Origin: Halanaerobium saccharolyticum
GTDB taxonomy: Bacteria > Bacillota > Halanaerobiia > Halanaerobiales > Halanaerobiaceae
DNA length: 64,000 nt
Assembly: GCF_004362045.1 (NCBI RefSeq)
Contig: NZ_SNWX01000002.1
Coordinates: forward strand, 1 to 64,000
Reading direction: 5' to 3'
Both the position numbers and the translations under genes were made by a program. This document shows, piece after piece, positions 1-64,000 of the stretch. The notes under the pieces were generated by a model that was not told where the DNA came from, did no database searches, and saw nothing but the letters and a program-made list of their open reading frames with translations. The stretch's first letter is position 1. Each line of letters starts with the position of its first letter.

Positions 1-118
1 AGGGGGAGGGATTCCTGCATTTAATGCAGATTTCTAACCTGACAACCATGATAACTATTAATATTTTTAAAAAAACTATTAGATTTGACGTAACGAAATT
101 TACTTTAGGAGGAAAAAT

Positions 119-1324
119 ATGAGCGCAAATTATGATTTAATTGTTCTGGGTGGAGGACCTGCTGGTATGGCTTCTGCCATCTATAGTTCAAGGTCAAGAC
201 TTAATACTTTAGTTTTGGAAACAAAAAGAAAAACTGGTGGTCAGCCCGGCACCTATCACGATATGGAAAACTACCCGGGTGTGCCTGAGACTACAGCTTC
301 TGAGTTAATGGAAAATTTTCGCACTCATGCAGAAAAGTTTGGTACGGAATTTGAAAGAGGAGAAGTTAAGTCGCTTGAGGTTAATGGTTTTGAAAAAGTT
401 ATTACCACTAAAAAGGGTGAAGAGTATAGGGCTAAAAGTGTTGTCATTGCAACAGGAGCTGAACCCAGAAAATTGGGAATTAAAGGTGAAGAAGAATTTA
501 AAGGTAAGGGTGTTTCTTACTGTGCAACCTGTGATGCAGATCTATTTACAGATTTAGATATTGTTGTAGTTGGTAATGGAAACTCTGCTGTTGAAGAATC
601 AATTTATTTGAGCAAATTTGTCAATAAAATTACAATGATAGTAATCCATGATGAAGGGGTAATGGATGCTGAAAAGATTCTTCAGGAAAAAGCAATGGAA
701 AATGATAAAATTGAATTTGTCTGGAATTCAGTTTTAGAAGAAATTAAAGGTGAAGGCCTGGTTGAAAAAGCTGTAGTTAAAAACATCAAAAATGGTGAAA
801 AAACTGAACTTGACTGTAATGGTGTTTTCTTTTTTGTCGGTAGGGTACCCAGTACTGACTTTTTAGAAGGTGTTGTTGATTTAACAGAGCATGGTTATGT
901 TAAATCAACAAAGCAGATGGAAACAAATCAACCTGGAGTTTATGCAGTTGGAGATGTAAGAGATAAGGTTGTGCGTCAGGTAATTACAGCTGCCGGTGAT
1001 GGCGCAACTGCTGCTGTAATGGCTCAGGGCTATATTGAAGAAGAAGAGTACTGGCATAATCATGTTGTTAATTCTGATAAGCCGGCTCTGGTAGCTTTCT
1101 GGAGTGTTACTGATCAGGAGAGCATGGATCTAATCAGTCAGCTCGAAGGTATGGAGCTTGAAGATAAAGGTTATAAATTCATCAAGATTGATACCTATAA
1201 AAATAGACTTATTTCTGACAGATATGATGTAGAAGAAATCCCAACTCTACTAAAAATTGAGTCCGGTGAGGTAGCTTCTAAGCTTGTTAAACCAGAAAAA
1301 GAAAAGATTGTAGAATTAATTTAA
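119..1324 (+). CDS. trxB: Thioredoxin reductase with a fused C-terminal thioredoxin-like domain
   Basis: Flavoprotein that passes electrons from NAD(P)H to thioredoxin. The N-terminal FAD motif GGGPAG and the redox pair C135-A-T-C138 are present, followed by a second nucleotide-binding motif GNGNSAVEES and the C-terminal FAD motif VYAVGDVR. About 310 residues is the usual length; this protein has 401. The extra ~85 residues resemble a thioredoxin fold (AFWSVTDQES, then EEIPTLL), but the CxxC is replaced by DQES, so this part should be redox-inactive. AGGAGG lies upstream of the ATG. trxA starts 24 bases downstream, and grdC-grdD follow, so the likely job is feeding electrons to glycine/betaine reductase (inference). 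Confidence 0.9.
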   Translation: MSANYDLIVLGGGPAGMASAIYSSRSRLNTLVLETKRKTGGQPGTYHDMENYPGVPETTASELMENFRTHAEKFGTEFERGEVKSLEVNGFEKVITTKKGEEYRAKSVVIATGAEPRKLGIKGEEEFKGKGVSYCATCDADLFTDLDIVVVGNGNSAVEESIYLSKFVNKITMIVIHDEGVMDAEKILQEKAMENDKIEFVWNSVLEEIKGEGLVEKAVVKNIKNGEKTELDCNGVFFFVGRVPSTDFLEGVVDLTEHGYVKSTKQMETNQPGVYAVGDVRDKVVRQVITAAGDGATAAVMAQGYIEEEEYWHNHVVNSDKPALVAFWSVTDQESMDLISQLEGMELEDKGYKFIKIDTYKNRLISDRYDVEEIPTLLKIESGEVASKLVKPEKEKIVELI

Positions 1325-1347
1325 AAAAATTTAAGGAGGAATATAAA

Positions 1348-1665
1348 ATGATTGAACTTAACAAAGATAATTTTGAGGAAGAAGTACTTAACAGTAAGGG
1401 TAAGGTTGTAGTTGATTTCTGGAGTGAAAGTTGTGATGTCTGCATGGAAATTATGCCTGACGTAAAGGAACTGGCCGAAGAATTTGCTGATGATTTTAAA
1501 TTTGCAAAGCTGGACATTAAAGGAAACAGAAGACTTGCTATTGGTCAGAAAGTTTTAGGTCTGCCTTCAATTGTTTTCTACGAAGACGGAGAAAAAGTAG
1601 AGCATTTAAGCGGTGAAGATCTGGAAGTAGAAGATATTAGAAAAGAATTAGAAGCAAGAGCATAG
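1348..1665 (+). CDS. trxA: Thioredoxin with atypical CDVC active site
   Basis: Small dithiol carrier of 105 residues. The active site is W-S-E-S-C29-D-V-C32 instead of the usual WCGPC, and the cis-proline loop appears as GLPSIVFY. Thioredoxins encoded with glycine reductase genes in amino-acid-fermenting clostridia also have non-canonical active sites, so this is probably the dedicated electron donor to the reductase. AAGGAGG precedes the ATG, and the gene follows trxB by 23 bases. The neighbouring TrxB C-terminal domain looks like a dead relative of this protein. Confidence 0.9.
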   Translation: MIELNKDNFEEEVLNSKGKVVVDFWSESCDVCMEIMPDVKELAEEFADDFKFAKLDIKGNRRLAIGQKVLGLPSIVFYEDGEKVEHLSGEDLEVEDIRKELEARA

Positions 1666-1683
1666 TTAAATAGTTAAGCTGAT

Positions 1684-1725
1684 AATAATTTCTCTGCCCA
1701 ATTTAATTTGGGTGGAGAAATTATT
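1684..1725 (+). promoter_or_regulatory. Intercistronic hairpin between trxA and grdC
   Basis: AATAATTTCTC at 1684-1694 is the exact reverse complement of GAGAAATTATT at 1715-1725. The pairing continues inward with CCCAA/TTGGG. No clear U-tract follows, so an RNA processing or stability element between trxBA and grdCD is as likely as a partial terminator. Confidence 0.55.
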
Positions 1726-1748
1726 CAAAAAATTTGGAGGTGAGCTTA

Positions 1749-3290
1749 TTGGATTTTCCAGTAATTAAAGCTTCAGGATATATTCTGGTACATACTCCCA
1801 ATATCTTAAAAGAGGGTGGTTCTACTCAAACGACAACCAGAGCCAAGAATCCTGATGATGAATATTTAAAAAAATTAGATGATTATTTAAGATCTTTTGA
1901 AGAAGTTGTTTCGTATGCTCCCAATCAGGCATATATAGGAAATATTTTACCTGATGAATTAAAGAATATCAAACAACCCTGGTATGAAGAGCAAAACTTT
2001 GTTGAGGGTAATAGATATGGCGACTCTGGAGAAATAATGCCGGAAGATGAGTTTTATGCTTTAATTAAACATGTTGATGTTTTTGATTTAGTAAAGTTAA
2101 GCAGTGATTTTATTGCAGAAGTAGAGTCAAAAGTTGCAGAACATCCGATCTTAAAGGAAATGGAAATTGAGCTAGGAGAAGGTGAAAAAAAATCTGAACT
2201 AGAAGCTCTATTAGATAATCAGGCAGAGCCGCTTTATTTAAATGAAGAATTAGTTGGCTGTGTTAAGAAAGCTCATGAGAGTGATGTGAATCTTAATGCA
2301 CATACTATTTTAGAAAATTTAGTTGCTAAAGCTTCTGCTGTGCTATCTCTAAAAAATATGGCTGTTAAAAATGATATTGATCTAACAGAAATTGATTATG
2401 TTTTAGAGTGTTCTGAAGAAGCCTGTGGTGATATTAATCAGCGTGGTGGAGGCAACTTTGCTAAAGCTATCGCAGAAATGGCAGGTTGTGTTAATGCAAA
2501 TGGTTCAGATGTTCGAAGCTTCTGTGCAGCTCCTTCTCATGCTGTTGTCAATGCTGCTGCCTTAGTTAAGGCTGGTATTTATGATAATGTGGTAGTTGTT
2601 GCAGGGGGATCTGTTGCAAAACTTGGAATGAATGGTAAAGATCATATTAAAAAAGAAATGCCTGTTTTAGAGGATACACTGGGTGGATTTGCAGTTTTAA
2701 TCTCTAATAATGATGGAGCCAGTCCGGTTATTAGAACTGATATTATTGGCCGTCATAAGGTAGGTACAGGATCTTCTCCTCAGGCTGTAATTAGCTCTCT
2801 GGTAACTGATCCTCTAGATGAAAATAATTTAGGCATCAAAGATATTGACAAGTATTCTGTTGAAATGCAGAATCCTGAAGTTACTAAACCTGCAGGTGCA
2901 GGCGATGTACCAGAATCAAACTACAAAATGATTGCTGCTTTAGGTGTTAAGCGCGGAGATTTAGAGAGAAAAGAATTAATGGACTTTGTTAAAGAACATG
3001 GAATGCCCGGATTTGCTCCAACACAGGGACATATTCCTTCGGGAGTGCCATTTATTGGTCCAGCAGCAAAAATGATGAGAGAAGGCCAGATTGAAAAGGC
3101 AATGATTATTGGTAAGGGAAGTCTTTTCCTTGGCAGAATGACTAATCTTTTTGATGGAGTTTCTTTTGTAATCGAAAAAAACTCTGGAGTTAAAAAGCAG
3201 GAAAACAGTGTAAGTGATAAAGAAATCAAAAATATGATCGCCGGTGCTATGCGTCAGATGGCAGATAATCTTCTCGGCGAAACCGAGTGA
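1749..3290 (+). CDS. grdC: Glycine/sarcosine/betaine reductase component C, beta subunit
   Basis: Component C takes the carboxymethyl-selenoether from GrdA and releases acetyl phosphate. The protein is about 513 residues, the size usual for GrdC. It has a thiolase/FabH-like core, with a cysteine in SDVRSFCAAPSH and a glycine-rich VVVVAGGS strand. A TTG start at 1749 is preferred because GGAGGTG at 1736-1742 sits 6 bases before it; an upstream TTG at 1734 overlaps that ribosome site. It is followed immediately by grdD. The selenoproteins of the complex are not in this window. Confidence 0.92.
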   Translation: MDFPVIKASGYILVHTPNILKEGGSTQTTTRAKNPDDEYLKKLDDYLRSFEEVVSYAPNQAYIGNILPDELKNIKQPWYEEQNFVEGNRYGDSGEIMPEDEFYALIKHVDVFDLVKLSSDFIAEVESKVAEHPILKEMEIELGEGEKKSELEALLDNQAEPLYLNEELVGCVKKAHESDVNLNAHTILENLVAKASAVLSLKNMAVKNDIDLTEIDYVLECSEEACGDINQRGGGNFAKAIAEMAGCVNANGSDVRSFCAAPSHAVVNAAALVKAGIYDNVVVVAGGSVAKLGMNGKDHIKKEMPVLEDTLGGFAVLISNNDGASPVIRTDIIGRHKVGTGSSPQAVISSLVTDPLDENNLGIKDIDKYSVEMQNPEVTKPAGAGDVPESNYKMIAALGVKRGDLERKELMDFVKEHGMPGFAPTQGHIPSGVPFIGPAAKMMREGQIEKAMIIGKGSLFLGRMTNLFDGVSFVIEKNSGVKKQENSVSDKEIKNMIAGAMRQMADNLLGETE

Positions 3291-3300
3291 GGTGGATAAA

Positions 3301-4440
3301 ATGACAGAGAGTGTTAAAGAAAGAGTTGCCGGAGTGTTTAATGAAGTTGCAGCGGCTATTGAGTCCGGTCAGTTTGGTGATAAAAAGAAAATTGGCTTAA
3401 CTTTACTGGACAGTGAACACGGAATAGATGAATTAAAAAAAGCCGCAGAGATTGCCCATAACAAATATAATGATCTTGAAGTAGAATTGATCGGTTGTGA
3501 AGGCGATAAATGCGACTGTCTGGCAGATGCACATTCAATTATGGATCAGAAGCTTGAAAAAAATGAAATTGATGCAGCAGTAACTCTTCATTATAATTTT
3601 CCTTTAGGTGTTTCTACAGTTGGTAGAGTAGTTACTCCTGGTAAGGGAAAAGAGATGCTGATAGCTACAACGACAGGTACAACTGATACAGATCGGGTCC
3701 CCTCAATGCTCAAAAATACTATCTATGGAATTGCGGTTGCTAAATCTTTAGGGATTGAAAAGCCGACTGTAGGTATTTTAAATCTTGAAGGAGCAAGGCT
3801 GGTAGAGAAGAATCTGCAGAAGTTAAAGAAAAGTGGTTATGACTTTGAATTTGCAACCTCTGTGAGGGCTGATGGGGGTTCTGTAATGAGGGGGAATGAC
3901 CTTCTTTTAGGAACTCCAGATGTGATGGTGACAGATACACTGACTGGAAATATGTTAATGAAAGTATTTTCTGCCTTTAATACAGGTGGCCAGTATGAAG
4001 CTGTTGGTTACGGTTATGGTCCTGGAGTTGGAGAAAATTATGATAAGCTGATTGGAATAATCTCCCGTGCCTCTGGAGCACCAGTAATTGCCAATGCTCT
4101 TAAATTTATGGCAGAAGCCAGTAAAGGTGATTTATTAGAAATTACCAGAGCCGAGATGAAAGCTGCTAATAATGCTGGTTTAAAAGAGATAATAGACGAA
4201 TTAAAAAACAGTAGTTCAGCCGCAGAAGTTGAAGCAGCTAAAGAACCTGCCAAAAAAGTTACAGGAGAAGAAATAGCAGGTATTGATATTCTAGAAATTG
4301 AAGCAGCAAAAGAAAGTCTCTGGAAAAAAGATATCTATGCAGAAACAGGTATGGGTTGTACAGGTCCTGTAATTTTGATTGCTGAAGAGGACGAAGAAGC
4401 AGCAAAAAAAGAATTGAAAAAAGCAGGTTTTATTGAGTAA
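3301..4440 (+). CDS. grdD: Glycine/sarcosine/betaine reductase component C, alpha subunit
   Basis: PlsX/phosphotransacetylase-like subunit that, with GrdC, forms acetyl phosphate. It is 379 residues from the ATG at 3301, just behind a GAGGTGG ribosome site; the frame stays open further upstream but there overlaps grdC. Near the C terminus GMGCTGPVI contains Cys353, matching the acetyl-carrying cysteine known in GrdD. The gene follows grdC by 10 bases. Acetyl phosphate from this complex is the substrate of the acetate kinase encoded at 11.5 kb. Confidence 0.92.
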   Translation: MTESVKERVAGVFNEVAAAIESGQFGDKKKIGLTLLDSEHGIDELKKAAEIAHNKYNDLEVELIGCEGDKCDCLADAHSIMDQKLEKNEIDAAVTLHYNFPLGVSTVGRVVTPGKGKEMLIATTTGTTDTDRVPSMLKNTIYGIAVAKSLGIEKPTVGILNLEGARLVEKNLQKLKKSGYDFEFATSVRADGGSVMRGNDLLLGTPDVMVTDTLTGNMLMKVFSAFNTGGQYEAVGYGYGPGVGENYDKLIGIISRASGAPVIANALKFMAEASKGDLLEITRAEMKAANNAGLKEIIDELKNSSSAAEVEAAKEPAKKVTGEEIAGIDILEIEAAKESLWKKDIYAETGMGCTGPVILIAEEDEEAAKKELKKAGFIE

Positions 4441-4497
4441 CTGATTACTGAAATTAAATTTTAGTAATTTGTTTTAATATGTAATTTTTAGGTATAA

Positions 4498-4540
4498 GAA
4501 AAGAGTCTGTTTCAAATTAAAATTTGAAATGGGCTCTTTA
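4498..4540 (+). terminator. Hairpin ending the trxBA-grdCD operon
   Basis: AAAGAGTCTGTTTCAAATT pairs with AATTTGAAATGGGCTCTTT with two interruptions. The U-tail is short (TTT then ATAT), so termination efficiency is uncertain, but the position between grdD and the chemoreceptor gene fits. Confidence 0.7.
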
Positions 4541-4629
4541 TATCCATTCTTTATCAGCTTAATTTATATAATTATCTGGAGCTTTATAAAATTTTAGTAT
4601 AAAAAGTATACGAACTGGAGAGCATAATA

Positions 4630-6663
4630 ATGAAAATACTTAATGATTTATCTTTTAAAATCAAGTTTCTTATAATCCCAATTATTTTAATTTTAATTGG
4701 AGTCAGTGGAATTGGCTTTCTGGCAACAAGTCTTTTACAAGAAAATTTATTTGAAGAACAGTATAATAACAGTCTAAACCTGGCTGAACAAGTAGAAATG
4801 CAGGTTGCTGATAACAGTAATTCACTTAAAACAATTGATAGAATGCTGGAAGAGAAAATAGAAGCTGCAGCAAATGTGGTAACTTTAAATAAAGATAATC
4901 TCAGTAACGAGCAGCTAAGAGAAATTATGGAGCAGACAATGGTCCAGGAGATTTCCTGGTATAATTCAGAAGGTGAAATAATTTATTCGACTGTAGATGA
5001 TTATATAGGTTGGACTGCAGAAAGTGGACATCCTGTTAATGATTTTATGATTTCAGATAAAGAAATTTTAATGGAAGATATTCGCAAAGACACTGAATCT
5101 GATAATTATAATAAATATGGTTATTTAAGAAATGATGATGGTACTTTTCTCCAGGTAGGAATAAGAGCTAATAATGTAAGGGAATTAACTGATAGTTTTA
5201 GCTATCAGACTTTAGTAGAAAAGCTAGAAGAAAATGACCAGATAATATACGCTGCGTTTATTAATAATGACCTGGAAAATGAAGCAGACAGTAGACAAGA
5301 TAAAATTGGTGTTCTTAGAGATTCGGAGTTAATTAAAACGGCTATAAAAACAGGAGAAAATTATTTTGAGGAAAGAAGTTATAATTACAATAATCAACAG
5401 CTCAAAATAAATGAGGTATTTGTACCTGTTGAAATCGGGGGAGAACAGATTGGAGTTTTGAATCTGGCCTTTTCGATGGAAGATATTTATTCAACAGTAG
5501 ATCAAGCAAGAAATGATATAATATATATTTCTGCAGCTCTCTTTATTTTAATTAGTCTGATTCTATTTTTAAGCTCAAATAATGTTATAAAAGCTTTAGA
5601 CAGGATAGTTGAACAAAGTGGTGAGATTTCTAAGGGCAACTTAAGTCAAAAGATACCGGAAGCTCTTTTAAAAAGAAAAGATGAACTTGGAAAACTTACA
5701 AAAAGTTTTTCCGTTATGCAGAGCCATTTAAAAGAAATTATAGGCAGTGCAGCAGATATATCAGGTGAATTATCAGCTGCCAGTGAAGAACTATCAGCTT
5801 CAAGTCAAGAAGTTTCGGCTTCAGCAGATGAAGTAAGTAGGTCAATTCATAATGTTGCATCTGGTGCAGAAAAACAGACTGCTGTAATTCAGGATAGTAA
5901 AGATAATATCAATAATCTTGGCCAAAGAATTAATAAAGTGAATCAAATTTCTGGTCAAATGCAGAATAATGCTTTTGAGGTAGCAAATAATATTAAAGTA
6001 GGTCGGACGAAGCTTAATCAAACAGTAAATGATATTGAAAGTGTAAAAGATAATTCTGATCAGGCTGCAGCTAAAATAAACAAATTGGGAGAGCTTTCTG
6101 GGGAAATTGAAGAAATAATTAACCTGATTAATGATATTGCTTCTCAGACGAATCTCTTAGCTTTAAATGCTGCAATTGAAGCAGCAAGAGCTGGAGAAGC
6201 CGGAAGAGGATTCAGTGTAGTAGCAGATGAAATCAGGAATTTAGCTGAAGAATCGGAAAATGCTACTGAAAATATCTCAGTTTTAATTAAAGATATCCAA
6301 TTTGCTGTTAAAGATGCTAATAACAAAATGAATAATACTGAAAAAGTGGTAGAGCATAGTATTGATTCTATTCAGGAGACAGGAGATTCATTTAATAAAA
6401 TTGATAAGGCAGTAGAGAGTTTGAATTCTTTAATTGAAAAAGTAGATCATAATCTTGAAGAAATTAAAGTAGAAAGTCAGGAAGTAAATGATTATATGGA
6501 GGATATTTCTCGAGTGAGTAATGAAACTGCAGCAAATTCAGAAGAGGTTTCAGCCAGTAGTGAGGAACAAAGTAGAGTAACTGAAGAAATTGTAAAATCA
6601 GCAGAAAACCTGACAGTTATGGCCCAAAATTTATCAGCTATTGTAGAACAATTTAAACTATAG
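4630..6663 (+). CDS. Methyl-accepting chemotaxis protein
   Basis: Transmembrane chemoreceptor of 677 residues. A first membrane segment lies at about residues 12-33, then a large extracytoplasmic sensor region (about 35-295, probably Cache-like), and a second membrane segment at about 297-318. A HAMP region follows, then a long coiled-coil signalling domain with the conserved hairpin tip ([18 protein letters not shown]) around residues 507-524. The ligand cannot be told from sequence. Its place between grdCD and the selenocysteine genes suggests sensing of amino acids or betaine (inference only). Confidence 0.92.
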
Positions 6664-6679
6664 TATACAAAAAGAAATC

Positions 6680-6708
6680 TTGTAAATTAAATAACAAAAT
6701 GATACAAT
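6680..6708 (+). promoter_or_regulatory. Promoter for tRNA-Sec
   Basis: TTGTAA at 6680-6685 and TACAAT at 6703-6708 are separated by 17 bases and lie about 22 bases before the mature tRNA 5' end. Confidence 0.6.
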
Positions 6709-6729
6709 TATATTAATCATAATAAACAG

Positions 6730-6828
6730 GGGAGTGTTTATGTTCAAGGTGAACATCCTGGACTTCAAATCCAGTGGCAGGCAGGTAGACCTGTCTGTGG
6801 TGGGTTCGATTCCCATACATTCCCGCCA
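6730..6828 (+). tRNA. selC: Selenocysteine tRNA (anticodon UCA)
   Basis: Inserts selenocysteine at UGA codons. The 99-nt gene has an 8-bp acceptor stem (GGGAGTGT with ACATTCCC, one G-U pair), which is diagnostic for bacterial tRNA-Sec. The anticodon loop CTTCAAA carries TCA at 6765-6767. There is a long variable arm, a normal GGTTCGATTCC T-arm, discriminator G and an encoded CCA. selA and selB follow directly. Confidence 0.97.
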
Positions 6829-6850
6829 TATAAATATTACTAACTTTTAG

Positions 6851-6894
6851 GCATCTATTTAGATTATATAATCTTTGTAGGTGCATTTTTTTTT
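6851..6894 (+). terminator. Terminator after tRNA-Sec
   Basis: GCATCTA (6851-6857) pairs with TAGGTGC (6878-6884), an internal AGATTA/TAATCT pairing extends the stem, and a long T run follows. It separates the tRNA from selA. Confidence 0.8.
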
Positions 6895-6929
6895 AGAAAA
6901 ATAAAAGCCATTAATTTAGGGAGGTAATT

Positions 6930-8345
6930 ATGGGTAAAGAAGAGCTTTTAAAGTTAATACCTGCTGTAAATGACATATTATCCGAAAATAAATCAGAAAA
7001 AATTAAAAATGATTATTCCAGGACAGATTTATTAGAAGGGATAAGATATGTAACTGATAATTTAAGAACTAAGATTTTAGCAGATGATTTTTCAGAGACT
7101 AATTTTGATCAAGAATCATTAAAAGCAGAAAAAATTTTAGATTCAGTAAAAATTTACTTAAAAAATATTTATCGACCAGAAATGTCTCCTGCCATAAATG
7201 CCACAGGTGTTGTTATACATACCAATCTTGGCCGTTCTCTGCTTGCAGATAGTGCTGCAGAAGCTGTCAATAATGTGGCTCTTCACTATTCAACTTTAGA
7301 AATTAATAGAGATACTGGAGAAAGAGGAGATCGCTATTCTTCAGTCCAGGATATTATTAAGAAATTAACAGGAGCTGAGGCTTCTCTGGTAGTTAATAAT
7401 AATGCAGCAGCGGTAACTCTGGTATTAGCTGTTATAGCAGAAGATAAAGAAGTGGTAATTTCTCGAGGGGAACTTGTAGAAATAGGTGGCTCTTTTAGAG
7501 TTCCAGAAGTTATGGAGCAGAGTGGAGCTAAATTAGTCGAAGTTGGTTCAACCAATAAAGTTTACTTAAAAGACTATTTGAATGCAGTTACAGAAGAAAC
7601 TGGTGCCTTTTTAAAAGTTCATACCAGCAATTATAGAATACAGGGTTTTACAGCTACTGTGGAGGCAGAAGATCTGGTTAATGACGCCCACCAGAGAGAC
7701 ATTCCGGTGATAGAAGATTTGGGCAGTGGTATTATTTTTGATTTGCAGTCTTATGGATTGCCATATGAACCTACAGTTAAAGAAAGTATAGATGCAGGTA
7801 TCGACCTGGTCACATTCAGTGGAGATAAACTACTTGGTGGTCCTCAGGCCGGGATAATTGTTGGTAAAAAGAAATATATTAAAAAACTGGAACATCACCC
7901 TTTGTTGAGGGCTTTGAGAGTTGATAAATTTACACTGGCAGCTCTGGAGGCTACACTCAAATTATATCGTAATTTTGATGATGCTGTAGATAAAATTCCA
8001 ACTCTAAAAATGCTTACAGAATCAGCTGAAAAAGTTATGCAGCGGGCTGAAAAATTATTCAGTTATTTAGATGAATATGATAATTTTACTTTAAAAATTG
8101 AAAAAGATACAGCTCGAATTGGTGGAGGTAGTTATCCTTTGACAGAAATAAAAACATCTGTTCTGACAATTGATTCTGAGCTGATTTCTTCAGAAGAGCT
8201 GGCTTATAAATTGCGTCAGACGGAGATGCCAATTTTTAGTAGAATTAAAAATCAGAAGTTAATAATTGATCTTAAAACTGTTCAGATAAGTGAAATTGAA
8301 CTGCTGGCAAAAGAGATCAATCAGGTTCTGAGGGAGGAAGTCTGA
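6930..8345 (+). CDS. selA: L-seryl-tRNA(Sec) selenium transferase
   Basis: PLP enzyme that converts seryl-tRNA(Sec) to selenocysteyl-tRNA(Sec) using selenophosphate. At 471 residues it is the usual family length. Visible signatures are the N-terminal helical tRNA-binding region, NATGVVIHTNLGRS, and the PLP site TFSGDKLLGGPQAG with Lys300. GGGAGG precedes the ATG. Its stop codon overlaps the selB start by one base, so the two are translationally coupled. No selD (selenophosphate synthetase) is in the window. Confidence 0.97.
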   Translation: MGKEELLKLIPAVNDILSENKSEKIKNDYSRTDLLEGIRYVTDNLRTKILADDFSETNFDQESLKAEKILDSVKIYLKNIYRPEMSPAINATGVVIHTNLGRSLLADSAAEAVNNVALHYSTLEINRDTGERGDRYSSVQDIIKKLTGAEASLVVNNNAAAVTLVLAVIAEDKEVVISRGELVEIGGSFRVPEVMEQSGAKLVEVGSTNKVYLKDYLNAVTEETGAFLKVHTSNYRIQGFTATVEAEDLVNDAHQRDIPVIEDLGSGIIFDLQSYGLPYEPTVKESIDAGIDLVTFSGDKLLGGPQAGIIVGKKKYIKKLEHHPLLRALRVDKFTLAALEATLKLYRNFDDAVDKIPTLKMLTESAEKVMQRAEKLFSYLDEYDNFTLKIEKDTARIGGGSYPLTEIKTSVLTIDSELISSEELAYKLRQTEMPIFSRIKNQKLIIDLKTVQISEIELLAKEINQVLREEV

Positions 8346-10267
8346 TGAATGATAAAAATATTATTATTGGTACAGCCGGCCATATTGATCACGGAAAAAC
8401 TACTTTGATCAAGGCTCTTACCGGTGCCGATACAGATAGATTGCAGCAGGAAAAAGAACGCGGAATCTCAATCGAGCTTGGCTTTACCTCATTTGAACTT
8501 TCTAATCAGCATCAGGTAGGGATTATTGATGTACCCGGACACGAAAAATTTATAAAAAACATGCTGGCCGGAGCCGCTGGAGTTGATCTTGCTATTTTAG
8601 TAGTTGCTGCAGATGAAGGGATGATGCCCCAGTCAAAAGAACATCTGGCAATTCTTGATCTGCTTGGGGTAAAACACGGAGTTGTTGCTTTATCTAAAAG
8701 TGACAAAGTAGATGAAGAATGGCAGGAGTTGGTGATAGAAGATACCCGGGAAAAACTGAAGGGTTCTTTTTTAGAAAATGCAGAGATTATTCCTATTTCT
8801 GCTGTAGAAAAAGAGGGGATAGATTCTTTAAAATTAGAACTAAATAAAATTATTGAAAAAATTAGTACTAAAGAAACTGAAAACAATACTTATTTCCCAA
8901 TTGATAGAGTCTTTACGCTTAAAGGGTTTGGAACAATAGTAACTGGAACTCTTTTTAGAGGAGTTATTGAGGTAGAAGATGAGCTTGAACTTTACCCTCA
9001 GTCAAAAAAAATTAGAGTCAGGAGTCTGCAGGTTCACAATGATCAGGTTCAAAAAGTATATCCCGGTCAGAGAGTAGGGATTAATATTTCAGGTATTGAT
9101 AAAGATGAGCTGCAGCGGGGAGATGTGCTGGCAAAAATCAATTCACTTTTTAAGACAAAATATTTTGAGGCAAAAATGAAAATGCTGAAAGACTTAAATT
9201 TTGTACTTAAAAATGGCGATCAGATAAGATTTCATATTGGATCCAAAGAAATCATTGGTAGAGTCTATATTTATGATAAAAGAGAATTGTTTCCTGGAGA
9301 AGAAGCTTATGTTCAGTTTACTCTGGAAGGGGAGATTGCCGCCTATTTGGGAGAAAAATTTGTAATCAGAAGACATTCACCAATGGATTTAATTGGTGGT
9401 GGTCGGATAATAATTGTTGATCCACCTCCACGAAAAAGAAATGAACAACAGATAACTAGAATGCTTCAAAAAATCGAAGCAGGAGACTGGGAAGAAAAAA
9501 TAGAAATCTTTATTAATTCTAAAAAGCATGAATCAGCTTCTATGGAGTATTTATTAAAAAAATCATCACTTAAAGAAACTGAGCTTAAAAATATTCTTAA
9601 GCAATTAAAAACTGCCGAAAAAATAATCTGTCTAAAAGAAACTAAAAACAGCTTATGGATTCATATTGATACATTTACAGAAGTTGAAGCGCAGATACTT
9701 GATTTTGTTGCTTCCTATCATCAAAATAATCATCTGGAGCCTGGAATCAGTAAAGAAGAGCTGAGGTCAAAAATTAAATTTAATTTTGATAATCAGGAGT
9801 TTAATCAAATCATTAAGATTTTAGTTTCTAAAAATATAATCAAAGAAAAAGAAAATACTGTCGCGCTTTTTGATTTTGAGATCAATTTTACTGAAGCAGA
9901 AAAAGAACTAAAAAATAAAATTATTGAGAAGTTCAAAAATAATTTATATTCTCCGCCGAGTCCAGCAGAACTTAAAGAAGAACTGAATATTGATCAGCAA
10001 AAAGAAGAAAAATTTAATTCAATTATTAATTATTTGATTTTTAATGAGCATCTAATTAGATTAAATAATCAGATCTTAATTCACAGCCAGGCTGTAGATA
10101 GGTCAAGAAAACTCCTGCAGAATTATCTAAATGAAAATTCAGAAATAGAACTGGGTGAATTTAGAGATTTAATTGAGAGCAGCAGAAAATATGCTTTAGC
10201 ACTGCTGGAGAAATTTGAGAATGATAGATTAATTAAAAAAATTGGAGATAAACGAGTGCTTTTCTAA
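8345..10267 (+). CDS. selB: Selenocysteine-specific elongation factor
   Basis: GTPase that brings Sec-tRNA to UGA codons marked by a SECIS hairpin. It is 640 residues: a GTPase domain with P-loop GHIDHGKT (12-19), DVPGH (62-66) and SKSD, EF-Tu-like beta-barrel domains, and a C-terminal half of winged-helix repeats that read the SECIS. Start chosen at the ATG overlapping the selA stop. Length and domain order are normal for SelB. Confidence 0.97.
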   Translation: MNDKNIIIGTAGHIDHGKTTLIKALTGADTDRLQQEKERGISIELGFTSFELSNQHQVGIIDVPGHEKFIKNMLAGAAGVDLAILVVAADEGMMPQSKEHLAILDLLGVKHGVVALSKSDKVDEEWQELVIEDTREKLKGSFLENAEIIPISAVEKEGIDSLKLELNKIIEKISTKETENNTYFPIDRVFTLKGFGTIVTGTLFRGVIEVEDELELYPQSKKIRVRSLQVHNDQVQKVYPGQRVGINISGIDKDELQRGDVLAKINSLFKTKYFEAKMKMLKDLNFVLKNGDQIRFHIGSKEIIGRVYIYDKRELFPGEEAYVQFTLEGEIAAYLGEKFVIRRHSPMDLIGGGRIIIVDPPPRKRNEQQITRMLQKIEAGDWEEKIEIFINSKKHESASMEYLLKKSSLKETELKNILKQLKTAEKIICLKETKNSLWIHIDTFTEVEAQILDFVASYHQNNHLEPGISKEELRSKIKFNFDNQEFNQIIKILVSKNIIKEKENTVALFDFEINFTEAEKELKNKIIEKFKNNLYSPPSPAELKEELNIDQQKEEKFNSIINYLIFNEHLIRLNNQILIHSQAVDRSRKLLQNYLNENSEIELGEFRDLIESSRKYALALLEKFENDRLIKKIGDKRVLF

Positions 10268-10300
10268 TTAAGCTTTTCAAAAACAAAGTCGGGTGATAGC

Positions 10301-10891
10301 ATGCAAAAAATCAAAAATGAAAATGGAGATCCAGAGCTTAAAGTTTGGACCAGACAGCACAAAAATGTCCTTAAAATACTTAAAGAAAAAGGTCTTTATA
10401 AAGTAAAAGAGAGATATATAAGGAAAAAGCTTGATGATTGTGCTGATATTTATCTTGATGTTTATAAATGGCTGCGAAATCAGGCAGCTAAAAGGATGGA
10501 AATTAGAGAAGAATTAAGATATCCCATCTGGCTCAGCACAGAAGAAGAGCTTAAACTTCCAGCAGCGGAAGGAATGGTCTTTTTTGAGCTCGAAATTCCC
10601 AGAAATAAAATTATGGTTTTTGATATACTGAAGTGGGATTATATAGTTAATTATCTTTACCTTCCCAAAAATAAAGAAGATAGAAAAAGGTTTAAAGAAA
10701 AACTTAAAAAGTATAATATCAATGTTGAATCGGATATTTATCTGCAAAATTTTTACCCGAGGTTGAAACAGGAAATGACTTCAAGCTGGGAAAGACTTTT
10801 TGATTCAGATATCAAGCTTTCAGATAAAAAAGTTGCAATAAGCTGGGAGCTTAAAGAGGAATGGGTGGTTGATTATGAGTACAGAGATTGA
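10301..10891 (+). CDS. DUF3841 family protein (first of a tandem pair)
   Basis: Uncharacterised 196-residue protein. The opening VWTRQHKNVLKILKEKG, the aromatic-rich YPIWLSTEEE block, FFELEIPRNKIMVFDILKWDYI in the middle and the C-terminal WERLFD...WELKEEWV look like DUF3841. No catalytic motif, signal peptide or membrane segment is visible. It starts 33 bases after selB and overlaps the next, paralogous gene, so both may be co-transcribed with selAB. The family assignment is from recall of the pattern; function is unknown. Confidence 0.75.
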   Translation: MQKIKNENGDPELKVWTRQHKNVLKILKEKGLYKVKERYIRKKLDDCADIYLDVYKWLRNQAAKRMEIREELRYPIWLSTEEELKLPAAEGMVFFELEIPRNKIMVFDILKWDYIVNYLYLPKNKEDRKRFKEKLKKYNINVESDIYLQNFYPRLKQEMTSSWERLFDSDIKLSDKKVAISWELKEEWVVDYEYRD

Positions 10892-11444
10892 AATCTGGAC
10901 TCAGCAGAGCCAAAAGGTTAAAGAACTGTTACTTAAAAAGAAGAGACTGACGGTAAAGAAAAGATATATTAAACAGAAGTACGGTTCGGAAGCCAAAATA
11001 TTTTTAAAAGCATATAATTTTTTTGTTAAAGAAGCTGAAAAAATAGTTGAAAAACCTGAAGCTGCTGAATATCCATTCTGGGCTGCAGCTGATCCTGAGA
11101 CTGCCTTGAGTGGTGGCAGTGGTTTTTTAATTAAATTAAAAGTTCCTGAAGATAAAATAATATTTTTTGATAAAAAGAAATGGAATCAGATTTTAAAGCT
11201 CAGCTATCTTGCTGATAATCAAAAAGATGCAAATAAACACCAGGAGATCTTAAAAAAACGGGGAATAGCTGATGATTCAGAGGTTATGCTTTCTCCTCAT
11301 TATCCAGTTTTGAAAAATAAGATAAAACAGAGCTGGCAGAAACTTTTTGAAGCAGAGACTGCCGAATTCAACTCTGAGATAAAGGGAGCAGCAGTCTGGG
11401 AGCTCCGTTATAGTTGGGTAGAAGAAATCATTGAAATGAAATAA
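10875..11444 (+). CDS. DUF3841 family protein (second of a tandem pair)
   Basis: Paralogue of the preceding gene, about 189 residues. The order of blocks is the same: EIWTQQSQKVKELLLKK, YPFWAAADPE, LIKLKVPEDKIIFFDKKKWN and WQKLFE...VWELRYSWVEE. ATG at 10875 is preferred over a TTG at 10869 because GAGG and GGTGG sequences lie just upstream. It overlaps the first copy by 17 bases, a sign of coupled translation and possibly of a heteromer. Function unknown. ackA follows after 36 bases. Confidence 0.75.
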   Translation: MSTEIEIWTQQSQKVKELLLKKKRLTVKKRYIKQKYGSEAKIFLKAYNFFVKEAEKIVEKPEAAEYPFWAAADPETALSGGSGFLIKLKVPEDKIIFFDKKKWNQILKLSYLADNQKDANKHQEILKKRGIADDSEVMLSPHYPVLKNKIKQSWQKLFEAETAEFNSEIKGAAVWELRYSWVEEIIEMK

Positions 11445-11480
11445 AATGATAACGTCAAATAAAATTTATAGGAGGAAAAA

Positions 11481-12674
11481 ATGAAAATACTTGTTATTAA
11501 TAGTGGTAGTTCATCTTTAAAGTATCAGTTATTTAATATGGAAACAGAAAGTGTGCTGGCCAAAGGTTTGATTCAGCGAATCGGAATCGAAGATTCATTT
11601 TTAGAATATGAAAATGGAAGTGGAGAAGAAATTGTAATTGAAAAAGATATTCCTACCCATAAGCTGGGAATTGAATTATTATTAGAAACATTATTATCAG
11701 AAGATCACGGAGTTCTGGAAGATATAAATGAGATTGAAGCAGTTGGTCACCGGATTGTTCACGGTGGCGAAGAATTTGCAGAGTCTGCAGTTATTGATAA
11801 TCAAACAATCAAAAAGCTGGAGGACGTTGCTGACTTAGCGCCATTACATAATCCGCCAAACATTATGGGTATTAAAGTCTGTCAGGAACTAATGCCAGAC
11901 AAGCCGCAGGTTGGTGTCTTTGATACAGCCTTCCATCAATCTATGCCTGAAAAAGCATATATTTATGCCCTGCCATATGAATACTATAAAAAGCATGGTG
12001 TTAGAAGATATGGTTTCCACGGTACCTCCCACGGCTATGTTGCTCAAAGAGCATCTAAGATGCTGGACCAGCCTTTAGAGGAACTGAAAATAGTGACCTG
12101 CCATTTAGGTAATGGTGCCAGTGTGGCTGCAGTAAAAAATGGTAAATCAGTAGATACCAGTATGGGTCTGACCCCTTTAGAGGGATTAGTAATGGGAACC
12201 CGATGTGGAGATATTGACCCGGCAATTATTCCTTTTATTATGGAGAAGGAAAATATTTCTGCGGCTGAGATGGATAATATTTTGAACAAAGAGAGTGGAC
12301 TTTTAGGTGTTTCTGGGATCAGCAGTGATTCGAGAGATGTTGGAAACGCAGCTGCTAAAGGTAATCATCAGGCGGAAACTGCACTTGATTTATTTAACTA
12401 TAGAGTTAAAAAATATATTGGTGCCTATACAGCAGCAATGGGTGGAATAGATGCCATCGTCTTTACGGCCGGGATTGGCGAAAACTCAATTGAAACAAGA
12501 GAGAAAATCTTAGAAGGCTTAGAATATCTGGGTGTTAAAGTAGATGAAAATGCTAATAATTGCCGGGGTAAAGAAGTAATTATTTCTACTGATGATTCTA
12601 AAGTTAAAGCAATGATTATTCCAACAAATGAAGAATTAGTAATTGCCAGAGATACAATGGAATTAGTATCTTAA
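11481..12674 (+). CDS. ackA: Acetate kinase
   Basis: Converts acetyl phosphate and ADP to acetate and ATP. It is 397 residues with the ASKHA-fold signatures VINSGSSSLKYQLF at the N terminus, GHRIVHGG, the RRYGFHGTSH loop and FTAGIGENS. AGGAGG precedes the ATG. Being next to the component C and selenocysteine genes makes it the likely ATP-yielding step of glycine or betaine reduction here, besides its general fermentative role. Confidence 0.97.
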   Translation: MKILVINSGSSSLKYQLFNMETESVLAKGLIQRIGIEDSFLEYENGSGEEIVIEKDIPTHKLGIELLLETLLSEDHGVLEDINEIEAVGHRIVHGGEEFAESAVIDNQTIKKLEDVADLAPLHNPPNIMGIKVCQELMPDKPQVGVFDTAFHQSMPEKAYIYALPYEYYKKHGVRRYGFHGTSHGYVAQRASKMLDQPLEELKIVTCHLGNGASVAAVKNGKSVDTSMGLTPLEGLVMGTRCGDIDPAIIPFIMEKENISAAEMDNILNKESGLLGVSGISSDSRDVGNAAAKGNHQAETALDLFNYRVKKYIGAYTAAMGGIDAIVFTAGIGENSIETREKILEGLEYLGVKVDENANNCRGKEVIISTDDSKVKAMIIPTNEELVIARDTMELVS

Positions 12675-12716
12675 GCTAACATATACATATATAAATACCA
12701 TTTATATAAAATAAGG

Positions 12717-12744
12717 ACCCTGCTGTTTAAACAGCAGGGTTTTT
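12717..12744 (+). terminator. Terminator of ackA
   Basis: A perfect stem ACCCTGCTGTTT/AAACAGCAGGGT is followed by TTTTT. It lies between convergent ackA and the PII-like gene. Confidence 0.9.
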
Positions 12745-12755
12745 AAATGCTAATT

Positions 12756-13088
12756 TTAAGCTATAGCTTTTAGTCCTTCTTCGCCGGTGCTTATTTTAAC
12801 AGAGTTTTCTATATCACTGACATAAATCTTACCGTCACCACTATCACCTGTCTGGACCGTGTTTTTAATTGCTTCTACGTATTTATCAACTTCGGTATAA
12901 TTAATAACGAATTCTATCTTTATTATTGGGGTGAATTCAATTTTTAGATCACTATCTGCTAACTCAATTAAATCTTTGTTAAAGTTTTTTGCTTCCAGAA
13001 TATTTAATTCCTTTAGGCCCATAGAATTTAATTTTGAGACTAATTCATTTAGCTTATCAGATCGGATATAAGCTTCAATTTTTTTCAT
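12756..13088 (-). CDS. PII-family protein with a degenerate T-loop
   Basis: PII trimers sense ATP, ADP and 2-oxoglutarate and act by protein contacts through the T-loop. This 110-residue protein keeps the PII start (MKKIEAYIRSDKL) and the C-terminal nucleotide-binding part (TGDSGDGKIYVSDIENSVKI), close to GlnK at 38.7 kb. The central region has lost the KGYG(x)QKG segment, the Y-R-G tip and the usual lysine/arginine run, and is a few residues shorter. It should therefore not be uridylylated and should not use the usual T-loop partners. AAGGAGGGG precedes the ATG. It has its own promoter and no close partner gene. Confidence 0.85.
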   Translation of the reverse strand: MKKIEAYIRSDKLNELVSKLNSMGLKELNILEAKNFNKDLIELADSDLKIEFTPIIKIEFVINYTEVDKYVEAIKNTVQTGDSGDGKIYVSDIENSVKISTGEEGLKAIA

Positions 13089-13133
13089 TTCAACCCCTCC
13101 TTAAATCAATATTCTGAATATTTCTATATCTTT

Positions 13134-13162
13134 ATTATAGTCCAATAAGGAGTAAATGTGAA
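13134..13162 (-). promoter_or_regulatory. Promoter of the PII-like gene
   Basis: On the minus strand TTCACA (13162-13157) and TATAAT (13139-13134) are separated by 17 bases. GTATAC at 13186-13191 lies 23 bases upstream of the -35, as at the amtB promoter. Confidence 0.65.
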
Positions 13163-13204
13163 TAGTTTTAAGGTTGATTATAATAGTATACAGGGATATT
13201 AATT

Positions 13205-14713
13205 TTATACCGGAGAAGAAAAGACAAAGTCAAAAGAGAGTTTTAAATATCTGCACTGCTGGTGATACTCTAAGTTATACTGCATTATTTTTTCTGCTTT
13301 TTTCAATCTATAACTTAAAGTGTTCCGGTGGATATTCAGCTTTTTTGCAGTATAATTATTGTCTTTAAAAGAAAGCAAATACTGATATAATGTAAAAGCG
13401 AATTCGGTTTCATTTTCTTTATCATATTTTAGGATCCTGCTTACTCCGGGGTGAATAAATTTTTTGTTGTTTTCTGTTTTAATTAATTTATTAATAAAAA
13501 ACCTTTCACCAAATTCATTAAAGTTATAAATAAATTTGTTTTTAACTTGAAAAAAATTAAAGACAAACTTAGTTTGTTTATAATAAAAATAACTTTCACT
13601 CAGCATATTGAATTTATTACTTACTCCTGTTTTTAACTTCTTTTCTTTTAATATCTTTGTAGCCTGATTCAATTTAGCTTCTATATTCCTTCCATGAATG
13701 AAAATAACCAGGTTATTGTTATGAGTTAAAATTTGTATATTATTTATTAAAGCTGAAAGCTTCTTATGTAATTGCTTGAGCTTGTTTGTAGATAAATTAT
13801 TTTGTGAAATTGGGACACTTAAAATATAATAAGGGCCATCAATATTAACCCGGGCAGTATCAACTGATTTTTTTAGTATTTGTTGAGAATTGATTCCATT
13901 ATCCAGTAGATTTGCAAGTAATGATTGTTTTATAACGTAAAGTTTATCTCCAGGCTGTTGAATTTGTTTAACTAAGGCCAGCAGAGCTTCTGATAAGGCA
14001 TTTACTATCATATAATCTTTATTTTTAATTTTTTGGTTAACTTCTAGAACTCCAAAGGTTCCGTATAACTCGTGTTTATCAGATATTTTTGCCGAAAGAC
14101 GAGGTATTTCCTCAGCAAAGCCCCAGTCAAGATAAATTACTTGATCAGAATTCAAAAGTTTTTCAAGTGTTTGATCAACATCAAACATTATCATATGTTT
14201 TTGATTAACAAAGCCATCCTGGTACATATTATCCCAGACTGGATCTCCTATTTTTTGCTCTGGATAATAACCTAAAGTTCTATAATTTGCATCTGCTACT
14301 AGAATAGGATTTCCCAGAAATTCATATGCCTCTTTGAGAAGTGAGGAAATGTCACAACTTTTAACTACTATTTCAAAAAATCTTTTTCTAATATAAGAAA
14401 GATAGTTTGTTTCATTTATTTTTGCTTCTAAAATATTTAGGCAGTTATTTAGTGAACCTTTTTTTATAATGATTAAATTTTTCACTTCTAATTTTTCTAA
14501 CTCTGCAAAGTCTATTTTGCTTTTTTCTACCAGCAGATTATCACTATCCAGGCTGGCTGAAGTTAAATTTTCTTTTGTGAAATTTAATAAATTAGGATAT
14601 TGATTTTCTTTACAGCTGTTTATATTTTGAATTCCTATAATTTCTGGATTAGTATTTAGTCTATTATTTATTATGTAATTCTCTAACAGATCAACTATAT
14701 CAAGCATTTTCAT
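13205..14713 (-). CDS. PucR/CdaR-type transcriptional regulator
   Basis: Regulator of 502 residues. The C-terminal ~65 residues form a PucR-type helix-turn-helix (NYTAKKLNIHRNTLSYRLKK). The middle has a GGDEF-like region typical of the family and the N terminus a variable sensor region. Divergent from the flavin oxidoreductase at 14.9 kb with 168 bases between, so it most likely controls that gene (inference). The family often regulates amino acid, purine or sugar-acid catabolism; the ligand cannot be read from sequence. ACCTCC on the plus strand before the start is its ribosome site. Confidence 0.85.
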   Translation of the reverse strand: MKMLDIVDLLENYIINNRLNTNPEIIGIQNINSCKENQYPNLLNFTKENLTSASLDSDNLLVEKSKIDFAELEKLEVKNLIIIKKGSLNNCLNILEAKINETNYLSYIRKRFFEIVVKSCDISSLLKEAYEFLGNPILVADANYRTLGYYPEQKIGDPVWDNMYQDGFVNQKHMIMFDVDQTLEKLLNSDQVIYLDWGFAEEIPRLSAKISDKHELYGTFGVLEVNQKIKNKDYMIVNALSEALLALVKQIQQPGDKLYVIKQSLLANLLDNGINSQQILKKSVDTARVNIDGPYYILSVPISQNNLSTNKLKQLHKKLSALINNIQILTHNNNLVIFIHGRNIEAKLNQATKILKEKKLKTGVSNKFNMLSESYFYYKQTKFVFNFFQVKNKFIYNFNEFGERFFINKLIKTENNKKFIHPGVSRILKYDKENETEFAFTLYQYLLSFKDNNYTAKKLNIHRNTLSYRLKKAEKIMQYNLEYHQQCRYLKLSFDFVFSSPV

Positions 14714-14807
14714 AAATGTTACCTCCTGTTTAAAATGAGTTGGTAATTATTTTATCATAGTTGTGCATAATGAACAATTAAGCGAAGATAATTCATTATT
14801 TTAGATA

Positions 14808-14836
14808 TTGTTAAGTTTATCACAATAAAATATAAT
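14808..14836 (+). promoter_or_regulatory. Promoter of the flavin oxidoreductase gene
   Basis: TTGTTA (14808-14813) and TATAAT (14831-14836) have a 17-base spacer. They lie in the region divergent from the PucR-type regulator. Confidence 0.65.
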
Positions 14837-14881
14837 AAATATAAGTTATATATATCACAAAATTAAGCAGGAGGTAATAAA

Positions 14882-16825
14882 ATGAATTATGATGTTTTGT
14901 TTTCACCCTTTAAAATTGGAAATATGGAAGTGAAAAATAGAATAGTTATGTCACCAATGGGTACTAATTCTGCACGTATTGATGGTACAATTGCTGATGA
15001 TGAAATTGATTATTTTGAAGCCAGAGCTAAAGGTGGCACAGGAATGATTATCATGGGCTGTCAGTTTATTTCGAAAGAGATGGCTCAGGGATCGCTGGAA
15101 GGAGTACTAGAAAAATCACATGTTATTCCCCAACTAACAACTTTATGTGAAGCTGTGCATCGTTATGACTGTAAAATAACTGCTCAATTGAGCTGTGGAA
15201 CAGGCAGAAATGATTTTCCAAATATGCATGGTGAGCCTCCAATGTCTGCTTCTGCTATTCCATCAACTTTTAATCCCGATGTTGACTGTAGACCTATGAG
15301 TTATGATGATATTCAGGAAATGATGGATAAATTTGCTCATTCTGCTAAAATTGTAAAAGATGCTGGTTTTGATGCCATAGAAATTCATGGTCATGCCGGG
15401 TACTTAATTGATCAATTTATGTCTCCAGTCTGGAACAAAAGAACTGATGAATATGGCGGAAGTCCAGAAAAACGAGCGCGTTTTCCGCGTGAAATTATAA
15501 GTTCAATCAGAGAAGCAGTTGGTGAAGAAATGCCAATTTTATTTAGAATTTCTCTTGATCATCGTTTTGAAGGTGGTCGAACTCTGGAAGAAAGTATGAA
15601 ACTAATAAAACTTTTAGAAGCTGAAGGAATTGATGCAATTGACATTGATGCAGGCTGTTATGAAACAATAGATTATATTTTTCCACCTGCTTATCTCGGT
15701 GATGCCTGCATGGATTATGTTTGTGAGCCTGCACGTGGAGCTGTAGATATTCCGATACTGAACTCTGGTAATCATACTCCAGAGACTGCTGTTAATTTAC
15801 TGGAGTCAGGAAATGCTGATTTTGTAATGTTTGGAAGACCTTTAATTGCTGAGCCTGAGCTGGCCAATAAATTAGCTGAGAATAAAAGAGAAGAAGTAAG
15901 ACCCTGTATTAGATGTAATCAGGAATGTATTGGACGAATTGCTGGAAGATTAACTAAATTGAGCTGTGCTGTTAATCCTCAGGCCTGTGAGGAAAAAAGA
16001 TTTGAAATTAAGAAAACGGATGCTCCCCAAAATGTAGTTATTGTTGGTGCAGGCCCTGCTGGATTGGAAGCTGCACGTACAGCTGCTTTAAGTGGCCATC
16101 AGGTAAATATCTATGAAAAGGAAGATCAGATAGGTGGTCAACTTGCGGCAGCAGCTACTCCAGAATTCAAAAAACAGCTAAAAGAGCTTATTGACTGGTA
16201 TGAATTACAGCTTGAGCAACTTGATATTAAGCTTAATTTAAATAATGAAATTACTAGTGATAGCCCTATATTATCTAAAGCTGATAAAATTATAGTTGCT
16301 GCAGGAGCTGTTCCAATTACGGTTGAAATAGATGGAATTGAAAATCAAAATGTAATTAATGTTTTAACTGCTCACCAGGATAAAAGACAGATAAAAGGTG
16401 AGAATATAGTGATCTGTGGTGGTGGACTGTCTGGATGTGATAATGCTCTGGAACTTGCAGCAGAAGAAAATAAAAATGTTACAATTGTTGAAATGCAGTC
16501 AGAGCTTGCTCCTGAAATGTTATTTATAAATAAGGCTTCATTAATGAGAAAACTCGCTGAAAACAATGTTAAGATTTCAACTGATACCAGAGTTATGGCT
16601 TTTTCTGAAAACCAGGTTAAAATTGAAAAGGCAGATGGAAGTATTGATAAAATTAAGGCAGATACTATTATAACTGCTTTTGGTATGAAATCAAATAATA
16701 AATTGGCAGATAAAATTAAAGATAAGTTTAATTTAAAGACTCGTGTAATAGGAGATAATAATCAGGTTGCAAAAGTCGGAGGAGCAATTAGAGATGGATT
16801 TTATGCAGGTAGTAGTATAGTCTAA
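14882..16825 (+). CDS. FMN/FAD/4Fe-4S NADH:flavin oxidoreductase (old yellow enzyme / dienoyl-CoA reductase type)
   Basis: A 647-residue member of the 2-enoate reductase, 2,4-dienoyl-CoA reductase and trimethylamine dehydrogenase family. Residues 1-340 form the OYE TIM barrel (FSPFKIGNMEVKNRIVMSPM, HGHAGYLIDQFMSP). A 4Fe-4S cluster motif C-I-R-C-N-Q-E-C plus a later Cys follows at about 343-362, then FAD (VIVGAGPAGLEAARTA) and NAD(P) (VICGGGLSGCDNAL) binding domains. AGGAGG precedes the ATG. The substrate is unknown; an enoate or related electron acceptor is plausible. A monocistronic gene ended by a strong terminator. Confidence 0.88.
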   Translation: MNYDVLFSPFKIGNMEVKNRIVMSPMGTNSARIDGTIADDEIDYFEARAKGGTGMIIMGCQFISKEMAQGSLEGVLEKSHVIPQLTTLCEAVHRYDCKITAQLSCGTGRNDFPNMHGEPPMSASAIPSTFNPDVDCRPMSYDDIQEMMDKFAHSAKIVKDAGFDAIEIHGHAGYLIDQFMSPVWNKRTDEYGGSPEKRARFPREIISSIREAVGEEMPILFRISLDHRFEGGRTLEESMKLIKLLEAEGIDAIDIDAGCYETIDYIFPPAYLGDACMDYVCEPARGAVDIPILNSGNHTPETAVNLLESGNADFVMFGRPLIAEPELANKLAENKREEVRPCIRCNQECIGRIAGRLTKLSCAVNPQACEEKRFEIKKTDAPQNVVIVGAGPAGLEAARTAALSGHQVNIYEKEDQIGGQLAAAATPEFKKQLKELIDWYELQLEQLDIKLNLNNEITSDSPILSKADKIIVAAGAVPITVEIDGIENQNVINVLTAHQDKRQIKGENIVICGGGLSGCDNALELAAEENKNVTIVEMQSELAPEMLFINKASLMRKLAENNVKISTDTRVMAFSENQVKIEKADGSIDKIKADTIITAFGMKSNNKLADKIKDKFNLKTRVIGDNNQVAKVGGAIRDGFYAGSSIV

Positions 16826-16881
16826 TCGAGTTGTGCTGACATATTTTTTAATAAGATACAATAATAATTGCAAGTACAAGT

Positions 16882-16920
16882 AAGAGATTTGCTGTTCATA
16901 TACAGTAGATCTCTTTTTTT
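16882..16920 (+). terminator. Terminator of the flavin oxidoreductase gene
   Basis: AAGAGATTTGCTGT pairs with ACAGTAGATCTCTT, followed by a run of T. Confidence 0.9.
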
Positions 16921-17043
16921 ATTTACCTAAATTTAACCTTTTGGAAATTTAGAATTAACTTTGTAATGCTAATATTACTGTTAGAGAAAATAATTTTAGT
17001 AGATTTCTATTTTCATCAAATCAAAAGGGAGTGAAAAATATTT

Positions 17044-18375
17044 ATGAAAAAAACTGTTTTGTTAGTTCTGGTAAGTCTCTGTTTTATTGTGAGTTTTTCG
17101 GCAGCGGCAGAAGAAGTTACAATTGATTTCTGGCACGCAATGGGAGGACATAATCTCGAAGTAGTAAACACGTTAGTTGAAGAGTTTAATAATAGTCAGG
17201 ATCAAGTTGAGGTTAAAGCTCAGTATACAGGTTCTTATAATGATACTTTGACTAAAACTCAGTCAGCAGTTCAGACCGGAACTGCACCAAATATTATTCA
17301 GATCTACGAAATTGGAACTCAGATGATGCTGGACAGCGGCATAATTATGCCAATAGAGGATCTGGGCAAAGAGGTGGCGGGCGATAATAGTTTTGACTGG
17401 GACAAGTTTTTAGTTCCGGTCTCAAATTACTACACAATTGACGGCAAATTGAATTCTATGCCTTTTAACTCATCTACACCAATTTTATATTATGATAGAG
17501 ATGCTTTTGAAGAAGCGGGTTTAGATCCTAATAGACCTCCTCAGACTTTTGCAGAACTAAAAGAGTATGCTCGAAAATTAACAATTAAAAATGATGATGG
17601 TACAGTTGAGCGCTATGGATTCACCCTGGGAATTGTTGGCTGGTTTGTAGAACAGATGGTTGCAAATCAAGATGCAACTCTGGTTAACAATGATAATGGG
17701 CGTAGTGCTAGAGCAACGGCGTCTAATTTAAATGAAGAGGCAGCAGTTCGCTTTGTTAAACTGTGGAAAGAAATGGTTGATGAAGGAATTATGCTTAATC
17801 CAGGACGAGGATGGGATGGAGCAAATCAGGCATTTGCTTCCGGTCGAGCAGCAATGTTAATAGAATCTACTTCGTCAGTGGCCGGTTTTACCGAAAATGC
17901 TAAGGTAGCAGGTTTTGAACTGGGAACAGGATTTTTGCCAAGACCAGCATCTGCTAATCGCGGGGGAGTAATTATTGGCGGTGCAAGTCTCTGGACAATT
18001 GCTGACCATCCAGAAGAGGAATTGAAAGCTACCTGGGAGTTTTTAAAGTGGCTTTCAGAAGAAGAACAGCAGGTTTACTGGTTTGAAAATACAGGCTACT
18101 TTCCTGTAACCAAAGCAGCAGTTGAGCGTGAAATGAATAATAAGTTTTTTGCTAAAAACCCAAATTATCTAACAGCATTTTTACAGTTGTTACTGAGTAA
18201 AAAAGCAGTTTCGACTCAGGGAGCTTTAATAGGTACCTTTCCTGAAGTTAGACAGATTGTGGAAAAAGCAGTTGAAAAGACATTAGAAGGAAATATGACT
18301 CCTCAAGCAGCAATGGATGAGGCTGCAGAGAGAGTAAATAAATCACTTAAAGAATATAATCAACTTTATAAATAA
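17044..18375 (+). CDS. Sugar-type ABC transporter substrate-binding protein (UgpB-like)
   Basis: Extracytoplasmic solute-binding protein of 443 residues, family 1 (MalE/UgpB type). It has a cleavable signal peptide with an AAA-E type I site near residue 22 and no lipobox, fitting a soluble periplasmic protein. Family traits are the start TIDFWHAMGGHNLE, the motif GTAPNIIQIYEIG and AFASGRAAMLIEST. It resembles glycerol-3-phosphate binding proteins most, but the ligand is not certain. GGGAGTG precedes the ATG by about 10 bases. Two permease genes follow; no ATPase gene is present in the operon. Confidence 0.88.
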   Translation: MKKTVLLVLVSLCFIVSFSAAAEEVTIDFWHAMGGHNLEVVNTLVEEFNNSQDQVEVKAQYTGSYNDTLTKTQSAVQTGTAPNIIQIYEIGTQMMLDSGIIMPIEDLGKEVAGDNSFDWDKFLVPVSNYYTIDGKLNSMPFNSSTPILYYDRDAFEEAGLDPNRPPQTFAELKEYARKLTIKNDDGTVERYGFTLGIVGWFVEQMVANQDATLVNNDNGRSARATASNLNEEAAVRFVKLWKEMVDEGIMLNPGRGWDGANQAFASGRAAMLIESTSSVAGFTENAKVAGFELGTGFLPRPASANRGGVIIGGASLWTIADHPEEELKATWEFLKWLSEEEQQVYWFENTGYFPVTKAAVEREMNNKFFAKNPNYLTAFLQLLLSKKAVSTQGALIGTFPEVRQIVEKAVEKTLEGNMTPQAAMDEAAERVNKSLKEYNQLYK

Positions 18376-18403
18376 AAAATTATATAGTTGATTTTTAACA
18401 GCT

Positions 18404-18430
18404 GTCCCTTCCTTAAATTAAGGAAGGGAC
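18404..18430 (+). terminator. Intercistronic hairpin between binding protein and permease genes
   Basis: GTCCCTTCCTTAA and TTAAGGAAGGGAC form a near-perfect stem just after the binding-protein gene. Such stems commonly let the binding protein be made in excess over the permeases. Confidence 0.75.
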
Positions 18431-18452
18431 ATTATTATTGGAGGTGTATTTT

Positions 18453-19340
18453 TTGCAAAAACTAAATTATAGATCCCATTCACTTGTTCCATATTTACTT
18501 CTTTCCCCCACATTTATTGTTTTATTATTATTTTTATACTGGCCCAGTATTAATTCTGTGTATTTAAGTTTATACAAACAGGCCCCCTTTGGGCGCAATA
18601 AAATATTTGTAGGAATCCAAAATTATGTAAATTTATTTCAGGATCCAGCTTATCTCAATAATCTATTGAGATCTACATTTTTTGTTATTTTCACCATTTC
18701 TATAGGTCTTATTTTTTCACTGCTGCTGGCGGTTATTTTGAACCAGAATCTAAAAGGAATAAAATTTTACAGGGTTATATTTTTTATTCCTTACGCTATT
18801 TCTTCAACTGTGGCCGGCTCCCTCTGGGTTTTTTTGTTAAATCCGGTAGCAGGTCAGGTTAATTATTTATTAGATCTTGCTTTTAATATTCAGGTTAACT
18901 GGTTAACGAATAGTTTTTTTGCATTTCTGGCTATTATTATAGCAACTGTCTGGAAGAATATGGGTTTTAATATAATATTTTTTCTAGCAGGTCTGCAGGC
19001 AATACCGGATAGTGTTTATGAGTCTGCAAAGATTGATGGGGCAGGAGCTATAACTATATTTAAAGACATTACAATTCCCTTATTATCTCCTACAACCTTT
19101 TATTTAATTATCATGAATATTATTTTCAGTGTATTTGAAAGCTTTGGGATTGTAGATATAATGACTCAGGGTGGACCCGCTGATTCTACAAATATTGTAA
19201 TTTATAAATTATATCGGGAAATGTTTATTAATTTCAGGCCGGGAATTGCAGCAGCTCAATCTGTAATCTTATTAGCTCTGGTAATTATAGTGACTATATT
19301 CCATTTTAAATATGGCACAAATAATGTACATTATCAATAA
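18453..19340 (+). CDS. ABC sugar transporter permease (UgpA/MalF-type)
   Basis: Inner-membrane permease of about 295 residues with six predicted membrane segments, the first at about residues 17-38. The cytoplasmic EAA loop appears as YESAKIDGAGAITIFKDITIPLL, which contacts the ATPase. TTG at 18453 is chosen since GGAGGTG at about 18440-18446 is well spaced for it; an in-frame TTG at 18438 would start within the ribosome site. It is followed after 17 bases by the second permease. Confidence 0.9.
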   Translation: MQKLNYRSHSLVPYLLLSPTFIVLLLFLYWPSINSVYLSLYKQAPFGRNKIFVGIQNYVNLFQDPAYLNNLLRSTFFVIFTISIGLIFSLLLAVILNQNLKGIKFYRVIFFIPYAISSTVAGSLWVFLLNPVAGQVNYLLDLAFNIQVNWLTNSFFAFLAIIIATVWKNMGFNIIFFLAGLQAIPDSVYESAKIDGAGAITIFKDITIPLLSPTTFYLIIMNIIFSVFESFGIVDIMTQGGPADSTNIVIYKLYREMFINFRPGIAAAQSVILLALVIIVTIFHFKYGTNNVHYQ

Positions 19341-19357
19341 GAGAAAGGTGATTAAAT

Positions 19358-20203
19358 ATGTTTGATTTAAATAGAGGTTCCTATAGTATTTATAAAAAAA
19401 TAGCACTACATCTGGTCTTAATAATCATTTCTTTCATTGTCTTAATGCCAATTATTTTCGGCATCAGTGTCAGTTTGCAGCCCAGAGCACAGATATTTTC
19501 TTATCCACCATCATTTTTACCTGATAGATTACATTTTGATAATTATATTAAGGCCTGGAATTTAGTCAGCCTTGATAAAATTTTAGTTAACAGTATTCTG
19601 GCTTCTTTTGTGGTGATGTTAGGAAAATTGGGGCTGGGAGTTTTAAGTGGCTATGCATTTTCGCATTTTGAGTTCAAAAACAAAAAGTTTTTGTTTTTTG
19701 CAGTCTTATTTACCTTAATGCTGCCAATGCAGGTACGGGTAGTTCCCCTGTTTGAGTTTATAAGCAGAGTGGGATTGGGGAATTCTTTTTCTGGTCTGGT
19801 TTTGCCTTTTCTGGCAAGTGCCACTACAACTTTTTTGATGAGACAGCACTTTTTGACTATTCCTAAGTCTATTATGGAATCTGCTCAAATAGATGGCTGT
19901 GGGCCTTTTCGATTTTTATTCCAGATTCTCTTACCCCTATCGGGAGCTAATCTTGCTGGATTGGCTGTAGTTAACTTTTTAGTGATGTGGAATGCCTATC
20001 TCTGGCCGCTGATCATTATTAATGATGATCAAAAAAAGCTAGCTCAGCAGGGAGTAAAAATGCTTTTTGCCAGTTCTTCAGAACGAGACTGGGGAATTAT
20101 TATGGCAGGAACTATCATGGTGGTAATTCCAACTCTAATTGTATTTTTACTGGCCCAAAAGTTTTTTGTAAAAGGAATTGCTACTCAGGGTATAAAAGAA
20201 TAG
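19358..20203 (+). CDS. ABC sugar transporter permease (UgpE/MalG-type)
   Basis: Second permease subunit, 281 residues and about six membrane segments. The EAA loop is MESAQIDGCGPFRFLFQILLPL. The C terminus (FFVKGIATQGIKE) matches the MalG/UgpE family end, where FVxGxxxGxxKG is usual. GAAAGGTG lies before the ATG. The operon ends at a bidirectional hairpin without an ATPase gene, so an ATPase encoded elsewhere (MsmK/UgpC type) must serve it. Confidence 0.9.
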   Translation: MFDLNRGSYSIYKKIALHLVLIIISFIVLMPIIFGISVSLQPRAQIFSYPPSFLPDRLHFDNYIKAWNLVSLDKILVNSILASFVVMLGKLGLGVLSGYAFSHFEFKNKKFLFFAVLFTLMLPMQVRVVPLFEFISRVGLGNSFSGLVLPFLASATTTFLMRQHFLTIPKSIMESAQIDGCGPFRFLFQILLPLSGANLAGLAVVNFLVMWNAYLWPLIIINDDQKKLAQQGVKMLFASSSERDWGIIMAGTIMVVIPTLIVFLLAQKFFVKGIATQGIKE

Positions 20204-20231
20204 ATATTATTTTTATGTTAAAATTCTGGTG

Positions 20232-20260
20232 AAAGATCTGCAGTTAGTCAGCAGATCTTT
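20232..20260. terminator. Bidirectional terminator between convergent permease and PTS EIIA genes
   Basis: AAAGATCTGC (20232-20241) pairs with GCAGATCTTT (20251-20260). CTTTTTCTTT follows on the plus strand. The stem overlaps the 3' end of the minus-strand gene. Confidence 0.8.
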
Positions 20261-20708
20261 CTTTTTCTTTAAAAAGCTCTATAAATTCTGTTTTTCCTTC
20301 TGCCTCAACTAAACTTTTCCTGAAATCATCCTCCCGCAGCCAGCTGACCAGAGTCGAAACTAATTTTAAATATTCCGGTGAATAATCTGGATAATCAGCC
20401 ACCATGAATATTAGTTTCACCTTTTTTCCATCCAGGCTGTGATATTCAATTCCAGTTTTTGATCTGCCAATAGCCAGGGATAATTCGTTAACTGTTTCGC
20501 TTTTACCGTGGGGGACAGCAATTCCTCTTCCGAAGCCAGTACTGCCCTCTTTTTCTCGCACAATTATTTTTGCCAGGAATTTATCTTCTGCCTGGATTTT
20601 GTTTTCCCTTTTTAATAAACTGATCATTTCCTTTAAAGCGTCTTCTTTATTACTGGTATTTAGATCAAGATTAATTAAGTTCTTATCTAATAATTTACTG
20701 ATTTTCAT
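20244..20708 (-). CDS. PTS EIIA-like protein, fructose/nitrogen-PTS type
   Basis: 154-residue PTS_EIIA_2 domain protein. The phosphorylatable histidine sits in GFGRGIAVPHGKSE (about residue 67), the family signature. It resembles PtsN or a fructose-type EIIA, but no EIIB or EIIC is adjacent, so a regulatory role is possible. A promoter lies upstream on the minus strand (TATAAT at 20743-20738, TTGACT at 20767-20762). Confidence 0.88.
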   Translation of the reverse strand: MKISKLLDKNLINLDLNTSNKEDALKEMISLLKRENKIQAEDKFLAKIIVREKEGSTGFGRGIAVPHGKSETVNELSLAIGRSKTGIEYHSLDGKKVKLIFMVADYPDYSPEYLKLVSTLVSWLREDDFRKSLVEAEGKTEFIELFKEKERSAD

Positions 20709-20878
20709 TATTTTTTCCCACCTTTCTGTTAGTCTAAATTATATAATAATGCTGATAGACAAGTCAATCTAAACCGGCTTAATAAAACTAATAATTTACT
20801 TAATAAGAATAAAATGGATACTGAGAAGCTATGTATTCCTGGATAATGGGATTAAAAACCTAATTGTAACTGGACTAC

Positions 20879-20907
20879 TTGACACCTGCCATAAAAAGGA
20901 TTAGTAT
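20879..20907 (+). promoter_or_regulatory. Promoter of the liv operon
   Basis: TTGACA (20879-20884), a 17-base spacer, then TAGTAT (20902-20907), about 60 bases upstream of livG. The rest of the 20.71-20.95 kb gap shows nothing else recognisable. Confidence 0.7.
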
Positions 20908-20969
20908 TAAAACAAATTAACATAAAGCGACTAGAATTTAAGTAGATGAGTAGGAAGGAGAGATGTTTT

Positions 20970-21728
20970 ATGTTAAAAGTAAAAAGCGCAGTTAAGGAAT
21001 TTAGTGGATTTAGAGCAGTAGATGAATGTTCTTTTGAAGTGAAAGAGAATACGATAACTGGACTGATTGGTCCAAATGGAGCTGGGAAAACAACTATGTT
21101 TAATTTAATTGCCGGTTCTTTAGATCTTGATCAGGGAGAAGTTTATTTTTCAGAGCAGAAAGTAAACAATTTTGCTCCCCATCAGATTGCACGGCTGGGA
21201 CTGGCCAGAACTTTTCAGATTCCAAAAACTTTAAAAAAGATGACAGTAATGGAAAACTTAATGCTTGTTCCCTCTGGCCAGAGTGGAGAAAATCTCTGGA
21301 ACAGCTGGTTTAATTCGGCAAAGGTAAGTCAAGAAGAAAAGTCAGTGGAAGCAAAAGCCTATGAGACTTTAGAATTTCTGGAGATGAGTCACCTGGCTGA
21401 TGAGATGGCGGTTAACCTTTCAGGTGGGCAGAAAAAACTGCTTGAACTGGGGAGAGCCTTAATGGCAGATCCAGAATTAATTATGCTGGATGAACCTGGA
21501 GCCGGTGTCAACCCAACCTTATTGAATAAAATAGCTGAAAATATTCTTAAGTTAAAAGAAAGAGGAAAAACTATACTTTTAATTGAGCATAATATGGATT
21601 TAATAATGAATATCTGTGATCGGGTTATTGTAATGAATGACGGTAAGCATTTAGTTGAAGGAACTCCGGCTGAAGTTAAAAGTAATCCCCGGGTTTTAGA
21701 AGCTTATCTGGGAGAAAAAACGGCTTAA
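20970..21728 (+). CDS. livG: Branched-chain amino acid ABC transporter ATPase LivG
   Basis: ATPase of about 252 residues. It has Walker A GPNGAGKTT, the signature NLSGGQKKLLELGRALMADP and Walker B LIMLDEP. The LivG-specific block (FQIPKTLKKMTVMENLM) and C-terminal VIVMNDGKHLVEGTP agree with the family. ATG at 20970 is preferred over an upstream start at 20946, because AAGGAGAG lies just before it. First gene of livGFHMK. Confidence 0.93.
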   Translation: MLKVKSAVKEFSGFRAVDECSFEVKENTITGLIGPNGAGKTTMFNLIAGSLDLDQGEVYFSEQKVNNFAPHQIARLGLARTFQIPKTLKKMTVMENLMLVPSGQSGENLWNSWFNSAKVSQEEKSVEAKAYETLEFLEMSHLADEMAVNLSGGQKKLLELGRALMADPELIMLDEPGAGVNPTLLNKIAENILKLKERGKTILLIEHNMDLIMNICDRVIVMNDGKHLVEGTPAEVKSNPRVLEAYLGEKTA

Positions 21729-21740
21729 GGAGTGGTCTTA

Positions 21741-22439
21741 TTGTTAAGAATTAATGATATATATGCCGGTTATGGTGAGATAGAGATAATTCACGGTATT
21801 TCTCTTAAGGTTGAGCAGGGAGAGATAGTTTCCATTGTGGGGCCTAACGGTTCCGGAAAGTCTACTCTTTTAAAATCTATTTTTTCTCTTGTCGATATTA
21901 TGGGCGGAGAAATCAATTATCTGGATAGTGACTTAACAGCCACTGCCACCGATCAGATGATAAAAAAAGGGCTTTCTTTTGTACCCCAGACTGATAACAT
22001 TTTTCCGACTTTAACTGTGGAAGAAAATCTGGAATTGGGTGCTTACGTGTCAAAGAAAAATCTCAGTGACAGATTTGATTTAATTTACAATTTGTTTCCA
22101 CCATTAGTAGAGAAGAGAAAGAAAAAAGCAGGTACTTTAAGCGGTGGACAGCGTCAGATGGTGGCCTTTGGTCGGGCACTGGTAATGGAGCCCAAATTAC
22201 TGCTATTAGATGAACCAACAGCCGGGCTGGCACCAATGTTTATTGATTTAATTTTAGAAAAAGTTGAAGAAATTAATAGAACTGGAGTTTCAATTTTAAT
22301 GGTAGAACAGAATGCAAAAAAAGCTTTAGCAATGTCAGATAGAGGTTATGTGCTGGCAGCAGGCGAAAAAAAATATGAAGATAGTGGGCAAGGCTTACTT
22401 GAGAATGAAGAAGTAGCGCAGCTCTTTTTGGGAGGATAA
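21741..22439 (+). CDS. livF: Branched-chain amino acid ABC transporter ATPase LivF
   Basis: Second ATPase of about 232 residues. Walker A is GPNGSGKST, the signature LSGGQRQMVAFGRALVMEP and Walker B LLLLDEP. TTG at 21741 fits AAGGAG at 21727-21732; a GTG at 21732 lies inside that site. The order livG, livF, permeases, then binding protein inverts the common livJ/K-first order. Confidence 0.93.
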   Translation: MLRINDIYAGYGEIEIIHGISLKVEQGEIVSIVGPNGSGKSTLLKSIFSLVDIMGGEINYLDSDLTATATDQMIKKGLSFVPQTDNIFPTLTVEENLELGAYVSKKNLSDRFDLIYNLFPPLVEKRKKKAGTLSGGQRQMVAFGRALVMEPKLLLLDEPTAGLAPMFIDLILEKVEEINRTGVSILMVEQNAKKALAMSDRGYVLAAGEKKYEDSGQGLLENEEVAQLFLGG

Positions 22440-22443
22440 GTCT

Positions 22444-23304
22444 ATGGTCTTACAGTTGTTTTTGAATGGAGTAATACTTGGATCAATTATAGCGCTGGGT
22501 GCAATTGGGTTATCATTAATTTATGGAATTTTGAAGTTTGGACATTTTGCCCATGGTGATTTAATGACACTCGGTGCTTATTTTGCTTTTTTATTTAAAG
22601 TACAGCTGGGCCTGCCATTCTGGCTGGCTTTTGTTTTAGCAGCAGCATTAACTGCAGGTACAGCAATACTTTTAAATCTTATCTTATACAGACATTTAAA
22701 GAAAAGAGATTCGGTAATAGTAATGATTTCTTCTGTTGGAGCCGCCTTAATAATTAGAAATCTCGTTTTATTATTCTGGGGGCCGCAGAATCAATTTTAC
22801 GTGAAAGCTATCCAGATGCCGCTTGTTTTAGGTGATGGATTACTGAGAATTAAAGAAAACCAGATCATAATTTTAGTTCTGGCTCTGGCCCTGGTAATTG
22901 CAGTTCACCTGTTTTTAAGTAAAACAAAAATGGGTAAAGCCATGCGGGCAATGTCAGATAACATTGATCTGGCTCAGATAACCGGAATTAACACGGAAAG
23001 AGTAATTATCTGGACCTGGGCAATGAGTGGTGTGCTGACTGCAGCTGCAGGCATTCTGCTTGCTTTTGATACTCACCTGACCCCGGTGATGGGCTGGAAT
23101 TTACTACTGCCCCTGTTTGCGGCAGCTATTCTGGGAGGAATCGGCAGTCCTTATGGTGCAATGTTTGGTGGGCTGGTAATCGGTATCTCACAGGAGATGT
23201 CTACTTTAATTATTTCTGCAGCCTACAAGCCGGCAGTTGCTTTTACAATTATGATCTTAATGTTAATTATTAGACCTTCTGGTTTAATGGGAAAGAAGGT
23301 GTAA
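22444..23304 (+). CDS. livH: Branched-chain amino acid ABC transporter permease LivH
   Basis: Inner-membrane permease, 286 residues and about eight hydrophobic segments. Family signatures are GVILGSIIALGAIGLSLIYGI at the start and the C-terminal ILGGIGSPYGAMFGGL loop that contacts the ATPase. The start lies 4 bases after livF. Confidence 0.94.
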   Translation: MVLQLFLNGVILGSIIALGAIGLSLIYGILKFGHFAHGDLMTLGAYFAFLFKVQLGLPFWLAFVLAAALTAGTAILLNLILYRHLKKRDSVIVMISSVGAALIIRNLVLLFWGPQNQFYVKAIQMPLVLGDGLLRIKENQIIILVLALALVIAVHLFLSKTKMGKAMRAMSDNIDLAQITGINTERVIIWTWAMSGVLTAAAGILLAFDTHLTPVMGWNLLLPLFAAAILGGIGSPYGAMFGGLVIGISQEMSTLIISAAYKPAVAFTIMILMLIIRPSGLMGKKV

Positions 23305-23308
23305 ATAG

Positions 23309-24259
23309 ATGACTTTTGCAGGTGTTTTTTCATATCTGGTTTTCTTTTTAATTTTTGTGGGTATTTATGCAATAATGACTCTGGGTTTAAATATACAGCG
23401 GGGATTTGCCGGCCTTTTCAATATCGGAATTGCAGGATTCTGGGCAGTAGGAGCCTATACCTCAGCAATTATGACCAAAGGCCCTTCTCCTGATCATCTG
23501 GGTGGATTTGGAATGCCTTTTATTGTTGGACTGCTGGTTGCCGGGTTAATATCTGCCCTGGTAGCTTTTCTGGTAGGGATTCCAACGATTCGGCTCCGGG
23601 AAGATTATCTGGGGATTGCAACAATAGGTATTGCTGAGATAATCAGACTGGTAATTAAAAATGAAGCCTGGTTGACCAATGGCGTTAGAGGTATTTCTGC
23701 TATTCCAAAACCTCTGGCGGGAAGTTTTGGCTCAAACTATAATTTGTTTTTTCTGATGCTTGTAGTTTTGACTATTGCATTTTTTTATTACCTCAGTGAA
23801 AAAGGAATTAATTCTCCCTGGGGTAGGGTTCTAAGAGCAATTAGAGAAGACGAAGAGGTAGTTAAAGCTGTTGGAAAAAATGTAGTTCGTTATCGACTGG
23901 AAGCTTTTGTTTTAGGAGCCTTTATTATGGGAGTTGGTGGAGCTCTATATGCCCATTTCACTTCCTTTATTTCACCGGCTGCCTTTAGACCAATGCAGGC
24001 TACATTTCTAGTCTGGATTATGCTGATCATTGGTGGAAGTGCCAATAACTTCGGTTCTATAGTTGGTGCTTTTTTGACCTGGGGAATCTGGACCGGGACT
24101 GAATTCTTAACAGGAATGCTGCCGGCGGCATATACAACTCAGGCGGCTGCTGTTCGGGTGATCTTAATTGGAGTATTTTTAGAAATTATTCTGTTAAACC
24201 GGCCAGAGGGATTATTTAGCGAAAAGAAATACAGCAGTGCTTCTACAGCTGATAACTAA
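23309..24259 (+). CDS. livM: Branched-chain amino acid ABC transporter permease LivM
   Basis: Second permease, 316 residues, with many hydrophobic segments. Visible signatures are LNIQRGFAGLFNIGIAGFWAVGAYTSA and the loop GRVLRAIREDEEVVKAVGKNV, which matches the LivM coupling region. It follows livH by 4 bases. Confidence 0.94.
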   Translation: MTFAGVFSYLVFFLIFVGIYAIMTLGLNIQRGFAGLFNIGIAGFWAVGAYTSAIMTKGPSPDHLGGFGMPFIVGLLVAGLISALVAFLVGIPTIRLREDYLGIATIGIAEIIRLVIKNEAWLTNGVRGISAIPKPLAGSFGSNYNLFFLMLVVLTIAFFYYLSEKGINSPWGRVLRAIREDEEVVKAVGKNVVRYRLEAFVLGAFIMGVGGALYAHFTSFISPAAFRPMQATFLVWIMLIIGGSANNFGSIVGAFLTWGIWTGTEFLTGMLPAAYTTQAAAVRVILIGVFLEIILLNRPEGLFSEKKYSSASTADN

Positions 24260-24427
24260 ATAGTAATATGCTTTAGGACTATGATTTTCGATAAGCAGAG
24301 AATGATTTTAAAAATAAAATTGAATTAATAGTTATGATTAACCAGGAAGGATTTAAAGTTTAAATTTTGCTCTTAGTTGAGTATTTTTAAATAAAACAAG
24401 TAGCGAGAATAAGAGGAGGAAAAAATA

Positions 24428-25645
24428 ATGTTTAAAAAGAAAATCTTGATTACAATGCTGGTGTTGTTGTTTCTGTCTTTGACTGTTAGTGGCGCATTTG
24501 CACAGGAAACTGTTAAAATTGGGACCTTAATGCCGCTTACTGGTGGATTGGCTTCCTATGGTCAGTTTACTCGTAATGGTACTTTGTTGGCTCAAAAAAT
24601 TATTAACGAACAGGGCGGTCTGCTTGGAGGAAGAGAGCTGGAGTTAGTTAATGTTGATACCCAGACAAATCCCCAGGCAGGAGTTGATGGAGCTAAAAAA
24701 CTGGTATCTATAAATGGCGTTAATGCGATTGTTGGTGCTCTGTCAAGTGGTGTTACAATTCCTGTTGCTGAGAGTGTTACGGTTCCCGGTGAGGTAGTTT
24801 TAATCTCTCCTGCTTCTACCTCACCAGTACTGACAACTTTAGAAGATAATGGCTATGTATTTAGAACAGTACCTTCTGATAGTCTGCAGGGAAAAGTTGC
24901 CGGTAATCTGGCAGCAGACTTAAATTATGATTCACTGGCAGTAATTTATGTTAATAATGATTATGGTCAGGGTTTAAATGATGCAGTAATTGAACAGTTC
25001 GAAAAAAGGGGTGGAGAAGTAACTGCCTCAATTGCCTTTGAACCAAATAAAGTGTCTTATAGAAGTGAGCTGATGGATGCTGCTGAAGAAAATCCTGATG
25101 CCTTATTACTAATTGCCTATACTGATGATGGTGGAATTACAATTATTAGACAGGCTTTAGAAAATGGTTACTTTAAAGAATTTATCTTTACTGATGGTTT
25201 AAAAGCTCCGGAAATTACAGAGGGAGTTGAACAGTATTTAGAAGGAATGTATGGTACTGCTCCAACCGCAATGCCCGGTGGTCAGGGACCTGAATTATTT
25301 ACCGAACTGTATGAGGAAGAGTTCGGAGAAATCCCACCAAAACCTTATATTGACACCAGTTTTGATGCTACCTTTGTTTTAGCTTTAGCTATGCAGAAGG
25401 CTGGTAGTACAGAAGGTCCGGCTATTAGAGATGCTCTTAATGAAGTACTATCTGAGGATGGAACTGTGGTTAATATCAATGAATGGAACAAAGCTAAAGA
25501 TCTGATTGAAGCCGGACAAAAGATACGATATGAAGGTGCTTCTGGACCGGTGCTCTTTAATGATGTTGGAGACAGTATGGGGGCAATTGGAATCTGGAAA
25601 ATCGAAAATGGTAATATTGTTGATGAAAGACTGGAAGTACAGTAA
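24428..25645 (+). CDS. livK: Branched-chain amino acid ABC transporter binding protein
   Basis: Periplasmic-binding-protein fold type 1 (Leu/Ile/Val-binding), 405 residues. The signal peptide ends with AFA-Q near residue 25 and has no lipobox cysteine. The mature start VKIGTLMPLTGGLASYG and ISPASTSPVLT match the family. AGAGGAGG precedes the ATG. A 168-base gap separates it from livM and shows no hairpin. The true ligand could be another amino acid. Confidence 0.92.
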   Translation: MFKKKILITMLVLLFLSLTVSGAFAQETVKIGTLMPLTGGLASYGQFTRNGTLLAQKIINEQGGLLGGRELELVNVDTQTNPQAGVDGAKKLVSINGVNAIVGALSSGVTIPVAESVTVPGEVVLISPASTSPVLTTLEDNGYVFRTVPSDSLQGKVAGNLAADLNYDSLAVIYVNNDYGQGLNDAVIEQFEKRGGEVTASIAFEPNKVSYRSELMDAAEENPDALLLIAYTDDGGITIIRQALENGYFKEFIFTDGLKAPEITEGVEQYLEGMYGTAPTAMPGGQGPELFTELYEEEFGEIPPKPYIDTSFDATFVLALAMQKAGSTEGPAIRDALNEVLSEDGTVVNINEWNKAKDLIEAGQKIRYEGASGPVLFNDVGDSMGAIGIWKIENGNIVDERLEVQ

Positions 25646-25696
25646 TTATCTGACCCCCTTAAAATTGAATTTATAAATTCTAAATAGTAAATCTCG

Positions 25697-25733
25697 AAAA
25701 GATCCCGGCTTTTTTAAGTTGGGATCTTTTTCT
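25697..25733 (+). terminator. Terminator of the liv operon
   Basis: AAAGATCCC and GGGATCTTT form the stem, with TTTTT after. It separates livK from nifV-omega. Confidence 0.88.
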
Positions 25734-25752
25734 GACTGAGGAAGTGATTAGT

Positions 25753-26862
25753 GTGAAAGAAGTTAAGCTAATAGATGTCACATTTAGAGATTTTGAGCTG
25801 CTTGATTTAAGTGATCATAATTCACAGCTTTTAAAAATAATAAGAATGATGGCAGAAATGGGAGTGGAAGAAGTTGAGATCGGCTCTCCTGTTTTTACAG
25901 AGAAAATAAAAAAAATGGTCAGTGGAAAAGACAAGATAAAAGAAAAAATTGATTCCAAATTCCGCAGCTGGAATAGACCCATGATTTCTGATTTAAGAAA
26001 ATCACTGCAGGTAGGAGTTGAGCTTGTAGTTATCTCTATTTCACTAAAAAACTTTAATCTCAGATCGAAGAAAGATAATAATTCGGCAGCTAAACTGTTA
26101 AATGATTTGAAAACAAGTATTAACTATGCAGAAACTAAGGGGTTAGGGATAATAGTAGAACTTCAAAATGCTTCTGCCTTTAATTTAAGTCAGTTATTAG
26201 AAGTTACAGCTTTCTGCAAAAAAATGGGTGTTAATAGATTTTCCTATCAGGAAGCTGAAACAGTGATTGACCCCCTGAAGTTCAAAAAGAGGATAAAAGA
26301 TATTATCAGGACAGCTGATATTAAACTGGAAGTAAACTGCAGTAATATTTTTCAGACAGCAGCTGCAGCATCACTGGCGGCTTATAATGCTGGTGTCAGC
26401 GGAATCTGTGCCAGCTTTAATGGTTTTAGCAAAGAATTTTGCAGAAGAACGGCCCTGGAAGAAATTATGATGATTTTAAAAAAGATTGAAGCTTCAGACA
26501 GGAAATATAAAACAGAAAAGCTTTTTGAATTAAGTCAGCTAATGGGAGAGTATTTAAAAGATTTCCCGGCTGATAATAAAGCGATAATCGGAAAAGGAAT
26601 TTTTAAGCACGAATCCGGTATTCATGTAGATGGGATCTTAAAAAACCCAATTACATATGAAGCATTTTCTCCCGCGGAAGTTGGGTTAAGCCGGGAAATT
26701 ATAATCGGGAAACACTCCGGCAAAAAGGCAGTGATCGCAAAGTATAAAGAATTCGGAATTGATTTAAGTCTTAAAGAAGCAGAGTTGAAATTAAAAAAGA
26801 TTAAAAGAAAATCGATTGAGTTAAAAAGAGCTTTAACAGAAGCAGAATTAAAAAACATTTAA
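25753..26862 (+). CDS. nifV-omega: Homocitrate synthase omega subunit (split NifV, C-terminal type)
   Basis: Homocitrate is the organic ligand of the FeMo cofactor. This ~369-residue protein has a degenerate alpha-isopropylmalate-synthase-like TIM barrel: DVTFRDFELLD replaces the catalytic D-x-T-L-R-D-G-E, and the metal-binding HxH strand reads VNCSN. It then carries the full C-terminal subdomain with HESGIHVDGILKNP and IIIGKHSGKKAV, which the alpha protein at 37.8 kb lacks. The split is known for Clostridium pasteurianum nifV-omega/alpha. GTG at 25753 is chosen for its spacing from GAGGAAG; GTG at 25744 is the alternative. Here omega lies upstream of nifH and alpha at the far end. Confidence 0.85.
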   Translation: MKEVKLIDVTFRDFELLDLSDHNSQLLKIIRMMAEMGVEEVEIGSPVFTEKIKKMVSGKDKIKEKIDSKFRSWNRPMISDLRKSLQVGVELVVISISLKNFNLRSKKDNNSAAKLLNDLKTSINYAETKGLGIIVELQNASAFNLSQLLEVTAFCKKMGVNRFSYQEAETVIDPLKFKKRIKDIIRTADIKLEVNCSNIFQTAAAASLAAYNAGVSGICASFNGFSKEFCRRTALEEIMMILKKIEASDRKYKTEKLFELSQLMGEYLKDFPADNKAIIGKGIFKHESGIHVDGILKNPITYEAFSPAEVGLSREIIIGKHSGKKAVIAKYKEFGIDLSLKEAELKLKKIKRKSIELKRALTEAELKNI

Positions 26863-26897
26863 CCTGGATGGCAGTCTTTGCTAATCCAGGTTTTTTT
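26861..26897 (+). terminator. Terminator after nifV-omega
   Basis: AACCTGGAT pairs with ATCCAGGTT and is followed by TTTTTTT. Confidence 0.9.
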
Positions 26898-26935
26898 GTA
26901 TCCAGATATAAATGACATGTTCATGTTATATATTT

Positions 26936-26984
26936 ATCGTATATACAATTATACACTTGAAAATAGTAAATTTAATGTTATACT
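26936..26984 (+). promoter_or_regulatory. nif promoter with upstream palindrome
   Basis: TTGAAA (26957-26962), a 16-base spacer and TATACT (26979-26984) form a plausible sigma-70-type promoter. Just upstream, ATCGTATATACAAT (26936-26949) is palindromic apart from one pair. A small inverted repeat ACATG-TT-CATGT lies at 26915-26926. No sigma-54 -24/-12 element was seen. Confidence 0.5.
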
Positions 26985-27081
26985 TTAGATAATAAATTTA
27001 AAACCCAACACAATCGAGTGGAAATAAAAGCAAAACTCATTCTCTACAGTGATTTAAATTTATAATTAAATAAGGTTATAA

Positions 27082-27982
<901 letters not shown>

Positions 27983-28095
27983 AATTTTAGACATCAAGAA
28001 TTTTAGTGACTGATAAATTTGAAAAGCATTTAGAGGAAAAACTAGCAGAGAGTAAATGAGAAGCAGATCAAGAGAACGAGAAGGGAATGATATAA

Positions 28096-28422
28096 GTGAA
28101 ATTACTGCAGGCAATTATTAGACCGGAAAAAAGTTCAACAGTTCTTTCGGAATTAAAAGAGGCTGGTTTTCCGGCAGTAACCAAGATGGATGTTGCTGGT
28201 CGAGGTAAACAGCGGGGAGTTAAAGTTGGTAATATTCATTATGATGAACTGCCCAAAGAACTTTTAATGATGGTCTTAGAAGATGAAGATAAGGATGATG
28301 TAGTTAAAATTATTATGAAAACAGTTAGAAGTGGTAAAGAAGGCAGCTATGGTGATGGTAAGATTTTTGTCAGTGATGTAAAAGAGGCATATACCATCAG
28401 TTCACAGAGTCAGGGTCTCTAG
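28096..28422 (+). CDS. nifI1: Nitrogenase-specific PII protein NifI1
   Basis: PII-family protein of 108 residues. NifI1 and NifI2 work as a pair that inhibits dinitrogenase in response to nitrogen status, relieved by 2-oxoglutarate, as known from methanogens. The position between nifH and nifD is diagnostic. Motifs: LLQAIIRPEKS and GSYGDGKIFVSDVKEA. GTG start after AGAAGGGAA. Confidence 0.95.
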   Translation: MKLLQAIIRPEKSSTVLSELKEAGFPAVTKMDVAGRGKQRGVKVGNIHYDELPKELLMMVLEDEDKDDVVKIIMKTVRSGKEGSYGDGKIFVSDVKEAYTISSQSQGL

Positions 28423-28482
28423 ATTATTAACTGCAGATCAGAAAATAATAGCCGGTTTTAAATTCTTTTGGAGGTGAAAAAT

Positions 28483-28872
28483 GTGAAGGAAATCATGGCT
28501 GTAATTAGAATGAACAAAATTAACCAGACTAAAAAAGCTCTGGCAGTTCAGGGATTCAATTCTCTAACCTGTGTCAAAGTTACGGGGAGGGGCAAAAAGA
28601 AGGTTAATTATGAACTTATAGAAAAAATGCTTGAGGGAGAAGAAGAGATAATTAAGTCGAAAGAAGTTACTGAATCAATAACAGAAGGTCACCGTTTAAT
28701 ATCCAAAAGAATGGTGATTTCAGTAGTAAAAGATGAAGATGTCAAAAAGGTAGTTGAGACCATAATGAATGTCAATGAAACTGGTAATCCAGGTGATGGT
28801 AAGATTTTTGTTTTACCTATTGAAGACGCCTATCGAGTCAGAACAGGCGAAAGCGGTAAAGCAGCAGTATAG
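28483..28872 (+). CDS. nifI2: Nitrogenase-specific PII protein NifI2
   Basis: Second member of the NifI pair, about 129 residues; longer than NifI1 because of the extended T-loop region typical of NifI2. The conserved end is GNPGDGKIFVLPIEDAYRVRTGE. GTG at 28483 is chosen, 6 bases after GGAGGTG; the longer reading from TTG at 28468 would begin upstream of and overlap that site. Confidence 0.94.
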   Translation: MKEIMAVIRMNKINQTKKALAVQGFNSLTCVKVTGRGKKKVNYELIEKMLEGEEEIIKSKEVTESITEGHRLISKRMVISVVKDEDVKKVVETIMNVNETGNPGDGKIFVLPIEDAYRVRTGESGKAAV

Positions 28873-28888
28873 AGAAGAGGTGAAGATA

Positions 28889-30505
28889 ATGAAAAATAAT
28901 AATGCAGGCATTGAAGATGTTTTAGATGAAGTTCTACAGTCATATCCTGCTAAATCAATGAAAAATAGAAAAGAACATATGCTGATCAAAGATCAGAAAA
29001 AAGGCAAACACAAAATAAAGGCTAATACCCGGACCATTCCAGGAATTATTACCAACCGTGGTTGTGCTTATGCAGGCTGTCGTGGAGTTGTTCTGGGCCC
29101 CTTAAAAGATGTAGTTCAGCTTGTGCACGGACCAATTGGATGCAGTTATTATGCCTGGGGAATGAGAAGACATCAGGGAGTGGCAGCAGAGGGCGGCAAA
29201 AACTTTATTAATTATACTTTTTCCACTGATATGCAGGATTCGGATGTTGTTTTTGGAGGAGAAAGAAAATTAAAAGAAGCAATCAAAGAAGCAGTAGAAA
29301 TTTTTAATCCTTCAACAATTATGATAACAGCTACCTGTCCTGTTGGTTTGATAGGTGATGATATTAACAGTATTGCCAGACAGGCAGAAGCAGAGTATGG
29401 GATTACAGTCATGGCTTTTAACTGTGAAGGTTATAAAGGAGTCAGTCAGTCAGCCGGTCACCATATTGCAAATAATGAAATTATGGCCAATTTAGTCGGG
29501 ATAGAAGATAAAGAGCTTGATTATAAATATCCAATTAACCTGATGGGTGAATATAATATTGGGGGAGATGCTTTCGAAATAGAAAGGATTTTAGAAAAAA
29601 TTGGTTATGATATTGTTGCTTCATTTTCCGGTAATGGTACAGCAGATCAGATTAAGTATTCTCACGAAGCTGACTTAAATCTGGTCCAGTGTCACCGTTC
29701 AATTAACTATATTGCGGAAATGTTCGAAGAAAAGTATGGGATCCCCTGGTTAAAAGTTAACTTTTTAGGTGTGGATGCCACAATTAAAGCCCTGCGAAAT
29801 ATGGCAGAGTATTTTGATGACCCTGAATTAAAAGAGAGAACAGAAAAGGTAATTGCAGAGGAGCTGGCCCAGATTGAGGGTCCGCTGAACCGCTACAAAG
29901 AGCTTTTTGAAGGGAAAACAGCTTTCCTTTTTGTTGGAGGTTCCAGAGCCCACCACTATCAGAATGTATTTAAGCGTATTGGAATTGAAACAGTAGTTGC
30001 CGGCTATGAGTTTGGTCATCGAGATGATTATGAGGGCAGAGAAGTTATCCCTGATATTGAAATGACAGCTGATGATCGAAACATTCCGGAACTGGAAGTT
30101 ACAAAAGATGACAAAAAATACAATATGAGAATTTCAAAAGCTAAAAAAGAGGAGCTGCAGCAGAAAATGCCCCTTGATTATTATGAAGGTATGATCAAGG
30201 AGATGGAGGATGGGAGTATTGTGATTGATGACCTAAACCACCACGAACATATCAAATTAACTGAAGCTTTAGAGCCGGATATTTTTTGCTCTGGAATTAA
30301 GGATAAGTATACTTCTCATAAAATGGGCATTTTTTCAAAACAGCTGCACAGTTATGATTACAGCGGTCCTTATGCAGGTTTTAAAGGTCATCTGCAGTTT
30401 GCAGAAGATATTGCAGCCGGAATTCTTAACCCCAGCTGGAGTTATATTAATCCTCCCTGGAAAGATAATGTTGAACTTGCAGGAACAATTGGAGGTGTTC
30501 GTTAA
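28889..30505 (+). CDS. nifD: Nitrogenase MoFe protein alpha chain
   Basis: Alpha subunit, 538 residues from ATG 28889 after GAGGTGAAG; reading frames further upstream overlap nifI2. P-cluster cysteines are in RGCAYAGCRG, GPIGCSYYAWG and TCPVGLIGDD. FeMo-cofactor ligands are Cys in QCHRSINYIAEMF and His in LHSYDYSGPY. The protein carries an insertion around residues 375-455 (EVIPDIEMTADD onward), as in clostridial NifD, so it belongs to that group. It ends with the ATG of nifK overlapping. Confidence 0.98.
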   Translation: MKNNNAGIEDVLDEVLQSYPAKSMKNRKEHMLIKDQKKGKHKIKANTRTIPGIITNRGCAYAGCRGVVLGPLKDVVQLVHGPIGCSYYAWGMRRHQGVAAEGGKNFINYTFSTDMQDSDVVFGGERKLKEAIKEAVEIFNPSTIMITATCPVGLIGDDINSIARQAEAEYGITVMAFNCEGYKGVSQSAGHHIANNEIMANLVGIEDKELDYKYPINLMGEYNIGGDAFEIERILEKIGYDIVASFSGNGTADQIKYSHEADLNLVQCHRSINYIAEMFEEKYGIPWLKVNFLGVDATIKALRNMAEYFDDPELKERTEKVIAEELAQIEGPLNRYKELFEGKTAFLFVGGSRAHHYQNVFKRIGIETVVAGYEFGHRDDYEGREVIPDIEMTADDRNIPELEVTKDDKKYNMRISKAKKEELQQKMPLDYYEGMIKEMEDGSIVIDDLNHHEHIKLTEALEPDIFCSGIKDKYTSHKMGIFSKQLHSYDYSGPYAGFKGHLQFAEDIAAGILNPSWSYINPPWKDNVELAGTIGGVR

Positions 30506-31872
30506 TGCAGGATTTAGTACCTAAAGAATATAAAGAGAGAAACTCACTTGTTATCAATCCGGTTAAAACCTGTCAGCCAATTGGGGCAATGTATGCAGCT
30601 CTGGGTGTCCATGGAGCACTGCCGCACAGCCACGGATCACAGGGATGCTGTTCTTATCACAGAATGCATTTGACCAAACATTTTAGAGAACCGGTTGTTG
30701 CTTCTTCCAGTTCATTTACAGAAGGAGCCTCAGTATTTGGTGGTCGGGCTAACTTAGAAACAGCCCTGAAAAATATTTTTGCTGTCTATGATCCCCAGGT
30801 TGTGGCAATCAATACGACCTGTCTCTCAGAAACAATTGGTGATGATATTGGGTCAATTATTAATGGGTTTGATGTTCCGGAGGGAAAAACGATTATTCAT
30901 GCCAGTACTCCCAGTTATGTGGGTTCTCATATTACAGGATTTTCGAATATGGTCAAGGCAATGATTAAACAGCTTTCGGAAAAAAATGAAGAAGCAAAGA
31001 CAAATAACAAGCTGAATTTAATTCCTGGATTTGTTGATCCCGGAGATATCCGTGAGATTAAGAGAATACTAGAAGCTATGGATATCGACTATATTTTGTT
31101 TCCGGATCAGAGTGATGTGCTTGATACTCCTCTGGATGGCAATTATGATATGTATCCAGAAGGGGGAGTTACCATTCCAGAATTAAATGATACAGGTAAT
31201 TCGCAGGCTACTATTGCACTGGGAGAATTTGCTTCTGCAGACTCTGCCTTTGAACTGGAAAAAAAGCATGATGTAAAACCATATATTCTCAAATCACCTG
31301 TCGGCATCAAGGCAACAGATGAATTATTAATGCAGCTGATGAAGCTGACTGGCAAAGAGGTGCCAGCCAAAATAGAAAAAGAAAGAGGCCAGCTGGTTGA
31401 TATCATTGCAGACACTCATCATCAGTTCCATGGTAAAAAGGTAGCTGTTTATGGTGACCCTGATATAGTAATTTCTTTAACTGAATTTGTGTTAAGTCTG
31501 GGGATGAGGCCTGTTCATGTATTAACAGGAACACCAGACAATAAGTTTGAAGAAACAGTTACAGAAATGATGTCCGATGCAGACTGGGAATATAATATAA
31601 CTGCCGGAGGAGATTTATTCCAGCTTCATCAGTGGATTAAAAATGATCCGGTAGATTTATTACTTGGTAATTCCTATGGTAAATTGGTTGCCAGGCAGGA
31701 AGATATTCCACTGGTCAGAGTTGGATTTCCTATTCTTGACCGCAGTGTACACTCCTATCTGCCAACTATTGGCTATAAGGGGGCAATTTTACTGGTTGAA
31801 AAAATTAGTGGAGCCTTACTTGATAGAAAAGATAGAGATACAGACTTTGAATTGACAGAGTTTGTGCTGTAA
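30505..31872 (+). CDS. nifK: Nitrogenase MoFe protein beta chain
   Basis: Beta subunit, 455 residues, short because the N-terminal extension found in proteobacterial NifK is absent, as in clostridia. P-cluster cysteines are in KTCQPIGAMYAALG, GSQGCCSYHRM and TTCLSETIGDD. Its start overlaps the nifD stop by one base, ensuring equal synthesis. Confidence 0.98.
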   Translation: MQDLVPKEYKERNSLVINPVKTCQPIGAMYAALGVHGALPHSHGSQGCCSYHRMHLTKHFREPVVASSSSFTEGASVFGGRANLETALKNIFAVYDPQVVAINTTCLSETIGDDIGSIINGFDVPEGKTIIHASTPSYVGSHITGFSNMVKAMIKQLSEKNEEAKTNNKLNLIPGFVDPGDIREIKRILEAMDIDYILFPDQSDVLDTPLDGNYDMYPEGGVTIPELNDTGNSQATIALGEFASADSAFELEKKHDVKPYILKSPVGIKATDELLMQLMKLTGKEVPAKIEKERGQLVDIIADTHHQFHGKKVAVYGDPDIVISLTEFVLSLGMRPVHVLTGTPDNKFEETVTEMMSDADWEYNITAGGDLFQLHQWIKNDPVDLLLGNSYGKLVARQEDIPLVRVGFPILDRSVHSYLPTIGYKGAILLVEKISGALLDRKDRDTDFELTEFVL

Positions 31873-31878
31873 ATATTT

Positions 31879-31960
31879 AACCCATCTGTTTTTTTAGGAG
31901 TATCATCAGTAGAGAGTAGTGTTAGGTAATGATAACTTGCTTTAAACAGATGGGTTATTT
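31879..31960 (+). terminator. Long-loop inverted repeat between nifK and nifE
   Basis: AACCCATCTGTTT (31879-31891) and AAACAGATGGGTT (31944-31956) are perfectly complementary over 13 bases, with about 52 bases between them, then ATTTTTC. Probably a partial terminator that lowers nifEN-B relative to nifHDK. Confidence 0.6.
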
Positions 31961-31981
31961 TTCATTCTGGAGGTGAAAAAG

Positions 31982-33550
31982 ATGCAGAATTCAAGAAATA
32001 AAGCACTTTCCGAAAGAGAAGACTTTATTATGACTAAAGGAGATAAAAAAGAAAATATTAAGTGTGATCAGCAGAGTCTGGCAGGTGCAGTTAGTCAGAG
32101 AGCCTGTGTTTATTCTGGAGCCCGGGTTGTTCTCAATCCAGTTAAAGATGCCTATCATCTGGTCCATGGTCCTATTGGTTGTGCTAGCTATACCTGGGAT
32201 ATCAGAGGTAGTTTGACTTCTGGAGCTGATGTTTTTCGCAGTAGTTTTTCTACTGATTTAAAGGAAAAAGATATTGTTTTTGGTGGTGAGACAAAGCTGA
32301 AGTTAGTGATAGAAGAACTAATGGAAGCAGAGCAGTATGAGCCGGAAGTGATTTTTATTTATTCAACCTGTGTGGTGGGGGTTATCGGTGATGATCTAAA
32401 AGCTGCAGCCCGGAAGGCAGAAAAAAAGTATGGAATTAGAGTGATTCCGGTAGAATCTTCAGGTTTTGCCGGTACAAAATCTAAGGGATATAAAGCTGCC
32501 TGTGAGGCATTATTAACTTTAATGGATGATTTTAAGGCTGAAAATAATGGAGTAGAGAGTAGTAAAAAAGCCGCAGATAATAGAAATGAAATCAAAAAAT
32601 TAAGTCAGCAGAATGAAGATTATGGAGAGTTAGATACAAAGGAAAAGATCAGGCTGCTTCAGAAAAAACTGAGTCAGATTAATTCTCTCCAGACTGGAAA
32701 GGCTATAGAAAATTTTAAAAACAAAAAGCTGAAAGAGCAGGCGGAAGTCAGCAGTTACAGTAAAAAAATAAATCTGCTGGGAGATTACAATCTGGCAGGT
32801 GAAGGCTGGATAATTGAAAATTATTTGAATCAAGTTGGAATAGAACTTGTAGCCAGATTTACTGGAGATTCAAGTATTAAAGATATTCGTAAAGCCCCTA
32901 CTGCTGATTTAAATATAGTTCAGTGTGCTGGGTCAATGAAGTATCTGGCTAAAAGAATGGAAAAAAAGTTTGGAATTCCTTTCCTGGAGATTTCATTTTT
33001 AGGATTACAGGACAGCCTGGATTCCCTGCGCCAGATTGCTCAACACTTAGGTGATCAGATAATAATTAATAATGTTGAAAAACTAATTGCCCGCAGGCTG
33101 CCTGATACAGAAGCAAAATTGAGAATATATAAAAACTATCTCTCTGGCAAAAAAGCAGCAATTTATGTTGGTGGTGCTTTTAAGGCGATTTCTCTGGTCA
33201 AACAGTTCAATGATCTGGGAATTAAAACTGTGATGGTAGGAACTCAAAATGGTAAAGAATCTGATTACGAAAAGTTAAGAGAGCTGACTGACCCTGGAAC
33301 TATTATTTTAGATGATGCTAATCCCTCCGAACTGGAGGTCTTTATGCGAGAAAAAGGAGCCGATGTTTTAGTTGGTGGAGTAAAAGACAGGGCTCTTGCC
33401 TATAAGATGGGGATTGCTTTTTTTGATCACAATCATGAGCGCAAAGATCCGCTGGTAGGATTTGAGGGAGTTGTTAATCTGGCTCAGGAGCTGGATTTAA
33501 CAATTAACAGTCCAATCTGGAAAACGATCAGGAGTGGTATAGATGAGTAA
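31982..33550 (+). CDS. nifE: FeMo-cofactor scaffold protein NifE, with an insertion
   Basis: NifEN is the scaffold on which the FeMo-cofactor precursor matures. NifE here is 522 residues versus about 450-475 usually. Cluster cysteines are RACVYSGAR, GPIGCASYTW, YSTCVVGVIGDD and QCAGSMKYLA. Between the ALLTLMDDF helix (about residue 183) and INLLGDYNLAGEGW (about 260) it has ~75 highly charged residues rich in K, E, N and Q where most NifE have a short linker. Start ATG 31982 is 6 bases after GGAGGTG. Confidence 0.95.
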   Translation: MQNSRNKALSEREDFIMTKGDKKENIKCDQQSLAGAVSQRACVYSGARVVLNPVKDAYHLVHGPIGCASYTWDIRGSLTSGADVFRSSFSTDLKEKDIVFGGETKLKLVIEELMEAEQYEPEVIFIYSTCVVGVIGDDLKAAARKAEKKYGIRVIPVESSGFAGTKSKGYKAACEALLTLMDDFKAENNGVESSKKAADNRNEIKKLSQQNEDYGELDTKEKIRLLQKKLSQINSLQTGKAIENFKNKKLKEQAEVSSYSKKINLLGDYNLAGEGWIIENYLNQVGIELVARFTGDSSIKDIRKAPTADLNIVQCAGSMKYLAKRMEKKFGIPFLEISFLGLQDSLDSLRQIAQHLGDQIIINNVEKLIARRLPDTEAKLRIYKNYLSGKKAAIYVGGAFKAISLVKQFNDLGIKTVMVGTQNGKESDYEKLRELTDPGTIILDDANPSELEVFMREKGADVLVGGVKDRALAYKMGIAFFDHNHERKDPLVGFEGVVNLAQELDLTINSPIWKTIRSGIDE

Positions 33551-34955
33551 TTTTAAAAGATTAAATGTTAATCCCTGTAAGATGTGTATGCCGATAGGAG
33601 CGGCTGTTGCCTTTAAGGGAATAGAAGAGAGTATGCTTTTAATGCACGGGTCTCAGGGCTGCAGTACTTATATGAGAAGGCACATGTCTACCCATTATGA
33701 AGAGCCGATAGATATAGCTTCTTCTTCAATTGATGAGCAGGGTACAGTTTATGGAGGAGAAGAAAATTTAAGGCAGGGTTTAAAAAATCTGATTAAATTA
33801 TATTCACCTAAAGTTATAGGTGTTGTAACTACCTGTCTGGCAGAAACAATTGGAGAAGATATAAATAGAATTGTAGCTGACTTTAAAAAAGCAAATAATG
33901 TTAAAGACATCTCTATTATTACAGTTCCAACTCCTGGTTATGGAGGATCTCAATTTGAAGGTTATTATCTAACATTAAGAAAAATTGTAGAGCAGCTTGG
34001 CGAAAAATCGAGAAATAAAAGCTCCCGGATAAATCTGGTTGCTGCAAACTTAAGTCCGGCAGAAATCCGAGAAATTAAAAGAATTCTGGATTTGTTTGAA
34101 CTTGAGTATACAATTTTGCCTGATATCTCAAGAACTCTGGCCGCTCCTTTTACAGAAAACTACAGCAAAATACCTGCCGGAGGAACTGCAGTTTCTGAAA
34201 TAAAAAACATGGGTGATGCTGCCTTTACAATTGAATTTGGGACACTTGTTGACAGCAGTCTTTCAACAGCCGTTTATCTTGAAGATAAATTTGGGATTCC
34301 TGCTTATAGACTGCCAATTCCAATCGGACTTAAGAATACAGATCAGCTGATAAATACCCTGGCAGAAATATCCGGCAAAAAAATTCCTTTAGGCTTAACA
34401 GAAGCAAGAGGTAGACTGATAGATACGATGATCGACTCACACAAATATAATGGAGCGGGCAGAGCAGCTGTCTTTGGTGATCCAGAGATGATTTATGCGG
34501 TCAGCTCTATCTGTCAGGAAAATGGAATTTCTCCTGTAATTATGGCTACCGGTACAGATCTGGATATTTTCCAGAGAAAGTTGAAAGAGCTTACTGCAGA
34601 CAGTAGAGATCAGAACTTAATTTTTAGTGATACTGATTTTGAAGAGATTAGAAACTATGTTAATGAGTATGATATTAATATTCTGCTTGGTAATTCGGAT
34701 GGAGCATTTATAGAAGAAAAAGACGGAATCCCATTAATCCGAATTGGTTTTCCAATTCATGATCGTGTGGGAGCTTCCAGACAGCAGAACATTGGCTATC
34801 AGGGTTCCAATAATTTACTTGATCAGATTACAAACCAGCTGCTGGCTCTGAAACATGACAATTATCGTGAAGATCTGTATCAAAAGTTTTATCATTCAAA
34901 TAAAAGAACAAAATCGGAAAAAGAGATTGAAGAGTTGAAAGTAGGTGAGGAATAA
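33543..34955 (+). CDS. nifN: FeMo-cofactor scaffold protein NifN
   Basis: Partner of NifE, 470 residues. Conserved cysteines are NPCKMCMPIGAA, GSQGCSTYMRRH and TTCLAETIGED. The gene overlaps nifE by 8 bases and ends overlapping nifB. It is not fused to NifB, unlike the NifN-B fusion of C. pasteurianum. Confidence 0.95.
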   Translation: MSNFKRLNVNPCKMCMPIGAAVAFKGIEESMLLMHGSQGCSTYMRRHMSTHYEEPIDIASSSIDEQGTVYGGEENLRQGLKNLIKLYSPKVIGVVTTCLAETIGEDINRIVADFKKANNVKDISIITVPTPGYGGSQFEGYYLTLRKIVEQLGEKSRNKSSRINLVAANLSPAEIREIKRILDLFELEYTILPDISRTLAAPFTENYSKIPAGGTAVSEIKNMGDAAFTIEFGTLVDSSLSTAVYLEDKFGIPAYRLPIPIGLKNTDQLINTLAEISGKKIPLGLTEARGRLIDTMIDSHKYNGAGRAAVFGDPEMIYAVSSICQENGISPVIMATGTDLDIFQRKLKELTADSRDQNLIFSDTDFEEIRNYVNEYDINILLGNSDGAFIEEKDGIPLIRIGFPIHDRVGASRQQNIGYQGSNNLLDQITNQLLALKHDNYREDLYQKFYHSNKRTKSEKEIEELKVGEE

Positions 34956-36205
34956 TGGATTTAAAAACAAAAACTCATCCCTGTTACAGTAAGTTTGCAC
35001 ATAATTATGCCAGAATGCATATTCCGGTTGCTGCAAAATGTAATATCAGCTGTAATTACTGTAATCGCAAATATGACTGTTTACATGAGACCAGGCCCGG
35101 AGTAACAAGCAAACTGCTGTCCCCGACTGAAGCATTAGCCAGGTTTAAAATTGTTAAAAGTAAAGTTGATAATCTGAGTGTGGTTGGTGTTGCTGGTCCT
35201 GGTGATGCTCTGGCTAGTTTTGAAGCCACCAGAGAATCTTTAGAGTTAATTAAAGCAGAAGATCCTGATCTGACCTTCTGTCTTTCCACAAATGGTTTAA
35301 GTTTGACAGATTATCAGGAAGAAATTTTGCGCCTGGGTGTTAGCCATGTAACTATCACGATTAATGCAGTTGAGCCGGAGATTGGAGCAAAAATATATGA
35401 GCGGGTAAACTATAAAGGGGAAACTCTAACAGGGGTTGAGGGAGCAGAACTTCTGCTTAAAAATCAGCTTTCTGGATTGAAATATCTGGCCCAGAACGGA
35501 GTTCTCTGTAAAGTAAATATTGTTTTAATTAAAGGAATAAATAATTACCATATTGAAGAGGTAGTAAAAACTGTAAAAGAAGCGGGAGCTTTTATGACCA
35601 ATATTATGCCCCTGATTCCAGTTGAAGATACACCTTTTGCAGATAATCCTTTAACCAGTAAAGTGGAACTGGATTATTTGAGAAATAAATGTGAAGAAAA
35701 TTTAAAGCAGATGTATCACTGTCAGCAGTGTCGTTCTGATGCAGTGGGCTGTTTAAATAAAGATAGGTCACTGGAATTTAAGGAAGAGAATAGTCTGAAG
35801 CTCGAAAAGAAAAGCGAGTCCCTGGTTCTTGAAGGAAATTATTATCTGGAGCAGGAAGAAAGACTTTTTGCTGTGGCCTCACAGGAGGGAGAAATAGTTA
35901 ACCTGCACTTTGGTCATGCAAAAGATTTTTATATTTATCAGGTCAAAGAGAGCTCTATTAAATTTATAGAAAAGAGAAATGTCGAGCAGTATTGTACTGA
36001 CAAAGAATGCAGTGACAGTGAAGATAGAATTGGCAGGATTATTAATACGATTTCTGATTGTGAAGCTGTTTTATCTGTTAGAATTGGGACTGTGCCCAGA
36101 AGAAAGCTGCTGCAGCACAATATTATAGCTGTGATGGTCTATGATAAGATTGAGTCAGCAATTAGATTTGCTCTGGGAGAAATGTATTCCGAAAATACTG
36201 GTTGA
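34955..36205 (+). CDS. nifB: FeMo-cofactor radical SAM enzyme NifB with fused NifX-like domain
   Basis: Makes the 8Fe-9S-C core (NifB-co). At 416 residues it has the radical SAM cysteines C29-x3-C33-x2-C36, the conserved CxxCRxDAxGxL segment near residue 250 (CQQCRSDAVGC), and a C-terminal NifX/NafY-like domain of ~120 residues (LFAVASQEGEIVNLHFGHA onward) that can bind the cofactor. It overlaps nifN by one base. Confidence 0.96.
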   Translation: MDLKTKTHPCYSKFAHNYARMHIPVAAKCNISCNYCNRKYDCLHETRPGVTSKLLSPTEALARFKIVKSKVDNLSVVGVAGPGDALASFEATRESLELIKAEDPDLTFCLSTNGLSLTDYQEEILRLGVSHVTITINAVEPEIGAKIYERVNYKGETLTGVEGAELLLKNQLSGLKYLAQNGVLCKVNIVLIKGINNYHIEEVVKTVKEAGAFMTNIMPLIPVEDTPFADNPLTSKVELDYLRNKCEENLKQMYHCQQCRSDAVGCLNKDRSLEFKEENSLKLEKKSESLVLEGNYYLEQEERLFAVASQEGEIVNLHFGHAKDFYIYQVKESSIKFIEKRNVEQYCTDKECSDSEDRIGRIINTISDCEAVLSVRIGTVPRRKLLQHNIIAVMVYDKIESAIRFALGEMYSENTG

Positions 36206-36266
36206 AAAATAGAAATTGGAAACTTGGAACAAATAAATTAGATTAAATAAAAAAGGAGCAATGATA

Positions 36267-36575
36267 ATGAATAAACCCAAAAAACATATATTTGTCTGCA
36301 GCAGTTCCCGGATTAATGGTCAGCAGCGAGGATTTTGTGAGAGAAGGGATTCTGTTAGATTAATTCAGAATTTAATGAGAGAGGTTCAGGAACAGGATAT
36401 AAGTTCTGAGGTGATTATTACAAATACTGGCTGTCTGGGAATCTGTACCCAGGGTCCAATAGTAATTGTTTATCCTGATGCTGTCTGGTATGGAAGTGTT
36501 ACTCCTGATGATGCAGCAGAAATTATCGAGTCCCATATTTTAAATGACAAAGTAGTAGACAGATTAGAAATATAG
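36267..36575 (+). CDS. Thioredoxin-like 2Fe-2S ferredoxin, nif-linked
   Basis: 102-residue ferredoxin of the C. pasteurianum 2Fe-2S type. The ligand positions C11, C24, C56 and C60 match that protein. ATG at 36267 is 8 bases after AAGGAG; an ATG at 36261 is too close. Likely electron carrier or docking partner for nitrogenase. Confidence 0.92.
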   Translation: MNKPKKHIFVCSSSRINGQQRGFCERRDSVRLIQNLMREVQEQDISSEVIITNTGCLGICTQGPIVIVYPDAVWYGSVTPDDAAEIIESHILNDKVVDRLEI

Positions 36576-36596
36576 TTTAATTAGTGAGATGATATT

Positions 36597-36876
36597 ATGC
36601 TGAAAATAAAAAAGAGCAGCTTATATTTAATTAGCTGCATTTTACTGCTTCTAATTATTTTTAATCTTTCAGCCTGATATAACTCCAGAAACAGCAGAAC
36701 AGCTGAAAGTTATAGAAATAGAAGCAGAGTATAATGTTGCAGCCTCCTATCCAGCAGCAGTTTTAAATTCTTCTCAAAATAAAGGGGAAGCTCTGAAATT
36801 TATTGATTACCTGTATTCTGAAGCAGGGGGTAAAATTCTGGCCAAATATGGATTTATAAAAGTAGGTAGTGATTAA
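36597..36876 (+). pseudogene. modA: Remnant of molybdate-binding protein gene modA
   Basis: From ATG 36597 there is a signal-peptide-like start (MLKIKKSSLYLISCILLLL) that hits TGA at 36675-36677. In another frame, 36676-36876, the coding resumes with the conserved C-terminal part of ModA (YNVAASYPAAVLNSSQNKGEALKFI... then KILAKYGF) and ends at TAA. About 170 residues between the two pieces are missing and the frames do not match, so the gene has an internal deletion plus a frameshift. It sits directly upstream of an intact modB. Confidence 0.85.
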
Positions 36877-36877
36877 A

Positions 36878-37744
36878 ATGGGAAAAAATATTGGTCCTAA
36901 ACAAAATACAGAGGCTATTTCTCCAGATATTAGTCTGGAGAATAGTTTTTTAGACTACTTTCGTAAGAAATCTGATCTGGATTTAACCCAGATAATTTTG
37001 TTCTCTTTAGCGGGTATAAATGTAATCTTTGTAATATTAATTATATCATCTTTATTTTTAAGCACCTCTATTGAGGGTCTGGTTACTACAGTTAATAACA
37101 TAAATACGCTGCTCGCAATTAAAGTATCAGTTCTTTCTATCTTAATCTCAATTATGATTACGGTTTTAGTGGGAGTTCCCTTTAGTTATGTAGTCAGTCA
37201 AAAGGATAGTCGAATAAACAAAATAGTTAATATGTTTATTAAGCTGCCGCTTGTTATGCCGCCGACTGTAGCTGGACTGGCACTTCTACTCACTTTTGGC
37301 AGTCGGGGAATCTTAAGTGATATTATTAATACAATGAATCTGAGTTTACCCTTTACTTTTACTGCTCTGATCATTGTCCAGGTTTTTGTGATGCTGCCTC
37401 TGTTTACTCAGTCAGTAAAAAATGGTTTTGAAGCAATTGACGAAGAGGTTAAAGAAGCAGCAATGGTTTTTGGAGCCGAAGAAAAAGATATTTTATTTAA
37501 GATTTATCTTCCCTTAAGTATTAAACCTTTACTGACAGGAGTAATTATGGCCTGTCTCCGGGCAGCAGGAGAGTTTGGAGCCACCATTATGTTTGCCGGT
37601 AATTTATCAGGCAAAACGCAGACTCTATCTACTGCTATTTTTATTATGGCCCAGAAAGATCTGAGTCAGTCAATTGCTCTGGCTGTTGTTTTAATTATTA
37701 CCTTTTCTTTACCGCTGATAATTTTAGAGTTAAAGTTGAAATGA
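36878..37744 (+). CDS. modB: Molybdate ABC transporter permease
   Basis: Inner-membrane permease of 288 residues. An N-terminal extension of about 40 residues precedes the usual ModB start; at least five membrane segments follow. The coupling loop is VKEAAMVFGAEEKDILFKIYLPL, and GEFGATIMFAGN is a ModB signature. ATG at 36878 follows the modA remnant directly. No modC ATPase gene is in the window. With modA broken, molybdate uptake here probably depends on other copies. Confidence 0.9.
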   Translation: MGKNIGPKQNTEAISPDISLENSFLDYFRKKSDLDLTQIILFSLAGINVIFVILIISSLFLSTSIEGLVTTVNNINTLLAIKVSVLSILISIMITVLVGVPFSYVVSQKDSRINKIVNMFIKLPLVMPPTVAGLALLLTFGSRGILSDIINTMNLSLPFTFTALIIVQVFVMLPLFTQSVKNGFEAIDEEVKEAAMVFGAEEKDILFKIYLPLSIKPLLTGVIMACLRAAGEFGATIMFAGNLSGKTQTLSTAIFIMAQKDLSQSIALAVVLIITFSLPLIILELKLK

Positions 37745-37798
37745 TATGCCGCCAAAATTCCCCTGCCTGAAAATAATAGGGAAAGGATTTAGATTTAA

Positions 37799-38596
37799 AT
37801 GGAAAAAATAAAATTTGTAGATACCACACTCCGGGATGGTGAACAGACTCCTGGAGTTGTTTTTTCTGAGTCAGAAAAAATAATGCTGGCTCAAAAAATG
37901 GAGCTTTTAAAAGTAGATATAATTGAAGTTGGAATACCTGCTATTGGGAAAAAAGAAAGAGCAGTGATTAAAAAAATTATTAATTTAAATCTGGAAGCGA
38001 AAATATTACTCTGGAATAGAATGAAGATAGAAGATATTGATTTATCTTTAAGCTGTGGAGCTAAAAATATCCATCTTTCGGCTCCGGTTTCCAATCTCCA
38101 GCTGGAAGTTAAATTGAAAAAAGAAAAATCTCAACTTTTAGCTGAAATGACTGAAGCTATAAAATATGCAAAAACTGCTGGCTGTCTGGTATCTATTGGT
38201 GCCGAAGATGCATCTAGAGCAGAAAAAAGTTTTCTATTTGAATATCTTAAAACAGCAGAAAATGCTGGCGCTGAAAGATTTCGCTATGCAGATACAGTTG
38301 GTATTCTGGAGCCTTTTTCTACCTTTAATATGCTGAAAGAGATTCGAAGCAAAACAGAAATGGAAATAGAATTTCATGCCCATAATGATTTTGGCCTGGC
38401 AGTGGCAAATTCTCTGGCAGCCTGGAGAGCCGGAGCTGATTATATAAGTTCTACCATTACCGGGATTGGAGAGCGGGCTGGAAATACTGATTTTAAAGAG
38501 TTTGTAGAGGCCTATAATTATTTTTATGGGCAGCAGCTTAATTTTGACTGGGAAATCTATCAGAAACTTTTAAGTAAGATGAAGATGGCTCTTTAG
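37799..38596 (+). CDS. nifV-alpha: Homocitrate synthase alpha subunit (split NifV, catalytic barrel)
   Basis: 265-residue TIM-barrel half of NifV. Catalytic residues are intact: DTTLRDGEQTPG at the N terminus and EFHAHNDFGLA with the metal-binding HxH, followed by GIGERAGN. The C-terminal subdomain is absent and is supplied by nifV-omega at 25.75 kb. This matches the nifV-alpha of C. pasteurianum. It lies at the 3' end of the nif block, 12 kb away from its partner. Confidence 0.88.
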   Translation: MEKIKFVDTTLRDGEQTPGVVFSESEKIMLAQKMELLKVDIIEVGIPAIGKKERAVIKKIINLNLEAKILLWNRMKIEDIDLSLSCGAKNIHLSAPVSNLQLEVKLKKEKSQLLAEMTEAIKYAKTAGCLVSIGAEDASRAEKSFLFEYLKTAENAGAERFRYADTVGILEPFSTFNMLKEIRSKTEMEIEFHAHNDFGLAVANSLAAWRAGADYISSTITGIGERAGNTDFKEFVEAYNYFYGQQLNFDWEIYQKLLSKMKMAL

Positions 38597-38611
38597 TATT
38601 TGGAAATTCTT

Positions 38612-38646
38612 AAAAATAAAAACCCTGCCGTTATTAACCGGCAGGG
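38612..38646 (-). terminator. Terminator of the amtB-glnK operon
   Basis: Stem CCCTGCCG (38623-38630) and CGGCAGGG (38639-38646). The T-rich tail lies on the minus strand, so it ends the minus-strand operon. Confidence 0.88.
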
Positions 38647-38679
38647 TCAGAAGGGTTATTGCTCTGATTTATATGTTTT

Positions 38680-39021
38680 TTAAAGTGCAGCTGTTCCTTC
38701 TTCACCGGTTCTAATTCTGATCGCATTTTCTACATCAGAGACAAATATTTTTCCATCTCCAACCTCACCGGTCTGGACAGCTTCTTTAATTGATTCAACA
38801 ATCTGATCAACTTTAGTATATTCTACAACTGTTTCGACTTTGATTTTCTTCCTCAATCTAACTCTGTAGCTGACACCACGGTACATTTCGGTCTGTCCTT
38901 TTTGAGAACCATATCCTTTTATCTCTTTGATGTTTAAACCACTAACTCCAATTTCTTCTAAGCAGTCGATAACTCGATCAGTTTTGTCAGGTCGAATAAT
39001 AGCTTCTATTTTTTTCATCAT
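38680..39021 (-). CDS. glnK: Canonical PII signal protein GlnK
   Basis: 113 residues. Full PII features: IKGYGSQKGQ, the T-loop tip with YRG, and TGEVGDGKIFVSDVENAIRIRTGE. It lies just downstream of amtB, the usual arrangement in which GlnK plugs the ammonium channel when nitrogen is plentiful. It differs from the diverged copy at 12.8 kb mainly in the T-loop. Confidence 0.95.
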   Translation of the reverse strand: MMKKIEAIIRPDKTDRVIDCLEEIGVSGLNIKEIKGYGSQKGQTEMYRGVSYRVRLRKKIKVETVVEYTKVDQIVESIKEAVQTGEVGDGKIFVSDVENAIRIRTGEEGTAAL

Positions 39022-39057
39022 CTATCAACACCTCTGTTTTGGATTTTGGAATTCAAT

Positions 39058-40398
39058 TTATTTTTCAGCCTTAACATTGACCATGAAATCTGGATAGGAA
39101 TCGGCACCGTGTTCTGAGTAATCAAGACCTTCAATCTCATCTTCTTCGGAGACTCTGAGTCCGATTACTGCATCGATTATCTTAAACAGGGCAAATCCAA
39201 GTCCAAAGGCCCAGATGAAAACAGTTACTACACCAATAATCTGAGTAATTAATAAACTAACTCCGCCTCCAAAAAGAAGGCCGCCTTCTGCTGCAAAAAA
39301 TCCAACTGCAATGGTACCAAAGGCTCCACAAACACCGTGCACAGAAACAGCACCCACAGGATCGTCAATCTGCAGTTTATCAAAAAATTCAACCGCATAG
39401 ATAACTATAATCCCTGCAATACCTCCAATTATAACAGCTGATAAGTTTCCAACTGCTGCTGTACCAGCAGTAATACCTACCAGACCGGCTAAAGCACCGT
39501 TTAAAGTCATACTCACATCTGCCTTACCATATTTAATCCAGCTGACTATCATAGCCATTACTGCACCTGCAGCTGCCGCCAGGTTGGTTGTTACAGCAAT
39601 TGAAGCGATGGATAAATCAGTACCGGCTACTGTAGAACCGGGGTTAAATCCAAACCAGCCAAACCAGAGAATAAAAACACCAAGTGCTGCCATTAAAAGG
39701 TTGTGTCCGGGCAGTGCATTGGCACTTCCATCTTCATTATATTTACCAATTCGGGGTCCTAAAACAATGGCACCGGCTAGAGCAGCCCAGCCACCCACAG
39801 AGTGGACAACAGTTGAACCGGCGAAATCGACAATACCCATTTCGGCTAACCAGCCACCACCCCAGATCCAGTGTCCAACCACAGGATATATAAATGCGGT
39901 AATTACGACACTGTAGGCTAAGTAACCGGAAAAATTAGTTCTTTCTGCCATGGCACCAGAAACAATAGTTGCTGCTGTTGCTGCAAAAACTGTCTGGAAG
40001 ATAAAAAAGGCTGCGATTGGAATATCGAGTCCTAAATTGGCAAATGAATCCTGCAGAAAATAACCGGTTGAACCAATAAAGCTGTTTCCACTGCCAAACA
40101 TAAAGGCAAATCCAACAGCCCAGAAAACTAAGGAACCTGAGGCAAAGTCCATCATGTTTTTCATAATAATATTACCAGCGTTTTTGGCTCTGGTAAAACC
40201 AGCCTCAACCATAGCAAATCCAGCCTGCATAAAAAAGACAAGGAAAGCTGCAATTAAAGTCCAGATGGTGTCAATAGCGACTGCGTTGGCTGCTGCCTGT
40301 CCATCCTGGGCAAAAGCCAGACCGCTAAATAAAGCCACCAGTGTTAATGTCATCAAAATTGTTTGCATAAACTTGCTTCTCGTTACTCTACTACTCAT
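39058..40398 (-). CDS. amtB: Ammonium transporter
   Basis: 446-residue Amt protein with an N-terminal signal-like segment ending FAQD and about 11 membrane helices. It has the family signatures DTIWTLIAAFLVFFMQAGFAMVEAGF and HSVGGWAAL (pore histidine region). AGGAGG precedes the start. Co-transcribed with glnK. Confidence 0.96.
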   Translation of the reverse strand: MSSRVTRSKFMQTILMTLTLVALFSGLAFAQDGQAAANAVAIDTIWTLIAAFLVFFMQAGFAMVEAGFTRAKNAGNIIMKNMMDFASGSLVFWAVGFAFMFGSGNSFIGSTGYFLQDSFANLGLDIPIAAFFIFQTVFAATAATIVSGAMAERTNFSGYLAYSVVITAFIYPVVGHWIWGGGWLAEMGIVDFAGSTVVHSVGGWAALAGAIVLGPRIGKYNEDGSANALPGHNLLMAALGVFILWFGWFGFNPGSTVAGTDLSIASIAVTTNLAAAAGAVMAMIVSWIKYGKADVSMTLNGALAGLVGITAGTAAVGNLSAVIIGGIAGIIVIYAVEFFDKLQIDDPVGAVSVHGVCGAFGTIAVGFFAAEGGLLFGGGVSLLITQIIGVVTVFIWAFGLGFALFKIIDAVIGLRVSEEDEIEGLDYSEHGADSYPDFMVNVKAEK

Positions 40399-40441
40399 AA
40401 TAATTTCCTCCTCGTGTTAGGTATGTGTTAATTATGAGTAA

Positions 40442-40502
40442 ATTATAGTTTCTAAAAAATGAGAAAGCAAGGAATTTGGAGTTTATATAACCGTATACAG
40501 TT
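40442..40502 (-). promoter_or_regulatory. amtB-glnK promoter and upstream palindrome
   Basis: On the minus strand TTGCTT (40470-40465), 17 bases, then TATAAT (40447-40442). AACCGTATACAGTT at 40489-40502 is a palindrome with one mismatched pair, 22 bases upstream of the -35 measured from its GTATAC core. Confidence 0.65.
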
Positions 40503-40505
40503 ATT

Positions 40506-41105
40506 TCAGCTAATTTTATTTCTGATTTTGCTCACAAAATACTGATGAAAAGCATTGCTGTCTGTGAGCTCAGGGTGAAAAGAGGTACCAATTAAGTTTT
40601 TGCTTTCTACAGCAGCAATTTGTCCTTCTTTTTGATAGAGGATCTCGATCCCTCTTCCAACTTCTGTAATTAAAGGGGCTCTAATAAAGACAAGCTCCTG
40701 GATCGAATCAGAAATTTTAGGTATAACAGCTTTTTCAATAAAACTATTAAGCTGGCTGCCAAAAGCATTTCTTTTAACTTTAATATCCAGAAGCCCCAAC
40801 TGCTCTTCTTTTTCTCCCTCAACTTCAGCTGCCAGCAGGATTAAGCCAGCACAGCTGCCCCAGATAACTTTTTGCTGCTGATAAAACTTTCTGATTGCTT
40901 TTTTGAAATTATAGGCTTTAATTAACTTTCTGATTGTTGTGCTTTCACCACCAGGGATTATTAACCCGGCACAGCTATTTAATTCTTCCGGTTTTTTAAC
41001 AGCCAGAGCCTGGACATTTTCAATTTGATTTAAATGATCTAAATGCTCAGCTACTCCCCCCTGGAGGGCCAGCACTCCCACTTTAATCTTCATTTTACCA
41101 GCCAC
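40506..41105 (-). CDS. pdxT: Pyridoxal 5'-phosphate synthase glutaminase subunit
   Basis: Class I glutaminase that feeds ammonia to PdxS, 199 residues. It has [10 protein letters not shown], the nucleophile cysteine in GSCAGL, and the catalytic His/Glu in TSFHPEL. Its start overlaps the end of pdxS. Strong family match. Confidence 0.96.
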
Positions 41106-41973
41106 GATCAGCCATTTTTTCGGCGTCAGTCAGTCCATTAACATCAATACCGGACATTGCTTTACCCAGATCTTCGGAGACTTCTGCTATAATCTGTGGA
41201 TCTCGATAGTGGGTTGTTGCTCTAACAATTGCTTCGGCTCTTTTAGCCGGATTACCGGAACGGAAGATTCCAGAACCAACAAAAACTCCATCACAGCCCA
41301 GCTGCATCATTAAGGCAGCATCTGCAGGAGTGGCAATTCCCCCAGCTGCAAAATTAACAACCGGCAGTTTGCCGTGTTCTGCTATATATTCTACAAGTTC
41401 AAAAGGGGCCTGCATCTCTTTAGCAGCAGTCATCAGCTGTTCACTGCTTAAAGTGGTTAGATTATTTATTTGAGAATTAATTTTTCGCATATGGCGAACC
41501 GCTTCTACCACATTTCCGGTTCCTGCTTCTCCCTTTGTTCTAATCATAGCAGCCCCTTCTCCGATTCTTCTCAGAGCCTCACCAAGATTGGTGGCTCCGC
41601 AGACAAAAGGAATCTCAAATTTTCGTTTATCAATGTGATAAGATTCATCAGCTGGAGTTAAAACCTCACTTTCATCAATATAATCTATCTCCAGTGCTTC
41701 TAAAATCTGAGCTTCTACAAAATGCCCGATCCTTACTTTAGCCATTACCGGGATGGAAACAGTTTTTGCAATTTTTTTGATCATTTTTGGGTCAGACATT
41801 CTGGCAATTCCGCCTTCTTTTCTAATATCAGCTGGAACTTTTTCCAGGGCCATAACCGCCACTGCACCTGCTTCTTCTGCAATTTTTGCCTCTTCCGCAG
41901 TGGTAACATCCATAATGACTCCGCCTTTTAACATTTGAGCTAAATTTTTGTTTAAACGATATTTTTCTGACAT
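41095..41973 (-). CDS. pdxS: Pyridoxal 5'-phosphate synthase lyase subunit
   Basis: Forms PLP from ribose 5-phosphate, glyceraldehyde 3-phosphate and ammonia. It is 292 residues and highly conserved: [10 protein letters not shown]-like start (here [10 protein letters not shown]), [19 protein letters not shown] and [27 protein letters not shown] precedes the ATG. Divergent from the PdxR-type regulator. Confidence 0.97.
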
Positions 41974-42011
41974 AAACTTCTCTCCTCCTGATTGCTTAAT
42001 TTAAATTGTAA

Positions 42012-42133
42012 TGATACAATAACAATAAATAAGATGATTCAAAGTTAAAAACTAATACAATTATAAATTAAGCTAATACAAAATGTCAAACTAATAATAC
42101 AATATACAATAAATTGCTTTGTGATAATACAAT
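42012..42133. promoter_or_regulatory. Array of TAATACAA-type repeats between pdxS and the MocR regulator
   Basis: TGATACAAT (42012), TAATACAATT (42053), TAATACAAA (42074), TAATACAAT (42095) and TAATACAAT (42125) all point the same way. Copies two to four are exactly 21 bases apart, two helical turns. PdxR regulators bind repeated sites in such divergent regions, so these are the likely operators. Confidence 0.65.
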
Positions 42134-42150
42134 TTTGAGGAGTTGAGAAA

Positions 42151-43587
42151 ATGTTGGAGATTAAATTAGATGAAGACAGTCGTTCTGCTTTATATCTGCA
42201 GCTTTATAAAAAACTAAAGGATAAAATCAAAAATGAACTTAAAGTTGATACTAAACTGCCGCCAATCAGGAAAATGGCAGCAGAAGTCAATGTTAATCCA
42301 GCCACAGTTGTTAAGGCTTACGATATGCTGGCAGAAGAACAATTAATTTACAAAAAGGTTGGCAGCGGCAGTTTTGTGGCCCCGGAGAAAAAATCTAGTT
42401 ATTCTGAAAACAGAGAAGATATGTTAAAACATGGACAGATTAAATTATCTGAAAGTATTAATTTTGCCAGTGCTGCTCCCAGTACCGATTTATTTCCAGT
42501 TGCAGATTTTAAATATGCAATTAATCAGGTTTTAGAAAGGGACCAGGGTGAGGCTTTTACTTACCAAAAGAGCCAGGGATTTTTGCCTCTGCGGAAATCA
42601 ATTAAGAAATATTTTGAGGAGCAGGGAATCAATTCTTCTTTAAAACAGATTCAGGTGGTTTCGGGGGCTCAGCAGGCAATAGATATTATCAGTAAAATAC
42701 TTTTAGATTATAGAGATCAAATTATAGTAGAGGATCCAACATATTTTGGGGCGCTGCAGGCTTTTAATTCTCGTCGGGCAGAGATAAAAAGTATTAAGAT
42801 GGAGCAGGATGGAGCTGATCTGGAGGAAATGGAAATCTATCTGCAAAAAAATAAAATAAAGTTTTTTTTCACCATGCAGAACTTTCAGAATCCAACCGGT
42901 GTTAACTGGAGTCGAGAAAAACAGCGGCAGCTGCTTGAACTGGCCGAGAAATATAATTTTTATATTATAGAGGATGATATTTTATCTGATCTAAATTATG
43001 ATCAGAACAGAATAAATAATTTAAAGGAATTTGATGAACAGGGAAGAGTGATCTATATTAAAAGTTTTTCTAAAGTATTTATGCCTGGTTTAAGGCTGGC
43101 CTTTATTATTTTACCGGAAAAACTTCTGCCTGAAGTGCTGGAAGCTAAATATGCAACTGATATTTCCAGCGGTGGTTTAACTCAGAGAGCTTTTGATTAT
43201 TATCTGCGAGAAGGCTTATTAGATAAACATATTAGTTTCCAGCGAAACTTATTCCAAAAACGATATCAGCTGATGCGGGAGCAAATAATTGGGCATTTAC
43301 CGGAGGAAATTAAAATAACTTTTGGGATAAAAGGTGGACTTTATTTCTGGCTTAATTTACCACAGGATCAGGACACACAGGCACTCTATGAAATAGCTGT
43401 TCAAAAAGGTTTAGTTTTTTCACCAGGTCATCTTTTTAGTGCCAGTAAGCGATATTCTAATTATCTGCGCCTCAGTTTTGCAGCTGTGGATGAAAAGCAG
43501 ATAAAAAGAGGGATCAGGATTTTAAAAGATAGCTATTATAATTACAGAGGTGAAGAGCTTAATGATGATTACAGCCCTCTACTTTAA
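42151..43587 (+). CDS. pdxR: MocR-family regulator, PdxR-type
   Basis: 478 residues: an N-terminal GntR winged helix (about 10-75; LPPIRKMAAEVNVNPATVVKAYDML) joined to an aminotransferase-fold domain with the PLP lysine in SFSKVFMPGLRLAF. Such regulators sense PLP and control pdxST. The divergent pdxS location supports the name. GAGGAG precedes the start. Confidence 0.88.
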   Translation: MLEIKLDEDSRSALYLQLYKKLKDKIKNELKVDTKLPPIRKMAAEVNVNPATVVKAYDMLAEEQLIYKKVGSGSFVAPEKKSSYSENREDMLKHGQIKLSESINFASAAPSTDLFPVADFKYAINQVLERDQGEAFTYQKSQGFLPLRKSIKKYFEEQGINSSLKQIQVVSGAQQAIDIISKILLDYRDQIIVEDPTYFGALQAFNSRRAEIKSIKMEQDGADLEEMEIYLQKNKIKFFFTMQNFQNPTGVNWSREKQRQLLELAEKYNFYIIEDDILSDLNYDQNRINNLKEFDEQGRVIYIKSFSKVFMPGLRLAFIILPEKLLPEVLEAKYATDISSGGLTQRAFDYYLREGLLDKHISFQRNLFQKRYQLMREQIIGHLPEEIKITFGIKGGLYFWLNLPQDQDTQALYEIAVQKGLVFSPGHLFSASKRYSNYLRLSFAAVDEKQIKRGIRILKDSYYNYRGEELNDDYSPLL

Positions 43588-43615
43588 GTAAATAAAAATT
43601 AAATGACTAGTAACT

Positions 43616-43646
43616 AAAGCCCTCTGGAATATTCTAGAGGGCTTTT
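43616..43646. terminator. Bidirectional terminator between pdxR and nadA
   Basis: AAAGCCCTCT pairs with AGAGGGCTTTT across a short loop between convergent genes. T-rich flanks occur on both strands. Confidence 0.85.
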
Positions 43647-43679
43647 GTAATTAGATGGTTTTATCATACATAATTGCCG

Positions 43680-44609
43680 TTAAACCACCTGAGCAGTAGA
43701 TTTAGTTTCAAGAAGTTTAAACATATTTTCTAGAGATTTCCTGGCGTCAACTCTGATATCTTCCCTAACGGTAATTTCAGTTTGCATATATCTTAAAGAA
43801 TCTACAATTTTTTCTAGCTTAGTTCTTTTCATATTATGGCAGTTAAGTTGTCTGCTTAAAAGATAAAACTTTTTTTCAGGGTTTTCTTCTTTGAGACGGC
43901 AAATAATTCCTTTATCTGTCCCGATTATCATTTCCTGGGCTTCACTTTCTTTTGCATAAGCGATTATTCCTTCAATACTGCCAATATAGTCTGCTTTTTC
44001 TCTAATTTCTTCTCTACAGGTTGGATGAACAAGCAGCTTGGTATTCGGATATTTTTTCTTCATTCTTTTTAAGTCATTAAGACTAACTCTGTGATGGATA
44101 GGACAGTAGCCCCCAAAGCTGATAATTTCCTTATTTGTTCTTTTATCAACATAATCTGCAAGATGAATATCAGGAAGGAAAATGATTTTATTTTCTTTAA
44201 TTTTGTTTACGATATCCAGAGCATTATCAGAGGTACAGCAGACATCACTTTCTGCTTTTAATTCTGCACTAGAATTAATATAACTGACCACTGCTGCCCC
44301 AGGATGTTTTTCTTTTAATTCTATGATGTCCTTGACTTCAACCATAATAGAGAGGGGACAGCCGGCAAATATTTCAGGTGTTAATATTGTTTTGTTAGGT
44401 AAAAGAACTTTAAGACTTTCGGCCATACAGTTTACTCCACAGCTTACTATTACTTCCGCACTGCTTTTTATAGCTTTTTGAGTTAAAGTCAAAGCATTTC
44501 CCGTATAATCAGCAACTTTCTGAATAGAATTAGGCTGATAATTATGAGCTAAAATAATTGCATTTTTTTCTTTTTTATACCTGTTTATTAATTTTATTTT
44601 AGCTTCCAT
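43680..44609 (-). CDS. nadA: Quinolinate synthase
   Basis: Condenses iminoaspartate and dihydroxyacetone phosphate to quinolinate in NAD synthesis; a 4Fe-4S enzyme of 309 residues. Family motifs are ILAHNYQP, SCGVNCMAE, and cysteines in VCCTSDNA, HPTCREE and QLNCHNMK. The start overlaps the end of the upstream gene by 16 bases. No nadB or nadC is nearby. Confidence 0.94.
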   Translation of the reverse strand: MEAKIKLINRYKKEKNAIILAHNYQPNSIQKVADYTGNALTLTQKAIKSSAEVIVSCGVNCMAESLKVLLPNKTILTPEIFAGCPLSIMVEVKDIIELKEKHPGAAVVSYINSSAELKAESDVCCTSDNALDIVNKIKENKIIFLPDIHLADYVDKRTNKEIISFGGYCPIHHRVSLNDLKRMKKKYPNTKLLVHPTCREEIREKADYIGSIEGIIAYAKESEAQEMIIGTDKGIICRLKEENPEKKFYLLSRQLNCHNMKRTKLEKIVDSLRYMQTEITVREDIRVDARKSLENMFKLLETKSTAQVV

Positions 44610-45106
44610 TTCAGTTCACCGCTTCCCCCGAAATATTCGGCCACTTCTTTTTTCGCCTCCATAAACTGATCTAAATAATCACTTACTATATTAAGTTTTT
44701 TATTTTCTTCAGCTAATCTATCGGCAAGCACTCTAACTTTTTGAGTACAGTCAATTTTCTCAAGAGAATTATTAATTACTATTTGTTTATCCCTAAAGGT
44801 TTTTTTAAAATTAATAAATTTAATTAATTCAACTGGAGAAAGGGGGGCTTCTAAAGTGCAGTCCAGATCTAAATAACATTTAGCCTCAGCAATTTCCTTT
44901 AATTTATATTTATTTTTGAGCCTTAAAACAGTTAAAATTTCAGCAACAATTATTTCGGGATAACCCGTTTTACCATTCTTTACTTTTAAGCGGGAGATAA
45001 TGTTTTGATTGGCCCAGTCCTGCAGAGTTAGAGTTGTATAAACAGAGGGGAAGTCATCTCCACCAATTTCCATTACCATTTTACGAGCCTGAGACAAAGA
45101 GATCAT
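44594..45106 (-). CDS. MerR-like DNA-binding protein upstream of nadA
   Basis: About 170 residues from the ATG at 45106 (AAGGAATG upstream); a longer reading from 45184 is possible. The start SLSQARKMV, the middle TTLTLQDWANQNIISR and PEIIVAEILTVLRLKNKYKLKEIAEAK follow the order of a MerR winged helix, and a C-terminal helix (AEENKKLNIVSDYLDQFMEAKKE) could be a dimer coiled coil. Overlap with nadA suggests it controls NAD synthesis (inference). Confidence 0.55.
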   Translation of the reverse strand: MISLSQARKMVMEIGGDDFPSVYTTLTLQDWANQNIISRLKVKNGKTGYPEIIVAEILTVLRLKNKYKLKEIAEAKCYLDLDCTLEAPLSPVELIKFINFKKTFRDKQIVINNSLEKIDCTQKVRVLADRLAEENKKLNIVSDYLDQFMEAKKEVAEYFGGSGELKWKLK

Positions 45107-45351
45107 AGTATCACATTCCTTTAAAAATATTTCAAATGAATAATTTGATATCTTAAGTATAGGATACTTTTCATTTATTTTCAACCCTTTTGAGCAATTT
45201 TTAATATAAATTAATTATTTTGAAATACTTTGAGATTCTTTGAAAACGATTTATTAAAGAAGAAAGTAGAGGTTAGAATCCAGGCAGCTAAATAGTTGGA
45301 AGGGTTTTGCTGGAATTTAAAGTAAGTTTTTAAATAAATAAAAAATTAAAT

Positions 45352-45385
45352 AAAAAAACCAGCCATTAATGTTCAACGGCTGGTT
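45352..45385 (-). terminator. Terminator of the small HTH gene
   Basis: AACCAGCC and GGCTGGTT form the stem. The T run lies on the minus strand, directly downstream of the 55-residue gene. Confidence 0.8.
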
Positions 45386-45390
45386 AAAAG

Positions 45391-45558
45391 TTATTGATTT
45401 AAATTAGTTTCCATAAATTCTGCCAGATGATTCTCAGAGATTCTCCATTTGCGGGCAATTTTTTTTGCCTTTAGTTCTTCTTTTTTTATTAATTTAATTA
45501 CAGAAGAAGGCGTTATTTTCAATATTTCTGCTACTTCCTGGGTTGTATAAACTTGCAT
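45391..45558 (-). CDS. 55-residue excisionase-like helix-turn-helix protein
   Basis: Short gene reading MQVYTTQEVAEILKITPSSV, then a helix rich in lysine, then RKWRISENHLAEFM near the end. This is the HTH_17/MerR-like excisionase fold seen in BldC-type and Xis-type proteins. AGGAGG precedes the ATG by 8 bases and a terminator follows, so it is a real, self-standing unit. No integrase or phage gene is nearby, so a small regulator is more likely than a phage remnant. Confidence 0.85.
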   Translation of the reverse strand: MQVYTTQEVAEILKITPSSVIKLIKKEELKAKKIARKWRISENHLAEFMETNLNQ

Positions 45559-45697
45559 ATATAATACCTCCTTTAGAACAATTATACACTATTATTTCCC
45601 CTTTTTCAATATCTTTAATCATTTTTTAACATTGTTTGAATGTTTTTGAGTGTCAAATATTTCAAAAAGACTAATCAATCGATTATCATTACATAAT

Positions 45698-45726
45698 TTG
45701 ATAATTTTCTGATTATTTTATATAAT
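45698..45726 (+). promoter_or_regulatory. Promoter of the PEBP-family gene
   Basis: TTGATA (45698-45703), 17-base spacer, TATAAT (45721-45726). Confidence 0.75.
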
Positions 45727-45776
45727 TATAGTGTAGGATATTTGCTTTTATTAGTCAGGATATCAGGAGGGATATT

Positions 45777-46268
45777 ATGTGTGCAGAAAGAGCAGATTTA
45801 AAAATTATTTCTGATTTTAGTTATGATAATCAGGTTGATTCTCGTTATACTGCTATCGGCGAAAATGTTTCTCCTCCTCTGAGAATAGAAGATCTGGATG
45901 ATAAAGCTGAAACTCTGGCAATTGTATTAAATGATGCAGATGCAGCAGTGGAAAGAACTACTCACTGGTTAATCTGGAATATTCCTGCTGTGATAGATAA
46001 TATCCAGGGAAACATTCCGTTAGATGTTAGGAAGGTTCCTGAATTAGATGGAGCCTATCAGGGGAAAAATGATTTTGGAGATATAGGTTACCGAGGACCT
46101 GCACTGCCGAGCAGTACCTTTGAAAAGCCACATAAATATCGATTGATTGTTTATGCCCTTGATCAGGCACTGGAATTAGAACCAGGAGCAACTGAAAAAG
46201 AACTTTTAGAAGCGATGAAAGGTCATGTTATTCAAAAAGGATTTGTGAGTGGGACCTATCAACCATAA
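45777..46268 (+). CDS. PEBP-family protein (YbhB/YbcL type)
   Basis: 163-residue phosphatidylethanolamine-binding-like protein. Signatures are ENVSPPLRIEDL near residue 30, THWLIWNIPA and GYRGPALPSS. No signal peptide is visible, so cytoplasmic. The bacterial family's role is unclear. AGGAGGG precedes the ATG. No shared operon with the purine genes, whose promoter starts just after it. Confidence 0.88.
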   Translation: MCAERADLKIISDFSYDNQVDSRYTAIGENVSPPLRIEDLDDKAETLAIVLNDADAAVERTTHWLIWNIPAVIDNIQGNIPLDVRKVPELDGAYQGKNDFGDIGYRGPALPSSTFEKPHKYRLIVYALDQALELEPGATEKELLEAMKGHVIQKGFVSGTYQP

Positions 46269-46308
46269 AGTATATTTATTTCTGAATACTAAGACATTTA
46301 AATCCTGC

Positions 46309-46337
46309 TTGACTTTAAAAATACCATCTGTTAAGAT
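46309..46337 (+). promoter_or_regulatory. Promoter of the pur operon
   Basis: TTGACT (46309-46314), 17-base spacer, TAAGAT (46332-46337), about 30 bases before the first riboswitch aptamer. Confidence 0.7.
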
Positions 46338-46366
46338 TGAGTTGTAAATTAAAAATTGAATTTGTA

Positions 46367-46434
46367 CCTCATATAATAGTGGGAATATGGCCCACAAGTC
46401 TCTACCGAACACCGTAAATTGTTCGACTATGAGG
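46367..46434 (+). promoter_or_regulatory. Purine riboswitch aptamer, guanine type
   Basis: P1 is CCTCATA (46367-46373) with TATGAGG (46428-46434). The conserved core TATAAT, GTGGGAATATGGCCCAC, TCTCTACCGAACACCGTAAA and TTCGACTA matches the purine riboswitch consensus. The specificity base at the 3' junction is C (46427), the guanine form rather than U for adenine. It is the first half of a tandem leader with the PRPP aptamer. Confidence 0.93.
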
Positions 46435-46442
46435 GAAGTGTA

Positions 46443-46530
46443 CCTAGGTTTCCGCAGCTTTAGCTGGCTGGTCCGAGCGGTACAGATATTGCTATATATA
46501 TCACACCGAAGGGATAAAAGCCCAGGCGGG
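46443..46530 (+). promoter_or_regulatory. PRPP riboswitch aptamer (ykkC subtype)
   Basis: The ykkC-class conserved blocks are in order: CCTAGGTTTCCG (46443-46454), CTGGTCCGAG (46468-46477), and ACACCGAAGGGATAAAAG then CCC (46503-46523). The gene context (purine synthesis) and the guanine aptamer directly upstream identify the PRPP-sensing subtype rather than the guanidine type. Its 3' end overlaps the terminator stem, so PRPP binding should favour read-through. Confidence 0.88.
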
Positions 46531-46577
46531 GAGGTTCTACTCATTGAAAGTAGAGTTTCCCTACCTGGGCTATTTTT
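46519..46577 (+). terminator. Riboswitch-controlled terminator
   Basis: AGCCCAGG (46519-46526) pairs with CCTGGGCT (46564-46571). Inner pairing GGGGA/TTCCC and TCTACT/AGTAGA extends it, then ATTTTT. The 5' side lies within the PRPP aptamer, the expected switch geometry. Confidence 0.9.
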
Positions 46578-46595
46578 ATGCAAACATATTTAGGT

Positions 46596-46627
46596 ACCAG
46601 GTACAAATCGTCCGATTTGTACCTGGT
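46596..46627 (+). repeat. 15-bp perfect palindrome in the purD leader
   Basis: Bases 46596-46610 are the exact reverse complement of 46613-46627 with a 2-base centre. No U-tract follows. It lies between the riboswitch terminator and purD. Confidence 0.85.
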
Positions 46628-46666
46628 TAAAGTAAATGAATTCACAAAGGAAATGGAGTGGATAGA

Positions 46667-47937
46667 ATGAACATTCTTCTCATCGGTAGTGGTGGAAGAG
46701 AAAATGCACTTGCCTGGAAATTATCGCAGAGCAGTAGAGTAGATGAGTTATACATTGCAGCTGGTAATCCGGGTACTTCAGAATATGGTCAAAATCTTGA
46801 TTTTGATGAAAGTAATCAGGAGGCGCTATTAGAATTTGCCTTAAAAAAAAAATTGATATTACAGTAGTTGGCCCCGAGGCTCCGCTGGCAGCAGGAATTG
46901 TTGATTTTTTTGAAGAACACGGCCTTAAAGTTTTTGGTCCCAATCAGAGTGCTGCCCGACTTGAGAGTTCAAAAGCGTTTTCCAAGGAGTTAATGCAGAA
47001 ATATCAGATTCCAACTGCAGAATATGAGAGTTTTACAGAAGCAGATAAAGCAGTAGAGTATATAAAGCGAAAAGGAGCACCAATTGTAGTTAAGGCTTCC
47101 GGTCTGGCAGCAGGTAAAGGAGTTATTGTTGCTCAGACAGAGGCAGAAGCAGTAGAAGCGGTTGAGATAATTATGAAGGATGAAAAATTTGGAGATGCGG
47201 GAGAAAAAGTTGTTGTCGAAGAATTTTTAGAAGGAGAAGAGGCTACTATCCTGGCCTTTTGTGATGGTCAAACTGTTGTGCCAATGATTGCCTCCCAGGA
47301 TCACAAACCCGCCTATGATGGTGGTAAAGGTCCAAACACTGGTGGGATGGGAGCTTATGCACCAGCCCCAGTTGTGACCGAACAAATTAAGGCAGATTTT
47401 AAAACTGAAATTATGGAGCCTACACTGAAAGCTCTTCAGAGTGAAGGTCTAGAATTTAAGGGAATTATTTATTTTGGTTTGATGATTAAAGATGGAAAAG
47501 CTAAGGTTTTAGAATATAATGTTCGTTTTGGTGATCCAGAAGCACAGGTAGTATTACCTTTATTAGAGACAGATTTAGTAGATGTTATGGAAGCTGTAAT
47601 CGAAGGAAATTTAGATCAGCTTGAAATTCACTGGAAGCAGCAAAAAGCTCTCTGTGTTGTAATGGCGTCTGGTGGTTATCCAATAGAATACGAAAAGGGT
47701 AAAAAAATTACAGGAATCAAAGCAGCAGAGGCAGAAGAAGATATAATTGTTTTTCAGGCGGGAACCAGCTTAGAAAACGGAAAACTCCTGACAGACGGGG
47801 GTCGAGTCCTGGCAGTCACAGCCCTGGGAAGTAGTTTTCAGGAAGTAATTGATAAAGCTTATGCAGGAGTAGAAAAAATTGATTTTGCAGACTTTCAGAT
47901 TCGAAATGACATTGGGCAAAAAGCTCTGGAGAAATAA
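46667..47937 (+). CDS. purD: Phosphoribosylamine-glycine ligase, interrupted by a frameshift
   Basis: Second step of purine synthesis, an ATP-grasp enzyme. ATG 46667 follows GGAG. The N-terminal part (ILLIGSGGRENALAWKL) runs to the A10 run at 46843-46852, where the frame shifts and meets TAG. In the frame requiring one extra A (or two fewer), coding continues with DITVVGPEAPLAAGIVDFF, GLAAGKG, PNTGGMGAY and EYNVRFGDPEAQ to the stop at 47937. Total length would be about 423 residues, normal for PurD. Transcriptional slippage on the A run, a sequencing error, or a true mutation are all possible. Confidence 0.9.
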
Positions 47938-47958
47938 ATTTGACCGGGAGGTTATAAT

Positions 47959-49122
47959 TTGAAGTTTAAAGATAAAACAAAGCAGAAAATTGGAATTATC
48001 GGTGGTGGTCAGCTGGGTAAGATGATGATTTTAGAGGCTAAAAAGATGGGTTTTTATGTTACAATTTTAGATCCGACAAAAAATTGTCCAGCCCACAGCA
48101 TTGCTGATCAGCATCTAGTTGCTGATTTTGATGACAGAGAAGCAATAAAGAAACTTGCTCAGCTGTCAGATTTAATAACCTATGAATTCGAGCATATTGA
48201 TGTTGAAGTCCTAAAAGAGCTGGAAGCTGAGGATTATAAGATTTATCCAACAGCCCGCAGCCTGGAAATTATTCAGAATAAATATCATCAAAAAAATGTC
48301 TTAAAACAGGATCGAATAGCTGTTCCTGATTTTAGGAAAGTCACCCTTCCAGAAGATATCAAAGAAGCTGCACAAGAGTTTGGCTATCCGCTGATGCTAA
48401 AAAGCTGTACCGGAGGTTATGACGGTAAAGGAAATGCCTTAATTGACAGTCAATCTGAGGTGGAAAATGCTTTTCAGGAATTAGGAGCAGGAAAAACTCC
48501 ACTGATGGTAGAAAAATATATTCCCTTTAAAAAGGAAATTTCAATCATTGCAGCCCGGGGACTAACTGGAGAAATGAAAGTTTATCCAGCTGGCGAAAAT
48601 GTTCATCGGGATAATATACTGTACGAGACCAGAGTTCCGGCAGAGATTTCTTCTGAGTTAGAGCAAAAAGCAGAAGAATTTGCTAAAGAAGTTCTTCAAG
48701 TTTTTGAAGGAATAGGAATTTTCTGTGTCGAAATGTTTGTTACAGAAGCTAATGAACTTTTAGTTAATGAAATTGCACCGAGACCTCATAATTCAGGTCA
48801 TTATACAATTGAAGGATGTGTAACTTCTCAGTTTGAACAGCATGTAAGGGCAATTACCGCTCTGCCGCTGGGAGATACTACTTTAGTCAGACCAGCAGTT
48901 ATGCGCAATATTCTGGGAAGTGGAGAAGAAGGAAAAGCTGAAGTAGTAGGACTTGAGCCGGCTCTCGCAGTAGAGGGAGTAAAAGTTCATATTTATCAGA
49001 AACAGATTTCTAGACCGGGACGTAAAATGGGACACCTGACAGTTACAGCAGAAAGTCTGGATAAAGCTGTTGAGCGGGCTTTAGAAGCCAGTCAGTTAAT
49101 TGAAATTAAGGGAAAAGATTAG
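47959..49122 (+). CDS. purK: 5-(carboxyamino)imidazole ribonucleotide synthase
   Basis: ATP-grasp enzyme, 387 residues. Motifs: [13 protein letters not shown] at the N terminus, EFEHIDV, YDGKGN and [17 protein letters not shown] start at 47959, 8 bases after GGGAGG. With purE it carboxylates AIR. Confidence 0.95.
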
Positions 49123-49145
49123 ATAAATTTGAGGAGGCTAAATTG

Positions 49146-49676
49146 ATGAAGCCAGAAGTAGGAATTATTATGGGTAGTGATTCAGATCTGCCTGTAATGA
49201 AAGAGGCAGCAGAAATTTTAGATCAATTTGAGGTGGAATATGAGCTGACAGTTGTTTCAGCCCATAGGACACCAGATAGACTATATAATTATGCAGAAAC
49301 TGCAGAAGAAAAAGGTTTGGATGTAATTATCGCTGGAGCCGGAGGTGCAGCTCATCTGCCGGGAATGGTGGCAGCAGTGACAGCTGTACCTGTAATTGGA
49401 GTCCCAGTTAAAACTTCAAAACTGAGTGGGCTTGATTCACTTTATTCCATAGTTCAGATGCCACCTGGAGTTCCAGTGGCCACAGTCGCGATCAATGGGG
49501 CCAAAAATGCGGCCTTACTGGCAGTCCAAATTTTAGCCCGCAGTGATGAAAAATTAAATAAAAAACAGAAAGAATATCGCAGAGAAATGAAAGAAAAAGT
49601 ACTGGATACAGCCGAAAAAGTAGAAGCTATGGGATATGCAGAATACCTTGAGAGGAGCGAAAAATTTGCAGACTAG
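49146..49676 (+). CDS. purE: N5-CAIR mutase
   Basis: 176 residues. Signatures are [21 protein letters not shown] and [14 protein letters not shown] at 49146 after GAGGAGG. Its end overlaps the purB start. Confidence 0.96.
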
Positions 49677-51078
49677 AGACATTTTTGCTAATATAAGTCC
49701 GCTTGATCACCGTTATTCAAGGAGAGAAAAAGATTTTGATCAGATTGGAAAATATCTTTCCGAAAATGCAACAATTACTTTTCAGGCAGAGGTAGAACTG
49801 GCCCTGGTTAAGGTGCTTGCCAGTAGAGGTATGGCACCGGAGAAGGCGCCCGCTGAAGTCGAAAAGGCAATAAAAGAATTAACTACAGAAGAGGTTTACG
49901 AAGAGGAAGCAAAGACTAAGCATAATATCAGAGCTTTAGTTAACTGCATTCAAAAAAAGGTCAGCAAAGAAACCCGCCCCTATATTCATTTTACAGCTAC
50001 TTCTTATGATATTGTAGATACAGCCAACTCCCTCCGCTATCAGAAGGCAGCTGCAGAATTAATAATACCTAAATTAAAAGAATTACATCAGAGCTGGGCC
50101 GAGATTGCCTTAAGAGAAAAGGACAGGGTTCAGATTGGAAGAACCCACGGTCAGCATGCAGTACCGGTAACTTTTGGTTTTACTATTGCCGAATATGTTG
50201 CCCGTCTGGGAGAAAGAATAGAAGAAGTTGAAGCTAAAGCAGACAGACTTGTCGGTAAATTTGCCGGAGCAGTTGGAGCCTATAATGCCAGCGGTATCTT
50301 TTTTGAAGATCCAGAGGAGTTTGAAAAGGAAGTCCTGGCTGAGCTTGGCTTAAAGCCGGGAGAGCATTCAACTCAAATAGTCCAGGCTGAGCCGATGACA
50401 GATTTTATTCACTCGCTTGTTTCAACATTTGGTGTGCTGGCAGCTTTCGCCGATGATATGCGCCAGCTGCAGCGATCTGAAATTGCAGAAATTGGTGAGC
50501 ATTTTGGCAAAGATCAGGTTGGTTCTTCAACCATGCCCCACAAGCGGAATCCGATTAACTATGAAAATGTAAAGAGTTTATGGAAGGCTTTTATGCCCCA
50601 GATGACTACAGTTTATATGGATCAGTTATCTGAACATCAAAGAGATCTGACCAATTCAGCTTCTTCCCGTTTTATTCCAGAGCTGATAACTGCTTTACTC
50701 TCAGCAGCAGCCAGATTGACCAGAGTCAGTTCCAAGATGGTAGTTGATCAGAAAAATATAAAAAATAATTTTGAACAGAACAAAAAAATGATTGTAGCAG
50801 AGCCCTTATATATTCTTTTAGCAGCAGCCGGTCATCCCGATGCCCATGAGGCAGTCCGGAAGCTGACTTTAAAAGCCCAGGCAACTGACTTATCACTGCG
50901 AGAACTTGTCGATCAGAGTCAGGAGCTGCAGGGATACTGGGAAAACTTTGCCGGTCATCAGAAAGAATTAATTTTAAATCCGGAAAAGTATACAGGTATT
51001 GCCGCGGAGAAAACAGAAAAGATAGTTAAAAACTGGCAGCAAAAATTTGATTATGATCTCAAAACGGAGGTTTTATAG
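49666..51078 (+). CDS. purB: Adenylosuccinate lyase
   Basis: Acts twice in purine synthesis, on SAICAR and on adenylosuccinate. About 470 residues; the fumarase-superfamily signature is [11 protein letters not shown], with the catalytic histidine region [11 protein letters not shown] at 49666 is chosen over ATG 49636, because GAGAGGAG lies just before the TTG and ATG 49636 has no such site. Confidence 0.95.
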
Positions 51079-51798
51079 ATGGATAAAAAAGAAATGATCT
51101 ATGAAGGTAAGGCCAAGCAGATTTTTAGCACAGATCAGGAAGGTCAGGTAATTGTGCATTTTAAAGATGATGCAACTGCCTTTGACGGTCAGAAAAAAGG
51201 TCAGATTGTAGAAAAAGGTAAGATTAATAATAAGATCAGCAACTTCTTTTTTGAGCTTTTAGAAGAAAAGGGAATCAAAACACATTTGATTGAGGAATTG
51301 AACGAGCGTGATTCTCTGGTCAAAAAAGTAGATATCATACCTCTGGAAGTTGTAATGCGCAATGTTGCAGCTGGAAGTCTGGCCAAAAGAATTGGCATGG
51401 AAGAGGGAGAAGCACTCAAACAGCCGGTTATTGAATTTTATTATAAAGATGATGAGCTCGGAGATCCTTTAATCAATGTTTCTCATATTGAACTTTTAGG
51501 CCTGGCCGGCAGAGAAGAGCTGGAAAGATTAATTGCTTTAGGTCATAAAATTAATGATATTCTGGTTAAATTCTTAAAAGAGCGGAATGTAGACCTTGTT
51601 GATTTCAAGCTGGAATTTGGAAAAACTGCAGAGGGAGAGATAATTCTGGCTGACGAAATCACCCCTGATACCTGCCGTTTCTGGGATAGTGAGACTAAAG
51701 AAAAGCTGGATAAGGATCGTTTTCGCCGTGATCTTGGTGATGTTGAGGAAGCTTATCATGAAATGTATAAGCGGATTACCGGCCAGGACTGGAAATAA
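51079..51798 (+). CDS. purC: SAICAR synthetase
   Basis: 239 residues. Signatures are YEGKAKQIF at the N terminus, LEVVMRNVAAGS and LADEITPDTCRFWD. It starts right after the purB stop; GGAGG lies in the purB end. Its last codons (ending with GACTGGAAATAA) form part of repeats found inverted downstream. Confidence 0.96.
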   Translation: MDKKEMIYEGKAKQIFSTDQEGQVIVHFKDDATAFDGQKKGQIVEKGKINNKISNFFFELLEEKGIKTHLIEELNERDSLVKKVDIIPLEVVMRNVAAGSLAKRIGMEEGEALKQPVIEFYYKDDELGDPLINVSHIELLGLAGREELERLIALGHKINDILVKFLKERNVDLVDFKLEFGKTAEGEIILADEITPDTCRFWDSETKEKLDKDRFRRDLGDVEEAYHEMYKRITGQDWK

Positions 51799-52100
51799 GC
51801 TAATCAGCTAATAATTAATAAGGATTCTATTTTATTAAAACAGAATATATCTCTTTCCATAGTAATTTTAAAATGAATCTAAGATTCTAATTTCGCCTTA
51901 AATTGGACTACCTTCCCGATCACAGCTTCCTGCTGTGCGGTCAGTTCAGGACATCGTGTCCTTCAGTCCAATTTAATACTCATTATCATCAAGATTCATT
52001 ATTTAAAATTTCTACTCTTTTGATATATTCTGTTTGGAATAAAATAGATCTCATTTAATAATATTTCTACCTGATTATCTTATTTCAGTCTGTCCGGATG
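51780..52100. repeat. Large imperfect palindrome (foldback) after purC
   Basis: From the last purC codons to about 52100 the two halves are mutually complementary with small gaps. Examples: GGAAATAAGCTAATCAG (51791-51807) against CTGATTATCTTATTTCAG (52071-52088), CAGAATATATC (51841-51851) against GATATATTCTG (52022-52032), TTTTAAAATGAATCT (51867-51881) against AAGATTCATTATTTAAAA (51991-52008), and TTAAATTGGACT (51898-51909) against AGTCCAATTTAA (51965-51976). The centre has two hairpins, CACAGC/GCTGTG and AGGACA/TGTCCT. No gene is visible in 51.80-52.40 kb. Confidence 0.85.
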
Positions 52101-52208
52101 TGTTAGAAGGATAACAATCATCAGAATTAAGTTGAATTAGAATAAAACTATAGAGTCGTTAAATATATTCTTCTTTCAAAAAATAAATATAAACATAACT
52201 TTATAGAA

Positions 52209-52301
52209 GCTTATTTCCAGTCTGGCGGTAGTTGGATCAGGGATAAGAATAATTTTAAAATGAATCTAAAATTCTAATTTCGCCTTAAATTGGACTACCT
52301 T
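52209..52301. repeat. Second, partial copies of the purC-downstream repeat
   Basis: A 52-base segment at 52250-52301 repeats 51863-51914 with one mismatch. Just before it, 52209-52222 is the exact reverse complement of the 14 bases at the purC end (51787-51800). GGCGGTAGTTGGAT occurs at 52224 and 52304. Confidence 0.85.
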
Positions 52302-52404
52302 TCGGCGGTAGTTGGATTATGGTGTCAGTAATTTTAACCGCTAGTTAGATTAGGGAGAAAAATTAAATTCAAATTATGTTTTAGCATTAAAGGGAGGAAA
52401 ATTG

Positions 52405-53880
52405 ATGAGAGAAAGTTGTAATTTCTCTAAGCAAAAAAATAGAGTTAAGCAGAGTTCTAATGATCTAAAATTGACTCAGGCTGAGCTGAATGAAGATAAA
52501 ATGAGTGAAGAATGTGGAGTTTTTGGCATTTTTAATGCTGATGGTGAGAGCAGTGCAGCAGAATTAACCTATCTTGGCTTGATTGCCCTGCAGCACCGGG
52601 GCCAGGAAAGTGCAGGCATCTGTGCCAATCATCAGGGAGAATTTAATCTGCATAAGAGCATGGGCCTGGTAGAAAGTGCTTTTGAAAAAGAAGATATTAA
52701 GAACTTAAAAGGTGAAATGGCAATCGGTCATGTTCGTTATTCTACCAGTGGTTCCAGTAAGCTTGCCAATGCTCAACCAATTTTAATTAACAGTATGAAA
52801 GGTGATCTGGCTCTGGCCCATAATGGTAATCTGGCCAATGGAGCAGAACTTAGAAACAATCTGGAAAGCAACGGTTCAATTTTTCATTCTACTCTAGATA
52901 CAGAAGTAATTGCTCACCTGGTAGCCCGCTCTTTTGAAGATGATATTGTGGAAGCTTTAATCCAGAGCCTGCATCAGTTAAAAGGGGGATTTTCGCTGGT
53001 GGCAATGACTAAAGATGAGCTGGTTGCTATTCGTGATCCCCGGGGTTTTAGACCGCTTTCGATCGGGAAACTGGATAACAGCTACATTGTAGCCTCCGAA
53101 AGCTGTGCTTTTGATATTATTGGAGCTGAATTTGTGCGTGATGTTAATCCAGGTGAAGTTGTGATAATTGATGAAGATGGAATTAAAAGCAGACGCTATA
53201 CCGGTGAAAGCGAGACCAGTCTCTGTGTTTTTGAATATATTTACTTTGCCCGACCAGACAGCAATATTTCCGGTCAAAATGTTTTACTTGCCAGAAAAGA
53301 AATGGGGAAACAGCTGGCCCGGGAGATGGATGTTGAAGCTGATATTGTAGTACCAGTACCTGATTCGGGAATTGCAGCAGCCTTAGGTTTTGCTGAAGAA
53401 TCGGGCATCCCGTATGCTCAGGGTATTTTGAGAAACCGTTATATGGGAAGGACTTTTATTCAGCCGACTCAGGAGATCAGGGATTTAAAAGTCAGATTAA
53501 AGCTATCACCAATTAAAGAAATTATTAAAGATAAAAAAGTGATTTTAATAGATGATTCAATTGTCAGAGGAACAACCAGTAAACAGATTATTGGGCGAAT
53601 TAAGGAAGCAGGAGCGAAAGAGGTTCATATGGCAATTTCCTCACCACCTGTAGAACACCCCTGCTATTTTGGGCTTGATACTTCACGCCGGCAGGAACTA
53701 ATCGCCAGCAGTAATTCTGTAGAAGAAATTAGTGAACGTATCGGAGCTGACAGCCTTTATTACTTAAGCAAGGAAGGAATGCTCCAGTCAATTAAAACTG
53801 AGGTTGAACTTGGTTTCTGTACCGCCTGTTTTGATGGAGATTATCCAATATCCAGCCGCTACTTAAGTGAGGAGGATTAA
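52405..53880 (+). CDS. purF: Amidophosphoribosyltransferase
   Basis: First step of purine synthesis, 491 residues from ATG 52405 after GGGAGG. The nucleophile cysteine in SEECGVFGIF is preceded by about 36 residues, which would be a propeptide longer than usual; a later start at 52501 would leave only four residues. Cluster-type cysteines (SLCVFEY, HPCYFG, GFCTACF) suggest the 4Fe-4S class as in Bacillus. The PRPP site is ILIDDSIVRGTT. Confidence 0.96.
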   Translation: MRESCNFSKQKNRVKQSSNDLKLTQAELNEDKMSEECGVFGIFNADGESSAAELTYLGLIALQHRGQESAGICANHQGEFNLHKSMGLVESAFEKEDIKNLKGEMAIGHVRYSTSGSSKLANAQPILINSMKGDLALAHNGNLANGAELRNNLESNGSIFHSTLDTEVIAHLVARSFEDDIVEALIQSLHQLKGGFSLVAMTKDELVAIRDPRGFRPLSIGKLDNSYIVASESCAFDIIGAEFVRDVNPGEVVIIDEDGIKSRRYTGESETSLCVFEYIYFARPDSNISGQNVLLARKEMGKQLAREMDVEADIVVPVPDSGIAAALGFAEESGIPYAQGILRNRYMGRTFIQPTQEIRDLKVRLKLSPIKEIIKDKKVILIDDSIVRGTTSKQIIGRIKEAGAKEVHMAISSPPVEHPCYFGLDTSRRQELIASSNSVEEISERIGADSLYYLSKEGMLQSIKTEVELGFCTACFDGDYPISSRYLSEED

Positions 53881-53882
53881 TT

Positions 53883-54917
53883 ATGGGTTTAGATTACAAA
53901 AAAGCTGGAGTCGATATTGATGCCGGCAATCAGGCAGTTGAACTGATTAAAGAGGATGTGCAGTCAACTTTTGGTCCGGAAGTAATGACCGGACTGGGAG
54001 GTTTTGGTGGGCTTTTTAAGCCTGACTTAAGCAATTATCAGAATCCGGTTTTAGTTTCAGGTACAGACGGAGTGGGAACAAAGCTCAAACTGGCTTTTAA
54101 ACTGGATCTTCACAATACAATTGGCATTGATTTAGTAGCGATGTCAGTTAATGATATACTGGCTCAGGGAGCACAACCCCTATTTTTTCTCGACTATCTA
54201 GCAGCTGGCAAGCTGGAGCCGGAAAAAACAGCGGAGATTGTAAAAGGAATTGCTTCCGGCTGTAAAGAAGCTGGAGCAGCTTTAATTGGTGGTGAAACTG
54301 CAGAAATGGCAGGCTTTTATCAGCCAGGAGAATATGATCTGGCAGGTTTTGCAGTTGGCATTGTGGACCAGGATCAGATTATCACCGGAGCTGAGATTAA
54401 AGCTGGTGATTTAGTTATCGGTCTTAAATCAGATGGTCTGCACAGCAATGGTTTTACCCTGGCTCGAGCAGCACTTTTTGAGAGAGCGGGTTTTGACTAT
54501 ACTGCAGAAGTTGAGGGACTGGAAAAGAATTTAGGAGAAGAATTACTTAAACCGACCAGGATTTATGTAAAAACTGTGCTGGCACTGCTCAAGCAATTTA
54601 AGATTAAAGGAATTGCTCATATTACAGGTGGAGGCCTAATCGAAAATCTACCGCGTATTCTGCCAGAAGGCTTAAAAGCTGAAATCAAAAAAGACAGCTG
54701 GCAGCCACAGCAAATCTTTGAGCTAATTCAGGAAGCAGGAGAGATTGCAGAAAAAGAAATGTACAGAACCTTTAATATGGGAATCGGAATGACCTTAGTT
54801 ATAGATAAAGCTGATAAAGATCAAATACTTAAAGAACTTGCAGAAATGGGAGAAGAGGCCTGTCTGATTGGTGAAATAAAAGCAGGAGCTGCAGATACAT
54901 CTCTCGAAATAAAATAA
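53883..54917 (+). CDS. purM: Phosphoribosylformylglycinamidine cyclo-ligase (AIR synthetase)
   Basis: 344 residues. Signatures are YKKAGVDIDAGN at the N terminus, VSGTDGVGTKLKLA and IGGETAEMAGFY. It begins 2 bases after purF. Confidence 0.97.
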   Translation: MGLDYKKAGVDIDAGNQAVELIKEDVQSTFGPEVMTGLGGFGGLFKPDLSNYQNPVLVSGTDGVGTKLKLAFKLDLHNTIGIDLVAMSVNDILAQGAQPLFFLDYLAAGKLEPEKTAEIVKGIASGCKEAGAALIGGETAEMAGFYQPGEYDLAGFAVGIVDQDQIITGAEIKAGDLVIGLKSDGLHSNGFTLARAALFERAGFDYTAEVEGLEKNLGEELLKPTRIYVKTVLALLKQFKIKGIAHITGGGLIENLPRILPEGLKAEIKKDSWQPQQIFELIQEAGEIAEKEMYRTFNMGIGMTLVIDKADKDQILKELAEMGEEACLIGEIKAGAADTSLEIK

Positions 54918-54930
54918 AGAAGGTGTAAAA

Positions 54931-55545
54931 ATGCTTAAGATAGCTGTTTTTGCCTCAGGCAGAGGCTCAAATTTTCAATCAATTATTGACAGTATAAAAA
55001 GTGGAGCCATTCCGGCCGAAGTTAAACTCTTAATCAGTGATAACCAGGATGCTGGTGCTTTAAAGCGAGCAGAACGCGAGGATATAGAGCATCTGTTTAT
55101 TGATCCAGCTCATTTTGAAACAAAAGCTGATTACGAAAAAGAACTAATTGGACTCTTAAAAAATGCAGGAGTCGAACTTGTAGTTCTGGCAGGATATATG
55201 CGGATTCTCTCCCCACTTTTTGTTAAAGAATTTAAAAACCAGATTATCAATATTCATCCTTCACTCTTACCTGCTTTTAAGGGGCTGGATGCTCAAAAAC
55301 AGGCAGTAGATTATGGAGTTAAATACAGCGGCTGTACCGTGCACTTTGTGGATCAGGGTATGGATACCGGCCCAATTATCAAACAGGCAGTAGTCGATGT
55401 TAAAGATGATGACAGTGCTGATGATCTGGCAGCAAGGATTTTAAAAGAAGAACATAGAATTTATCCTGAGGCAGTCAAATTAATTGCAGAAGGAAAGATT
55501 AAAATTGAAGGACGGAAAGTTAAAATTCTAAAGGAGGAAAAATAA
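54931..55545 (+). CDS. purN: Phosphoribosylglycinamide formyltransferase
   Basis: 204 residues, folate-dependent. Signatures are VFASGRGSNFQSIID, the catalytic NIHPSLLPAFKG and GCTVHFVD. AGAAGGTG precedes the ATG. Confidence 0.96.
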   Translation: MLKIAVFASGRGSNFQSIIDSIKSGAIPAEVKLLISDNQDAGALKRAEREDIEHLFIDPAHFETKADYEKELIGLLKNAGVELVVLAGYMRILSPLFVKEFKNQIINIHPSLLPAFKGLDAQKQAVDYGVKYSGCTVHFVDQGMDTGPIIKQAVVDVKDDDSADDLAARILKEEHRIYPEAVKLIAEGKIKIEGRKVKILKEEK

Positions 55546-55547
55546 CT

Positions 55548-57125
55548 TTGTCTAAAATTAAAAGAGCGTTGATCAGTGTTTCAAATAAGGAAGGTATTGT
55601 AGATTTTGCGAAGGGTTTAAAAGAATTTGGAGTAGAGATAATTTCAACCGGTGGGACAGGCCGGATGTTAAAAGAAAATGACGTCGAAGTTACAGACATT
55701 GATGAGGTGACTAATTTTCCAGAAATGATGGATGGAAGAGTTAAGACTTTACATCCTGCAGTTCACGGCGGTATTTTAGCAGTTAGAGATAATGAGCAGC
55801 ATTTAAAAGAAATTGAAGCTCAGGATATTGAGCCAATTGATCTTGTTGTCTGTAATCTCTATCCATTTGCCGAAACAATTGCTAAAGAAGATGTAACTTT
55901 AGCAGAAGCAATAGAAAATATTGATATTGGTGGCCCGACAATGATTCGCTCAGCTGCCAAAAATAACAATGATGTAGCAGTTGTAGTTGATCCGGCTGAT
56001 TATGACAAGCTTCTGGCTGAAATGAAGGTGGGCAGTGGCGGCTTAACTAAAACTCAAAAATTAAAGCTTGCCTACAAGGCTTTCCACCATACTGCAGAAT
56101 ATGATCAGAGAATTCAGAAGTACCTGGGAGAAATTGTGCTGGATGATGATGAAAAAGAAGAAATGCCGGAGACACTGCTGGACCGTTATGATAAAAAAGA
56201 AGAACTCCGCTATGGCGAAAACCCACATCAGAAGGCAGCTTTTTACTTAGAAGCAGAACAGAATGAACCATCAATTTCTACTGCCGAGCAGCTGCACGGT
56301 AAGGGAATGTCTTATAATAACATCAACGATACAGATGGGGCTTTAGAGCTGATCAAAGAATTTACAGCTAAACCAGCAGCAGCAGTAATTAAACATGCCA
56401 ACCCCTGTGGAATAGCGACTGCTGATAATTTAAAAGAGGCATTTATTAATGCCCATGCCGGTGATCCCTTATCTGCCTTTGGCTCGATTGTGGCAGCCAA
56501 TAGAAAAATTGATGCCGGAACAGCTAAAGAAATTGCTGATCAGGATAAATTTATTGAAGTGGTAATTGCACCGGATTATGAAGCTGAAGCTTTGGATATT
56601 TTAAGAGAACGTTCTGATAAAATGAGAATTCTAAAAACCGGGGAACTTTCTATTAATCGGGAAAAGCCAGGTTACAGCATGAAAAAGGTAACAGGTGGAC
56701 TTTTAGTACAGGACAGAGATTTAGCTCAAACTACTGCTGAAGATCTGGAAGTAGTAACCGAAAAAGCTCCAACTGAAGAGCAGATTGAGGATTTACTATT
56801 TTCCTGGAAGGTAGTAAAACACGTTAAATCAAATGCGATTGTAATGGCTAAAGATGAGATGGTAGTTGGTGTTGGTGCCGGGCAGATGAGTCGAGTTGAT
56901 TCGATGATTATTGCCGGCCGTAAAGCTGAAGGCCGTCAGGAAGGCGGAGTTGTGGCCTCAGATGCATTTTTCCCTTTCCCGGATGCTGTAGAAAAGGCAG
57001 CAGAGCTGGGTATTAAAGCAATTATTCAGCCCGGTGGTTCAATCCGTGATGATCAGGTTATAGAGGCCTGCGATGAACTTGGAATTGCAATGGTCTTTAC
57101 CGGTAAAAGACACTTTAGACATTAA
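55548..57125 (+). CDS. purH: Bifunctional AICAR formyltransferase / IMP cyclohydrolase
   Basis: Last two steps to IMP, 525 residues. The N-terminal cyclohydrolase has ISVSNKEGIVDFA and DGRVKTLHP; the formyltransferase has RYGENPHQKAAFY and KHANPCGIA. TTG start at 55548 after AAGGAGG. Confidence 0.97.
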   Translation: MSKIKRALISVSNKEGIVDFAKGLKEFGVEIISTGGTGRMLKENDVEVTDIDEVTNFPEMMDGRVKTLHPAVHGGILAVRDNEQHLKEIEAQDIEPIDLVVCNLYPFAETIAKEDVTLAEAIENIDIGGPTMIRSAAKNNNDVAVVVDPADYDKLLAEMKVGSGGLTKTQKLKLAYKAFHHTAEYDQRIQKYLGEIVLDDDEKEEMPETLLDRYDKKEELRYGENPHQKAAFYLEAEQNEPSISTAEQLHGKGMSYNNINDTDGALELIKEFTAKPAAAVIKHANPCGIATADNLKEAFINAHAGDPLSAFGSIVAANRKIDAGTAKEIADQDKFIEVVIAPDYEAEALDILRERSDKMRILKTGELSINREKPGYSMKKVTGGLLVQDRDLAQTTAEDLEVVTEKAPTEEQIEDLLFSWKVVKHVKSNAIVMAKDEMVVGVGAGQMSRVDSMIIAGRKAEGRQEGGVVASDAFFPFPDAVEKAAELGIKAIIQPGGSIRDDQVIEACDELGIAMVFTGKRHFRH

Positions 57126-57170
57126 AAAAATCCAGTTAGACTGGATTATTATAGATTTCCCTAATCAATT

Positions 57171-57225
57171 CTCCATCCCTATTAATGGACCCTACTCAGC
57201 CATTAATCAGGATGGGGGATTTTTC
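57171..57225 (+). terminator. Terminator of the pur operon
   Basis: CCATCCCTATTAATGG pairs with CCATTAATCAGGATGG (two mismatches), followed by GGGGATTTTT. A smaller AATCCAGT/ACTGGATT stem precedes it near 57129-57147. Confidence 0.85.
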
Positions 57226-57415
57226 TAATTAAAATTTAATTTTATTTTAATTGAATTTTCAAATAAATTTAGTATAATTTTATTAAACGATTTATTATTA
57301 CTTAAGAAGAGAAGAGGGGGGATAAATTAAAGGGGAAATAATTTCAGAAAGATATTTAGACTCACATCATTTTAAGCTAAAACTAAAATAATAATAATCT
57401 TGGGAGGTAATTCAA

Positions 57416-58588
57416 ATGTCAAAACGAGTCGGGATTTCACTTCTTTTTTTAATGTCATTTATTTTTGTTTTTGCTGGGATGGTTAGTGCGGCTGAAGAAG
57501 ATATTACCTTATATACTCCTTATACAGGATTATCGGTAACACCTGGAGAAAGTCTTGATTATAATATTGATGTTATAAATAATAGTTATCAAATTAAGAA
57601 TTTAAGTTTTGCCGTACAGAATCTTCCTGAAGGCTGGGATTATACGATAACTTCAGGTGGGAAAAATATAGAGGAGTTAGCAGTAAAATCAAAAGATTTT
57701 GAAGATGAAAATGAAGAAAGTATTGACTTAAAGGTAAATGTGCCTCTGAAAATAGAAAAGGGAAATTATGGTTTTGCTTTAACGGCAAAAAGCGAAAATG
57801 GCGAAGTGTTTAAGCTGCCCTTAGAAGTTAAAATAGCCGAAAGAGGGGTTTTCGAAACTGAGTTTACCGTTGATCAGAATAATATGGAAGGATATTCTGA
57901 TTCAACCTTTACTTATGATACAACTTTAAGAAATAGAACTGCAGAGAAACAGCATTATGCCTTAAAGGCTGATGCACCCCGGGGTTGGGATGTGAGATTT
58001 AGAGAAGCAGGATCCTATGTTACTTCAGTTACAATTAAGTCCGGGGAAAGTAAAACAATTTCAGTCAAAGTTGATCCAGCAGTTAATGTCAAGGCTGGTA
58101 CTTATAAATTCTCAGTTGAGGCAAACTCCGGTTCTACTTCTAAAAAAATAACGCTGGAGACAGTTATTAAAGGTAAATATGGATTGAATCTATCAACTCC
58201 TTCGGGTAGGTTAAGTAGAGAAATTGTCGCAGGAGAAAATAAGAGTATTGATTTAGAAATTAAGAATACAGGGACAATAACCTTAAGAGATATTAAATTG
58301 AGTGCCACTACTCCTTCTGGCTGGTCGGTGGACTTTGAAAAAGACGAGATTTCAAAACTAGAAGCAGGGGAGACAGCAGCTATAACTGCAGATGTAAAAG
58401 CCAGTGATCAGGCAATTGCTGGAGATTACCAGCTTACTTTAAAAGCCAATACACCTGAAGCTAGTTCTCAGGCTAACTTTAGAATTACAGTAAAAACCTC
58501 CATGATCTGGGGTTGGGCTGGAATTGTGATTATTCTGGCAGTAATTGCAGTTATCTTCTATTTTGTTAGAAGATATGGGAGGAGATAA
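57416..58588 (+). CDS. NEW3-domain membrane-anchored protein
   Basis: 390 residues. A signal peptide ends at about residue 24 (VSA-AEE). The bulk looks like tandem immunoglobulin-like NEW3 (alpha-galactosidase-associated) domains, with repeated LPEGWDYTI, APRGWDVRF and TPSGWSVDF blocks. One C-terminal membrane helix (about 364-384) ends in RRYGRR, so the domains face outward. GGGAGG precedes the ATG. It is followed at 2 bases by an ABC ATPase. Function unknown. Confidence 0.85.
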   Translation: MSKRVGISLLFLMSFIFVFAGMVSAAEEDITLYTPYTGLSVTPGESLDYNIDVINNSYQIKNLSFAVQNLPEGWDYTITSGGKNIEELAVKSKDFEDENEESIDLKVNVPLKIEKGNYGFALTAKSENGEVFKLPLEVKIAERGVFETEFTVDQNNMEGYSDSTFTYDTTLRNRTAEKQHYALKADAPRGWDVRFREAGSYVTSVTIKSGESKTISVKVDPAVNVKAGTYKFSVEANSGSTSKKITLETVIKGKYGLNLSTPSGRLSREIVAGENKSIDLEIKNTGTITLRDIKLSATTPSGWSVDFEKDEISKLEAGETAAITADVKASDQAIAGDYQLTLKANTPEASSQANFRITVKTSMIWGWAGIVIILAVIAVIFYFVRRYGRR

Positions 58589-58590
58589 TA

Positions 58591-59445
58591 ATGGCTGAAA
58601 CAATTATCTCTACCCGTGAACTAACCAAAAAATATGGTGATTTAAAGGCCGTAAATGGGCTGGATTTAAATATTAAAAAGGGTGAGATTTATGGCCTGCT
58701 GGGGCCAAATGGAGCCGGTAAAACAACAACAATTTTAATGCTCCTGGGTTTGACTGAACCCAGCTCCGGTTCAGCAGAGATTAAAGGACTAAATACTACC
58801 CGGGATTCAATTGAGGTCAAAAAATTTACGGGTTATCTACCAGATCAGGTAGGATTTTATAATGACAGCAGTGGAAAAGAGAATTTAATTTATACTGCAA
58901 AGTTAAATGGACTTGATGCTGCAGCTGCAGCACAAAAAGCAGAAAAAATGATTAAGATGGTGGGTCTGGATAAGGTAATGAATGATAAAGTCGCTACCTA
59001 TTCTAAAGGCATGAGACAGCGGCTGGGGCTGGCTGATGTTCTCATTAAAGATCCTGAAATAATTATTCTCGATGAGCCAACTATTGGGATTGACCCCACC
59101 GGGATTAATGAATTCTTAGATTTAATCTACAGATTGAGTAAAGAAAATGGAATTACTGTTCTGCTTTCTTCTCACCTTTTAAATCAAGTGCAGAAAATTT
59201 GTGATCGGGTTGGTATTTTTGTTAAAGGAGAGCTGCTGGCGGAAGGAAGCATCAAAGATCTGGCAGAACAGCTGCTGGAAGAGAAAGAAATCAATCTCAA
59301 TGTTAAAATCAAAGATTATTCAGAACAGGCTGTTGAAAAGATTGCCGAACTGGATGAAGTTCTAGAAATCAAAGAACAGGAAAATCTTCTAGATGAAATT
59401 TATCAGAATTACTTTAAGGGAGGTGAGGTTGATGCCCGGTTATAA
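58591..59445 (+). CDS. ABC transporter ATP-binding protein
   Basis: 284 residues. Walker A is GPNGAGKTTT, the signature YSKGMRQRLGLADVL and Walker B IIILDEP, then the H-loop LLSSHLL. Resembles ABC-2-type exporters (CcmA/NosF-like). It overlaps the permease gene by 14 bases. Confidence 0.93.
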   Translation: MAETIISTRELTKKYGDLKAVNGLDLNIKKGEIYGLLGPNGAGKTTTILMLLGLTEPSSGSAEIKGLNTTRDSIEVKKFTGYLPDQVGFYNDSSGKENLIYTAKLNGLDAAAAAQKAEKMIKMVGLDKVMNDKVATYSKGMRQRLGLADVLIKDPEIIILDEPTIGIDPTGINEFLDLIYRLSKENGITVLLSSHLLNQVQKICDRVGIFVKGELLAEGSIKDLAEQLLEEKEINLNVKIKDYSEQAVEKIAELDEVLEIKEQENLLDEIYQNYFKGGEVDARL

Positions 59446-60364
59446 TAATTCCTTTAGAGTGATGGTCAATAAAGAAATTTCAGATCACGTTAAAAGCTGG
59501 AAGTTCATTATAATTGTAGCTTTAATTCTGCTGACGACTTTTGCCTCTATTTATTCGATCTTAAATCTTATTAAAAATAATGCTGGGGCAATTAATCAGG
59601 GAAATAATTTTCTCTTTTTAAAGCTTTTTACGGCTACAACTGGCAGTATGCCGAATTTTATGACCCTGATCAGTTTTCTGGGTCCTATTCTGGGAATTGC
59701 ACTCGGTTTTGATCTGGTAAATTCCGAGCAAAATAAGGGTACAATCAGTCGCGTATTAGCCCAACCAATTCCACGCGATTATTTTATTACAAGTAAATTT
59801 GTGGCAGCTATTTCGCTTGTCTTTTTGCTGATATTTTCAATCGGATTTCTGGTCATGGGAGCAGGTCTAATTTCTATTGGACTGCCGCCTACCCTGGGAG
59901 AATTTTTGAGGATATTTATCTTTTTGTTTCTAAGTGGAGTCTATATTGCATTCTGGCTTAATCTGGGCATTCTATTTTCAATTATTTTTAAGCAGTCTGC
60001 AACTTCAGCCCTGGCAAGTCTTGCTGTCTGGCTTTTCTTTACAGTATTTTATTCAATGCTGGTTAATATTACTGCCAGAGCGATAGCAGCAAATCCATTT
60101 GCATTAAGAAGTTTAACAGCAGCGCTTTCAAGGCTTTCTCCCAACTATTTATATAATGAATTAACAACTATTTTATTAACACCTTCAATTAGATCTCTGG
60201 GAGGCCTCAGCTTTGAGCAGCTGCAGGGAGCAATTCCCTCAACTTTATCTCTTGATCAGAGTCTAATTTTAGTCTGGCCTCATTTTACAGCTCTAATTGC
60301 AGCCTCTTTAATCTGTTTTGCAGTTTCTTATCTATCATTTATGAGAAAAGAGGTTAGAGCTTAA
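59432..60364 (+). CDS. ABC-2-type permease (NosY-like)
   Basis: About 310 residues and six hydrophobic segments (first at about residues 24-45). The motif NSEQNKGTISRVLAQPIPRDYFITSKF is typical of ABC-2 permeases. ATG at 59432, with GGGAGGTGAGG just before it, is preferred over an earlier in-frame start. Partner of the preceding ATPase; the exported substrate is unknown. Confidence 0.9.
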   Translation: MPGYNNSFRVMVNKEISDHVKSWKFIIIVALILLTTFASIYSILNLIKNNAGAINQGNNFLFLKLFTATTGSMPNFMTLISFLGPILGIALGFDLVNSEQNKGTISRVLAQPIPRDYFITSKFVAAISLVFLLIFSIGFLVMGAGLISIGLPPTLGEFLRIFIFLFLSGVYIAFWLNLGILFSIIFKQSATSALASLAVWLFFTVFYSMLVNITARAIAANPFALRSLTAALSRLSPNYLYNELTTILLTPSIRSLGGLSFEQLQGAIPSTLSLDQSLILVWPHFTALIAASLICFAVSYLSFMRKEVRA

Positions 60365-60387
60365 AATAAATTTAATAGAAGCACAAA

Positions 60388-60424
60388 AAATCCCACTTCT
60401 AAATTTAATTAGGAAGTGGGATTT
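60388..60424 (+). terminator. Terminator of the NEW3-ABC operon
   Basis: AAATCCCACTTCT pairs with AGGAAGTGGGATTT; only a short T run follows. Confidence 0.75.
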
Positions 60425-60454
60425 GCATATTCAATTAGAAATAAAAAAAATAGA

Positions 60455-60582
60455 AATAAAAAAACCGCCTCGGGAAAAAGGCGGTTAAAACAAGGAGAAA
60501 AGTATCTATTACTTTATCTATGCTTAAAGCTGTCCTCTGCAACAGCTTCAAAAAGGGGATAACAAATCTCTATCTCTTTGCT
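60455..60582 (-). ncRNA. Candidate small RNA with its own promoter and terminator
   Basis: On the minus strand a perfect TATAAT (60591-60586; poor -35) is followed by about 125 bases and a strong terminator stem AACCGCCT/AGGCGGTT (60463-60486) with a long minus-strand T run. The transcript could fold with a closing stem CAAAGAGA/TCTCCTTG and inner hairpins AAGCTGT/ACAGCTT and AAAGT/ACTTT. No open reading frame and no known RNA family was recognised. Confidence 0.4.
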
Positions 60583-60817
60583 ACAATTATATAATATCAG
60601 TGAATTATTAAAAAAACTTTAAATAAAGATTAGAAAAAGATTAAAAAAGCTTTAAATTAGTAAATAAATTAATTTGATTTCAGCTGCTGTTTGCTGTTGA
60701 AAATAACTCAGTGAAATAGAAGAACTTTACAGGATTAATAATGCATAACAGCTATTAGTAATAATTATTAATAGCTGAATTGGCGGGGATCACAGGGATA
60801 TTTTTTTAATTTTAATC

Positions 60818-60846
60818 TTGACAAAACAAATCAGTTTAGTTATAAT
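60818..60846 (+). promoter_or_regulatory. Consensus promoter of the iron transporter operon
   Basis: TTGACA (60818-60823), 17 bases, TATAAT (60841-60846): both hexamers are consensus. Confidence 0.92.
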
Positions 60847-60862
60847 TGAACTCGAACGAAAT

Positions 60863-60877
60863 TGAGAATCATTTTCA
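60863..60877 (+). promoter_or_regulatory. Fur box
   Basis: TGAGAATCATTTTCA matches the 7-1-7 Fur site TGATAATNATTATCA at 13 of the 14 defined bases or nearly so. It sits just downstream of the -10, at the transcript start, where binding of Fur-iron would block transcription. Confidence 0.85.
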
Positions 60878-60905
60878 AAAACAAAAAAATCTAGGAGGAA
60901 TTAGG

Positions 60906-61925
60906 ATGAGAAAATTAATTGTATTAACGGTTTTAATAGGTTTGGTTTTTAGTTTAGGAACTTCTGTGCTGGCAGCAGAAGAGGTGAATCTCTACACAAA
61001 TCGTCATTATGATACAGATGAGGAGATTTTGGATCGTTTTACAGAAGAAACAGGAATCGAAGTCAATGTACTTAAAGGAGATTCTGATCAGTTAATTGAA
61101 AGAATTGCCAGAGAGGGAGAAAATACTCCTGCTGATCTTTTAATAACAGCTGATGCAGGTAGATTACATAGAGCCAAAACTCGTGGTATTCTGCAGTCCG
61201 TGAAAACTGAAACCCTGACTCAAAATGTACCAGTTAATTTAAAAGATCAGGATAACTACTGGTATGGTCTGACAATGAGAGGTAGAGTAATTGTTTATGC
61301 TAAAGATCGAGTTGATCCATCAGATTTAGCTGGCTATGCTGATTTAACATCAGATCAGTGGCAGGATGAAATTTTAGTAAGATCTTCAGCAAATATTTAT
61401 AATCAATCTCTTTTAGCTTCACTAGTTTCGATTTATGGAGAAAAGTGGGCTGAAGAATGGGCCGCCGGAATAGTTGATAATATGGCCCGAAAGCCACAGG
61501 GTAATGATAGAGCACAGGCGACAGCTGTTGCTGCTGGTGAAGGAGATCTGGCGATTATAAACACTTATTATCTGGGTAAAATGATTAATTCTGATAATCC
61601 TGCCGAAGTAGAAGTAGCAAAAAGTCTCGGCATCCACTTTCCTGAAGGGAAATATGGAACCCATGTTAATGTCAGTGGAGCAGGTGTTACAAAATATGCT
61701 CCTAATAAAAAGAACGCAGTTAAATTACTGGAATACCTAAGTTCAGCTTCAGCTCAGAAGTACTTTGCTTCGGCAAATTATGAATATCCGGTTAATCCAG
61801 ATGTAGAAGCATCAGAACTTCTGCAGTCCTGGGGAGACTTTAAGGCACAGGGCATTAACTTAACTGAACTTGGAGTTCATAATGAGGCAGCTGTTAAGAT
61901 CTTTAACCGGGTTGGCTGGCAGTAA
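60906..61925 (+). CDS. fbpA: Ferric iron ABC transporter binding protein
   Basis: 339 residues. Signal peptide ends at LAA-EE near residue 21, no lipobox. The mature start NLYTNRHYDTDEEILDRF and NYEYPVNPDVEA near the end are typical of the FbpA/FutA family of ferric-binding proteins. ATG at 60906 after AGGAGG; a frame opening further upstream runs through the Fur box and is discarded. Confidence 0.93.
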   Translation: MRKLIVLTVLIGLVFSLGTSVLAAEEVNLYTNRHYDTDEEILDRFTEETGIEVNVLKGDSDQLIERIAREGENTPADLLITADAGRLHRAKTRGILQSVKTETLTQNVPVNLKDQDNYWYGLTMRGRVIVYAKDRVDPSDLAGYADLTSDQWQDEILVRSSANIYNQSLLASLVSIYGEKWAEEWAAGIVDNMARKPQGNDRAQATAVAAGEGDLAIINTYYLGKMINSDNPAEVEVAKSLGIHFPEGKYGTHVNVSGAGVTKYAPNKKNAVKLLEYLSSASAQKYFASANYEYPVNPDVEASELLQSWGDFKAQGINLTELGVHNEAAVKIFNRVGWQ

Positions 61926-62008
61926 GCTTAAATGTTATTCTAATTGGATAAAATATTATGGATAAGCTTGAAGTTTAAATATGACTTAAGATTAAGGTTG
62001 GGATAATT

Positions 62009-63658
62009 ATGCAGCTATTAAAAAAAATAAAGCAGGGTTCCCCGGGCTGGTTTCTGCTGACAGCAGGGATTATTCTCCTGCTTTTAATTCCAAATCTAAA
62101 TATTATCATCAATTTATTTGGAAAAGCGGGTGAGAACTGGGAACATGTAAGAGATTATCTGCTTATTAACTACTTCCAAAACTCTCTGATATTAGTACTT
62201 GCTTCCGGTCTGCTGGCTGCTTTTTTAGGAGCAGGGCTGGCCTGGATAATAGCTGCCTATGATTTTCCGGGAAGAAATTTTTTGAGCTGGGGGCTAATTC
62301 TGCCTCTGGCCATCCCACCTTATATAGGAGCCTACGTTTATCAGGGTATGTTTAGCTATACCGGACCATTACAGACATTTTTAAGGAATGATTTTCAGCT
62401 GCAGCTTTCACAGCAGTATTTTGATTTTATGAACATCAGAGGTGCCATCTTTATCTATACAATTTTTCTTTTTCCCTATGTTTTTTTAATGACTAAGGCC
62501 TTTCTGTCCAGACAGTCAGCATCTCTGCTGGAAAGCTCAAGGCTTTTAGGTAAAAATGACAGCACTATCTTTTTCAAAATAATTCTCCCACTTTCCCGGG
62601 GGGCAGTAGTTGCCGGCAGCAGTCTGGTAATGATGGAAGTTTTAAATGATTATGGTGTAGTAAAATATTTTGGGATTAGCACTTTTACTACGGCAATTTT
62701 TAAAACCTGGTTTGGTATGGGAGATCTGGCAACTGCAGTCAGGCTGGCAGTGATGGCAATGCTGGTTATTTTTGTGCTTCTCTTTTTAGAAAAGCTGCTC
62801 AGAGGTGGCAGGAAATACAGCTATTCTACTTCCAATATCAGACCTTTAAGCAGGAGAAAATTGAAGGGCAGCAAAAAAGTTTTAGCTCAGTTTTTTTGCT
62901 ATGGAGTTTTCTTTTTTGGTTTTTTACTCCCAACTATTCAGCTTTTATACTGGAGCTTTTTAAGTCGGGGAGGGGAGCTGCTGGGAACTCTAAACTTTGC
63001 CCTCACTTCCTTTTTAACCGGTGGTGGAGCCGCAGTTTTAATCTTAACAGGAGCGGTAATAGTTGCCACAACAGCCCGGATGAGTTCCAGTTTCATTTCT
63101 AATCTCCTGGCAAGAATTACAATTCTCGGTTATTCTATACCCGGGGCTGTAATTGCAGTTGGAGTTTTATTATTTATGCTGCAGCTTGACCAGATTTTTC
63201 TTTTTCTGCAGACAGGTTTTGGCATAGAGATTAATCTTGTTTTAAGCAGTACCTTAGTGATGCTAATTTTTGCCTATGCAGTTCGTTTTATGGGGATTGC
63301 TTTTAATTCCGTCAACAGCGGCTATCAAAAAATAGGAGAAAGTTATTTCGAAGCCTCACGAACTCTGGGTAAGGGAGTTACAGAAACATTTTTTAAGATT
63401 GACCTGCCAATGTTGAAACCGGCCTTAATGAGTGGATTTTTACTTATCTTTATAGAAATAATGAAAGAATTACCGCTGACCATGATTTTAAGACCCTTTA
63501 ATTTTGACACTCTGGCAACTAAAGCCTTTGAATATGCTTCTGATGAAATGATTTATCGTGCAGCTGATCTATCACTGGTTCTAATTTTCTTTTCGACAGC
63601 TGCTATTTATTTAATTACTCATCACCGAAGGAGGAAAAATAATGCAGTTGAAAATTGA
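62009..63658 (+). CDS. fbpB: Ferric iron ABC transporter permease
   Basis: 549 residues, a fused double permease with about 12 membrane segments. The two EAA loops are visible: LLESSRLLGKNDSTIFFKIILP and YFEASRTLGKGVTETFFKIDLP. It overlaps the start of the ATPase gene. Confidence 0.93.
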   Translation: MQLLKKIKQGSPGWFLLTAGIILLLLIPNLNIIINLFGKAGENWEHVRDYLLINYFQNSLILVLASGLLAAFLGAGLAWIIAAYDFPGRNFLSWGLILPLAIPPYIGAYVYQGMFSYTGPLQTFLRNDFQLQLSQQYFDFMNIRGAIFIYTIFLFPYVFLMTKAFLSRQSASLLESSRLLGKNDSTIFFKIILPLSRGAVVAGSSLVMMEVLNDYGVVKYFGISTFTTAIFKTWFGMGDLATAVRLAVMAMLVIFVLLFLEKLLRGGRKYSYSTSNIRPLSRRKLKGSKKVLAQFFCYGVFFFGFLLPTIQLLYWSFLSRGGELLGTLNFALTSFLTGGGAAVLILTGAVIVATTARMSSSFISNLLARITILGYSIPGAVIAVGVLLFMLQLDQIFLFLQTGFGIEINLVLSSTLVMLIFAYAVRFMGIAFNSVNSGYQKIGESYFEASRTLGKGVTETFFKIDLPMLKPALMSGFLLIFIEIMKELPLTMILRPFNFDTLATKAFEYASDEMIYRAADLSLVLIFFSTAAIYLITHHRRRKNNAVEN

Positions 63659-64000
63659 TAATTTAACTTTTGCCTATAATAAAAAAGAAGGAAATATAGT
63701 CGAAAATTTTAACCTGGAAGTGCAAAAAGGTGAAGTTGTAGCTCTGGTCGGTGTCAGCGGAAGTGGTAAAAGTACAGTGCTGCGTTTAACTGCCGGTCTG
63801 GAAATACCTGACAGTGGAAAGATTTCAATTGCCGGCCAGACTGCAGCTGGAGACCATAAATTTAAAGCAGCAGAAAAAAGAAAAGTGGGAATGGTTTTTC
63901 AGGATTATGCACTTTTTCCTCATTTAAGTGTGGAAAAAAATATTGCATTTGGTATTGATCATTTAAGCAAAGCTAACAGAAAAGCCAGAGTCAGGAGGCT
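63642..64000 (+). CDS. fbpC: Ferric iron ABC transporter ATPase (partial, runs off the window)
   Basis: The ATG at 63642 follows AAGGAGG and overlaps the fbpB end. The visible ~119 residues have Walker A GVSGSGKST and the Q-loop FQDYALFPHLSV, as in FbpC/PotA-type ATPases. The C-terminal part lies beyond the window. Confidence 0.93.
   Translation, partial: MQLKIDNLTFAYNKKEGNIVENFNLEVQKGEVVALVGVSGSGKSTVLRLTAGLEIPDSGKISIAGQTAAGDHKFKAAEKRKVGMVFQDYALFPHLSVEKNIAFGIDHLSKANRKARVRR

Follow-up and report, generated by a model that had tools for sequence, protein, structure and literature searches.

The leader RNA of the purine biosynthesis operon in Halanaerobium saccharolyticum very probably is a tandem guanine-PRPP riboswitch, which would control transcription of purD through purH via one shared terminator, and its two aptamers are probably coupled by strand exchange. 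Within the window, i.e. the whole 64-kb stretch of DNA that was analysed, the tandem pattern occurs once, compared with no occurrence in 100 shuffles. The leader extends from 46309 to 46666 on the plus strand and contains, in this order, a promoter-like sequence, the guanine aptamer, a ykkC aptamer, the terminator, and a palindrome, followed by purD. Its features and those of the operon are:

46309..46337, plus strand: likely sigma-70-type promoter (TTGACT, 17-nt spacer, TAAGAT; extended -10 TG at 46329-46330)
46349..46449, plus strand: purine (guanine) riboswitch aptamer, match to RF00167 (84 bits against a gathering threshold of 37, E 1.1e-13, model positions 1-102)
46367..46372, plus strand: 5' strand of guanine aptamer P1, CCUCAU, pairing with 46429-46434
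46427, plus strand: C at the specificity nucleotide of the purine aptamer (sequence in the Rfam alignment)
46429..46437, plus strand: shared strand B, AUGAGGGAA, comprising the guanine P1 3' strand (46429-46434) and the PRPP P0 5' strand (46429-46437)
46433..46530, plus strand: ykkC-class aptamer, match to RF00442 (57.7 bits against a gathering threshold of 63, E 8.4e-10), assigned to subtype 2b / PRPP
46435..46439, plus strand: 5-nt spacer separating the P1 stems of the two aptamers, from the sequence
46437-46438, plus strand: residues in the spacer equivalent to the PRPP contacts A5/G6 (numbering inferred)
46440-46444/46479-46483, plus strand: base pairs of ykkC aptamer P1
46478, plus strand: pyrimidine C at the C49 equivalent, where guanidine-I aptamers have A (criterion from PMC6031431)
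46504, plus strand: C equivalent to C75, the partner of G96 (PMC6031431)
46519..46580, plus strand: shared intrinsic terminator with a 22-bp stem (46519-46541/46549-46571), loop 46542-46548, and tail AUUUUUAUG
46525, plus strand: G equivalent to G96, indicating PRPP rather than ppGpp specificity (sequence; PMC6031431)
46535..46544, plus strand: strand C, the P0 3' strand, UUCU[A]CUCAU with A46539 bulged, pairing with 46429-46437 and overlapping the terminator 5' strand
46667..47937, plus strand: purD, the first operon gene (TIGR00877, 398.5 bits over 46993-47937)
47959..57125, plus strand: purK, purE, purB, purC, purF, purM, purN, and purH (best NCBIfam matches; purB narrowly below its cut-off)

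The sequence-only reading had proposed a guanine-type purine aptamer with C at the specificity position, and the Rfam search (RF00167, 84 bits) and C46427 bear this out. This C is the equivalent of C74 in xpt, the ligand-pairing position, as in the guanine rather than the adenine type. The aptamer core is canonical in sequence, and together with the specificity C it supports the prediction of guanine as the first ligand. Singlet guanine riboswitches (RF00167) share this canonical core; unlike them, the guanine aptamer of the leader has no terminator of its own and is proposed to act through the PRPP aptamer. The same genome contains a second purine aptamer (L002, 1519-1590; C2:232284-232383) before an NCS2-type permease, in which the J2/3 position corresponding to C53 carries G rather than C and one loop reads CCGAUAA. 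The same is seen in several other Halanaerobium genomes, with U in another (G001), and the L002 aptamer is a possible variant guanine aptamer.

The ykkC match covers all 107 model positions, its E-value applying to a search of 451 bases. RF00442 is the guanidine-I family, and Rfam alone leaves the ligand of this aptamer unassigned; no PRPP-specific family was among the Rfam 15 matches. A score below the gathering threshold is expected of a divergent ykkC subtype and fits subtype 2. Because C46478 and G46525 occupy positions that separate the subtypes, PRPP is well supported by sequence as the second ligand. All 112 tandem rows scored have G at position 96; these are the rows that allowed the motif to be placed, and some of them represent the same locus twice. 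The single change G96A switches the PRPP aptamer to ppGpp, with a specificity shift of about 40,000-fold (Knappenberger et al., 2018, PMC6031431). The ykkC numbering used here was carried over by the constant spacing between C75 and G96 rather than from an alignment with the crystal sequence. Counted by spacing in this way, the A101 equivalent, which is a pyrophosphate contact, is G in H. saccharolyticum and in many relatives.

With Guanidine-I (RF00442) as the sole matching Rfam family, and with ykkC subtypes that are very alike and have their overall fold in common, the second aptamer might instead sense guanidine (guanidine-I, subtype 1) or ppGpp (subtype 2a). The nucleotides at positions 49 and 96 and the P0 tails distinguish the leader from both groups, however. 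It falls outside guanidine-I by its score (57.7 versus 63 bits) and by C instead of A at position 49, and the P0 tails, which guanidine-I aptamers lack, are present and co-vary here. Position 96 is G, in contrast to ppGpp aptamers, which are without G at this site, and the gene neighbourhood of purine synthesis and salvage also speaks against either ligand. A response to ppGpp or guanidine in place of PRPP thus appears highly improbable. The tandem identity of guanine plus PRPP (ykkC subtype 2b), already assigned by the sequence-only reading, is upheld by the diagnostic nucleotides at 49 and 96 and by the comparative data, whereas the gap of 8 bases between the aptamers that it gave has to be corrected to the 5 nt between the P1 stems.

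That such tandems are already established was also correctly stated: the class has been published and validated by experiment (Sherlock et al., 2018, eLife 7:e33908, PMC5912903), with 127 tandems reported in 2018 (PMC5912903) and 192 in 2022 (PMC9481103). The arrangement in H. saccharolyticum matches this class in the adjacency of the aptamers, the 5-nt spacer (published gap between the P1 stems, 5-7 nt; PMC5912903), the subtype nucleotides, P0, the shared terminator, and the purine genes. The codA tandem of B. megaterium (PMC5912903) likewise consists of a guanine aptamer, a 5-7-nt spacer, and a subtype 2b aptamer with a single shared terminator and purine genes downstream; the present tandem differs in its Halanaerobium host and purD-first operon, and in being predicted from sequence. 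The PRPP riboswitch of Thermoanaerobacter mathranii, which is part of a tandem (PDB 6CK5; Knappenberger et al., 2018, PMC6031431), has C75, G96, and the P0 tails in common with it. Unlike the T. mathranii riboswitch, the Halanaerobium leader has G at the A101 equivalent and one bulged A in P0. Among four papers naming both Halanaerobium and riboswitches, none was on this tandem according to title and abstract.

The promoter call rests on conservation across relatives and not on the promoter scan, which found 3 promoters versus 1.9 expected and by itself is not above chance. In 15 Halanaerobium/Halanaerobiales rows, the sequence preceding the tandem retains TTGAC and the CTG-TTA-AT core. Downstream of the terminator, the predicted pur operon was confirmed, with purD first at 46667 and then K-E-B-C-F-M-N-H. 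In this assembly an A10 run (46843-46852) disrupts the purD frame, whereas Halanaerobium relatives have TTAAAAGAAAAAATTG or a similar sequence at this site and an intact frame. The frameshift may result from a sequencing error in the homopolymer or from a real mutation, or the frame may be rescued by polymerase slippage. A palindromic REP-like repeat lies between the terminator and purD (46583-46650); it has 26 matches, counting both strands, which fall at about 16 genomic sites and have 76-97% identity. The gap of 600 nt between purC and purF (51799-52401) is without a convincing ORF. A purL-like gene (L151, C40:11700-13643), which forms one long frame of about 1284 amino acids, lies at a distance from the pur operon and is not close to either of the genome's two purine aptamers. 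Elsewhere in the window, at 6730-6824, there is a selenocysteine tRNA (RF01852, 67.8 bits).

The terminator hairpin (46519-46571) was missed by a simple terminator scan and found by direct folding, with -34.7 kcal/mol versus -16.0 +/- 3.2 kcal/mol in shuffles (z -5.9). Its stem begins inside the ykkC aptamer and overlaps the P3 and P0 strands of the latter, and stem and tail are matched in Halanaerobium relatives. The overlap of the stem (46519-46571) with the RF00442 match, which ends at 46530, agrees with the earlier proposal that the 3' end of the ykkC aptamer forms the 5' side of a strong terminator. In the PRPP crystal structure, the P0 helix is built from the 5' and 3' tails of the aptamer (PMC6031431); in the window, P0 has 9 pairs and one bulge. 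Because 46429-46434 is common to P1 and P0, and 46535-46544 lies largely in the terminator, three pairings compete: P1, P0, and the terminator. Only the listed pairs of P1, P0, and PRPP-P1 were kept from the fold comparison, whose nearest-neighbour energies take no account of ligand or tertiary contacts. An energy ranking of liganded-like states was dropped, its P3 pairs being in the wrong register.

Switching is thus proposed to be a three-way strand competition between guanine P1, PRPP P0, and the terminator. Guanine would stabilise P1 (46367-46372 with 46429-46434) and thereby withdraw the P0 5' strand from the PRPP aptamer; with P0 lost, the strand 46535-46544 would be free to enter the terminator and the operon would be turned off. 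PRPP, with Mg2+, would stabilise P0 (46429-46437 with 46535-46544) and P3, so that the terminator 5' strand is occupied and the operon stays on even in the presence of guanine. P0 and guanine P1 were predicted to be mutually exclusive in the T. mathranii model, where P3 likewise overlaps with the expression platform (Knappenberger et al., PMC6031431). Sherlock et al. left the tandem mechanism open between alternative pairing and a steric clash (PMC5912903), and according to a 2022 review the structural changes behind the tandem gate are yet to be established (PMC9481103).

Strand sharing was examined by comparing strand B (P1 3' strand plus spacer) and strand C (P0 3' strand) from 78 distinct tandems. 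Strands from the same tandem pair at -9.1 kcal/mol, versus -7.6 kcal/mol for swapped strands (z -7), and the P1-overlapping part alone gave p values of 4.5e-4 and <5e-5 within two spacer-length groups. With the tandems collapsed into 55 taxon groups, the observed value was reached by 0 permutations (30 resamplings of 2000), both for full P0 and for the P1 overlap alone, a procedure that reduces the influence of shared ancestry among the tandems without removing it entirely. P0 takes up at least 4 of the 6 nucleotides of the P1 3' strand in all 78 tandems. In 56 of 77 tandems the predicted terminator hairpin spans 10 or more of the 18 C-strand positions, and in the other 21 it spans fewer than 10. 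The A-run of the spacer and the U-run of strand C agree in length, with 2/2 in 17 tandems, 3/3 in 51 (the U-run of 3 in L098 was read by eye), and 4/4 in one (L097), and the remaining 9 have GGAA/UUUC with a G-U wobble. The 2/2 class consists of Halanaerobiales-type tandems and two from Ktedonobacteria; relative to most tandems, an A/U pair is co-deleted in the Halanaerobiales P0. Compensating changes are found at L017 (GAA/UUC in place of GAG/CUC), L097 (AAAA/UUUU in place of GAAA/UUUC), and L098 (GUG/CAU in place of GAG/CUC).

The antagonism of the aptamers could also arise because neighbouring folds crowd each other sterically, without any shared strand, which is the alternative put forward by Sherlock et al. 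(PMC5912903) and is compatible with the constant short spacer as well. Crowding would not need the P1 3' strand to be complementary to the terminator 5' strand, yet this complementarity is kept by compensating changes and joint insertions or deletions, and we regard crowding as quite unlikely. On balance, strand exchange would seem to be the mechanism of the gate, with its pairings under selection not only throughout Bacillota but also in Chloroflexota (Ktedonobacteria), which lie outside the Firmicutes range of 2018.

Ligand binding, the direction of each response, and the logic of the Halanaerobium gate are predicted by analogy with the published class. Tandems of this class function as IMPLY gates, which are on by default and off only with guanine bound and no PRPP, and in which PRPP overrides guanine (PMC5912903; PMC9481103). 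The sole tandem tested, B. megaterium codA, approximates IMPLY, and guanine raises its termination above the unliganded level (PMC5912903). By homology, IMPLY is favoured for the Halanaerobium tandem too, with an uncertain default in the absence of ligands because the terminator is very stable. The sequence-only reading had expected expression at high PRPP and low guanine (PRPP AND NOT guanine), and in this it departs from the published gate. Such logic, with the same aptamers and ligands but the operon off without PRPP, would be permitted by the very stable terminator and an unoccupied PRPP aptamer, and the singlet PRPP riboswitch is indeed off without its ligand (PMC5912903). The codA tandem has the same architecture and approximates IMPLY, however, and an AND NOT gate is considered unlikely.

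The tandem of H. saccharolyticum is an ordinary instance, as each of the 12 Halanaerobium genomes examined carries such a tandem; the ykkC match was found in 11 of them with a strict filter and in the twelfth (G007) by a less strict search. Across 61 relatives, a coordinate comparison placed 42 of 42 ykkC matches directly downstream of a purine aptamer match. In Halanaerobium the next gene is purD wherever the downstream gene is within reach. An exact-pattern scan of 84,980 species genomes yielded 104 tandem loci, in Halanaerobiales, Sporomusaceae, Brevibacillus, Alicyclobacillus, Tumebacillus, Dethiobacter, and others. Genes that follow the other loci code for NCS2-type permeases or are xpt, purL, and other purine genes, some of these names (those without a library scan) being a reading of the protein sequence. 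The class has been described as distributed in Firmicutes (Sherlock et al., 2018, PMC5912903). Six loci with the tandem pattern (L006, L027, L050, L058, L070, and L082) are labelled Ktedonobacteria/Ktedonobacterales or Chloroflexi; five have both Rfam matches, and L058 has the purine match and the pattern. Where the downstream genes were read, they encode purine/cytosine-type permeases, and two of the proteins belong to the Xan_ur_permease and Transp_cyt_pur transporter families. The tandem thus appears to occur in Chloroflexota, outside the published range, with misbinning as a reservation because all six records are metagenome-assembled; the one that is a complete chromosome (CP126532.1) is exempt from it.

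The Halanaerobium instance adds one example to a known class, and the related loci matter more, for the mechanism. What is new here is modest, namely comparative support for a switching mechanism that the 2022 review calls unestablished (PMC9481103). The co-varying strands of P1, P0, and the terminator suggest a specific strand-exchange model, which could be tested with a few compensatory mutants.
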